Shown here piece after piece: positions 1 through 41,344 of a DNA stretch of 41,344 bases. Each line of letters opens with the position of its first letter. Within the stretch, counting starts at the first letter, position 1. Position numbers and translations under genes: made by a program. The notes beneath the pieces were generated by a model, which ran no database searches, was not told where the DNA came from, and saw only the letters and a program-made list of their open reading frames with translations. Source of the DNA: an uncultured Bacteroidales bacterium (GTDB lineage Bacteria; Bacteroidota; Bacteroidia; Bacteroidales; UBA932); contig CALVAJ010000019.1 of NCBI GenBank assembly GCA_944325505.1, positions 1-41,344 on the forward strand. The letters run 5' to 3'.

Positions 1-61
1 AGTCGGTACATTTCATTCTGATATACCCGGTACATTTGATAGTGATATGGGCGGTACATTT
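1..61. repeat. Three 24-bp-spaced CGGTACATTT repeats, probable end of an IS21-type element
   Basis: CGGTACATTT occurs at 4-13, 28-37 and 52-61, exactly 24 bp apart, and the two spacers share TGATAT. IS21-family elements are known to carry several short subterminal repeats at each end and to finish in TG...CA; here a CA lies about 11 bp after the last repeat (GTGCTGCA). No transposase is inside the window, so it would lie to the left of position 1. The rest of 62-192 holds no gene that I can support; it contains a hairpin at 87-109 (ATCAAC/GTTGAT with an inner GGA/TCC). A tandem binding site for a regulator is the alternative. Confidence 0.5.
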
Positions 62-192
62 AAAGTGCTGCAATCAATTCACTCGCATCAACGGAAAATC
101 CATGTTGATTTAGGGGATCATCTGCAAAAGGACGTGTTTTAAGGTATCAACGATTTCTTCACGGACAGCAGAATGTCATGCTAACGAATATT

Positions 193-222
193 TTTGGAAT
201 CGGGAAAAAGATTCTATATTTG
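193..222 (+). promoter_or_regulatory. Bacteroidota-type promoter upstream of the 365-763 gene
   Basis: A TTTG at 193-196 lies 18 bp before TATATTTG at 215-222, which matches the Bacteroidota -33 (TTTG/TTG) and -7 (TAnnTTTG) elements. Transcription would start near 227-230 and give a leader of about 135 nt before the gene at 365. Confidence 0.55.
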
Positions 223-240
223 CAGCAGAGCCGAAATAAG

Positions 241-289
241 ACAGCAATTCCGGATACCGGTAAAACGGTAATAGGGGATTGCTGTTTTT
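241..289 (+). terminator. Leader hairpin followed by T-run, terminator or attenuator
   Basis: ACAGCAAT (241-248) pairs with ATTGCTGT (278-285), and further pairs form inside (TACCG with CGGTA). The T-run 285-289 follows directly. It lies between the promoter at 193-222 and the start codon at 365, so it could attenuate that gene. It could also just stop read-through from the insertion element. Confidence 0.45.
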
Positions 290-364
290 CGTTGCAGAAA
301 GCAGATCCCAGTCATTATCCTTATCGGGCCGGATATCATTAATGTTCTTTAAATTATTGGTATT

Positions 365-763
365 ATGGTTACTGAAACAAAATTTGCACATTGCCCGGAT
401 GACGGGTCGGTGACAGTCGAAGGAAATCTGCTGGTGGAAATGGTGGCAGACTGCGAGAAGGATGCGCTCAAGACGCGGGATGTCCGGGAAAAGATCAAGT
501 GCTATCTCAGGATGGCCGACTTGTGCAGGTCAAATGATTTTGTCTTCACGGCATTCCTTCTCTGCCACAAAGCCTGGGATCTGGCCATCGACGATGATTA
601 TGAGCATCTGAGGATGAAGAACAAGGAGTTTGCCCTCACTGCTGCCGGAAAACTGAACGGTCTTGTGGAAAAGCTCCGGTCTGAAGACATGAAAGCGAAA
701 GATTTTGTCAGAGAGACGCTTGACTACTACCATGACATCTACTGCGTGCGCTATATCGATTGA
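365..763 (+). CDS. Hypothetical small helical protein (132 aa)
   Basis: I do not recognise this family. The product is a 132-residue soluble protein with no signal peptide or membrane segment. It is rich in charged helix-forming stretches (for example around residues 25-50 and 78-115) and ends in a Tyr/Asp-rich tail. Three cysteines lie in residues 30-66. The ATG at 365 follows an AT-rich stretch without a Shine-Dalgarno sequence, as is usual in Bacteroidota. It has its own promoter (193-222) and a leader with a hairpin. It stands alone between the IS-like end and a PepSY-like lipoprotein gene, so context gives no function. Codon use looks like that of neighbouring genes, so I take it as real. 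Confidence 0.6.
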   Translation: MVTETKFAHCPDDGSVTVEGNLLVEMVADCEKDALKTRDVREKIKCYLRMADLCRSNDFVFTAFLLCHKAWDLAIDDDYEHLRMKNKEFALTAAGKLNGLVEKLRSEDMKAKDFVRETLDYYHDIYCVRYID

Positions 764-876
764 CGGCAATTGATTCTGTACGGGTCACGGAAGAAATGCA
801 GCCATTGTTTGGATATACGTCCTCTTGCATAGATAACCAGTTTCTGCAGCTTCGGTTTTCTCGTAAAGGGCGTTGA

Positions 877-911
877 TTTCAGATTCTTTTCAGATTCGGC
901 ACGCAGCTTTG
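877..911 (+). promoter_or_regulatory. Direct-repeat operator plus -7 element before the PepSY-like lipoprotein
   Basis: TTTCAGATTC occurs at 877-886 and again at 888-897, an 11-bp period. Six bases later comes CAGCTTTG (904-911), one mismatch from TAnnTTTG. No good -33 element is present. The same arrangement stands before the paralogue at 22734-23177. An 11-bp direct repeat next to a weak promoter is the layout of many OmpR/PhoB-type activator sites, so this gene is probably switched on by a response regulator (inference). Confidence 0.55.
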
Positions 912-939
912 CACCGGAAAACATAAAAATGAGAATATT

Positions 940-1398
940 ATGATTACGGTGTTAAGAAAAAGTTTTTTGACTGTGGCGGCAATGGCCGGTATGCTTGCCG
1001 TATTTGCCGGATGCGATGACGAGAAGGAAATCAAGACAAAGGATCTGCCTGGAGCGGCGAGAGAATTTATCGCGCAGTATTTCCCTGATGAAAGTGTCCT
1101 TTATGCAGAAAAAGACAGGGACGACAAGACAGTGACATATAATGTCCGCCTGTCGGACGGAACGGAGGTAGAGTTCGATGAATCGGGTGAGTGGATCAGC
1201 GTAGACTGCAACCTTTCACCGGTTCCTGCCGGAATCGTTCCCGCTGCCATTTATACTCACTTGGAGTCTTATGTCCCTGAAGGAACGCAGATATTCAAAA
1301 TAGAGAAGATTTGGGGCGGATATGAAATCGAAATCCAGGACGGCAGGGATTTGATTTATGATGCCGAGGGGAATTTTGTCAGGGAGGATCGGGGATAG
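940..1398 (+). CDS. PepSY-like lipoprotein (PF11396 family)
   Basis: A 152-residue lipoprotein. Residues 1-25 form a signal peptide ending in the lipobox VFAGC (Cys25). The acidic residues right after it (DDEKE) resemble the surface-export signal of Bacteroidota lipoproteins, so it may face outward. The rest contains two PepSY-like halves: a helix of the type 'AxxFIxQYFP', then strands with 'VxLSDGTEVEFDESGEW', then a second helix/strand unit ending 'DAEGNF'. The family is small, periplasmic or surface-bound, and of unknown biochemical role. A clear paralogue without the lipobox lies at 22734-23177. Both genes share an 11-bp direct-repeat operator. The gene is monocistronic. Confidence 0.8.
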   Translation: MITVLRKSFLTVAAMAGMLAVFAGCDDEKEIKTKDLPGAAREFIAQYFPDESVLYAEKDRDDKTVTYNVRLSDGTEVEFDESGEWISVDCNLSPVPAGIVPAAIYTHLESYVPEGTQIFKIEKIWGGYEIEIQDGRDLIYDAEGNFVREDRG

Positions 1399-1409
1399 CC
1401 GTTTCTTCT

Positions 1410-1501
1410 GGCGGGCAGGTTGCTCCGCCTTCCTCCGGTCGGTCGAAATGACAATATGAGGGTCGTCTCCCGGAGAATCGCCGGCAGATTCCCTCCCCGC
1501 C
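1410..1501. repeat. Nested intergenic palindrome
   Basis: GGCGGG near 1410-1415 can pair with CCCGCC near 1496-1501. Inside it, CTCCGG (about 1434-1439) can pair with CCGGAG (about 1472-1477). The central part contains TCGAAATGACA, also found in an intergenic palindrome at 37369-37396. The gene-free stretch 1399-1886 consists of this structure, the terminator at 1568-1607 and the metX leader region. Confidence 0.35.
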
Positions 1502-1567
1502 CACAGCCAACCTTCCAAATGGACAAGCTGGCAAAGCATTCATTATCAACAATCCGGCACAACACTC

Positions 1568-1607
1568 ATTAGGACGGTCCCGTCGCGCAGAAGGGGGCCG
1601 TCCTAAT
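1568..1607. terminator. Strong intergenic hairpin, probable terminator
   Basis: ATTAGGACGG (1568-1577) pairs perfectly with CCGTCCTAAT (1598-1607), and a following T-CCC pairs with GGG-G. The stem is about 14 bp and is followed by an AT-rich stretch. It ends the transcript of the PepSY-like lipoprotein and insulates the metX promoter, which starts 30 bp later. Confidence 0.55.
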
Positions 1608-1636
1608 TAATGTATTCCATTAGTTGACGGAATCTC

Positions 1637-1666
1637 TTGCCTATATCCAAAAAATACTTAACTTTG
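1637..1666 (+). promoter_or_regulatory. metX operon promoter
   Basis: TTG at 1637-1639, a 19-bp spacer, then TAACTTTG at 1659-1666: a full match to the Bacteroidota -33/-7 promoter. Transcription should start about 1670-1675, just before the leader-peptide ATG at 1676 and some 215 nt before metX. Confidence 0.7.
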
Positions 1667-1675
1667 CATCCGTCT

Positions 1676-1726
1676 ATGAAAATGTCATCTTTCATATCAA
1701 TGATGTCAAAGCGAATGCATCGCTAA
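1676..1726 (+). CDS. Methionine-rich leader peptide of the metX-thrA-metY operon
   Basis: A 16-codon reading frame, MKMSSFISMMSKRMHR then TAA. Five of its 16 residues are methionine (positions 1, 3, 9, 10, 14), including a tandem pair at 1700-1705. It begins within about 10 nt of the -7 element and ends at 1724-1726, between two complementary segments of the following attenuator. It precedes methionine biosynthesis genes. This is how leader peptides of amino-acid attenuators are built (trpL, hisL and thrL are the known examples). Its start would be almost leaderless, which is a weak point. Confidence 0.6.
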   Translation: MKMSSFISMMSKRMHR

Positions 1727-1778
1727 GATGCATCGGTTTTCTATTGCCGGGAGGTGTGCGGGATGCCCACTCCGGTTT
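1715..1778 (+). promoter_or_regulatory. Putative methionine-responsive transcription attenuator
   Basis: Segment 1 (ATGCATC, 1715-1721, overlapping the last Met codon of the leader peptide) pairs with segment 2 (GATGCAT, 1727-1733); the peptide stop codon is in the loop. Segments 3 and 4 form a GC-rich hairpin (CCGG 1747-1750 with CCGG 1772-1775, inner GGTG/CACT and GC/GC) followed by TTT. Segment 2 can instead pair with segment 3 (TCGG 1733-1736 with CCGG 1747-1750, or GCATC 1730-1734 with GATGC 1762-1766). A ribosome stalled at Met codons would cover segment 1 and favour the antiterminator. A ribosome at the stop codon would cover segment 2 and let the terminator form. The 2:3 pairing is short, so the mechanism is inferred. 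Confidence 0.5.
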
Positions 1779-1886
1779 CCCAAGACAGAAAGACAATAAT
1801 CAGAAAAATAAACAAGTCCTGACGGATGCTGTGCATAGAACCTGATCTGTGTTCCGGTGCAGACGGCGGGACGCGAATTATGAAAA

Positions 1887-2972
1887 ATGACAAGAAAAGA
1901 ATTCGATTATGACCGTCCGTTCCAGTGCGAGGCTGGCGGGGTCATTGAACATCTTAAGGTAGTTTACCATATTTCAGAGGGATATTTCAAGAACGGGGTA
2001 TCTGATCCGGAGGCCATCAGGGCATTGGCCCATGATGCGGCAGGCAAGAAAAAAGTAGTATGGATAACTCATGCGCTGACGGCCAATTCGGACCCTTCCG
2101 ACTGGTGGCCGGAACTTGTCGGCCCCGGTAAGTTTTTCGATACCGGGAAATATATAGTCATCTGTGCCAATATGCTGGGGTCTGCCTACGGATCTTCCGG
2201 GCCGGCCTCTCCGAAACCAGATACGGTGACACCGGACAATCCGGACGGACGGCCGTATTATTTCAGTTTCCCCAAGGTCACTGTCCGTGATATCGTAAAT
2301 GCGGAAATTCTTCTGCGCAGGCATCTGGAAATAGAAAAGATAGATCTTATAGTAGGAGGCTCCATCGGCGGGTTCCAGGCTCTCGAGTGGGCGATAATGG
2401 AGCCGGATGTCATAAAGACGGCAGCTTTCATAGCCTGCGGCTCGCGCGTGACCCCGTGGCTTACCGCGCACAATGAGTCGCAGAGGATGGCTCTGGAGGC
2501 TGACTCTACATTCCGCGCATGCGGAAGCCTGAAAGGCGGGGAGGCAGGACTGAAGGCAGCCCGTGCCATGGCCCTGATTTCATACAGAAGCTACGAAGGC
2601 TACAATGCTACCCAGTCTGAACAGGACACGGATACTCTCTTTGCCGACAGGGCGGCCTCATACGAAAGATATCAGGGAAAGAAACTGGCGGACAGATTCG
2701 ATGCCTACTCATACTGGTATCTTACTTATTCTGTGGACAGCCACAATGTCGGACGCGGCAGAGGGGGCGTCCGGGAGGCTCTCGGAACCATAAAGGCCAG
2801 AAGCATAGTGATAGGTATCGACAGCGATGACCTTTTCCCTGTAGAGGAGCAGAGGTTCATAGCGGAGAGTATCCCCGGCGCAGAATATCATGAAATCACG
2901 TCTAAATTCGGCCATGACGGTTTTCTTCTGGAGTATGGCCAGATATCGGAAATATTGAAAAAAGAGATATAA
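1887..2972 (+). CDS. metX: Homoserine O-acetyltransferase
   Basis: Transfers an acetyl group from acetyl-CoA to homoserine, the committed step to methionine by direct sulfhydrylation (family knowledge; succinyl specificity cannot be excluded from sequence alone). The 361-residue alpha/beta-hydrolase has the nucleophile elbow GGSIGG with Ser159, the oxyanion-region motif NMLGSAYGSSGP (residues 95-106), Asp314 in SDDLFP and His343 in FGHDGF, so the catalytic triad is complete. The ATG at 1887 fits the family N-terminus; an out-of-frame ATG at 1880 overlaps it. thrA starts 3 nt after the stop, and metY follows, so the three form one operon behind the leader at 1676-1778. Cytoplasmic. Confidence 0.93.
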   Translation: MTRKEFDYDRPFQCEAGGVIEHLKVVYHISEGYFKNGVSDPEAIRALAHDAAGKKKVVWITHALTANSDPSDWWPELVGPGKFFDTGKYIVICANMLGSAYGSSGPASPKPDTVTPDNPDGRPYYFSFPKVTVRDIVNAEILLRRHLEIEKIDLIVGGSIGGFQALEWAIMEPDVIKTAAFIACGSRVTPWLTAHNESQRMALEADSTFRACGSLKGGEAGLKAARAMALISYRSYEGYNATQSEQDTDTLFADRAASYERYQGKKLADRFDAYSYWYLTYSVDSHNVGRGRGGVREALGTIKARSIVIGIDSDDLFPVEEQRFIAESIPGAEYHEITSKFGHDGFLLEYGQISEILKKEI

Positions 2973-2975
2973 CAT

Positions 2976-5438
2976 ATGCAAGTACTTAAATTCGGCGGCA
3001 CATCAGTCGCCAATTCGGCCAATATGGCCAGAGTCGTAGATATAGTATCCAAGGCGGTCGATCGTGACCGGACTATTCTGGTCTGTTCTGCAATAAGCGG
3101 ATTTACGGATGCTTTAATAAGGACCGGCAATCTGGCTGCAAAACGGGATGACGACTATCGCTCCATTATCGATGAATATCAGAAAAAGCACCATGCCATC
3201 ATAAAGGAGCTGCTTCCTTTGGAAAAACATGAGGAAAGCCTGGAGGTATGCGACGGGATATTCGATTCCCTAAGGAGTATCGCCCAGGGAGTGTATCTGC
3301 TGGGGGAACTGAGCGAGGCGAGCCTGGATGCGATCCAGGGTTGCGGAGAACTGGTTTCGACCAGGATAATCGCCACCAAACTGGCGTCGATCGGCATCGC
3401 CACCAAGTGGATAGACTCAAGGTCGGTGATAAAGACACAGAAAAGGGACGGAGTCAATGTGGTCGATATAGCACAGACCAACGCCAATGTGGCCAATATG
3501 CTTGAAAACAACCCTATAACATCTCTTTTCGTCCTGCCGGGCTTTATCGCTTCGGACGACCAGGGGCGTACTACCACTCTCGGCCGCGGCGGGTCGGACT
3601 ATACGGCTTCGCTTCTGGCGGTAGGGTGCAACGCCCGTATCCTTGAAATCTGGACTGATGTACCGGGGATGATGACAGCCAATCCGAAGATTGTCCCGGG
3701 GGTCAGGACCATCAGCAACATTTCATACCGTGCGGCCCTGGAACTTTCGCATTTCGGCGCCAAAGTGATCTATCCTCCGACAATCCAGCCTGTCGTTTCT
3801 GAAGGTATCCCTATTTACGTGAAGAATACCTTCGATCCCGAGGCTCCTGGAACTCTGATAGAGAAGAATCCTCCCAGGGGCAAGGAAAAACTCATCGGCA
3901 TATCCAATTCGGACAATATCGCCCTGCTGTCCCTCGAAGGGAGCGGCATGGTCGGTATCCCCGGCTTCTCAAGCCGTCTTTTCGACACTCTCAGCCGCAG
4001 CGGCATCAATATAATCCTCATCACACAGGCTTCCTCGGTGCATACGATGTGTATTGCGGTATCCGAGAAAGATGCCGACAGGGCGAAAGCCGCAGCCGAT
4101 GCCAGGTTCGCCTATGAAATTTCCATCGGAAAACTGAATCCTCTGAAAGTGGAGAAAGGCTTCTCCATAGTCTGCCTCGTGGGAGATGATATCCTCAACC
4201 AGTGCGGCACTACCGGACGTATGCTCGCGGCTCTGGGCAGGCACAGCGTTTCTATACGGGCTACCGCGCAGGGCTCTTCCGAAAGGAACATATCCGTGAT
4301 AGTGCATTCGGAGGATGTAAACAGGGCGATACGTTACATCCACGATGAATTTTTCGGCAGGACCGCAGTCAAGGATGTCAATCTGTTCGTTGCCGGATAC
4401 GGTACCGTAGGAAAGGCTCTTGTCGATATCATTGCCCGCAACGGGGATCAAATAGCGGCCCGCACCGGGAAGCGCCTCCGGGTGACGGGTCTTTCGAACA
4501 GCCGCAAATATGTCCTGAACACTGACGGACTTCCTCTCGACAATATACAGGCTCTGCTCGATGGCGGAGAGAGTGCCGCGGATGAAGCCTATTTCGAGGC
4601 CCTCGCAAACACTTCCCTTGAAAATTCCGTTTTCGTGGACTGTACTGCAAGTTCGGACATCGCATACAAGTACATGAATCTTTTCAGACACGGCTATTCG
4701 GTAGTGGCCTGCAACAAGATAACATTCTCCTCACCGTATTCCCAGTACCGGGCTCTCAAGCGTTCGGCACTCGAGAACGGGGCTTCACTCAAATACGAGA
4801 CGACCGTCGGGGCCGCCCTGCCTATTCTGGAGTCCATTTCCAGAAGCGTCAACAGCGGGGACGAAATCCATCGGATAGAGGCTGTGCTTTCAGGTACCCT
4901 GAATTACATTTTCAGCACTTATGACGGAGGAAAGACAGCTACATTTGCGGAAATAGTGCGCAAGGCGCACGATGCCGGCTACACCGAACCGGATCCGCGT
5001 CTGGACCTGAGCGGGCGCGACGTACTCCGCAAGCTCCTGATCCTTTCCAGAGAGGCGGGAGTCGGAATCGACGAGAAGGATGTGGAAATATGCCCTATTC
5101 TCGGACCTGAGTTCTTCGAGGGTAAAGTGGATGCCTTTTACAGGAAACTCGAGGAAAATGAAGCCGCTTTCGCGGCACAATACGAGGCTGCTGCGTCGCA
5201 AGGCCTGAGGCAGCGGTTCATCGCCTCTCTGGTGAAAGACGCATCGTCGCCGTTCGGTTATAAGGCGAAAATGGCTCTGGAGAATGTCGGGCCGGAGCAT
5301 CCTCTTTACAATCTCTGCGGAACGGACAATGCGGCAATCATCAGTACCGATTTCTATCCTTCTCCGCTGGTGATCCAGGGTGCAGGAGCCGGGGCTTATC
5401 AGACCGCCTCGGGTGTTCTGAACGATATATTGGTCTGA
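2976..5438 (+). CDS. thrA: Bifunctional aspartokinase/homoserine dehydrogenase
   Basis: Phosphorylates aspartate and, with its second half, reduces aspartate semialdehyde to homoserine. The protein has 820 residues, the usual length of ThrA/MetL fusions. The kinase part starts with KFGGTS (residues 5-10) and contains the GRGGSDYTA motif (204-211). ACT regulatory domains occupy about 310-460. The dehydrogenase part starts with the NAD(P) motif GYGTVG (474-479) and includes SGTLNYIF and the catalytic-region motif EPDPRLDLSGRDVLRK. It lies 3 nt after metX and 30 nt before metY, so homoserine is made next to the enzymes that use it. The ACT domains suggest feedback by threonine or another end product. 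The sequence alone does not tell which amino acid inhibits. Confidence 0.95.
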   Translation: MQVLKFGGTSVANSANMARVVDIVSKAVDRDRTILVCSAISGFTDALIRTGNLAAKRDDDYRSIIDEYQKKHHAIIKELLPLEKHEESLEVCDGIFDSLRSIAQGVYLLGELSEASLDAIQGCGELVSTRIIATKLASIGIATKWIDSRSVIKTQKRDGVNVVDIAQTNANVANMLENNPITSLFVLPGFIASDDQGRTTTLGRGGSDYTASLLAVGCNARILEIWTDVPGMMTANPKIVPGVRTISNISYRAALELSHFGAKVIYPPTIQPVVSEGIPIYVKNTFDPEAPGTLIEKNPPRGKEKLIGISNSDNIALLSLEGSGMVGIPGFSSRLFDTLSRSGINIILITQASSVHTMCIAVSEKDADRAKAAADARFAYEISIGKLNPLKVEKGFSIVCLVGDDILNQCGTTGRMLAALGRHSVSIRATAQGSSERNISVIVHSEDVNRAIRYIHDEFFGRTAVKDVNLFVAGYGTVGKALVDIIARNGDQIAARTGKRLRVTGLSNSRKYVLNTDGLPLDNIQALLDGGESAADEAYFEALANTSLENSVFVDCTASSDIAYKYMNLFRHGYSVVACNKITFSSPYSQYRALKRSALENGASLKYETTVGAALPILESISRSVNSGDEIHRIEAVLSGTLNYIFSTYDGGKTATFAEIVRKAHDAGYTEPDPRLDLSGRDVLRKLLILSREAGVGIDEKDVEICPILGPEFFEGKVDAFYRKLEENEAAFAAQYEAAASQGLRQRFIASLVKDASSPFGYKAKMALENVGPEHPLYNLCGTDNAAIISTDFYPSPLVIQGAGAGAYQTASGVLNDILV

Positions 5439-5468
5439 AACAGGAACTTAATAAATAAATTAAATACA

Positions 5469-6752
5469 ATGAGCGAAAAAAGAGACTATAGGTTCGAGAC
5501 CCTGCAGGTCAGGGCCGGACAGGAAATCGACCCGCAGTCGAAAGGTACGGCGGTTCCTATCTATCAGAGTACGGCATACGTATTCGACAATATGCAGTAC
5601 GGGGTGGACCTTTTCACCCTCAGCAAACCGGGAAACATCTATACCCGTATCACGAATACGACTACCGAAGTGTTCGAGAAAAGGATGGCTGCCCTTGAGA
5701 ACGGAGTGGCGGCTACTGCTACCGCTTCAGGACAGTCTTCAGTGCTGCTGAGTATCCTGAATGTGGCAGGGATGGGTGAGAACATCGTGGCTTCTCCGTT
5801 CCTTTACGGAGGCACTTTCACCATGTTCGCCATTACGCTCAGGGACATGGGCATCCAGGTGAGGTTTGCCAAGAGTGATAAGGTTGAGGATCTGGAGGCT
5901 CTGGTCGATGAAAAGACCAAAGCCATATTCGTGGAGAATCTGGCCAACCCGGCTTTCAGTATACCTGATTTCGAGCCGATAGTTGATATGGCCCGTCGGC
6001 ACGGCATCTGCGTTTTCGTAGACAATACATTCGGTATCGGCGGATATCTTTTCCGGGCCTCCGACTGGGGAGTGAACGTCAGCATACATTCGGCGACCAA
6101 ATGGATATGCGGGCACGGGACAGCGCTCGGCGGCGTGGTCGTGGACAACGGCAACTTCGAGTGGACTCCCGAGAAATATCCTCTGCTTGCCGCTCCGTCG
6201 GAGAGTTACCACGGAGTGGTGTACACGGAAGTATTCGGCAAAGGGGCTTTTGCCGGGCGTATCCGCGTGGACGGACTGCGCAACCTCGGTCCGGCACCTT
6301 CGCCGTTCAACTCGTTCCTGATGCTCCAGGGGCTGGAGACCCTGTCCCTGCGCGGGCAGAGATGCTGTGACAATACCCTTGCCGTGGCGCAGTTCCTGGA
6401 GAAACATCCGGCAGTGGAGAGTGTCAATTATCCGGGACTCGAAAGCAACCCTTATCATGAACTGGGCAAGAAGTATCTGAAGCACGGATTCGGCGGCGTG
6501 CTGACCTTCAGAGTGAAAGGAGGATTCGACGGTGCTGCCGCCCTGGTGGATAAACTGGAACTGATCCTGCATGTGGGAAGCGTCGGGGACGCCAAGTCGC
6601 TTATCGTCCATCCGGCTTCCACTACGCATTCCCAGCTCAGTCCTGAGGAACAGGTCGCAGCCGGAGTATATCCGAACCAGCTCCGTCTCTCGGTCGGGAT
6701 CGAGAATGTTGACGACCTCATCTACGACCTCAAGACCGCCCTGGAGAAATAG
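5469..6752 (+). CDS. metY: O-acetylhomoserine sulfhydrylase (Cys/Met metabolism PLP enzyme)
   Basis: A 427-residue PLP enzyme of the cystathionine-synthase/sulfhydrylase family. The PLP lysine is Lys211 in SIHSATKW; YTR (58-60) binds cofactor phosphate in the neighbouring subunit; VDNTFG (184-189) is the segment that contacts the PLP ring. The length of about 427 and the GTALGG segment fit O-acetylhomoserine aminocarboxypropyltransferase better than the shorter cystathionine gamma-synthases. It would convert O-acetylhomoserine plus sulfide to homocysteine. It follows metX and thrA in one operon, which supports this substrate. Cytoplasmic. A cystathionine-forming activity is the alternative. 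Confidence 0.88.
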   Translation: MSEKRDYRFETLQVRAGQEIDPQSKGTAVPIYQSTAYVFDNMQYGVDLFTLSKPGNIYTRITNTTTEVFEKRMAALENGVAATATASGQSSVLLSILNVAGMGENIVASPFLYGGTFTMFAITLRDMGIQVRFAKSDKVEDLEALVDEKTKAIFVENLANPAFSIPDFEPIVDMARRHGICVFVDNTFGIGGYLFRASDWGVNVSIHSATKWICGHGTALGGVVVDNGNFEWTPEKYPLLAAPSESYHGVVYTEVFGKGAFAGRIRVDGLRNLGPAPSPFNSFLMLQGLETLSLRGQRCCDNTLAVAQFLEKHPAVESVNYPGLESNPYHELGKKYLKHGFGGVLTFRVKGGFDGAAALVDKLELILHVGSVGDAKSLIVHPASTTHSQLSPEEQVAAGVYPNQLRLSVGIENVDDLIYDLKTALEK

Positions 6753-6761
6753 TCTTGCCGT

Positions 6762-6868
6762 ATGCCCCGAGGGGCTGTCACCGTAAGGTGACTGGGGGTA
6801 GAGGGCGGTAGACAGGGGTTTCCAGACCTCCGAAAACTAGGGAAAAGTCGGTCTGATAACCCCTGTCT
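6762..6868. other. Structured intergenic region between metY and asd
   Basis: Three adjacent hairpins fill this stretch. GCCC/GGGC lies near 6764-6775. GTCACC/GGTGAC (6777-6792) is closed by a GTAA tetraloop. A long hairpin at 6810-6868 pairs AGACAGGGGTT (6810-6820) with AACCCCTGTCT (6858-6868), and inside it CAGACC (6823-6828) with GGTCTG (6850-6855). No T-run follows, so it is not a standard intrinsic terminator. It could be an mRNA processing or stability element, a small RNA or a palindromic repeat. From 6869 to 6961 I see only an AT-rich region before asd and no clear promoter. Confidence 0.45.
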
Positions 6869-6961
6869 GCCTGACGCAAAGTGAAGGTAAACCGGTCAAA
6901 GAATTGAAGTCCGTCAAACCCCAGACAAGCAACAAAATAGTATTAAAGTAAATATAAAATC

Positions 6962-7969
6962 ATGAAAGTAGCCGTAGTCGGTGCCACCGGCCTGGTCGGC
7001 ACCAGGATGCTGGAAGTCCTCTCAGAGAGGAACTTCCCCGTAACAGAACTCTATCCCGTGGCCTCGGAGAAATCCGTAGGCCGGAAAATCACATTCAAAG
7101 GCAGAGAATGGACAGTAGTCAGCGCAGACGATGCGATTGCCGCCCGTCCTGACGTCGCCCTGTTCTCCGCCGGGGCCGGTGCATCCAGAGAACTTGCCCC
7201 GAAATTCGCCGCAGCCGGATGCCGTGTGGTGGACAACTCTTCTTTCTGGCGTATGGACCCTACCAAGAAACTTGTCGTTCCGGAGATCAACGGCGACGTT
7301 ATCGGGAAAGACGACATGATCATAGCCAACCCGAACTGTTCCACCATCCAGATGCTCATGCCTCTTGCCCCGCTCCACAAGGCATACAGGATCAAGAGGA
7401 TAGTGGTCTCCACATACCAGTCTGTCACAGGTACGGGCTACAAGGCCCTGAACCAGATGGAGGCCGAGCGTGCAGGAAAGAAATGGGGTGAATACACTGC
7501 TGTATATCCTTATCCTATAGACGAGAACATCCTGCCGCATATCGATGTCTTCCTGGAGAACGGATACACCAAGGAAGAAATGAAGATGGTCAACGAGACG
7601 CACAAGATTCTCCGTGACGACACCATTGCTGTCTCTCCTACCACAGTGCGCGTCCCTGTAAAAGGCGGGCATTCCGAGTCCGTAAACCTTGAATTCGAAA
7701 AAGATTTCGATCTTGCAGAAGTACGCAGGCTGATCTCAGACATGCCGGGATGTACAGTGCAGGATGACCCTGAACATAACGTTTATCCTATGCCTCTTTT
7801 CGCATGGGGTAAGGATGATGTCTTCGTAGGCCGCATACGCCGCGACCCGTCAGTAAAATACGGGCTCAACCTCTGGTGCGTTGCCGACAACCTCCGCAAA
7901 GGCGCCGCCACCAACGCCGTCCAGATCGCCGAGCACCTTATCAAGAAAGGTTTCCTTCCGGCTGAATAG
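6962..7969 (+). CDS. asd: Aspartate-semialdehyde dehydrogenase
   Basis: Reduces aspartyl phosphate with NADPH to aspartate semialdehyde, the step between the two activities of ThrA, and also feeds lysine and diaminopimelate synthesis. The 335-residue protein has the Rossmann motif GATGLVG (residues 7-13), the catalytic cysteine Cys126 in NPNCST, and the conserved basic/His segment PVKGGHSE. Length and motifs are those of the bacterial family. It lies 209 bp after metY on the same strand, separated by a highly structured region, so it may be transcribed separately. Cytoplasmic. With metX, thrA and metY it completes aspartate to homocysteine in one block. Confidence 0.95.
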   Translation: MKVAVVGATGLVGTRMLEVLSERNFPVTELYPVASEKSVGRKITFKGREWTVVSADDAIAARPDVALFSAGAGASRELAPKFAAAGCRVVDNSSFWRMDPTKKLVVPEINGDVIGKDDMIIANPNCSTIQMLMPLAPLHKAYRIKRIVVSTYQSVTGTGYKALNQMEAERAGKKWGEYTAVYPYPIDENILPHIDVFLENGYTKEEMKMVNETHKILRDDTIAVSPTTVRVPVKGGHSESVNLEFEKDFDLAEVRRLISDMPGCTVQDDPEHNVYPMPLFAWGKDDVFVGRIRRDPSVKYGLNLWCVADNLRKGAATNAVQIAEHLIKKGFLPAE

Positions 7970-7992
7970 GCGGAAAAGAGCCGACTGTATAC

Positions 7993-8079
7993 AACAGCAG
8001 GACTGTATTTTGAACCGTTGCACCCCGCACAGGGGAGGACCCGCGAAGCGGGAGGGGTTCAAATTACAGTCCTGCTGTT
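7993..8079. repeat. Three-way-junction intergenic element, copy A (also a likely bidirectional terminator)
   Basis: AACAGCAGGACTGTA (7993-8007) pairs perfectly with TACAGTCCTGCTGTT (8065-8079). TTGAACC (8010-8016) pairs with GGTTCAA (8056-8062). Within, CCCGC/GCGGG (8040-8044 with 8048-8052) and CCCC/GGGG (about 8022-8034) form two hairpins, so the whole folds as a three-way junction. The core is about 80% identical, in inverted orientation, to the core at 20272-20321. It sits between the convergent asd and pheS genes and could end both transcripts. Confidence 0.65.
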
Positions 8080-8093
8080 ATTATGTGCAAATC

Positions 8094-9122
8094 CTATATC
8101 GAAGTTTCGAATTCTTTGAGGAAGCGCAGGTCGTTTTCGAAGTAGTTGCGCAGGTCTTTGACCTGCCATTTGAGCATCGCGATACGTTCTACACCCATTC
8201 CGAAAGCGAATCCGCTGTATTTTTTGCTGTCGATTCCGGACGCTTCCAGGACGTTAGGATCGACCATGCCGCAGCCGAGGATCTCAAGCCATCCGGTACC
8301 TTTGCAGATGTTGCAGCCTTTGCCGTGGCAGATGTTGCAGCTTACGTCCACTTCGGCTGAAGGTTCGGTGAACGGGAAGTATGAAGGCCTCATCCTTATC
8401 TGGGCATCGGAGCCGAACATCTCTCTTGCAAACAGGAGTATGGCCTGCTTCAGGTCGGCGAATGTCACATGCTCGTCTATATACAGGCCTTCCACCTGAT
8501 GGAAAATACAGTGAGCACGTGCCGAAATGGCCTCGTTCCTGAATACACGGCCCGGGCAGATGATCCTGATCGGGAGCGGAAGAGTCTCCATCGCCCTTAC
8601 CTGAACGCTTGATGTGTGTGTGCGCAGGAGAATCGGGTCCTTGTGCCCGGTGGATACGAAGAAAGTGTCCTGCATGTCCCTTGCCGGATGCTCCGGAGGG
8701 AAGTTCAATGCTTCGAATACATGCCAGTCGTCCTCGATCTCGGGGCCTTCGGCAACATCGTACCCGAACTTCCTGAATATCTCTATGATCTCTTCCCTTA
8801 CGATTGATACCGGATGGCGGGAGCCGAGCTGGAAAGGCTCGCCCGGCATGGTAAGGTCGGATGACATGCCCTTTGCCGGGCCGGCTTCGTCCAGGCTTTC
8901 CTTCAGGGAGGCGATTTTTTCCGCAGCGGCATTCTTTAACTGGTTCAGTTTCTGCCCGAATTCCCTTTTCATCTCCGGAGGCACTGTCCTAAATTCTTCA
9001 AAGAGTGCCGTGACGGAGCCTTTTTTCCCGAGCAGCCGTACCCGGGCGTTTTCAATATCCTGCTGTGTCTTGCAAGACAGGGCCTCGATTTCGGCCAGCA
9101 GGGCTTCTATCTTTTCTTTCAT
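8094..9122 (-). CDS. pheS: Phenylalanine-tRNA ligase alpha subunit
   Basis: Catalytic subunit that charges tRNA-Phe together with PheT, which is not in this window. The 342-residue protein begins with the helical coiled-coil arm (residues 1-80) and continues with the class II core: HPVSIVREEI, the motif 2 region GRVFRNEAISARAH, and motif 3 GFAFGMGVERIAMLKW near the C-terminus. A CxxC-x4-CxxC segment (CNICHGKGCNIC) lies in the core; this is common in PheS of many bacteria. It follows the small secreted-protein gene 9165-9608 by 42 nt on the same strand, so the two may be co-transcribed. Cytoplasmic. Confidence 0.95.
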   Translation of the reverse strand: MKEKIEALLAEIEALSCKTQQDIENARVRLLGKKGSVTALFEEFRTVPPEMKREFGQKLNQLKNAAAEKIASLKESLDEAGPAKGMSSDLTMPGEPFQLGSRHPVSIVREEIIEIFRKFGYDVAEGPEIEDDWHVFEALNFPPEHPARDMQDTFFVSTGHKDPILLRTHTSSVQVRAMETLPLPIRIICPGRVFRNEAISARAHCIFHQVEGLYIDEHVTFADLKQAILLFAREMFGSDAQIRMRPSYFPFTEPSAEVDVSCNICHGKGCNICKGTGWLEILGCGMVDPNVLEASGIDSKKYSGFAFGMGVERIAMLKWQVKDLRNYFENDLRFLKEFETSI

Positions 9123-9164
9123 GATTTTTAAGTTCTATATAATATAACCCGGACTTGCCGGCAA

Positions 9165-9608
9165 TTACATCCTGTTCAGTTTTTCACGCAGTTTCTGCTC
9201 GGCCTCTATGGCTTTCTGCTTCCTTTTTTCTCTGGCTTTCTGCATCTTGGCCGCCCCGCTCTTGAGGTATGCCTCCCACTGCGGCTCCGTGAGTATCGTC
9301 CTGTATGTACTGTCTATCCGCTCCATCCACTTGTCCTGGATACTGATATAAAGCGATGAGTTCGATACCTTGGCGGCCTGGAGTTCCATGAGTTCCTCAT
9401 TCATTGCCGGAAAATCGTGCTTGAGTGTAGAATCCACATAGAATACCTGCCAGTCTTCAAGGTCCAGAAGTCTTTGGAGTCTGTCGGCCTCGGTTTCGGC
9501 TATTTCCAGCATGTCCGGTGCTTCGGGCTGGTCCTGTGCCATGGCAACGGCAGCGCTTGTCTGAAGGAGCAGTGCGGAAAGCAACAGTGTCTTAGAAAAA
9601 TTTTTCAT
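9165..9608 (-). CDS. Small secreted helical protein, possibly Spy/CpxP-like
   Basis: A 147-residue protein with a signal peptide (residues 1 to about 25, ending AVAMAQ). The remainder is almost entirely helical and charged: a leucine-rich stretch 'RLQRLLDLEDWQ', then 'LTEPQWEAYLKSG', then a basic Lys/Arg/Glu tail. The 'LTxxQW' element and overall design resemble periplasmic LTXXQ (Spy/CpxP-like) proteins; I rate that as weak. The ATG at 9608 is chosen over an upstream TTG at 9623 because it gives a compact signal peptide and follows AAAGGA. It has its own promoter (9656-9686) and lies 42 nt before pheS. Confidence 0.65.
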   Translation of the reverse strand: MKNFSKTLLLSALLLQTSAAVAMAQDQPEAPDMLEIAETEADRLQRLLDLEDWQVFYVDSTLKHDFPAMNEELMELQAAKVSNSSLYISIQDKWMERIDSTYRTILTEPQWEAYLKSGAAKMQKAREKRKQKAIEAEQKLREKLNRM

Positions 9609-9655
9609 TTCCTTTGGAATCAATGGTTTTCAGTGTGCCTTCCGGCACAAGTTTG

Positions 9656-9686
9656 CAAATTTAAAAAGAAAATCCGCAATATGCAA
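9656..9686 (-). promoter_or_regulatory. Promoter for the 9165-9608 gene and pheS
   Basis: On the minus strand TTG (plus 9684-9686), a 20-bp spacer, then TAAATTTG (plus 9656-9663). This is a full match to the Bacteroidota promoter. Its -33 element is inside the terminator hairpin at 9669-9697. The leader holds a small hairpin, TGTGCC/GGCACA with a GGAA loop (plus 9634-9649). Confidence 0.6.
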
Positions 9687-9697
9687 TTGCGGATTTT
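9669..9697 (-). terminator. Intrinsic terminator of the 9751-16204 operon
   Basis: AAAATCCGCAAT (9669-9680) pairs with ATTGCGGATTTT (9686-9697) around a 5-base loop. On the minus strand the stem is followed by CTTTTTAA. It lies 54 nt after the stop codon of the FISUMP lipoprotein gene, the last gene of the operon. Confidence 0.75.
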
Positions 9698-9750
9698 CCA
9701 GATAAGCCCAGACAAGTCCCGGCTCGGCAATATCTTATCAAGGCCTCCTG

Positions 9751-10599
9751 CTATTCGGCATCCTTTACGCAGCGTACCTGTACACCGTTTGTAATATTGT
9801 TTCCGGCAAGATGCAGCCTTCCTTGCTTATATGTCGATGTAAAAGTCGACATCAGTGCATAGTACTGTATGGTCCCGGATGCCATGGTCTTGAAATAAGT
9901 AGAAGCCATAACGTAGGTGAGACCAGGCTTGCCGATAAAATCAGGATTCGAGCATTTGCTTTCATCGATGACTACCTTGCTGTATGACGTTCCTGTCTTG
10001 GCTCCGCTGAATACATAGTTCCATCCTGCTTCATTGAAGATGCCTATATTCGAACCCTTGCTGGCAGCATCATAAAGGAAGGCGGTTTCGTCTTTCTGGT
10101 CCGCGTCTTCTCCTTCTGCTTTACTTGCATATCCGCAAAGAGCGAAAAAATCGGCTTTGGTAGGTATGTGCCAGCCTTTAGGACATATGCCCTGGATGCC
10201 TTCAAACGATTTTTTATTGTCATCATTGATTTCCGATACAATGAATGCCGCATACGGATCATACAGATATCCCAAAGCATTGACTGATGCCTCATCAGTC
10301 AGCGCTGCGGTTGTGCCGTCTTCATTAATTGCATACGGATACCAGATGTGGGCATTGTCATCTGCAGGGTCGGATGAAACGGTATATCCCTCAGGTACAT
10401 ACCTCAGAGGCTCGGCCATCCAGACTGAACCGTTTTCAAGGGTGACTGTCTTGTAGGTCTCGCCGTAATAGGTAAAAGATCCTTCGTTTTCAGTGAAGTT
10501 CGGGTCGGTCTCCCCGCTTTCATTGCCGCCGTCTTTTTCGCAAGCCGCGAATGCAAATGCGGCAAGTGCTGCCGCGCCCAGGTAAATTAACTTTTTCAT
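9751..10599 (-). CDS. FISUMP-domain lipoprotein
   Basis: A 282-residue lipoprotein; the signal peptide ends in the lipobox AFAAC (Cys20), followed by EKDGG. The C-terminal two thirds match the Fibrobacter succinogenes major paralogous (FISUMP) domain: 'GICPKGWHIPTKADFFAL' in the middle and the closing 'VRCVKD'. These domains have a C-type-lectin-like look and occur on many Bacteroidota surface lipoproteins; a binding or adhesive role is inferred. It is the last gene of the TonB-receptor operon, 35 nt after the barrel gene, and is followed by a terminator. Confidence 0.8.
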   Translation of the reverse strand: MKKLIYLGAAALAAFAFAACEKDGGNESGETDPNFTENEGSFTYYGETYKTVTLENGSVWMAEPLRYVPEGYTVSSDPADDNAHIWYPYAINEDGTTAALTDEASVNALGYLYDPYAAFIVSEINDDNKKSFEGIQGICPKGWHIPTKADFFALCGYASKAEGEDADQKDETAFLYDAASKGSNIGIFNEAGWNYVFSGAKTGTSYSKVVIDESKCSNPDFIGKPGLTYVMASTYFKTMASGTIQYYALMSTFTSTYKQGRLHLAGNNITNGVQVRCVKDAE

Positions 10600-10634
10600 G
10601 ATTTGGATTTTTTATGGTTTACATTTGTTTATTG

Positions 10635-12143
10635 TCAGAAAGTACAGCCTATCATGACCCCGGTTCCCCACCTGTCCGCCCCGGGAAGGAATTCCGTCCG
10701 GAACCCCCTGGTGTATTTCCCGGAGATTTCAGCATAGAGGCCTTTCCAGAAATTGAACCTGACGGACAGGCCGGCTCCTATGCGCGGGGCTGTCAGGTAT
10801 TCCATGTGCATGGCGTTCCACTCATCCAGTCTGGCAGGCCTTTCCGGAAGCGGGATTTCCGTATCAGCGAGCTCCTCTGATTCCGAGAATGATCCTTGCC
10901 GGAAAGACAGCCTGCCCCGTATGTCGAACCTGCCGGCCTTTACCATTCCGCTGACGAAACCTTCACCGGTGAATGTCTCCCTGTAGAAAAGGTAAGGATA
11001 TATCTGGGAAGCCTGCTCCTGCAGGAGTCCGAGCTCCGCTCCGGCCCTGAACTCCCATCCCGGTGCCGTGATTTCGTACTCCGGGGCAAGTCTCAGGTTC
11101 CTCTGGCGGAGAATCCGGTTCTGTCCGTAGACGGTGGTGACGGTGACTCCGTCTTCCGTATTGCTTTCCATCACGCTTTCGAAATTCCTCCTGTCTTTCC
11201 ATCCGGCTTCTATCCTGACATAGTGGCGTATGTCTCCTTTTCCTGCGGAGTATCCTATTCTGGCGGTTACGGCATCGGACGGGAACCTGTACCAGACGGA
11301 CTGTTTTTCACCCATATCCCCGGATGAACGGAGATATTCGGCCTCGGCGTACAGATTTTTCCACTGTATCTGCACCGCCGCACCGTGCGATATTTCCTTT
11401 GCGGGAAATCCGCTTACTCCTGTTTCGCTAAGATGGGTCCCATGGCTGTCCCAGATGTCATAGACCCCATACATCATTCCCTTGTCGAGAAATGCATAAT
11501 ACGACCCGGAAGATATGCCGAGAACTTCTGCCGTTATTGTCTCCGAACTTTTGCTGAAGATATAGCTTGCCCCGAGGGCAATGTCCCCCTTATGGAGCAT
11601 TATTCCCGGTGCCACAGTCATCCCGAGCAGATAGTCCGTGTGCCTGAGATCCTTTCTTTTGGTATAGTTCTCCGATGTGAAGCCGATCTTTCCCCCTATC
11701 CTCCAGTTCTCTCCGAGATCGGCCGTGATGCCTCCGTCAAAATGGTAGGTCTGCCTGGTCTTCTTCCCCGGTGTGAATTCCAGCACGTCCACAGGATAAT
11801 ATCCGGGACGTCCCGACATGGAGCCGCACATGTCTTTTCCCGAAAAATTCTCAAAGGAGAATTTCCCTTTCATGGAAAATTTCTTCAGGTGCATGATGGT
11901 TTCGGCAACTGCTCCGGCGCTCCATCCTTCAGAAGCCATATATGTGTCCCTCAGCCCGCCTTCGGAATAGGTCCCCATTATCTGGGCATATGAAATCGAG
12001 ACAGAGTCGGTGCGCAGCCCGTTGATATTCCTGCCGTCATTCCAGAAATTGCGCCTCTCTATGCGGTCATACGGCTGGCCTTCCGCCCTCAGGTAAAGGC
12101 CGGCGGCGGTCAGGATCAGGAATATCTTGAGTATCTTATTCAT
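10635..12143 (-). CDS. DUF6850-type outer-membrane beta-barrel protein
   Basis: A 502-residue protein with a signal peptide (MNKILKIFLILTAAGLY and on to about residue 23). The rest consists of alternating amphipathic strands with aromatic girdle residues, and ends in 'GVMIGCTF' with the terminal Phe typical of outer-membrane barrels. I take it as the DUF6850 family, which in my recollection is often encoded beside DUF4876 lipoproteins and TonB-dependent receptors. The ATG at 12143 gives a clean signal peptide; the longer frame starting at 12176 does not. Its start overlaps the end of the DUF4876 gene by 8 nt, so translation is probably coupled. Confidence 0.7.
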   Translation of the reverse strand: MNKILKIFLILTAAGLYLRAEGQPYDRIERRNFWNDGRNINGLRTDSVSISYAQIMGTYSEGGLRDTYMASEGWSAGAVAETIMHLKKFSMKGKFSFENFSGKDMCGSMSGRPGYYPVDVLEFTPGKKTRQTYHFDGGITADLGENWRIGGKIGFTSENYTKRKDLRHTDYLLGMTVAPGIMLHKGDIALGASYIFSKSSETITAEVLGISSGSYYAFLDKGMMYGVYDIWDSHGTHLSETGVSGFPAKEISHGAAVQIQWKNLYAEAEYLRSSGDMGEKQSVWYRFPSDAVTARIGYSAGKGDIRHYVRIEAGWKDRRNFESVMESNTEDGVTVTTVYGQNRILRQRNLRLAPEYEITAPGWEFRAGAELGLLQEQASQIYPYLFYRETFTGEGFVSGMVKAGRFDIRGRLSFRQGSFSESEELADTEIPLPERPARLDEWNAMHMEYLTAPRIGAGLSVRFNFWKGLYAEISGKYTRGFRTEFLPGADRWGTGVMIGCTF

Positions 12144-13371
12144 GCAGGGACTGCTCGTTACGTTCATAGAAATCATTCAGGGAATTGTTGGTGTCCGTCA
12201 GTACTTCAAAGCCTTTGTCTTCGCTGGCCTGCGCATCGGTTTTCCTGAAAAGCGTATGCCCGAGGTACGGTGCGGAGAAACTGACGTATCCTGCATCGAT
12301 TTCAGGGTTCAGCCGTTTGGTGTTGCCGGCGGAGCTTCCTGTAAACACTTCCACTCCGTCAAGTACCCAGTCCGCAGGCAGTTTCACTATACGGTCGCTG
12401 CTGCTGCCGGGTTTCTGGACTGTTGCCCCCTCCGAACTGACGAATTCCTCTATGGTCCGGCCCTTGGCCTTGAAAATGACTACGGCAGGGGAATTCACGG
12501 AGAATGTGTATGCATTGGCCTGGCCGGTCTTTATGACGACATCCAGATAATGGTCTGTAGAGATATTGTCACCGGGGACAGGATGGTATCGGGTGTTGGG
12601 AAAGTATTCGATGTTGTAGCAGACGAAATATCCCGGCCTGTTCAGGTTGACGGACAGGGGATACTGCCGGGTGTGGTCTATCGCACCGAAAATGCACACA
12701 ACGGCGTCTTCTCCGGGCTGGAGCGGAAATGTCTTCCCGTCGCCCTTTATCTTCCATACGGCCTGGACGAGCGGGACGAAATCCGGGAGTACCGAGGCCC
12801 CGTCATCGTCCCTTGATACCCATACGTTCGTTCCGGTGGCGTTGTACGGGTCGGCTACTCCTATGCACAGACTGTCCAGATACTGCACCTGTGAGGTGTT
12901 GTTGTGAAGTATTATATAGCTGTCCGACATGTAGGTCCCTTCCAGAGGATAGCACAGGCATCCTCCGCAGTAGATTTCCTTTATGACTATTTCTCCGGGT
13001 TCGGTCATGCCCATCGGCACAGGCAGATTCTTGTCTTCTCCGATTATCCTGACCCTGTCGGCACTTCCGTTGAATATGTATTCGTCAGTCCTGTAGCTGA
13101 TTGTCACTCTGTATATGCCGTCCTGTACCTTTATGGATGCCTTCCCGTCTTCTCCGGTCACTGCCGTATAGTCCGTACCTTTTCCTGTCTCGGTGACTGT
13201 GACCGTGATGCCGGACTGCGCCCCTTCTGTGAAACCTTCCGGGTAGACTGGAGATATGGTAAGCGTGTTGAGGGTTTCGGTGTACGGGTTGTCGTTTTTC
13301 AAGTCTGAACACCCGGGCAGGATGGCTGACGCCAGAACCGTTGCCAATATGTATATGTATTTTGCGTGCAT
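12136..13371 (-). CDS. DUF4876 lipoprotein
   Basis: A 411-residue lipoprotein with the lipobox ILPGC (Cys21) followed by SDLKND. An N-terminal Ig-like or carboxypeptidase-regulatory-like beta domain (about residues 35-115, 'GEDGKASIKVQDGIYRVTIS') is followed by the DUF4876 region with 'IVIKEIYCGGCLCYP' and 'YIILHNN', the latter similar to lamin-tail-type beta sandwiches. It begins 1 nt after the TonB-dependent receptor stop and overlaps the following barrel gene. It would be the surface lipoprotein partner of the receptor, the position SusD or other capture proteins take. The ligand is not known. Confidence 0.75.
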   Translation of the reverse strand: MHAKYIYILATVLASAILPGCSDLKNDNPYTETLNTLTISPVYPEGFTEGAQSGITVTVTETGKGTDYTAVTGEDGKASIKVQDGIYRVTISYRTDEYIFNGSADRVRIIGEDKNLPVPMGMTEPGEIVIKEIYCGGCLCYPLEGTYMSDSYIILHNNTSQVQYLDSLCIGVADPYNATGTNVWVSRDDDGASVLPDFVPLVQAVWKIKGDGKTFPLQPGEDAVVCIFGAIDHTRQYPLSVNLNRPGYFVCYNIEYFPNTRYHPVPGDNISTDHYLDVVIKTGQANAYTFSVNSPAVVIFKAKGRTIEEFVSSEGATVQKPGSSSDRIVKLPADWVLDGVEVFTGSSAGNTKRLNPEIDAGYVSFSAPYLGHTLFRKTDAQASEDKGFEVLTDTNNSLNDFYERNEQSLHE

Positions 13372-13372
13372 C

Positions 13373-16204
13373 TCAGAATTTCAGTTTACAGGTGAGTCCG
13401 TAGTAGAATGCCGGAGTGAAGATTGCGCTTGTTCCGGTGGCTTTCGATACTACATATTTACGGGAGTTGGTGAAATTGTTTGCAAAGAAAGATACCGAAA
13501 CGTGGTCTCCTATCTCCTTGGTAATGCTTATGTTGGCCGAGAAGTACGGGGCGTAGCCGTCCCGGGCGAACGTGTAGGCGTTCCCTGATTTTATGATTAG
13601 GTTCGAAAACTCGGGATTCCTGGCGTTGGCGTCGGTGAATTCATGTATTTCCCCGTTCAGGTCCATATATGCGACAGGTCTCACCGCCGTAAAGCTGCTG
13701 CCGTCATAGATGGAGCCTCCGGATGCCGTATATCCTTCCTCGGATACATTGTATGCGTATTCTTCCCCGTTGTACATCGACAGGTTGCGGGACATTTTCA
13801 GCAGTGACATTTCGAGCCGGCAGGTGATTATTATCCTGGCCTGCGGGATATGGGTGATGGCCGTTATGTTGGCGTCTATTGAGTGGGTGACTTTCCCGTT
13901 CGAGGTCGAAGAGGTGTTCCCCCCGTTGGCATAAAGGCCAACGTACTGGTAGGAGCGGTTCTTTATCGAGGTATGCGACCATCCTGTGCGGTAGTACCAT
14001 GACAGGGTATTGTCGATGTAGTATGTATAAGCATAGTTGGCGTCGACCCTGAAACTCGTCCTCACAGGCCTGATTTCCGGGAAATCGATGATCAGTTCCG
14101 CTCCGGCCCTGTGGATGTCCGCCCCGTTGTCAGCCATTTCCGACTCGAAGAAACTCCTGTCCGTGACCGACAGGTCCATAGGGACTTCGTTGCCCTGTCC
14201 GTCGAGGATGCTTACCTGCCCGCTCTGGCTGTCTACCTTTATCTGCGGGTCTGCCGGCATCCGGAATCCGTCAGGGAGCTTGTATGTGTTGTACGAGAAC
14301 GGGGTGTATGAGTTGGAGAACCTGTACGGGTCCGATGTCTTCCCGTAATAGCCTGTCAGGGATACGGATGTTCCCAGGAAATATGCTTCTATACCCAGTT
14401 CCGCATTCCGGTTCCTCTGCCATCTGAGCTGCGGGTTGTACAACAATGTGTACGGCTGCGTATAGTAGACATACGATGTGTTGTCTCCGTGCGATGCGCT
14501 GAAACTCAGGATGTCCCTGTATTCCTGCTCCGGATACAGTATATAGAAGGACGGGAGTTTCTCGCTGATTCCCCAGCCTCCCCGGATGGCGAATGCGTCG
14601 CTTATGTCCCATCTGGCGTTCAGCCTCGGTGAGAAGCTGTGCACATCCTTATATCTGGTACCTTTTACGAACAGGTTCTCCATTCTGACTCCGGCTGAAA
14701 TCTGCAGGGTGCTGCCGTCCCATACGGGGACTGTAATGTTTTCTTCTATGTACGCGGCCACGTTGTGCATGTATGGATATTCGTTGTACGGCCTCGGCCT
14801 GTATCCGGAAGCAGCCAGGGAGGGATCCTGATAATACTCTCCGCGGCCCGCGTTGCCGTTTGCCTTCCATTGCACCCCTGCTTTAAGCGCGCTCCTGATA
14901 TTACCTGCCTTGCGTATCCATCCGTATTTTACAGAGGCGGCATAGTCGAGTTCCTTGGAATCCACAATCCTGTCCGAAAAATACGACAGAGGCAGGCTCC
15001 CGGCAAGGAAATAACCCTGCTCCAGAGCATGCACGGATGGCTGCTCCGATGCGGAGGAGTTGAAGGTATGCTCACGGGAGAGGTTGTCGTTCAGATTTAC
15101 CGAAGCGTCGAATTTAAGGTTGGTTATCCACTTTCTGTTCAGGAGCCAGGTCATAGAGACGTTGCCTCTGAAAACATTGTCCCTTATCCTTTCGTAGGTC
15201 CCTGTGTATGCGTCAGGGTCGTTCTTGGAGTTCATCCCTCCTATATTGCCGGTGAAACCGGCTTCGAACTTCAGCACTTTCATGAAAGTATTGCTGTAGG
15301 CTACCGAAAAGCCTCTCCTTGTATAGGACGTGTACGGAGAGGCGAGCTTCTGTGTTGCCCGCACCCATTCCCCGCTGATGTTCAGGAACCCTCTTTCCTT
15401 CTGGAGATCAATGCCTTTCGATACGGAGGTCTGCCATGTTCTCGGATTTACGGCCATGGTCACGCTGAGGGGGGTACGCCCCTTTTTAGTGTGGATACGG
15501 ACCATCCCGCTGTTGAGGTCTCCGTACTCTGCGGAAGGGACTCCGGTGATGACTTCTATCGATTCGATGTTTTCCGTGGATATGCTCCTTGTGCCGGAAC
15601 CGCTCAGCTCACCGAAAGAAGCATTGTTCCCGAGGCGTACTCCGTCCACTTCAAGTGCAGTCCCGAACGCGGCGTTTCCGGCAGAAGAACCTCCGTCCCT
15701 GAGGGACAGCGTGTTATTCACAGTCAGGTCTGGGTTGATGGTCTTTCCTCCCGGAAGCAGGGCGCCGACATCTGTTATATTCGACATCTGCAGATGCTCC
15801 AGTGCCGTGGAACCGAATGTAAGGCTGGTGTTCAGCCCGTCCTTTTTCCGCTGCGCCGTCACTGTCACTTCATCCAGGGCCAGAGTGTTGAGCTCCAGCC
15901 GGATTTCTATCGGTGACGATGCACTTTGAGACGAGAACGGAACGGAAACGTCGACGTAGCCCAGACAGGATACGGTGATAATGCCGCTGCCGTGCAGGTT
16001 ACTGAAACCGAACATCCCTTTGTCGTCAGTCATAGTCCATATTCCGGAGTCTTTTATATTGACGGCCGCACCGTATACCGCTTCTCCTGTCTTGGAATCT
16101 GTAACCTGTCCTTCGATATAATAGCCCGTTTCCTGCGCTTTCAGGATGCAAACGCTTGAAACCAAATACAATATGAAGATTAAATATTTCTTTTCCCAAT
16201 CCAT
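13373..16204 (-). CDS. TonB-dependent outer-membrane receptor with carboxypeptidase-regulatory-like domain
   Basis: A 943-residue receptor. The signal peptide (to about residue 24, 'ILKAQ') is followed by a carboxypeptidase-D regulatory-like domain (about 28-115: 'YYIEGQVTDSKTGEAVYGAA'), a plug domain ('LDEVTVTAQRKKDGL', later 'VEVITGVPSAEYGDLNSGMV' type motif) and a large barrel ending 'YYGLTCKLKF'. No STN domain is present, so it is not a FecR-type signalling receptor. The ATG at 16204 is preferred over a TTG at 16288 because the signal peptide begins there. First gene of the operon with DUF4876, DUF6850-like and FISUMP genes; substrate unknown, possibly metal or cofactor related (inference only). 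Confidence 0.85.
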   Translation of the reverse strand: MDWEKKYLIFILYLVSSVCILKAQETGYYIEGQVTDSKTGEAVYGAAVNIKDSGIWTMTDDKGMFGFSNLHGSGIITVSCLGYVDVSVPFSSQSASSPIEIRLELNTLALDEVTVTAQRKKDGLNTSLTFGSTALEHLQMSNITDVGALLPGGKTINPDLTVNNTLSLRDGGSSAGNAAFGTALEVDGVRLGNNASFGELSGSGTRSISTENIESIEVITGVPSAEYGDLNSGMVRIHTKKGRTPLSVTMAVNPRTWQTSVSKGIDLQKERGFLNISGEWVRATQKLASPYTSYTRRGFSVAYSNTFMKVLKFEAGFTGNIGGMNSKNDPDAYTGTYERIRDNVFRGNVSMTWLLNRKWITNLKFDASVNLNDNLSREHTFNSSASEQPSVHALEQGYFLAGSLPLSYFSDRIVDSKELDYAASVKYGWIRKAGNIRSALKAGVQWKANGNAGRGEYYQDPSLAASGYRPRPYNEYPYMHNVAAYIEENITVPVWDGSTLQISAGVRMENLFVKGTRYKDVHSFSPRLNARWDISDAFAIRGGWGISEKLPSFYILYPEQEYRDILSFSASHGDNTSYVYYTQPYTLLYNPQLRWQRNRNAELGIEAYFLGTSVSLTGYYGKTSDPYRFSNSYTPFSYNTYKLPDGFRMPADPQIKVDSQSGQVSILDGQGNEVPMDLSVTDRSFFESEMADNGADIHRAGAELIIDFPEIRPVRTSFRVDANYAYTYYIDNTLSWYYRTGWSHTSIKNRSYQYVGLYANGGNTSSTSNGKVTHSIDANITAITHIPQARIIITCRLEMSLLKMSRNLSMYNGEEYAYNVSEEGYTASGGSIYDGSSFTAVRPVAYMDLNGEIHEFTDANARNPEFSNLIIKSGNAYTFARDGYAPYFSANISITKEIGDHVSVSFFANNFTNSRKYVVSKATGTSAIFTPAFYYGLTCKLKF

Positions 16205-16266
16205 TCGAAAGCCGGCATTTATGCTTGGAAAGGCATGTTTAACGTGTTTTCTGCAATAAGCGATTG

Positions 16267-16274
16267 CAAACTTA
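16267..16274 (-). promoter_or_regulatory. -7 element of the TonB-receptor operon
   Basis: Minus-strand TAAGTTTG (plus CAAACTTA 16267-16274) matches TAnnTTTG and lies about 63 nt before the ATG at 16204. No convincing -33 element at the usual spacing was found. Confidence 0.45.
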
Positions 16275-16358
16275 AACAAAAATCGCAAAAATAAAGCGCC
16301 GTATCCCTATTAATGATGATGCCGGTTTGGCATTTTACAATAAATGACGATATCCCGG

Positions 16359-16390
16359 TTGGAGGTTTATATGAAAAATTTATAACTTTG
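16359..16390 (+). promoter_or_regulatory. Promoter of the dipeptidase operon
   Basis: TTG at 16359-16361, 21 bp, then TAACTTTG at 16383-16390. Transcription would start about 16396. That leaves only about 12 nt before the ATG at 16408 but about 42 nt before the in-frame ATG at 16438. Confidence 0.6.
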
Positions 16391-16407
16391 TCAGATTTGC
16401 CGTTACC

Positions 16408-18213
16408 ATGAAGAAAATAATTCATAAAAAATTCATAATGAGCACAAGACTTACTTTTACGGCAGCGCTTGCGATTGCGGCTGCTCTTCTGGCCTCCGCT
16501 CCCGGAGAAGCCTGTACGAACATTCTGGTAACCAAAGGGGCCAGTGCGGACGGTTCATGCATGGTGTCCTATGCCGCCGATTCCCACCAGTTGTTCGGGG
16601 AACTATACTATCATCCGGCTGCCGACTGGGAAAAGGGGTCGATGCTGAATGTATATGAGTGGGATACCCACAAGTATCTCGGGCAGATACCACAGGTGAG
16701 GCACACTTACCAGACGGTCGGGAACATGAACGAGCACCAGCTCATAATAGGGGAGACCACCTATGGCGGCAGGCCCGAACTGTGGGACTCGACCGGTGTA
16801 ATGGATTACGGTTCCCTGATATATATCGCCCTCCAGAGGGCAAAGACCGCGCGTGAGGCGATAGAGGTGATCGTGGATCTGGCTGATACTTACGGCTATT
16901 ATTCTTCCGGAGAGTCGTTCTCGATCGCTGACAAGGACGAGGTGTGGGTCATGGATCTCATCGGCAAGGGAATCAAGATGGAAAACGGGAAGAATGTCCG
17001 CAAAGGCATAGTGTGGGTGGCACGCAGAGTTCCTGACGGGTATATATGCGCCCATGCCAACCAGTCCCGTATCAGCACTTTCCCTCTGGACGATCCGGAG
17101 AACTGCATGTACTCGGATGATGTGATATCCTTTGCCAGGGAGATGGGTTATTATGACGGCCCGGACGAGGAGTTCAGTTTCTGCGATGCCTACAATCCGT
17201 TGAATTTCGGCGGTATGCGCGGCTGCGAGGCCCGTGCGTGGTCGGCATTCAATATCCTCTGCGACGGCAAGTTCACTTTCATCGATGAGAACGGTCAGGA
17301 AGTCACGAAAGATGCCTATGACTACATAGACTATGCGATGGGATATGACGCTTCCAAGAGATTCCCTCTTTTCGTAAAGCCTGCCCGTAAAATCACCATG
17401 AAGAATGTCGCTGACGTGATGCGTGACCACTATGAGGGTACACCGATGGATATGACCGTGGACATAGGAGCCGGCGGAAATGCCCTTCCGTACAGGTGGA
17501 GACCTATGGAATTCGAATATGACGGCAAGACTTACGTGAACGAAAGGGCTATAGCCACCCAGCAGACCGGGTTCTGGTTCGTGGGACAGTCCCGCGGCTG
17601 GCTTCCTGACATGATCGGAGGTCTCCTGTGGTTCGGTACGGATGATGCCGCCACTTCATACCTTACTCCTATATATACGAGTACAAGGGCTGTCCCTGAA
17701 TGTTTCAGGGAAGGCAACGGGAGCATGCTGGAATATTCTCCGACATCCGCATTCTGGATCTGCAACAGGGTGGCCAATGCCTGCTACAGGATGTACAATG
17801 TGATGGCCCCGACAGTGCGCGCGGCTATCGACGGGTTCGAGGTTTCGCAGATGGCCGCTATCCCGGAGGTGGATGCCCTTGCCAGGACCATGTATGATAA
17901 GGCCATAGCTGCAACAGGGGTGAAATCGGAGAAGAAATCGGCAGAAAAGGCGGACTTTTCCGAAGTGTACAAATATCTCACGGACTATTCTGTAAGCACC
18001 GCCCAGAATATATTCAATGAATGGGTAAATCTGGAGGTGTTCCTTCTCCTTAAATACATGGACGGCAATATCAAGGGGCAGAACCCTGACGGGTCGTTCA
18101 TCGACAACGGGTACTCCGACCGCATCCCGGGCGCGATCTCCAATGAAGATTATACCGAGAAATGGAAAGAGGCTGTAGCGAAGGATCATGGCAGTGTACT
18201 CGAAGTAAAATGA
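16408..18213 (+). CDS. C69-family dipeptidase, secreted
   Basis: A 601-residue Ntn-hydrolase of peptidase family C69 (PepD type), expected to cleave dipeptides. The signal peptide ends at 'SAPGEA' and the mature protein would begin with Cys36 in ACTNILVTKGASADGS, which is the N-terminal nucleophile of the family. So signal cleavage itself would expose the active-site cysteine. An in-frame ATG at 16438 (591 residues) also gives a good signal peptide and fits the promoter position better; the true start is undecided. Later conserved blocks include 'ETTYGG', 'WVMDLIGKG' and 'HANQSRI'. It is followed after 28 nt by the membrane ferredoxin gene and then by an S46 peptidase, suggesting periplasmic peptide breakdown. 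Confidence 0.88.
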   Translation: MKKIIHKKFIMSTRLTFTAALAIAAALLASAPGEACTNILVTKGASADGSCMVSYAADSHQLFGELYYHPAADWEKGSMLNVYEWDTHKYLGQIPQVRHTYQTVGNMNEHQLIIGETTYGGRPELWDSTGVMDYGSLIYIALQRAKTAREAIEVIVDLADTYGYYSSGESFSIADKDEVWVMDLIGKGIKMENGKNVRKGIVWVARRVPDGYICAHANQSRISTFPLDDPENCMYSDDVISFAREMGYYDGPDEEFSFCDAYNPLNFGGMRGCEARAWSAFNILCDGKFTFIDENGQEVTKDAYDYIDYAMGYDASKRFPLFVKPARKITMKNVADVMRDHYEGTPMDMTVDIGAGGNALPYRWRPMEFEYDGKTYVNERAIATQQTGFWFVGQSRGWLPDMIGGLLWFGTDDAATSYLTPIYTSTRAVPECFREGNGSMLEYSPTSAFWICNRVANACYRMYNVMAPTVRAAIDGFEVSQMAAIPEVDALARTMYDKAIAATGVKSEKKSAEKADFSEVYKYLTDYSVSTAQNIFNEWVNLEVFLLLKYMDGNIKGQNPDGSFIDNGYSDRIPGAISNEDYTEKWKEAVAKDHGSVLEVK

Positions 18214-18241
18214 CAGGTGCAGGATTTTAAAGGATTGAGTT

Positions 18242-20248
18242 ATGGCGAAAAATTCCACGATTCTGAAAAACTGGCCCAGGTACCTTCTCCAGTGGGGCGT
18301 ACTGGCGGCGCTGGTCGTTGTCCTGACAGGGATAGTTCCCGGTGACGAGCCTGCCGATCCGGAGGCATACTGTCCGGTCGGAGGCCTTCAGGCCCTGACT
18401 ACATATTTTGTCAACGGTTCGCTTCCGTGCAGCATGACTACCCTGCAGATAATGATGGGCGTGGCCCTTGCTGCGGCAGTAATTCTTTTCAGCAAACTGT
18501 TCTGCGGCTATCTGTGTCCTTTGGGAACAGTACAGGACTTGCTGATAAAATCACGTAATTCATTGAATATTAAAAGTATCAGTATTCGCAACGGGTCTGT
18601 TCCGGACAAGGCTTTGAGGATTGTGAAATATGTATTGCTGTTCTGGATATTCTATATGACCGCCACTACAAGCGAACTGTTCTGCAAGAACCTCGATCCG
18701 TATTATGCCGTGGCTACGGGATTCAAGGGGGAAATAACCTTGTGGATGTCTGTAGTTTCCTTGGTTCTGGTGGTCCTCGGATCTTTCTTCGTGGATATGT
18801 TCTGGTGCAGGTACATATGCCCGCTGGGAGCCGTGTCCAATTCATTGAAGTTCTGGGTATGTGTCGCCCTGCTTTTCGGTGTTTACTATGTGCTGGGACT
18901 TGTTGGGGTGAATATCCCATGGTGGCTGGTTTTCGGACTGTTCTGTCTTGCGGGATACCTTCTCGAGATACTGTATGCAAAGCCGAAACTGCAGGTGCTT
19001 CACATCATGAAGGACAGCAGCCGGTGTATCCACTGCGACAGATGTACGGCAAGGTGTCCGTACCATATAGATGTGAATATCTGGAAAGAAGGGACTGTAA
19101 ATTCCGTAGACTGTACCCTGTGCGGTGAATGTGTGGCCGTGTGCCCTACAAAGGCGCTCCATGTCGGAGTCTGCCGCAACGGCAGTCCTACGGTCCTGAA
19201 AAAGATGCTGCCGGCGCTCCTTACAGTTGTCCTCGTTGCTGCCGGAATGTTGGCCGGAAGCAGGTTCGAACTTCCTACCATAGATATGACATGGGGGATA
19301 GAGCAGGAGGATGAAAACGGAGAAACCGTGTATCTTGTCGATCCGGAATCCCTTCAGACGCTTGTTCTCGAGAATCTCCGTTCTGTAAAATGCTACGGAA
19401 GCTCGATGGCTTTCAAGGCCAAGGTAGAGAAGATAAAGGGAGTGCATGGAGTCAGGACATTTGTCGGCCACCACAGGGTGGAGATACTTTATGACCCTGC
19501 GGCCGTATCCGAGGAAAAGATACAGGCTGAGATATATACCCCTTCGCGCTTCAGGGTCCGGACTCCGGACCTGCAGGCTGTCGACAGCATAAAGGTCATG
19601 ACCATCAGGACAGAGAACATGTATGACAAACTGGACCTGAACTATCTGGGGCTTCAGATGCGCGCTACCGACAGGAAGATTTACGGGCTCGAGTCGGAAT
19701 TTGCCTGCCCTCTTATAGTCAGGGTCTATATGGATCCTTCTGAGAATCCGGACAAGGCATGGTTTAAGGACATCGTCCAGAAGGAAAAGCTCGTCCTCGG
19801 GACAAAGGAATACGACCTGGCTTTCCGGTTTGAAGGTCTTGAGGATACGGTGTCTTATGTGCCAGTGGAAGACTATGTCCGTCAAATGTTCTCTCCGTTC
19901 AGGGCAGAGTTCAGAAGCAGGATAGAAGAGGCTGAAGGCAAGCCGCAGTATATCTATGAAATAGCTGACAGGAATTACGAGAAGCCGATAATCAAGAGGA
20001 ATATGCCTTTCCTGAGCAACCATCTGTCACGTCATGACGGGGTCATAGGCATTTATCTTGACCTGGACGAGAACCTGGGGCCGGCCATCATGGTGCGGTA
20101 TGCCGCTCCGATGACTTCGGATGAGCTTTGGAGACTGATGACTATGGACACCTGGACCATAACATATTCCAAGGATGATGTCAGGGAAGAGCCGGCCAAG
20201 CTGGCCTTCAGGACACCGGGGGTGGAAAAACCTTATATTGTTGAATAG
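18242..20248 (+). CDS. NapH/CcoG-like membrane ferredoxin with periplasmic HMA-like tail
   Basis: A 668-residue membrane iron-sulfur protein. It has about seven membrane helices. Between them lie the NapH/NosR-type cysteine motifs CGYLCPLG (Cys88/92) and CRYICPLG (Cys189/193), and two cytoplasmic 4Fe-4S sites, Cys262/265/268/272 and Cys291/294/297/301. After a last helix at about 321-339, the remaining 330 residues should be periplasmic. Residues 378-430 read like a heavy-metal-associated ferredoxin-like fold ('KVEKIKGVHGVRTF...VEILYDP') in which only Cys384 of the CxxC remains (second position Ser387). A similar fold may recur at 586-642. Electron transfer across the membrane, perhaps linked to metal handling, is inferred. 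It lies between two peptidase genes. Confidence 0.8.
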   Translation: MAKNSTILKNWPRYLLQWGVLAALVVVLTGIVPGDEPADPEAYCPVGGLQALTTYFVNGSLPCSMTTLQIMMGVALAAAVILFSKLFCGYLCPLGTVQDLLIKSRNSLNIKSISIRNGSVPDKALRIVKYVLLFWIFYMTATTSELFCKNLDPYYAVATGFKGEITLWMSVVSLVLVVLGSFFVDMFWCRYICPLGAVSNSLKFWVCVALLFGVYYVLGLVGVNIPWWLVFGLFCLAGYLLEILYAKPKLQVLHIMKDSSRCIHCDRCTARCPYHIDVNIWKEGTVNSVDCTLCGECVAVCPTKALHVGVCRNGSPTVLKKMLPALLTVVLVAAGMLAGSRFELPTIDMTWGIEQEDENGETVYLVDPESLQTLVLENLRSVKCYGSSMAFKAKVEKIKGVHGVRTFVGHHRVEILYDPAAVSEEKIQAEIYTPSRFRVRTPDLQAVDSIKVMTIRTENMYDKLDLNYLGLQMRATDRKIYGLESEFACPLIVRVYMDPSENPDKAWFKDIVQKEKLVLGTKEYDLAFRFEGLEDTVSYVPVEDYVRQMFSPFRAEFRSRIEEAEGKPQYIYEIADRNYEKPIIKRNMPFLSNHLSRHDGVIGIYLDLDENLGPAIMVRYAAPMTSDELWRLMTMDTWTITYSKDDVREEPAKLAFRTPGVEKPYIVE

Positions 20249-20253
20249 AAAAG

Positions 20254-20340
20254 GCCTGGACCGGAACGTTCGGAAACCCTCCCACTCCGTGGGGCCCTCC
20301 CTGTGCGGGCGCAACGTTTCCTCACCGTTCCGCTCCAGGC
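20254..20340. repeat. Three-way-junction intergenic element, copy B
   Basis: Nested pairs GCCTGGA/TCCAGGC (20254-20260 with 20334-20340), GGAACG/CGTTCC (20263-20268 with 20326-20331) and GGAAAC/GTTTCC (20272-20277 with 20316-20321) enclose a core with two hairpins, CCCAC/GTGGG and CCC/GGG. The core is about 80% identical to the inverted core of copy A at 8012-8060, while the outer arms differ. It lies between the ferredoxin and S46 peptidase genes, which run in the same direction. Confidence 0.65.
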
Positions 20341-20357
20341 TTCAGCGCATTATTACG

Positions 20358-22598
20358 ATGAAACGGAGATATTTATTTATTCTGGCACTGCTTTCCGTGT
20401 GCCTGCAGGCGGAAGCCGATGAAGGGATGTGGATGATAAATGCCATAGACCAGGCTCTGGAAAAGAAGATGCAGGAGCGTGGTCTGAAGCTTTCCGCAGG
20501 TGAAATCTATAATGCGGACGCGCCAGGGACTACCATTTCCGATGCTGTCGTTTCCCTGGAGTTCGGCTGTACCGGCAGCATGATTTCAGACCGGGGGCTG
20601 ATGATAACCAACCATCACTGCGCCTATTCCGATGTCTACGCATTGAGTTCGGAAGAGCACAATTATCTGGAGGACGGCTACTGGGCCATGACCTCCGGTC
20701 AGGAGATGCCGATCAAGGGAAAGAAAGTCTATTTCCTTAAAAGAGTGCTCGATGTGACGGCCGAGGCGGAAGGGATGCTTGCCGAGGCTGAATCCAGAGG
20801 TCAGGTCCTGGGCTCCAGAAAGCTCGGGTTCCTTATGGAGAAGAAATATAAGGAGCAGACCGGGCTTGACGCATGGTTCTCTTCGATGTGGTCCGGCTCG
20901 AAGTATTATGTCGCATTGTATGAAGTATATTCGGACGTCAGGCTTGTGGCCGCCCCGCCGGTATCGGTTGCCGCATTCGGAGGCGACATAGACAACTGGG
21001 AATGGCCGCAGCACAAATGCGATTTCGCCCTTTACCGCATCTACACTGCTCCGGACGGTTCTCCTGCAGAATATTCTGACGGGAATATCCCGCTCAGGCC
21101 GGACCGGACGCTGCGGATTTCCCTGGACGGGTATGAACCCGGGGACTTTGCCATGGTCATAGGCTTTCCCGGGATAACCAACAGGTACAGTTCGTCTTAT
21201 GCCGTGGATTTCAAGGAACGGGTATCGCTTCCCGTTTCCAACCGTCTGAGGGCCGACCAGATGTCGATAATCAATTCCTGGATGGAGCGTGATCCGTCCG
21301 TAAGGCTGAAATATTCCGACTATTATTTCTCTTTGAGCAATGTGCAGGAGATGAACGAAGGTGAGGTGCAGTGCTACAGGAGGTTCGACGTGGTGGAGAA
21401 GAAAGCCGCCAGAGAGAAGCGTCTGCAGGAATGGATTGAATCTGACCCGGAGCTGGATGCTCTCTGGGGTGATATGCTGGAGCTTTCTTCGCAGAAATAT
21501 TCTGCGACAGAACAGGTGCAGCGGAATCTTGTGTATTACAGGGAGACCCTTGTGAGAGGAACTCGCTTTTCCCGTATCGTGCCGAGGATCAATGTTCTTA
21601 AGAATGATGTGCTGAAAAGCAAAGGGATACGGCCGCACCGTGTTATAGACCGTGGCGGACCTGACTCCGCCGAGGTCAGATGCTGTCGCGGATACAGGTT
21701 CTGCGGCAGGGATTTCGATGCTGTCAGATCCTATCTGCTGCGGGAATATGATGATATAGACCTGCGGGTGGAACGTGACCTTCTGGAGTACGCGGTGGAG
21801 ACGTTTTATGAGAATGTTGACACGGTCTGGACAGGCCCTTACCAGAAAGAGCTGAAGAAAAGATTCACTGGGCAGGACGGCAGATGCGACTACGCCTCGT
21901 TGACGGACTGGCTCTGGGACGGAAGTTTCCTGACGGACCCTTCAAGGCTGGAGAAGTTCATCTCCGAGAAGCATACAGTGAATGAGTACCGGCAGGATCC
22001 TCTGTACAGGTTTTTCCAGGATATAGGTGTGCGGGAGTTCAATTCGGTGCTGGATGATATCGAAGGGGACCCGGATCTTCTTTCCCTTTCCAGGGAATAC
22101 ACCAGAGCCCTCTATCGGATGAACCTTTCGGAAGGTATTCCGCAGTATCCTGACGCCAACTCGACCATGCGTATAACCTACGGTACCGTAGGTCCTGTCG
22201 AACCGTATGACGGAGTGATATGCTCCTGGCAGAGCACCGCGGCGGGGATTCTCGAAAAGTATGACCCGGAAAAGTATGAATATACCCTCCATGAAGACTG
22301 GAAGAGGCTCCTTGAAAGCGGACAGTGGGGAAGATGGTGGCAGGGCGGAAAAGGCTCCATGCCTGTCGATTTCCTTACGGACAACGATATTACGGGCGGC
22401 AATTCCGGCAGCCCTGTCCTCAATGCTTCCGGAGAACTTATAGGACTGGCGTTCGACGGGAACAAAGAGTCGCTTGCCAGTGATTCGTATTATACGCCCG
22501 GTTACAACAAGTGCGTCTGTGTGGATATCAGGTTCATCCTGTGGACTCTTGATGAGTATGCCGGCATGCACCGTATAATAGATGAATTGGGGTTATAG
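20358..22598 (+). CDS. S46 dipeptidyl-peptidase, DPP7-like
   Basis: A 746-residue serine exopeptidase that would remove dipeptides from peptide N-termini in the periplasm. The signal peptide ends at 'LQAEA' (about residue 20). The catalytic His lies in TNHHCAY (His86/87), the Asp in GGDIDNWEWP, and the nucleophile is Ser683 in GGNSGSP. Eighteen residues after the serine is Gly701 in 'FDGN'; by family knowledge Gly here marks DPP7 (hydrophobic P1) and Arg marks DPP11 (Asp/Glu P1). So hydrophobic-P1 preference is predicted. The ATG at 20358 is chosen because it begins the signal peptide; the longer open frame runs through the upstream repeat. Last gene after the C69 dipeptidase and ferredoxin. 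Confidence 0.92.
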   Translation: MKRRYLFILALLSVCLQAEADEGMWMINAIDQALEKKMQERGLKLSAGEIYNADAPGTTISDAVVSLEFGCTGSMISDRGLMITNHHCAYSDVYALSSEEHNYLEDGYWAMTSGQEMPIKGKKVYFLKRVLDVTAEAEGMLAEAESRGQVLGSRKLGFLMEKKYKEQTGLDAWFSSMWSGSKYYVALYEVYSDVRLVAAPPVSVAAFGGDIDNWEWPQHKCDFALYRIYTAPDGSPAEYSDGNIPLRPDRTLRISLDGYEPGDFAMVIGFPGITNRYSSSYAVDFKERVSLPVSNRLRADQMSIINSWMERDPSVRLKYSDYYFSLSNVQEMNEGEVQCYRRFDVVEKKAAREKRLQEWIESDPELDALWGDMLELSSQKYSATEQVQRNLVYYRETLVRGTRFSRIVPRINVLKNDVLKSKGIRPHRVIDRGGPDSAEVRCCRGYRFCGRDFDAVRSYLLREYDDIDLRVERDLLEYAVETFYENVDTVWTGPYQKELKKRFTGQDGRCDYASLTDWLWDGSFLTDPSRLEKFISEKHTVNEYRQDPLYRFFQDIGVREFNSVLDDIEGDPDLLSLSREYTRALYRMNLSEGIPQYPDANSTMRITYGTVGPVEPYDGVICSWQSTAAGILEKYDPEKYEYTLHEDWKRLLESGQWGRWWQGGKGSMPVDFLTDNDITGGNSGSPVLNASGELIGLAFDGNKESLASDSYYTPGYNKCVCVDIRFILWTLDEYAGMHRIIDELGL

Positions 22599-22718
22599 AG
22601 GGTGAACTCAAAAGGGTACTTTCTGCGTTACGCTTGATTCGAAAATCCTCATGTACGACAGTACACTGCGGTTTTCTCATCTGCGCAAGCCTTGAAATTC
22701 CTCCTTTTGAATCACCCT
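22599..22718. repeat. 120-nt intergenic palindrome after the S46 peptidase gene
   Basis: AGGGTGA (22599-22605) pairs with TCACCCT (22712-22718) and CAAAAGG (22609-22615) with CCTTTTG (22703-22709). In the centre TGTAC (22652-22656) and GTACA (22661-22665) close a GACA loop, flanked by GAAAATC/GGTTTTC and GAT/ATC. It begins 1 nt after the stop codon of the S46 gene and ends 16 nt before the stop of the convergent PepSY-like gene, so it may act as a bidirectional terminator. The size and layout suggest a repeated element. Confidence 0.55.
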
Positions 22719-22733
22719 CTCGGGCCTTATTGT

Positions 22734-23177
22734 CTAGTCGTCATAGCCGATGACGTTGAAGTTCATGTCGAACTTGATTTCAAGTCCGCCGGAAAGTTCG
22801 ATCTCCCATGTGTACGGGTTGCGTTCTATTTTCTTGATGATCTGTCCCGGGAAATTGCTGTTGGCTACATATTCGGCGATTTTCTGAGGGATGACAGATG
22901 CCGGTACCGCATTGTATTTGCACTCTACGCTGGTCCATTCCCCCTGGGGGTTGAAGTCGACTTCCGTACGGTCGGTATAGGTCACTTCATATTCAGAACC
23001 CACCATTTTCGGGTCTTCTACCACGAAAGCTACGTTAAGTCCTTTGAAATGCTGTGCAAGGAATTCCTGTGCGTTGGCCGGGAGTTTGTCTACTGTCGTC
23101 GGTCTTTCACGGTCATCGGCTGAGGCGATAGCTGCGCTGACAAAGAGAATTGCGACTGCTGTAAAAAACTTTTTCAT
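22734..23177 (-). CDS. PepSY-like periplasmic protein (PF11396 family)
   Basis: A 147-residue secreted protein, paralogue of the lipoprotein at 940-1398. The signal peptide ends 'AIASA' (about residue 20) and has no lipobox, so this copy should be free in the periplasm. Shared features: 'LPANAQEFLAQHF', 'TDRTEVDFNPQGEWTSVECK', 'VPASVIPQKIAEYV' and a closing 'FDMNFNVIGYDD', i.e. two tandem PepSY-like halves. The function of the family is unknown. Monocistronic, with the same 11-bp direct-repeat operator as its paralogue (23231-23251). Confidence 0.82.
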   Translation of the reverse strand: MKKFFTAVAILFVSAAIASADDRERPTTVDKLPANAQEFLAQHFKGLNVAFVVEDPKMVGSEYEVTYTDRTEVDFNPQGEWTSVECKYNAVPASVIPQKIAEYVANSNFPGQIIKKIERNPYTWEIELSGGLEIKFDMNFNVIGYDD

Positions 23178-23216
23178 ATCAGATACGTTTTAAATGTTAT
23201 GTTTTATTTTCCGATG

Positions 23217-23251
23217 CAAAAGTCTCGATGGAATCTGAATCGAAACTGAAA
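23217..23251 (-). promoter_or_regulatory. Direct-repeat operator plus -7 element before the second PepSY-like gene
   Basis: On the minus strand TTTCAGTTTC (plus 23242-23251) and ATTCAGATTC (plus 23231-23240) are 11 bp apart. Six bases on is GACTTTTG (plus 23217-23224), one mismatch from TAnnTTTG. Repeat period, the 6-bp gap to the -7 element and the following GCAnCGGAAAA are the same as upstream of the gene at 940. Confidence 0.55.
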
Positions 23252-23298
23252 AAACAGGAAAGCCGCAAAAAAACGACAGGTTTTTGCAACACCCGGAG

Positions 23299-23306
23299 TA
23301 TCTTTG
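23299..23306 (+). promoter_or_regulatory. -7 element of the DUF6249/sigma operon
   Basis: TATCTTTG matches TAnnTTTG and lies 72 nt before the ATG at 23378. No TTTG at the usual 19-21 bp upstream; the nearest is only 12 bp away (23282-23286). Confidence 0.45.
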
Positions 23307-23377
23307 AAGTCTAATATGCAGATTCCCCGGAGGAAACGGATTGATTCAGGAAAAACAACTTTAAAAAACCGATTATT

Positions 23378-23815
23378 ATGATAGACTGGAATGCTGTATT
23401 GATTGTGACTGTACTGTGCGTCGTTATGCCAGTATCGATTGTGGCAATTGTTTTCAGATCAAGGAATCACGAGATCGACAGAAAGATGGATGTCCTTCTC
23501 AGGTCTGTGGAAAACGGGCAGGAAATCGATCCTGCGTTGTTTGCGGATGCAAGAAGCCGCAAAACATTGAAAATGAGACTGCTGAATAAACTGATATGGG
23601 GCATGGTCCTTTGTCTGGCCGGAGTAGGGATGCTTGTCGGTGCCCCATTCGTTGAAGATCCGGAAGGAATGTTTATAACGGGAGGTATCTGTGCCGCTGT
23701 AGGTGCGGCTCTGCTGGTGGCGTTCTTTGTCGGAAAGAAATGGATGAAACCGGAAATCGAGTCAGAGGAGAAGGGGCCGGCTTCAAAATACTGGAAAGAG
23801 ACAGAAGAAAAGTAA
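23378..23815 (+). CDS. DUF6249-type membrane protein
   Basis: A 145-residue membrane protein with one helix near the N-terminus (about residues 6-26), a charged cytoplasmic segment ('EIDRKMDVLLRSVENGQEIDPALF'), and two more helices (about 72-90 and 98-116), then a Glu/Lys-rich tail. I take it as the DUF6249 family, which is commonly encoded beside ECF sigma factor genes in Bacteroidota. The sigma gene begins 9 nt after its stop, so the two are in one operon. A role in sensing for the sigma factor is a guess from context. Confidence 0.7.
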   Translation: MIDWNAVLIVTVLCVVMPVSIVAIVFRSRNHEIDRKMDVLLRSVENGQEIDPALFADARSRKTLKMRLLNKLIWGMVLCLAGVGMLVGAPFVEDPEGMFITGGICAAVGAALLVAFFVGKKWMKPEIESEEKGPASKYWKETEEK

Positions 23816-23824
23816 TATCCGGAA

Positions 23825-24325
23825 GTGGACAGGAATCAGTTCATACAACAACTGGAGCACGAACAGGGACCTTTGCGCAGGTTCCTGTGCGTGCTGTGCG
23901 GAGGGGATTCATTCCGGGCTGACGACCTGGCGCAGGAAGCCATGCTGAAGGCCTATATGTCCTTCGGGAAGTTTGAAGGGAGGGCGAAGTTCTCCACGTG
24001 GCTGTTCCGGATAGCGTACAACTGTTTTTATGACTATAAGTCACGTGCTTCAAAAACGGAAAGCGAGGAACTGACGCCGGCTTATGACAGGAAGCCGGAC
24101 GAGAAGGCCGATCCTGCGGCACGATTTGAGCATCAGGAACTTTATATGGCAATCGGAGGGCTTTCCGAGGCCGAGAAGACGGTAATACTGCTGTTCTATA
24201 TGGAAGACAAGTCCATAAAGGATATAGAAGCCATAACAGGCATGCCTTCCGGCACTGTCCGCTCGCATCTTTCGCGCGGGCGGCAGCACCTGAAGGCTTT
24301 TCTGGAAAATCTGTCAAAACGATAA
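23825..24325 (+). CDS. ECF-type RNA polymerase sigma factor
   Basis: A 166-residue group 4 sigma factor. Region 2 spans about residues 10-80 ('DDLAQEAMLKAYMSFGKFEGRAKFSTWLFRIAYN', the usual core-binding and -10 recognition helices) and region 4 about 110-160 ('LSEAEKTVILLFYMEDKSIKDIEAITGMPSGTVRSHLSRGRQHLK', with the DNA-binding helix-turn-helix). It starts with GTG at 23825. The upstream DUF6249 gene and the downstream 126-residue membrane protein (6 nt gap) frame it, the latter being a likely membrane anti-sigma factor. Confidence 0.9.
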   Translation: MDRNQFIQQLEHEQGPLRRFLCVLCGGDSFRADDLAQEAMLKAYMSFGKFEGRAKFSTWLFRIAYNCFYDYKSRASKTESEELTPAYDRKPDEKADPAARFEHQELYMAIGGLSEAEKTVILLFYMEDKSIKDIEAITGMPSGTVRSHLSRGRQHLKAFLENLSKR

Positions 24326-24330
24326 AGGAA

Positions 24331-24711
24331 ATGAAAGAAAAGGAAATACGCCAATTCATCCATGACAATATGCCGCAGGTCCGCGGCAGCGAGGCCTTTA
24401 TGGCCGAGCTGGTCCGCCAGATCGAACTGCTTCCGATTCCTGCTTCGCTTTCGGGCCGGACGGAGGAGGAGAAGCAGGCCGACATACAGGCCATAATGTC
24501 CGTCGTACGCTCTATCAAAAGACGGAACCGCCTGGCAGCTGTGGCTTTCGGAGCCGGCGCCATTGCGATTCTTGCGGCCTTGACGGCAACTGTCTTCACG
24601 GTTCCCGTTATCCGAGATTTCGTGCTCGGGAACTACCTCTACATCGCCATCGCTTTCACCGCCGCCGTCCTGGCTTTCGCCTTCGCTTTCCTACGCACTT
24701 CCAGGCTGTGA
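24331..24711 (+). CDS. Small membrane protein, putative anti-sigma factor (DUF5056-like)
   Basis: A 126-residue protein with a soluble N-terminal part (residues 1-70, 'IRQFIHDNMPQVRGSEAFMAELVRQIELLP') and two membrane helices (about 72-92 and 101-121). It begins 6 nt after the ECF sigma gene. The layout, cytoplasmic helical segment plus membrane anchor beside an ECF sigma gene, is that of an anti-sigma factor; the DUF5056 assignment is from memory and moderate. No zinc HxxxCxxC motif is present. It ends 9 bp before the convergent GH20 gene. Confidence 0.6.
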   Translation: MKEKEIRQFIHDNMPQVRGSEAFMAELVRQIELLPIPASLSGRTEEEKQADIQAIMSVVRSIKRRNRLAAVAFGAGAIAILAALTATVFTVPVIRDFVLGNYLYIAIAFTAAVLAFAFAFLRTSRL

Positions 24712-24720
24712 CCATCGTGT

Positions 24721-26352
24721 TCAGTTGCCGGATGGCTTGAACATGTGGCGGGCATAGTTATATCCGATCGCTTCATACCGTTTTACCATGACTTCCGCCT
24801 TTTTCCTGAAAAGGGCGTAGTCGCGCGGCGCTATGCTCCATGCCGCTTCCGAGAATGCGTCAAGCCGAGGAAGAAGCATATACTGCAGATGGGAAAAGTC
24901 AGGGACATATTCTGTCCACAGGCAGCACTGAACCCCCAGAACGTGCTTCAGTTGCTCTTTACTGAAGTCTTTCCCGGGATTCAGACCATATGCCTGTTCA
25001 ACCGACAGGCATCCGTTGTTTCCCATATGGGCCACCGGTTCGCTGTCATGATCATAGCTTTGGTAATAGTCGAAATAGCAGTGTGCCCCAGGGCACATTA
25101 TTACATCGTTCCCGCATTCGATTACCTGTGATGTCCGTCTGTTCCCGTAGCGTGACATTACCGTGGCAGTAGGGCTCAGTCCGCCATCGTATATTTCATC
25201 CCATCCTATTATTTTCCTCCCGCGGCTTTCTACGAATTTTTCTATACGCTTCATGACATAGCTCTGCAGTTCTTTTTCATCTTTTAGTCCCTCGTCATGT
25301 ATCCTTGCCTGACAGCTGTCGCATGCTTCCCATGATTCTTTTCTGCACTCGTCTCCTCCGATATGTATGTACTCTGACGGGAACAGTTCCATGACCTCAT
25401 CGAGGACACCTTCAAGGAATTCAAAAGTACTTTCCTTTCCGGCGCAGTAAACATCTTTGCTTATTCCCCATTTGCACCAGACTTTATATCCTTCTCCTTT
25501 GCATCCCAGCCATGGGTACGATGCCAGGGCCGCGCTCGAATGCCCTGGAATCTCGATTTCGGGAATGACGGTGATGAATCGGTCCCCGGCATAATCTATT
25601 ATCTCGCGTATGTCATCTCTGGTATAGTATCCGCAGTATGGTGTATTATCCGGGGTAAGCGTTCTTTTTACAGTCGTGTACGGCCTGTAACTTCCGATAT
25701 TGATGAGCTCGGGATATTTTTTTATTTCAATTCTCCATCCCTGATCATCCGTAAGATGCCAGTGGAATGTATTTATCTTATGCATGGCAAGCAGGTCCAG
25801 CAGTTCCTTTATCTGTGCGACAGTGAAGAAATGCCTGGAGACATCAAGCATCATCCCTCTGTATGCGAAGGCGGGTTCGTCTCTGACTGTGCAGCACGGG
25901 AGCGCTATTCCTGAGACGTCCTTTAAGGTTTTCATGTCTGCCGGACAAAGTTGTACCAATGACTGGCAGGCGTAGAAGGCTCCTGCAGGACCGCCGGTTT
26001 TTATGGAGATTCTTTCAGGGGATATTTCGAGACAGTATGCTTCCGGGCCGGTCTCCGTATCGAGGCTGACGGAAATTCCGCGTCTTCCGCAACCGTTTTT
26101 AACTTTCAGTGGCTTTCCAAATACGGATGAAAATTCCCTGTTCAGGAAATCAGCAACCGGACCAAGGTCTTCAGTTTCACTGCATAGATAAATATGGGTG
26201 TTGCCGGTTATAATGAATTCTCCTTGCGTTTGCGTCAGTGAAGCAGGCTGCGGAATAATGGAAATTCCGTCTGATGAGCGTCTGATGTCCCTGGAATTGC
26301 AGACGAATGACATTGCCGACAGGAAGATGAGTATGCTGAAGAATTTTTTCAT
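24721..26352 (-). CDS. GH20 beta-N-acetylhexosaminidase
   Basis: Removes terminal beta-linked GlcNAc or GalNAc from glycans. The 543-residue protein has a signal peptide (about 1-20), an N-terminal GH20b domain (about 30-160), and the GH20 barrel: 'YRGMMLDVSRHFF' (164-176), 'NTFHWHLTDDQGWR' (194-207), 'PEIEIPGHSSAAL' (264-276) and the catalytic pair Asp334-Glu335 in HIGGDE, which by family knowledge act as acetamido-polarising residue and acid/base in substrate-assisted catalysis. It is the last gene of the SusC/SusD locus, 18 nt after the propeller lipoprotein gene, so its product acts on glycans imported or bound by that system. Periplasmic or outer-membrane location is not decided. Confidence 0.93.
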   Translation of the reverse strand: MKKFFSILIFLSAMSFVCNSRDIRRSSDGISIIPQPASLTQTQGEFIITGNTHIYLCSETEDLGPVADFLNREFSSVFGKPLKVKNGCGRRGISVSLDTETGPEAYCLEISPERISIKTGGPAGAFYACQSLVQLCPADMKTLKDVSGIALPCCTVRDEPAFAYRGMMLDVSRHFFTVAQIKELLDLLAMHKINTFHWHLTDDQGWRIEIKKYPELINIGSYRPYTTVKRTLTPDNTPYCGYYTRDDIREIIDYAGDRFITVIPEIEIPGHSSAALASYPWLGCKGEGYKVWCKWGISKDVYCAGKESTFEFLEGVLDEVMELFPSEYIHIGGDECRKESWEACDSCQARIHDEGLKDEKELQSYVMKRIEKFVESRGRKIIGWDEIYDGGLSPTATVMSRYGNRRTSQVIECGNDVIMCPGAHCYFDYYQSYDHDSEPVAHMGNNGCLSVEQAYGLNPGKDFSKEQLKHVLGVQCCLWTEYVPDFSHLQYMLLPRLDAFSEAAWSIAPRDYALFRKKAEVMVKRYEAIGYNYARHMFKPSGN

Positions 26353-26370
26353 GATAGACGATTTGTTCTT

Positions 26371-27306
26371 TTAATATGAAAAAGGAGAGTCAAGTCTCCA
26401 TCTGGCTTTATATATTTCCGCTTCAGGAAACCGTACGAGCGTATTGCCGGAAGAGAAGTTCAGTATGCTTGTGGTCCACCAGCTTTCTTCAGGCACTGTG
26501 CATATGGTTTCATATCCGAAAGGCCCGGTAGAGACACTTTTTATCTGGCCCTGCCTGAAACTCGGGGCTTCTTCTATGGTTCCCGATTCCGGATAGAAAT
26601 AGAAGCATCTGGAATTTGTCGACAGCACCAGACGGTTTGTCCCGTATACAGGCACCATGTCGTGTGCGTCTCCGCATCCTGCAGGCAGCGGTATCTGTTC
26701 CTGTATCTGCAGTTTATTGTCCTTGCAGGACAATCTGTAGACTATTTCTCCTCCTGCACTCCATAAACAATCCCTGTTTTTGTCCCAGACCACATTGTGC
26801 GCTGACGTGAGCAGTATCCTGTCAAGATAATGATCTGCGTATGCAGATGTTTCATCCTGTTCGTACATAGTGAGATATCCATCGCTGGAAGCAACGACGA
26901 TGTTGCCGTCAGGAAGGATTTCCGCTGAATGCGGATTTCCGCCCGGATTTGCGTAGAACAGCGCTTTCTTATCTTTTATCCGCACTAATGCCGTACCTCC
27001 TCTGGAATCTGTCATAAGGATGCATGATGCCTCATATACCGGTTTGGCTTCATCAGGAAGACCGAACCATCCGGCATGTCCGGATGGTATTTCCGAGTCC
27101 TCCGCTGTCCAACTCCAGACTGTTTCCTGCGTAGGGAAATCATAAATGAATATTGATGACGATGCCTGGTCGGTGACAATAAGCTGTTTGGAAGATGTGC
27201 CGTCAGGCACATCTCCTCCTTCATGACCGCCGGGTGTCGTATGCATTTTGTCTGAACATCCCGACAGGATTACAAGTGCAGAAAAAATAATAGTGGCTCT
27301 GGACAT
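26371..27306 (-). CDS. DUF6528-type beta-propeller lipoprotein
   Basis: A 311-residue lipoprotein with the lipobox ILSGC (Cys17) followed by SDKMHTTPGG. The rest shows repeated propeller-like blade motifs ('SSIFIYDF...VWSW', 'ALFYANPGGNPHSAEILPDGNIVVASSDGYLTMYE', 'AHNVVWDKNRDCLWSAGG'), as in the DUF6528 family. In glycan-utilisation loci such proteins may bind or cleave carbohydrate; no catalytic residues can be named. It starts 3 nt after the preceding lipoprotein gene and lies before GH20 in the operon. Confidence 0.7.
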   Translation of the reverse strand: MSRATIIFSALVILSGCSDKMHTTPGGHEGGDVPDGTSSKQLIVTDQASSSIFIYDFPTQETVWSWTAEDSEIPSGHAGWFGLPDEAKPVYEASCILMTDSRGGTALVRIKDKKALFYANPGGNPHSAEILPDGNIVVASSDGYLTMYEQDETSAYADHYLDRILLTSAHNVVWDKNRDCLWSAGGEIVYRLSCKDNKLQIQEQIPLPAGCGDAHDMVPVYGTNRLVLSTNSRCFYFYPESGTIEEAPSFRQGQIKSVSTGPFGYETICTVPEESWWTTSILNFSSGNTLVRFPEAEIYKARWRLDSPFSY

Positions 27307-27309
27307 CTC

Positions 27310-28959
27310 TTACTTTATTTTTATACATCTGACAGCCATGGCGTTGCATATGAAATCGGAATTTTCATTGTCCTTGAAGTCGTAAAAGTTCCTTGCCTTC
27401 TTTTCCGTGTCTGTCAAAGTGGAACTCCAGAGGAATGTGACCCGGCCGGGATAGCGGACCTTACCGCTCCATGCCCTGAATGCCGAACCCGGGAACTGGT
27501 ATGTATTTCCGTTGTAGCTTATTATCCTTCCGTATGAATTTGTCGCGGATACCCATGAGCCTGAATTTACAAGTCCCATTATGTATGACTTCGTCTGGTC
27601 TATCGTAGGGACCATATAGCCTGCCGGACACGGATCATTGTTCGTCTTTGTTCCTGAGAGTCCTCCCCAGTAGTCTCCTATGATATCATTTCCGTCTTTC
27701 CAACCTCCGGCGTTGTAGGTCCCGTAGTAGTTTGCCGGATTTTCCCTGGACATGGTTTCATCCATTTCTTCATTAACATGCATGATTCCGGAAACGAGCT
27801 CTCCGTTGTAGACAAAAGGTGCGGTCCATACATATGTGCCGCTTCCGCTGAATGCAAATGCGACGTCTTCATAAGCCGATGCTTCATCTTTCTGGATTGT
27901 ATTTGCGCTGACGAAAGGATCTTTCCTTCCCCACTGGAAGTACAGTCCGAGGGAGCCTGGCAGGTTGGCATCGGCAGTAGTTGCACCGACATTCCTGTCC
28001 AGCATGACAGTCCCTTCGAATTCCTGCTCTGCAGGCATGTCCGTCGACCATATATGCCAGCTCCACTGTATGGTACCGTCGGCATCGCACAGTGCAACGG
28101 TTTCATTACCGTATTCTCCGGAGGCTTTGAACATTATTTTCCCGTCAGAATATGATATTGAAGAAAGTATTTCCTTTTCCGATGCCCATATCCAGGCTGC
28201 GGTTGTCCCTGATACCGTACTTCCGTCAGTTTTTTTCGTATCGAAACTGTACCATCCTTCTTCTGTTACAATGTAGCAGTTGGCAGGCCCTTCGGCCGAC
28301 AGATCCGTTACTTTGGCATGGAGCGTTTCCCCTCTGTATGTTACACCATTGACGATAGCTGCAGCCTGATAGTAAATTTCGTTTATTCCTTCAAGCTTGA
28401 AGCTGAAAGAATTTCCCTCAGGTGTTACAGGATGGAATTCCACGGTTGCCAGATTGTCGGGATTATCCGCATAGAAGAACCCGACCTGAATAGGAATCTT
28501 CTTGCTGTCGAATCTGTATGTTCCATTTAACATTACGCCGTCCTGAAGTATGTCGGCGGTCTCAGTCGTTATTTCCGGGACAGATGAAAATGATACTTCG
28601 AACCACCCTGTCTTGCCCGTGAATATTTCATTTCCTACTGTAAGTACGGCCTGATAGTAATATTCTCCGTTTTCTGCAAGGAAACTGCTCATGAAGGCAT
28701 TCCCGCTTACCTTTTCAGCCGGAATTATTTCCGCAGCAAGCATTTCTGTCTGTGTGGCGCCGTAGCGGAATCCCGGTTCTGTCTCCTGGTCTCCGTCGTA
28801 GGTATATGTCCCTTCAAGCTTTACTTCAGTCTCGTCGATAGTGGCAGCTCCGGTCTTGACTTCGATGGCCGGACCGGCAACGGCCGGTTCTTCAGGTTCC
28901 TTGCTGCAGGCGGATATGATAACGATTGCGGCAGATGCCAGGTAAAAATATCTTTTCAT
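27310..28959 (-). CDS. FN3-like/FISUMP surface lipoprotein of the glycan locus
   Basis: A 549-residue lipoprotein with the lipobox IISAC (Cys18) followed by SKEPEEP, whose acidic residues resemble a surface-export signal. Two immunoglobulin/FN3-like units follow (about residues 30-125 and 128-220; each has 'VxLNGTYxxD...GFxYA' and 'EYYYQAVLTVG' type segments), then a FISUMP-type domain with 'FQWGRKDPF', 'DPCPAGYMVPT' and the ending 'AMAVRCIKIK'. In a SusCD locus this position is that of surface glycan-binding proteins. It lies 18 nt after the frameshifted DUF1735-like gene and 3 nt before the propeller gene. Confidence 0.75.
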   Translation of the reverse strand: MKRYFYLASAAIVIISACSKEPEEPAVAGPAIEVKTGAATIDETEVKLEGTYTYDGDQETEPGFRYGATQTEMLAAEIIPAEKVSGNAFMSSFLAENGEYYYQAVLTVGNEIFTGKTGWFEVSFSSVPEITTETADILQDGVMLNGTYRFDSKKIPIQVGFFYADNPDNLATVEFHPVTPEGNSFSFKLEGINEIYYQAAAIVNGVTYRGETLHAKVTDLSAEGPANCYIVTEEGWYSFDTKKTDGSTVSGTTAAWIWASEKEILSSISYSDGKIMFKASGEYGNETVALCDADGTIQWSWHIWSTDMPAEQEFEGTVMLDRNVGATTADANLPGSLGLYFQWGRKDPFVSANTIQKDEASAYEDVAFAFSGSGTYVWTAPFVYNGELVSGIMHVNEEMDETMSRENPANYYGTYNAGGWKDGNDIIGDYWGGLSGTKTNNDPCPAGYMVPTIDQTKSYIMGLVNSGSWVSATNSYGRIISYNGNTYQFPGSAFRAWSGKVRYPGRVTFLWSSTLTDTEKKARNFYDFKDNENSDFICNAMAVRCIKIK

Positions 28960-28977
28960 GATTTTCTGTTTTTTTTG

Positions 28978-29449
28978 TTATTCGATGGTTATATGATACA
29001 GTACGCTTCCCATATCGGTGCTGACTGTTTCCGGATGTTCGCTGCATGATACACAGACTGGCAGAAGGAATTTCCCGCCTGACGGGAAGTATTCCGGAAT
29101 TACGGTGACTTTTACTGTTTTACAGTTTGTCTGACCGTCGAATGTCACTGTTCCGGTCTCTACTTCGTAGCAGTTGTCCGGTAGCGGCTTGAAAGCAGAC
29201 TTGGTTTCGGCATTGTACTCTACTATGAGTTCCGGATCCGTCCGGAGTGAAATCTCAAAGGATTCTTCGTTATGTCCGCTTTTCAGTATTGCGATGTCGA
29301 ATTCCGGAGACTGTCTGTCCAGCGGAATTTCGGTCAGTCCGGAATGTTTGAGATAAAATACAGAAGCGACATCGTCTGCAACGTATATTTTGTCTGAGCA
29401 GGAAACGGACAGGGCCAGAACGGCCAGAATTATGAATGTTTTTTTTCAT
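28978..29449 (-). pseudogene. DUF1735-like lipoprotein, out of frame at an A8 tract after the start codon
   Basis: From the minus-strand ATG (29449-29447) eight A follow (plus T8 at 29439-29446). In that frame translation is non-coding-like and soon stops. Dropping one A gives MKKTFIILAVLALSVSC, a perfect lipoprotein signal with lipobox (Cys17), then an open frame to the TAA at 28978-28980, about 156 residues in all. The body has DUF1735-like features ('VASVFYL', 'ISLRTDPELIVEYNAETKS', 'PDNCYEVETGTVTF', 'KVTVIPEYFP'). There is no other in-frame start because TGA precedes the A tract. It lies between SusD (19 nt) and the FN3/FISUMP lipoprotein (18 nt), the usual place for such proteins. Mutation, phase variation, transcript slippage or a homopolymer sequencing error are all possible. 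Confidence 0.75.
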
Positions 29450-29468
29450 TTTCAGAAAGTATTTAATA

Positions 29469-31349
29469 TTAATACCCGGGATTCTGTACCAGATTCAGAT
29501 TTACGTTAAGATCCTGAATAGGGATTGCCAGCCAATATGATTTCCATACTCGGGTCATGAGCTCCGGCATTTGTGAAATCTGGTAGAAATCCTCTGCTGT
29601 ACGTCCGTCCAGATTCCAGGCCTTAGGCTTGCGTACCATTACTTCCGGGGCCTCTTTCCACCGGCGCAGGTCATGGTACCGGTGTCCTTCAATGAAGAAT
29701 TCGATAGAACGTTCCGCATGGATGATCTGGCGGAGTTCTTCTCCTGAAGGCATGCCTCCGGCAAGAGCCCAGGAATCTTCAAAATTCATGAGACCGGCTC
29801 TTTTCCTGACTTTATTCAGGCAGTCAAGGCCTTCTGTCCCCAGAGAACCGGTATATTCGAATTCGGCTTCTGCATAATTCAGATAGAGTTCAGCGAGTCT
29901 CATCATCGGATAGTTGACATTGAAATACCTGAAAGTGTTGTTCGTGGGGTCGTAATAATTCTGTGCGTTTACGAATTTCTTGTTCAGGTATCCGGTGCAG
30001 TTCTGGTATTCATCGGCAATATTGAAGGTACTGCCATGGATTTCCCCTCCACGCAGTTGTATCTCTATTGAAGTCCCGTCGATTTCATACTGTCCTCTGT
30101 CATAGCCTACATTGGCATAGAAGCGCGGCTCTTTGTAGAGATGCATCTTTACTGTCCCTGCGTCCTGGTCTATCTCATAAGGGTTTATGTTCTTAGTTTC
30201 GGGATCTTTGTCCCAAGGCAGCCCGTTGCGGGTGTAGTACATTTCCACCGACTCGAAAGTAGGCACGAAATCACCTCTGTATCCTTGGGTGTAATAGCTT
30301 CCGCTTCCATTCGGATTCGGTGTCCTTGGGGCGCTCTGGCGAATTACTGTTTGACTGGAATAAGTCGACCCGATAGCGAAAATGTATTCATCGGTATTGT
30401 AATGGTCTTTGCAGAATACGTCATGGTAATTCCGGACGCTTCTCTGGAAACCGTCTGCGATAGACGCGTCAGGGTAGTCGTAAAGTTTGTATCCGTTCTG
30501 TTCGCAGTATTCGTAGGCGTCCTTTGCGGCATCCATTGCGGCTTTCCATTTTTCAGGATTGTACTCCTGGTTTATAAGATGCGTGCCATCCCTGTTGACA
30601 AAGTCGCTCATTTCCGTATTGCCGTTGTAAAGCGGACTGGCGATTGTCAGCAGGAGCCTGGCCTTGAATGCCTTTGCAGCTGCAGCAGTCGCAAAATTCA
30701 ATTCTGCATCCGGGCGTTTGGCCGGCAGGAGCGATGCTGCCTTGTCATACATCCCGCAAATGAATTCGGCGCATTCGTCAGCAGTACTGCGCGGCTGGAA
30801 GAACGTGTCTCCGGACGCGTTTACATCCACCTCCTGACGGACGATTACGCATGGCCCGTAGAAGTTGAACAATGTGTGGTGGTACAGGGCTATGAGAAAA
30901 TACGCCTCACCTCTCCAGGTATTATAGTTCTCCTCGGTAATGTCGGGCACTTTGTCAATATTGTTCAGAAGCATATAGCAATGCCGGATCGATGCGTATA
31001 TATTGTAGTTCGTGCGCCTGCCTCCGAGTTCCGGAATGTCTCCGGACCACCACATGCCGAAATAGCTCTGGCTCGGGCTTTCCAGACCGTACAGGATGCT
31101 TTTGTACTGGAAATAGTTTACCGCGCCTTTTCTTCCTGAAATGAAATCGTCTCCGGCCATGTGCTCGGGACAGTAGCAATGTCCCATAGGATTCGGGATA
31201 TTCTGATACATGTAGTAGACGAATTTCTGGCATTCGCTCTGCTGCTTGAATATGTCATCGAATTTTGCCTTGCTTTCAGGGACTACATCGAGGTAGTTGC
31301 ATGAGCTGAAAGTAAGCAATATTGTTAAGATGCAGTATATCTGTTTCAT
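29469..31349 (-). CDS. SusD/RagB-like glycan-binding lipoprotein
   Basis: A 626-residue surface lipoprotein, partner of the SusC channel and lid over its barrel. The lipobox TFSSC (Cys17) is followed by 'NYLDVVPESKAKFDDIF', the usual SusD start. The helical TPR-like core contains 'NYNTWRGEAYFLIALYHHTLFNFYG' and the C-terminal domain has 'RLAELYLNYAEAEF', 'IIHAERSIEFFIEGHRYHDLRRW' and the ending 'AIPIQDLNVNLNLVQNPGY', all family hallmarks. It begins 6 nt after SusC, so the pair is co-expressed. The bound glycan is not readable from sequence; the GH20 gene in the operon points to HexNAc-containing glycans. Confidence 0.93.
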   Translation of the reverse strand: MKQIYCILTILLTFSSCNYLDVVPESKAKFDDIFKQQSECQKFVYYMYQNIPNPMGHCYCPEHMAGDDFISGRKGAVNYFQYKSILYGLESPSQSYFGMWWSGDIPELGGRRTNYNIYASIRHCYMLLNNIDKVPDITEENYNTWRGEAYFLIALYHHTLFNFYGPCVIVRQEVDVNASGDTFFQPRSTADECAEFICGMYDKAASLLPAKRPDAELNFATAAAAKAFKARLLLTIASPLYNGNTEMSDFVNRDGTHLINQEYNPEKWKAAMDAAKDAYEYCEQNGYKLYDYPDASIADGFQRSVRNYHDVFCKDHYNTDEYIFAIGSTYSSQTVIRQSAPRTPNPNGSGSYYTQGYRGDFVPTFESVEMYYTRNGLPWDKDPETKNINPYEIDQDAGTVKMHLYKEPRFYANVGYDRGQYEIDGTSIEIQLRGGEIHGSTFNIADEYQNCTGYLNKKFVNAQNYYDPTNNTFRYFNVNYPMMRLAELYLNYAEAEFEYTGSLGTEGLDCLNKVRKRAGLMNFEDSWALAGGMPSGEELRQIIHAERSIEFFIEGHRYHDLRRWKEAPEVMVRKPKAWNLDGRTAEDFYQISQMPELMTRVWKSYWLAIPIQDLNVNLNLVQNPGY

Positions 31350-31355
31350 TCTGTT

Positions 31356-34300
31356 CTAGAAATTATATTGTATGCCTATATTGAATGTACGCTGAAGCGG
31401 GTAAGACAGCCCGTTTCCACCACCAAGTTCGGGGTCCCAATATTTGAATTTTGTGAAAGTCAATAGATTGGATCCAGTTATATAAAATCTCAATGATTTG
31501 TATGTATATCCGGCCTCTACGGTTTTCAGCCTGATGAAGGAGCCGTTTCTGATCCAGAAAGACGATACTTTGGTGTTGTTCTGGTTCCAGTCCGTAGAGA
31601 GTCTCGGATAAGCGGCATCCGGATTCGGGTTTGCTTCTGACCAGTGGTCGTCTGCAATCCATTTGGTGATTCCGAATCCTGATGTCCCCCTGTCGCAGAA
31701 AGGATGCATGTCCTGCATCAGGACAGTTACCCTTCCCTGACCTTGGAAAAAGGCGGAAAGATCAAAATTCCTGTATTTCAGAGATGCTCCGAATCCATAG
31801 ACAAGCTCGGGCGTAGTAGGTCTGCCGATTATCGTCATGTCATTGTCATCTACCTGGCCGTCGCCGTTGAGGTCTTTGTATTTGATATCACCGGGGCGGA
31901 CCTGCTGATATGTGTGTACCGGCGAATTGGCTATGTCTTCTTCATCTGCAAACAACCCGTCGGCGACAAGCCCCAGTATGGAATTGATCGGATGTCCCAG
32001 TTCCGACTGGTATTCCGGAGTACCTGGAGGTTCATCCCGTTCGGTGATCTCGTTATGGGCATATGTGAGTGTCCCTCGCACTGACAATATCAGATCGTTG
32101 CTGAAAACTTTGTTATACTCCAGGGACATGTCGATACCCTGATTCGTTACGCCTCCTATGTTTGCATAAGGCAGTGTTCCGGTGTATCCGACGGAAGCAG
32201 GAGTAGACCGTCTCTGCATGAATATGCCTGTTCTGTCTTCTTTGAAGAAGTCTACGATAAGGGTAAGATCATTGAACAGTCCGAGTTCGATACCGAGATT
32301 CGCTTTCGTACTTTCTTCCCATGTGGCATTCTCGTTTCCGAGCGTGGCGATTGTTGTTCCTGTAAGACCGCGGAAATCAGGGCTTACGTACCAGTACATG
32401 CCGGTATTTGTATTGATCTCGGTAATGTACGGGAATCTGGCATCCAGTACGTCGTTTCCGGATTTTCCGTACGAAAACCTTAACTTGAGAAGGCTTATCG
32501 TATTTTTGAGCGGTCTGAAGAACGGTTCATTGGAAATATTGTATCCGATAGCAACGGACGAGAAGAACCCGAATCTTTTTTTCGGAGCGAAGTTCTCTGA
32601 CCCGTTATATCCGAAATTGGCTTCGAAAAGGTAACGGCTTTTATATGCATAGGTTATACGCCCTGCAAGCCCTTGTTCCCTATAGGGAAGGACATCGTTT
32701 TCATTGTTTTCCGGCGTATTGTACACTCTTTCTCTCTGATGGTAGACAAGCATGGCGTTTACGTCATGAGCCTCTTTGAAAACCCGTGAATATTCGATTG
32801 ATGCCTGGACGGAATTTTCTCTGTATCCGTCTTTCCCTGTGGAAATGGCATAATAATCCGTTCCTGGAGTCCCTATGGCGGATGTCTGGTAGGAGTATTC
32901 GCCCGTATCAGGATTCTGGGAATAGGAATCGAGTTTGTAGTAATGCGGGTTCGTGTTTTTGTACGTTGCCGCATAGACGTAGTTATGGAAAGATACCTGA
33001 CCCTTGATCTTCAGTCCCGGAGTCAGGAACTTCAGGTCTTGTTCAAGGTTGACCGTTTCAGTGAAATACGAATAGTGCCTGTCTCCATATCCTCTGCACA
33101 TAAGGGCATAGGGGTTCAGTTCATTGGTTCCTCCGTTCGGACTGTCCGCACTTCCGTAGCGGATGAATGTATCTCCGGTTTCCGCCGGCCAGGTGACAGG
33201 GAAATGTACGGGATTGGCCCGCATCGTATAGAAAAACAGGTTTGTGAGATTTTCAGACGGGGCATGTCTGAAGTGCAGCTGTGTGTTCATCCTGACACTG
33301 AGCCGTGTAGTATTGGTGATGCGTGCCGATACGTTGCTCTGGAACAGGTATTTTTTGTAATTCACATTGGTGTTGAATTTCGATGCGTTGGGTGAATCCA
33401 GTATGCCGTTCTCATTGTAGAATGTGGCATTGAGGAAATAGTCTACACGTTTGCCTCCTCCGGTGATGTTGGCATTGACATTCTGGTTCATCGTAAATTT
33501 CTTGAAAAGGATGTCATACCAGTTATTGTCCGGATATATGTACGGATTCCTGCCTTCCCGGGTCCCGTCGATCTTGTCCTGGCTGTAGTACATCATGCCG
33601 GCGGCTTCATTATAGGCCTGCATGTACGACACTCCGTCGGCGATGGCCTGTACGCTTGTCGGCATTGACCACCCGTTTTCAACCCGGACATTCACCTGCA
33701 TGCGCTCCATGTCCCTTCCGTTCTTTGTCGTGATGATCATTACTCCGTTCGCGCCTCTGGAACCGTAGAGTGCGGTAGCTGTGGCATCTTTGAGGATAGA
33801 GAATGATTCTATGGTTTCCGGGGCTATGGAGTTGAGCATTGTCGCATTGATCTCCACTCCGTCCATTACGATTAGCGGCGAGGTATTCGTTCCGAAGGTT
33901 GAAATGCCTCTGATCCAGAAGTTCGCGCCATCGGCACCGGGTTCTCCTGAACGCTGTGTGGCTATGACTCCGGCTATTTTGCCTGCAAAGGAAGATGTGA
34001 GATTGCTTGACGGATAGTCAAGCGTATTCGGCTTTACGGCCTGGACTGCGCCTACCACACTTTCTTTTTTCTGAACACCGAACCCCACGACTACGGCATC
34101 TTCCAGAGTACTCGAAGATTCATTGAGGCTGACCAGCTTCATGAGCTGTATATCCTTTACAAGGATTGTCTTGTTCTCATATCCGAGCATTGCAAACGTT
34201 ACTGCCTGTGCATCGGGAGGCAGTTTCAGCATATAATTACCGTCAAGATCTGTCAGCACCCCGGTATCCGTGCCTTCGATTATTACTCCGGCTCCCGGTA

Positions 34301-34685
34301 TAGGCTGGTTGTCGGCAGATGAAATTACGGTTCCGGAAACGGTAACGGTTTTCCTGTTGTCTGTTCCCGGCTGTTGTGTCCCGGCCTTTTTCGAGATTGA
34401 AACGATGTTCCCTGTAATTGAATATTGCAGGGAGTTCCCGAGAATCCTGTCAAGTACTGAATGGATTGAGGCATCTTTAAATGTTGCAGTTATTGTCTGG
34501 TCCGGATCAATTTCTGCATTTTCAAAGATGAATGTGTACCCAGTCTGCCTTTCAATTTCTTCAAGGACCTTGTTAAGAGGCATGTCCCTGAATGTCCGGG
34601 AGACTGTCTGGGCGCTTATCGAAACGGAAACAATAAGTCCGCAGATAATTGCCGAAGCTTGTTTGTAAATCAGACGTAGATGCAT
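31356..34685 (-). CDS. SusC/RagA-type TonB-dependent receptor with STN signalling domain
   Basis: A 1109-residue outer-membrane importer. Order: signal peptide (1-26, 'SVSISAQ'), STN domain (about 27-100, 'IFENAEIDPDQTITATFKD', which contacts an anti-sigma factor), carboxypeptidase-regulatory-like domain (about 114-190), the SusC segment 'DAVVVGFGVQKKESVVGAV' (196-214), plug with 'WIRGISTFGTNTSPLIVMDG', and barrel ending 'TFNIGIQYNF'. The STN domain plus the FecR gene 51 nt upstream and the ECF sigma gene before it indicate a cell-surface signalling relay: ligand in the barrel, STN to FecR, release of sigma. It exports its signal while importing the glycan with SusD. Confidence 0.94.
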   Translation of the reverse strand: MHLRLIYKQASAIICGLIVSVSISAQTVSRTFRDMPLNKVLEEIERQTGYTFIFENAEIDPDQTITATFKDASIHSVLDRILGNSLQYSITGNIVSISKKAGTQQPGTDNRKTVTVSGTVISSADNQPIPGAGVIIEGTDTGVLTDLDGNYMLKLPPDAQAVTFAMLGYENKTILVKDIQLMKLVSLNESSSTLEDAVVVGFGVQKKESVVGAVQAVKPNTLDYPSSNLTSSFAGKIAGVIATQRSGEPGADGANFWIRGISTFGTNTSPLIVMDGVEINATMLNSIAPETIESFSILKDATATALYGSRGANGVMIITTKNGRDMERMQVNVRVENGWSMPTSVQAIADGVSYMQAYNEAAGMMYYSQDKIDGTREGRNPYIYPDNNWYDILFKKFTMNQNVNANITGGGKRVDYFLNATFYNENGILDSPNASKFNTNVNYKKYLFQSNVSARITNTTRLSVRMNTQLHFRHAPSENLTNLFFYTMRANPVHFPVTWPAETGDTFIRYGSADSPNGGTNELNPYALMCRGYGDRHYSYFTETVNLEQDLKFLTPGLKIKGQVSFHNYVYAATYKNTNPHYYKLDSYSQNPDTGEYSYQTSAIGTPGTDYYAISTGKDGYRENSVQASIEYSRVFKEAHDVNAMLVYHQRERVYNTPENNENDVLPYREQGLAGRITYAYKSRYLFEANFGYNGSENFAPKKRFGFFSSVAIGYNISNEPFFRPLKNTISLLKLRFSYGKSGNDVLDARFPYITEINTNTGMYWYVSPDFRGLTGTTIATLGNENATWEESTKANLGIELGLFNDLTLIVDFFKEDRTGIFMQRRSTPASVGYTGTLPYANIGGVTNQGIDMSLEYNKVFSNDLILSVRGTLTYAHNEITERDEPPGTPEYQSELGHPINSILGLVADGLFADEEDIANSPVHTYQQVRPGDIKYKDLNGDGQVDDNDMTIIGRPTTPELVYGFGASLKYRNFDLSAFFQGQGRVTVLMQDMHPFCDRGTSGFGITKWIADDHWSEANPNPDAAYPRLSTDWNQNNTKVSSFWIRNGSFIRLKTVEAGYTYKSLRFYITGSNLLTFTKFKYWDPELGGGNGLSYPLQRTFNIGIQYNF

Positions 34686-34736
34686 TTGATTGGATTGGTT
34701 ATATAATTGAAAATAGAGGGTCGCATGCAGATGTAC

Positions 34737-35717
34737 TCAGTCCTGGACTTTGTCTATATAGTATTTCTTGTCTTTTTGCGATACCGATATAGGCAGGATT
34801 TTCTTGAGTGCGTCCAGAACGGTTTCTATACTTTGGTCTTCGGTAAACGAGACCCGGAAGCTTTTTTTGTTGAAATCCGATGTAAGGAGTATTATCTCGG
34901 TGTCATATTGTCTTGACAGCCTGTTCAACAGGGAAGGCAGGGTTATGTCATCATATTTTATCTTGCCGTTTATCCATGACTTGTACAGTTCGGCGTTGGT
35001 CATATCTACGGCTGTCGTTCCGTCTGATTTATTGTAGCACACGAGATTCCCCGGCTTCATAAGGACATTGTCCTCTTCTGATTCGAATGACAGCGATCCT
35101 TCCATAAGGACTGCAATTACGTCTGAATCATTATTATATGCAGAAATGTTGAATTTGGTCCCGAGGACTGTAAACCGGCAGCCCTGCGACAGAACCTCGA
35201 ACGGGAGGGATTCGTTCTGAGCCACTTCAAAGTAGGCTTCTCCGGACAGGATGACTGTCCTTGAGTCGCTGTTGAAACCGGCACTATAGGTCAGGCTTGA
35301 AGCGGAGTTCAGCCATACGAGACTTCCGTCCGGCAGCAACAGTCTGCTTTTCCCTCCTGAAGGAACTTCTACGATAAAATCTTTATTGTCAATATTTTCC
35401 TTTGCAGGCTCGTGCCGGATTGAGAATATTGTGACAATAATCCCGATTGCAGCTGCGACGGAGACGGTGGCCCTAAGCAGCCGTTTCTTTCTGTTTCTGG
35501 CTTTGAATATCTCTCGTCTCAGAAGATTGAGATGCTGGATGTCATTCCCGTTGGGAATATGCGAGTATTCCCATTCGGATTCCCATTCTCTGAACTTCTT
35601 CTGGTTGTCTTTACTACCGGACAGATACCGGAATAGAGTAAATTCATCTTTGGGAGAAATTGTCCCGTTGAAATAATGGCCGGCAATCTCCTTTATCCTG
35701 TCAGTATTTTCTTTCAT
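34737..35717 (-). CDS. FecR-type anti-sigma factor
   Basis: A 326-residue inner-membrane regulator. Residues 1-80 form the cytoplasmic sigma-binding part. A single membrane helix follows (about 82-102, 'ATVSVAAAIGIIVTIF'). The periplasmic part has the FecR domain ('VEVPSGGKSRLLLPDGSLVWLNSASSLTY', 'GEAYFEVAQ', 'FTVLGTKFNISAY') and a C-terminal DUF4974/STN-like domain ('SLLNRLSRQYDTEIIL', 'VLDALKKILPISV'). It would hold the ECF sigma factor encoded 92 nt upstream until the STN domain of the SusC receptor signals. Confidence 0.93.
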   Translation of the reverse strand: MKENTDRIKEIAGHYFNGTISPKDEFTLFRYLSGSKDNQKKFREWESEWEYSHIPNGNDIQHLNLLRREIFKARNRKKRLLRATVSVAAAIGIIVTIFSIRHEPAKENIDNKDFIVEVPSGGKSRLLLPDGSLVWLNSASSLTYSAGFNSDSRTVILSGEAYFEVAQNESLPFEVLSQGCRFTVLGTKFNISAYNNDSDVIAVLMEGSLSFESEEDNVLMKPGNLVCYNKSDGTTAVDMTNAELYKSWINGKIKYDDITLPSLLNRLSRQYDTEIILLTSDFNKKSFRVSFTEDQSIETVLDALKKILPISVSQKDKKYYIDKVQD

Positions 35718-35809
35718 GTCGTTATATGCCTTGCGTCTTGTAGCTATATAACAACCTGGCAGAATATAACCCTACTTGTAAAAAGTAAAAAAAAATATTA
35801 AATCCGATA

Positions 35810-36388
35810 TCAGGCAGGGAAAAGTATCTGGATGAGAACTTTCAGGACAGGACGGGAAGGGGTGCCGTCCTGCAGTGCCGTTTCAAATGCCTTTAGCGCT
35901 TTGCCGATATGTTTCTCGACAGCCTTTACGGAGATGTTGAGCTTTTGGGCGATTTCTTTGTTTTTCATACCCAGGAACCTGCTCGAAATGAATACTTCGC
36001 GGCATCTTTCAGAAAGGGATGCAAGCACTTTCTGTATGTATGTCTCAAGCTCGTTGTACAAAAGGCCGGCATCGGCATCATAAGAGAAATCGAGGTTGTA
36101 AAGAAGTTCGTTCCCCTTTACCGTTTTCTGTATCAGGTCCCGGTAATTGCTCTTGACTGCCGCGTGTTTAAGATAGTTCAGGCATTTGTTGCGGATGATT
36201 GTGAATAATATTCTGCTGCTTTCAGCATTGTCGGCATATCCGTATTTCCAAAGGGCCAGAAAACTGTCCTGGACAATGTCTTGCGCATCGTCCGGGTTAT
36301 TTACAAAATGCATGGCATAGTTTACAAGCCTTGGCCTGTATTTGAGATACAGGTTTTCAAAGGATTGGGGAGGGTAATTTCTTGGCAT
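35810..36388 (-). CDS. ECF sigma factor of the SusCD locus (Bacteroidota family)
   Basis: A 192-residue sigma factor. Region 2: 'FENLYLKYRPRLVNYAMHFVNNPDDAQDIVQDSFLALW' and 'SRILFTIIRNKCLNYLKH'; region 4: 'LSERCREVFISSRFLGMKNKEIAQKLNISVKAVEKHIGKALKAF'. The ATG at 36388 is preferred over a TTG at 36394. It is paired with the FecR gene just downstream. It begins only 20 nt after the stop of rsmA with no clear promoter in the gap, so it may be expressed by read-through from rsmA or from a promoter inside rsmA. The 92-nt gap to FecR is AT-rich and may hold the sigma-dependent promoter of the locus. Confidence 0.93.
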   Translation of the reverse strand: MPRNYPPQSFENLYLKYRPRLVNYAMHFVNNPDDAQDIVQDSFLALWKYGYADNAESSRILFTIIRNKCLNYLKHAAVKSNYRDLIQKTVKGNELLYNLDFSYDADAGLLYNELETYIQKVLASLSERCREVFISSRFLGMKNKEIAQKLNISVKAVEKHIGKALKAFETALQDGTPSRPVLKVLIQILFPA

Positions 36389-36408
36389 CGTCAATCGGTT
36401 TGGGCAGT

Positions 36409-37233
36409 TTAGGAAAGCAAGGAGGTCAGCCCGATGAAATCTTCGACTCCGAGGCGCTCCGGACGGAGTTCGAAGACAGGGGAGGAGATGAACTCCGCGG
36501 TCCGGTCTGCGGACCAGCCTTCGCGCTCAGCCTTGGCGGAGATCAGAGGCTTCAGGGAATTGCGCAGGGTCTTGCGCCTCTGGTTGAATGAAGTTTTCAC
36601 TACGGCCTTGAACAGTTTCTCGTCACAGCCGAGCGATACACGGGAATTCCGTTTCAGCCTTATGACGGCAGATTTTACTTTTGGCGGGGGATTGAACGCC
36701 CCTTCGCCGACGGTGAAGAGATATTCGATGTCGTACCATGCCTGGAGAAGTACGGACAGTATCCCGTATGTCTTGGTGCCGGGCTTCTCGGCGATACGTT
36801 CCGCCACTTCTTTCTGTATCATGCATACGACCTGCGGGATGGATTCCTTATAGTCAAGTATCCTGAAGAATATCTGCGAAGAAATGTTGTACGGGAAGTT
36901 GCCGATCACCAGAAAGCGCCCCTTGAAGAAATTTTCCAGGCGCAGCTTCAGAAAGTCGGCCTGCAGGATGCGGCCTGCAGCCTTGGGGAAGTTGACCAGC
37001 AGATAGTCCACGGACTCGCTGTCGATTTCTACCAGCCTCAGGTCTATATCCTCTCTTTCCAGAAGGTACTGCGAAAGCACGCCCATCCCGGGACCGACTT
37101 CAAGCGTCTCGAACATGCCGCCTCCGGCGGTCTCATCATAACCCTCTGTCTCCAGAGCCTCTACGATATTCTGCGCTATCGAAAGGTCTGTAAGGAAATG
37201 CTGTCCCAGGGATTTTTTTGCTCTGACTTCCAT
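36409..37233 (-). CDS. rsmA: 16S rRNA adenine(1518/1519)-N6 dimethyltransferase
   Basis: The KsgA/RsmA enzyme, which dimethylates two adenines near the 3' end of 16S rRNA in 30S assembly. The 274-residue protein begins '[16 protein letters not shown]', the family start, so the ATG at 37233 is chosen over one at 37266. SAM-binding motif [14 protein letters not shown] and the catalytic NFPYNISS (N-x-P-Y motif) are present, followed by the C-terminal helical domain with '[13 protein letters not shown]'. Its promoter is at 37337-37344; the ECF sigma gene follows after 20 nt. Cytoplasmic. Confidence 0.95.
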
Positions 37234-37281
37234 AGTTTTCTTTTTATATATTTGACCTGCGGTCATTTATACTGTCGCGCC

Positions 37282-37315
37282 CCGGCAATTGCAAACTTGT
37301 TTGCATTGCTCCCGG
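37282..37315 (-). other. Hairpin in the rsmA leader
   Basis: CCGGCAA (37282-37288) with TTGC and CCGG (37306-37315), and inside TGCAAAC (37290-37296) with GTTTGCA (37299-37305), form a long imperfect stem about 50 nt upstream of the rsmA start. It lies in the transcribed leader if the promoter at 37337-37344 is used. Its role is unknown. Confidence 0.4.
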
Positions 37316-37336
37316 TGCAATCCGGAATGACAGGTG

Positions 37337-37344
37337 CAAAGATA
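37337..37344 (-). promoter_or_regulatory. -7 element of rsmA
   Basis: Minus-strand TATCTTTG (plus CAAAGATA 37337-37344) matches TAnnTTTG and lies about 100 nt before the rsmA start codon. Only a weak CTGG stands where the -33 element should be. Confidence 0.5.
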
Positions 37345-37368
37345 GGAAAAAATGGTTATCTGCCAGAT

Positions 37369-37396
37369 TTCTCGGCTACGCTCGAAATGACAGGGA
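37369..37396. repeat. Short intergenic palindrome with TCGAAATGACA
   Basis: ATTTC at its left pairs with GAAAT at its right around TCGGCTACGCTC, and the following GACAGGGAG completes the unit. TCGAAATGACA also occurs in the palindrome region at 1410-1501. It directly follows the stop codon of the 37398-39575 gene on the minus strand and could be part of a dispersed repeat family. Confidence 0.35.
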
Positions 37397-37397
37397 G

Positions 37398-39575
37398 TTA
37401 AAAATCCTTGCCCTCGAAGATGGTTCCGGTGGAGATGGCCCCGCTGTGCTCCTTGCGGTCCTTGACGTTGAAAGTATAGCTCAGGGACAGGATGATGTTA
37501 GGATAGACCGGTCTGACATTGGTGAGGGAAAGCAGTCCGGGAGTTTTCCTCCTGTTTTCATACCTGGCTGTATGGAACGCATCGTGGAAGACCAGCGAGG
37601 CGGAAAGCCTGTCTTTCAGGATCTGCTGCCGGATGGCCAGATCGAAGTAGAAATACCCTTTTTCCGTGCCTTGTGAAAGGATGGCCGGGCCGAGAGCATT
37701 GGCATCGAACTGGATTCTTGTCGTCTTGCCGGCCCTGAAGTTATTTATCATCCCTGCCGTATAGCTGAAATTGGCCGCATCGGTGCTGCCTTCGTAGGTG
37801 CTTTTGAAACTGTACCTGAAAGCGCTTCCTGTTACCGTCATGTCCCACCAGCGGGCCACCTTTATGCGGGCTTCAGCTTCAAGTCCGAAAGTGATGTCAT
37901 TCCCGGCATTTATAAGGGAGTCCAGGGTCACTCCGGGCTGGTACGGTCGGCGGATAAGATCTGTCTTTCCTTTTCTTGACCGGAAAAAACCGGTGAATGT
38001 CAGACTGTTGCGATTCTTGCCGAATACCTTGCGGTATCCCAGTTCGGCAGAGTGGATATATTCGGGCTTGATGTCCGGGTTTCCGATGAGCCTAGTGTAA
38101 TAGTCTTCGTATGTGATGTATGGCTCCAGCTTCCAGATGCCCGGACGGTTGGTGCGGAAAGCATATGAGAGCGAAACAGTGTTGTCATGCGGGGCATGGT
38201 AGGCGGCATGGACCGAAGGGAAAAGTTCGTAACGCTTCAGGTTGCGGCTGGCGTCCTTGACAGTGATGTCCATGATGTCATGTGTGTAGTCTCCGCGTAT
38301 TCCGGCATTGATGTCCACAGGCCCGAAAGTGTCGGTAGCCATCGCGAACAGCGAATGTATCTGCCTGCGGTAGAAGAACGGGGCATACATGTCGTCCTGC
38401 CACTGGAATTCCTCCGCATCCCTGTCCCAGTATTTTATGCTGTAGTCACCCACTTCGCTGTACGAGGTCATCTGATAGCCGGCTTCGAACTTTCCGGACG
38501 GCCTGTAGTTCATGGTGTACTTGATGTCCCAGTCGTAGTCCCAGTGATATTCGTCTTCATAACCCCGCGTCCCTTCGTATCTGGCTCCGGTCTGCGTGAA
38601 AAGGTTGCTTTCGGTATATTCCAGGGCGTACCAGTCATACCTCAGACGGCCCTGTGCCGAGATGTTGTCCCCACGGTCGTTCAGGATATAGGAATATTCC
38701 GCTGAAATCTGGGCGAGCCTCTTTTCGTTCGAATACCGGTCATGACTGTCGTAGGTGGCGTCATTTATGACCTCTCCCGACTGCTTCCTGTTCTCGTAAT
38801 ATGACATGTCGCCGCCCCTGGCATTGTCCGTCACTCCTGACTGGAATTCCACTAAGGCATGGTGCCTGTCATTGCGGAATTCCCAACCTATCCTGCCGAT
38901 GTATGACGATACCGTGCTGTGACGGTAACCGTCTGCGTCCGACAAGGTTTCAAAATCATCTATCAGAGTGTGTTTCTGCTGGCGGAATTCGCTGCGTCCG
39001 CGTATCTGTGATGCAGTCCCGCCTATGTACCATCTGTGGCTGCCTCTGTTCAGGCTCAGCTGCACGTCTCCGCTCCAGGTACCGATGGTGCTTCCGGAAG
39101 CCGAGACAGAGCCTCCTAAACCCTCTGCATGACGTTTCCTGGTGATAATGTTGATGATGCCGGCATCCCCGTCTGTCCTGTAGACCGCTGATGGAGAAGT
39201 GATAATTTCGATATCCTCGATGTTTTCGGCAGGAATCTGCTCTAAAGCCTGCGTTCCTTCCAGCATGCTCGGTTTCCCGTCCACATATACGAGAAAGCCG
39301 GTGCTGCCTCGGAACGATACCTCTCCGTCAGCATCGACGCGGACCGAAGGCATCGATTTAAGCACATCTACAGCGGAGCCTCCTGAAGCGGACAGGGAAG
39401 AAGATCCGCTTACTGTTTTTCGGTCGAGTCTGTAGATTACGGGCTTTTTTTCTGCGGTAAATACCGTACCTTCAAGGTTTACGACCTCTGTAGTGTCCTG
39501 CTGCAGGTCCTGCCCGGAAGCAAGTACTGAACAGGAAAGAACAAGCGAAAATATAAATGCTGGTTTGAGTGGCAT
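37398..39575 (-). CDS. TonB-dependent receptor-like outer-membrane protein (OMP_b-brl_3 type)
   Basis: A 725-residue outer-membrane protein. The signal peptide (to about residue 22, 'SVLASGQ') is followed by a plug domain ('GGSAVDVLKSMPSVRVDADGEVSFRGSTGFLVYVDGKPS', 'IEIITSPSAVYRTDGDAGIINIITRKRH') and a barrel of the family with 'LSYAFRTNRPGIWKLEPYITYEDYYTRLIGNPDIKPEY'. There is no carboxypeptidase-regulatory-like or STN domain, unlike the other two receptors in the window. The ATG at 39575 gives the signal peptide; an upstream in-frame ATG at 39605 does not. It stands alone between pnp and rsmA, so its substrate is unknown; a siderophore or metal complex is possible. Confidence 0.85.
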   Translation of the reverse strand: MPLKPAFIFSLVLSCSVLASGQDLQQDTTEVVNLEGTVFTAEKKPVIYRLDRKTVSGSSSLSASGGSAVDVLKSMPSVRVDADGEVSFRGSTGFLVYVDGKPSMLEGTQALEQIPAENIEDIEIITSPSAVYRTDGDAGIINIITRKRHAEGLGGSVSASGSTIGTWSGDVQLSLNRGSHRWYIGGTASQIRGRSEFRQQKHTLIDDFETLSDADGYRHSTVSSYIGRIGWEFRNDRHHALVEFQSGVTDNARGGDMSYYENRKQSGEVINDATYDSHDRYSNEKRLAQISAEYSYILNDRGDNISAQGRLRYDWYALEYTESNLFTQTGARYEGTRGYEDEYHWDYDWDIKYTMNYRPSGKFEAGYQMTSYSEVGDYSIKYWDRDAEEFQWQDDMYAPFFYRRQIHSLFAMATDTFGPVDINAGIRGDYTHDIMDITVKDASRNLKRYELFPSVHAAYHAPHDNTVSLSYAFRTNRPGIWKLEPYITYEDYYTRLIGNPDIKPEYIHSAELGYRKVFGKNRNSLTFTGFFRSRKGKTDLIRRPYQPGVTLDSLINAGNDITFGLEAEARIKVARWWDMTVTGSAFRYSFKSTYEGSTDAANFSYTAGMINNFRAGKTTRIQFDANALGPAILSQGTEKGYFYFDLAIRQQILKDRLSASLVFHDAFHTARYENRRKTPGLLSLTNVRPVYPNIILSLSYTFNVKDRKEHSGAISTGTIFEGKDF

Positions 39576-39676
39576 GTCTTTTTCGATAAAAAAGGCGGTG
39601 TGCATACCTAAAGAGCTGCGCCAAAATTTATCATTTTGACACAGCCCCTGAACTGTTATATTTGACCGGACAGTTA

Positions 39677-41344
39677 CTAGAACATGTCCGGGTTGTTATA
39701 GTCCGGAGTATCGAAACCTGCATCAGCACCTGTGTCAGTTGCCGGCGCAGTTTCATGATGCGCTCTGCTCTCCTTGCGCGGAGCCCTGCGGTCGTCGCGG
39801 CGGTCATTCCTGCGCTCGTCGCTTCCCCTGCGGTCATCGCGGCGCGGCCCGCGTCTGTCATCCCCGTTGCGGCGAGGGCCTTTGTCCCCTCCGTTTGCAG
39901 GTCTCGGTCTGCGCTCAGGCTCTACATATCCTTCCGGTTTTTCGAGGAGAGCCTTGCGTGAGAGCCTCATCTTTCCTGTCTTTGGATCGATTTCGAGGAG
40001 CTTGACATCCACTTCGTCTCCGACGTTGAGGACATCCTCCACCTTGTCGGTCTTTCCCCAGTCGATTTCAGAGATGTGGAGAAGGCCTTCCTTTCCTGGA
40101 AGTATTTCTACGAACGCTCCGAACTCAAGTGTAGAGACTACGGTGCCATGGTAAACCTTGCCTACCTCAGGAACCGCACAGATACCGTTGATCCATTCAA
40201 GAGCCTTGTCCATAGCCTCTTTGTTGTCTCCGAAGATATCTACGATGCCTTCGCTTACTCCGTTGACGTTGTCTTCAGTGATGGTGACGGTAGTGCCTGT
40301 CTCCCTCTGTATCTTCTGGATGACTTCTCCGCCCTTGCCGATGATGGCTCCGATGAACTCTCCAGGTACCCTGATCTGTACGAGACGAGGTACGAACGGC
40401 TTGTAGTCTGCACGAGGCTCGCTGATGCATTTCATCATTTCGCCCATGATGTGCATCCTTCCCTGGCGGGCCTGCTCGAGTGCTTTTGCGAGCACTTCGT
40501 ATGAGAGTCCGTCCACTTTGATATCCATCTGAGTGGCAGTGATGCCGTCCTTGGTTCCGGTCACCTTGAAGTCCATATCACCGAGGTGGTCTTCGTCTCC
40601 GAGGATATCGGTAAGGATTGCATATCTGTCGTTAGGTCTTTCTGCGTCAGTTATAAGTCCCATGGCAACTCCTGCTACCGGTTTTTTGATCTTCACTCCG
40701 GCATCCATGAGTGCAAGGCATCCTGCACATACCGTAGCCATTGAAGACGAGCCGTTAGACTCGAGGATATCGGAAACAACGCGGACTGCGTATGGGTTTT
40801 CAGGTGCGAGCGGAACCATAGGCTTGAGAGCTCTCCATGCCAGGTTCCCGTGTCCGATTTCGCGGCGGCCTACACCTCTCTGGGCCTTGGCCTCGCCTGT
40901 AGCGAACGGAGGGAAGTTGTAGTGGAGCACGAACTGCTCCGAGCCCTGTACCAGAACTTCATCCAGCTCCTTCATGTCGAGCTTGGTACCGAGTGTTACG
41001 GTAGAAAGAGACTGTGTCTCGCCGCGGGTGAAGATTGCCGAGCCGTGTGCGCATGGAAGATATCCCACCTCGCACCAGATAGGACGTACCTCTGTGCTCT
41101 TGCGGCCGTCCAGACGGATTCCCTCATCGAGAATGAGGTTCCTCATCGCATGCTTCTCTATAGCGTGGTAGTATCTTTCCACCATCATCTTCTTGGCCTC
41201 GCGGTCCTCTTCAGGCAGAGTCTGGTAGAACTCTTCTTTCAGAGCATCGAAAGCGTCTGATCTTTCATGTTTCGGAAGTCCGGATTTTGCGATGGAGTAG
41301 CACCTGTCGTAGCAGAATGCCTCTACAGCCTTGCGGAGCTCTTC
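39677..41344 (-). CDS. pnp: Polyribonucleotide nucleotidyltransferase (PNPase), partial, start outside window
   Basis: The 3' 556 codons of pnp; the frame stays open to the right edge, and full-length PNPase is about 700 residues or more, so the first methionine seen here is internal. Degrades RNA from the 3' end using phosphate. Visible: the second RNase PH domain (starting '[37 protein letters not shown]', later '[18 protein letters not shown]' and '[16 protein letters not shown]'), the KH domain with '[11 protein letters not shown]', and the S1 domain ('[31 protein letters not shown]'). After S1 comes a tail of about 80 residues rich in Arg, Asp and Gly ('[16 protein letters not shown]') ending in an acidic stretch; this low-complexity tail probably binds RNA or partners. 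Confidence 0.96.

Follow-up and report, generated by a model that had tools for sequence, protein, structure and literature searches.

A short, methionine-rich open reading frame (ORF) stands ahead of a methionine biosynthesis operon in the window, the whole 41,344-nucleotide stretch of DNA from an uncultured Bacteroidales bacterium analysed here, and recurs upstream of metX or metY within one Bacteroidales family. The ORF, its Met codons and the hairpin into which it runs are conserved, and codons of the leader show complementarity to the site where translation of the first gene begins, the two sequences changing together between lineages. On comparative sequence evidence the methionine leader is well supported as a real and conserved element, and its Met-rich ORF probably senses methionine shortage through ribosome stalling. 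Partly on the strength of folding models, we think it probable that the element is a methionine-responsive translational attenuator, and a lock on translation of the first gene is moderately supported.

The operon lies on the forward strand in the order metX-like, thrA, metY and then asd. The products of thrA (bifunctional aspartate kinase/homoserine dehydrogenase; 2976..5438) and metY (O-acetylhomoserine sulfhydrylase; 5469..6752) exceed their curated NCBIfam cut-offs (857.2 bits against 726 and 583.5 against 495.1, respectively). The product of the first gene (1887..2972), a homoserine O-acetyltransferase by profile match, fits MetX models strongly (E = 2e-85) yet scores 286.8 against a curated cut-off of 500, and is therefore named MetX-like here. 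It shares 98% identity with its counterpart in a record named Candidatus Cryptobacteroides avicola (L028). A GC-rich inverted repeat immediately 5′ of the leader promoter (GGACGGTCCC...GGGGGCCGTCC; 1572-1607) is probably the end of an upstream transcript, and at the contig start (positions 1-60) GGTACATT is repeated three times.

The promoter, TTG-N19-TAACTTTG (1637..1666, forward strand; TTG at 1637-1639, TAACTTTG at 1659-1666), is one we take to be of the Bacteroidota type, giving a predicted transcription start and a predicted 5′ UTR of only a few nucleotides. The leader ORF that follows, MKMSSFISMMSKRMHR plus stop (1676..1726, forward strand), is conserved in frame and has 16 codons and a TAA, with five Met including a tandem pair at codons 9-10 (1700..1705), the proposed sensor codons on the basis of modelled ribosome masking and Met position statistics. 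Its stop codon lies in the loop of hairpin A:B (ATGCATC/GATGCAT; 1715..1733, arms 1715-1721 and 1727-1733), beyond which stands a GC-rich hairpin, C, with the loop GGGAT (about 1745..1775) and only TTT after it. All of these parts had been described beforehand and are present in the sequence, with slight corrections to their coordinates. The window gave 0 matches to Rfam at gathering score (SAM riboswitch, T-box and others), and a permissive threshold over 1620-1900 returned three weak matches, all unrelated, which speaks against a known Rfam element.

A search with the nucleotide core of the leader, which made no requirement of reading frame, yielded 50 distinct leaders once three chance hits (L148, L156 and L205) were removed, and metX or metY lies downstream of every pattern match except these three. 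All 50 contain an in-frame ATG ORF, and in 49 of them TAnnTTTG occurs 7-36 nt 5′ of the leader ATG. Another search, which admitted a spacing of 6-13 nt between TAnnTTTG and a downstream ATG, is satisfied by 38 loci with 27 distinct leader sequences. A covariance model, R1, built from 35 of the 50 sequences matched 78/199 family genomes in 16/25 genera at E ≤ 0.05, the weakest including chance matches, with a single match in the window's own genome. Among divergent R1 matches, 34/42 are upstream of metX or metY; the other eight score ≤25 bits, a range that also holds four true divergent leaders. In an order-level set 7/393 genomes match, and the three outside the family (L214, L215 and L216) look spurious, being without a metX, thrA, metY or asd match. 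A looser phylum-wide pattern was dropped since it matched 161/395 genomes and its reversed control also matched many. Of the metX relatives from genome_contigs (80 kept of 144 found), 27/80 have the leader upstream and 53/80 do not. These 53 loci gave nothing by R1 or by relaxed motifs; at many of them metX immediately follows a different gene, a distinct metY-type gene among them, and a comparison of 20 of them with Rfam returned tRNAs only and no riboswitch.

For further analysis a set of 83 leaders was read, from which the eight divergent hits lacking a met gene, L261 (whose contig ends before the promoter), the duplicate L284 and the second R1 sites of two genomes (G894 and G904) were left out. 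A promoter-proximal ATG is open in frame into the hairpin in 77/83, compared with 0 and 0 for frames 1 and 2. These 77 ORFs are 7-49 codons long, their lengths and N-terminal sequences thus varying under a constant frame; in other genera the peptides end in MMMMRMHRQMHQ, MMMRMHRKMHS, MSMSMRMHR, MTMRMHR or MIMRMHR. From start to hairpin, 178 of 1290 codons (13.8%) are Met. Counted back from the hairpin in 53 non-redundant leaders, Met occupies codon -5 in 21, -4 in 37 and -2 in 40, and ATG is nearly absent from the other frames; in a few leaders (L029, L037 and L276) the hairpin codon is the sole Met among the last eight codons. Over 158 leader pairs, which are not independent of one another, first, second and third codon positions differ 273, 379 and 505 times, respectively, a pattern that mildly favours coding sequence. 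A lack of conserved Met codons in homologous leaders would have counted against the original prediction; instead Met codons, frame and hairpin are kept across many species. Three longer leaders (L206, at G846:C56, L176 and L178) carry Thr/Ser/Ile-rich stretches 5′ of the Met codons, for example MTTTLNTGITSNITTSATTIASMRMHR. Dual sensing of threonine and methionine is possible in these because the L206 operon has thrA after metY and metX.

The leader coevolves with a downstream partner, namely the region where translation of the first gene begins. Over 47 non-redundant loci, picked solely by non-redundancy, each leader pairs with its own start at a mean of -13.40 kcal/mol, as against -10.75 (sd 0.33) when leaders are permuted among loci, with 0/5000 permutations as low. 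Smaller sets of 39 and 21 loci gave 0/5000 and 1/5000, respectively, and a control stretch in the gene body (+40..+79) was flat in all three (1758, 1380 and 1076 of 5000 for 47, 39 and 21 loci). Seven leaders (L174, L179, L207, L245, L255, L279 and L283) fell outside the start tests as the start of their first gene could not be placed. Along the mRNA the excess complementarity is confined to the area of the start codon, in a set that contains hand-added loci (L007, L090, L012, L019, L023 and L024, several of them already known to be complementary, plus L028). Other early start tests also included these six, some of them with L028 and L002 as well; our conclusions rest on the permutation tests above and the 45-locus modelling below, whose loci were not hand-picked. 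The paired sequences vary from lineage to lineage, being CATATCAATGAT with ATCATTGATATG, CATATCTGT with ACAGATATG, GATGATGAT with ATCATCATC and TGAATATTTCAG with CTGAAATATTCA. This is a result for the group, about half of the lineages being without clear pairing.

In the window, a strand of the leader that we term S (TGTCATCTTTCATA; 1683..1696, forward strand) pairs at 13/14 positions with the metX start region (TATGAAAAATGACA; 1879..1892, forward strand), which extends from -8 to +5 relative to the metX ATG (position 1887). Predicted pair probabilities are 0.83-0.99 with one C-A mismatch, hairpin A:B forms alongside, and 3/200 shuffles of 1861-1905 reached pairing of this strength. The effect of a ribosome on the leader was modelled by masking its footprint, with footprint edges assumed and with kinetics and tertiary contacts ignored by the folding. 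The metX start codon is then unpaired with a probability of 0.01-0.07 in the free RNA, 0.65-0.79 with the ribosomal A site at Met 9 or 10, and 0.01-0.08 with the ribosome at Met 14 or the stop. Across 45 non-redundant loci (two fewer than above, L034 being left out for its long leader and L248 for want of a promoter inside the limit set), masking the actual Met codons lowers the cost of opening the start by at least 2 kcal/mol in 20/45, compared with 36/180 combinations with swapped leaders, and by at least 4 kcal/mol in 16/45 compared with 13/180; opening is below 2 kcal/mol at 25/45. With the ribosome modelled where the stop usually lies, the start opens by at least 2 kcal/mol in 9/45, several of which have their real stop further on. 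Close relatives of the window are mixed. The whole start region of the near-identical L028 opens by just 1.1-1.9 kcal/mol at the Met codons, its start codon itself going from 0.03 to 0.60 unpaired; L002 is closed whatever the state modelled, L003 is half open from the outset, and in L006, L090 and L175 the start codon opens little or not at all.

These results are consistent with the following mechanism. Transcription would begin a few nucleotides 5′ of the near-leaderless 16-codon ORF. When methionine is abundant, ribosomes would traverse the ORF, stop in the A:B loop and depart, whereupon S (1683-1696) would pair with 1879-1892 and keep the metX start closed. When charged Met-tRNA is scarce, a ribosome stalled at Met codons 9-10 would cover S, the metX start would be freed and the first methionine enzyme made. 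Hairpin A:B begins 12-15 nt 3′ of codons 9-10 and may slow or position the ribosome.

The original prediction had placed the output at transcription instead, as a classical attenuator in which a ribosome stalled at Met would leave arm B available for pairing with the left side of hairpin C, so that a terminator is blocked. The general layout, with a leader ORF, a stop codon in a loop and two hairpins, is indeed that of such attenuators, and the part of the proposal that concerned a Met-rich, stalling-type leader ORF stands on its conserved codons, frame and hairpin. The terminator and antiterminator find no such support. Pairing between arm B and downstream C is at chance over the 83 leaders (mean z -0.15), with values of about -2 in the close relatives L002 and L003 and +0.5 in the near-identical L028, although the stretch around C does show somewhat more structure than its shuffles do (mean z -0.76; 21/83 below -1.5). 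Neither the window nor L028 has a U-tailed hairpin C, and a terminator scan of 1400-2000 found nothing there, its sole match being hairpin A:B, with a yield close to that of shuffles (1 against a mean of 0.5). The window leader alone is not unusually stable against shuffles (z -0.98). The weak points conceded at the outset are real. Since the coevolving partner of the leader is also the gene start, we regard a classical attenuator as unlikely in the window.

Hairpin C itself has a covarying stem. In a selection of 22 leaders of Cryptobacteroides type out of the 50, six of seven consensus pairs have changed on both sides, each pair being broken in 0-6 of the 22 sequences, and the loop [AG]GGAT is nearly invariant in Cryptobacteroides relatives. 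The hairpin resembles a CsrA site. Control of hairpin C by CsrA/RsmA is nevertheless improbable: CsrA was found in 0/9 genomes, the control giving a signal in 3/14.

Hairpins with a U-rich tail that reach -7 kcal/mol or better were counted in 20/83 leaders, where shuffles that keep single-base composition only would give 5.6, an excess that favours termination in some lineages. Eight of the 20 are A:B itself, leaving 12/83 with another hairpin of this kind (for example L209, L245, L249, L258 and L270), and these loci tend to be without start pairing: 1/10 with such a hairpin pair at the start versus 27/44 without (Fisher p = 0.004). As the test was post hoc, on values copied by hand from a set containing hand-added loci, we treat this anticorrelation as a lead only, and one that fits a classical attenuator in those genera, where transcription termination may be the output. 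Two leaders, L245 and L249, have two adjacent hairpins sharing bases, some 25-76 nt beyond the Met codon of A:B, of which the second (-19 kcal/mol, with a U-rich tail) gives the pair the appearance of an antiterminator and terminator. L249 is without start pairing and L245 lies outside the start tests.

A simpler transcriptional scheme would have A:B and the T-rich stretch after it serve as the terminator, with a ribosome stalled at Met masking the 5′ arm. Hairpin A:B is the only terminator-like site within 1400-2000, it carries a U-rich tail at ≤ -7 kcal/mol in 8/83 leaders, T makes up 50% of positions 6-12 past the hairpin in 53 leaders, and the 5′ arm opens with a Met codon (codon 14 in the window). 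On the other hand, the T-rich stretch does not directly adjoin the stem and is missing in some genera (e.g. L174), and the stem is short, with roughly -9 kcal/mol for the clade of the window. Such a terminator would leave the coevolution with the gene start unexplained, and we judge it slightly less likely than the classical arrangement.

Hairpin A:B is the most conserved part of the element, even though the translational model needs neither A:B nor C. All seven pairs form in 55/80 distinct leaders, the outer two being lost in 17 and 16, and predicted pair probabilities in the window are 0.69-0.99. One pair has changed on both sides in each of L243 (ATGCAAC/GTTGCAT) and L283 (ATGCGTA/TATGCAT), wobble pairs occur in L255, L279 and L276, and in divergent leaders the pairing persists while the peptide end turns to MQR, MRR, MRL, MHL or MRI. 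The 5′ arm starts with a Met codon in 83/83 leaders, an invariance that is partly data selection because pattern and model both favour that codon. This near-perfect palindrome of little variation, with one R1 match per matching family genome, including the window's own (two in G894 and G904), might instead be read as a DNA operator, ATGCATC-N5-GATGCAT, for a methionine regulator, the ORF being incidental. We consider this highly improbable given the strict reading frame and Met codons, the G-U pairs that break the DNA symmetry in L255, L279, L276 and L283, and the coevolution with the start region. Least probable of all is an arrest peptide sensing methionine or SAM within the exit tunnel through its RMHR end, which is terminal or precedes a short tail in 50/50 pattern-found leaders by a pattern that demanded most of those letters, and which is weakened by the changed ends of divergent leaders with intact hairpin pairing and by the free peptide sequence upstream.

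We favour the translational attenuator in the window on these grounds, and extend it to the family more tentatively. That Bacteroidota possess a family-wide methionine translational attenuator, with a coevolving leader-start lock, exchangeable outputs (start sequestering or termination) and a nearly invariant Met-codon hairpin, we hold at slightly under an even chance. The control of methionine genes is commonly ascribed to SAM riboswitches, T-boxes or repressors, and among the matches listed in the open literature, with most subscription papers outside its scope, a methionine leader peptide was not found. According to a survey of terminators, its Firmicutes cases were the first leader peptides known to its authors from beyond Proteobacteria and Actinobacteria, and the survey contains no word beginning "Bacteroid". 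Nearest for the phylum, among the papers listed, is a paper on the B. thetaiotaomicron transcriptome which mentions short ORFs reminiscent of leader peptides. If our reading is true, a major gut phylum regulates methionine synthesis by a codon-sensing device of its own, and translational attenuation by amino acid starvation extends beyond Actinobacteria; compensatory mutations would offer a simple test in laboratory Bacteroides. A conserved sensor hairpin with changing outputs would reveal how such switches evolve.

Several known systems share features with the proposed attenuator, those most similar in kind being the LEU element of Actinobacteria and the polycysteine ORFs of mycobacteria. The classical attenuators of Proteobacteria (trp, his, thr and leu) have leader peptides rich in the regulated amino acid; the present leader is alike in this and in its stop codon inside a hairpin, and unlike them in having no supported antiterminator/terminator pair. 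In the translational attenuation of ermC and ermB, as in the mechanism proposed here, a ribosome that stalls on the leader exposes the start of the following gene; the signal there is an antibiotic and not a shortage of charged tRNA. Bacteroidota largely do without Shine-Dalgarno pairing. The polycysteine short ORF attenuators of mycobacteria were reportedly tested by experiment by Canestrari et al. in 2020. These leaderless ORFs are also covered by a review (PMC9031893). They resemble the methionine leader, as proposed here, in being near-leaderless short ORFs, with codons for the controlled amino acid, in which ribosome speed governs downstream translation; they differ in amino acid (cysteine), in phylum (Actinobacteria) and in resting on experiments, where the methionine leader is known from sequence and folding models. 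For the LEU element of Actinobacteria, pairing of a run of leucine codons with the Shine-Dalgarno box of leuA is predicted (PMC1262725, BMC Microbiol 2005). The LEU element is like the methionine leader in its ORF with end-product codons, in the predicted pairing to the start of the first gene and in that other attenuator elements are reported missing (PMC1262725). It is unlike it in responding to leucine, in its actinobacterial hosts and in its pseudoknot, the element described here belonging to methionine and Bacteroidota and having a conserved Met-codon hairpin, with the anti-start strand on or just 5′ of the Met codons.
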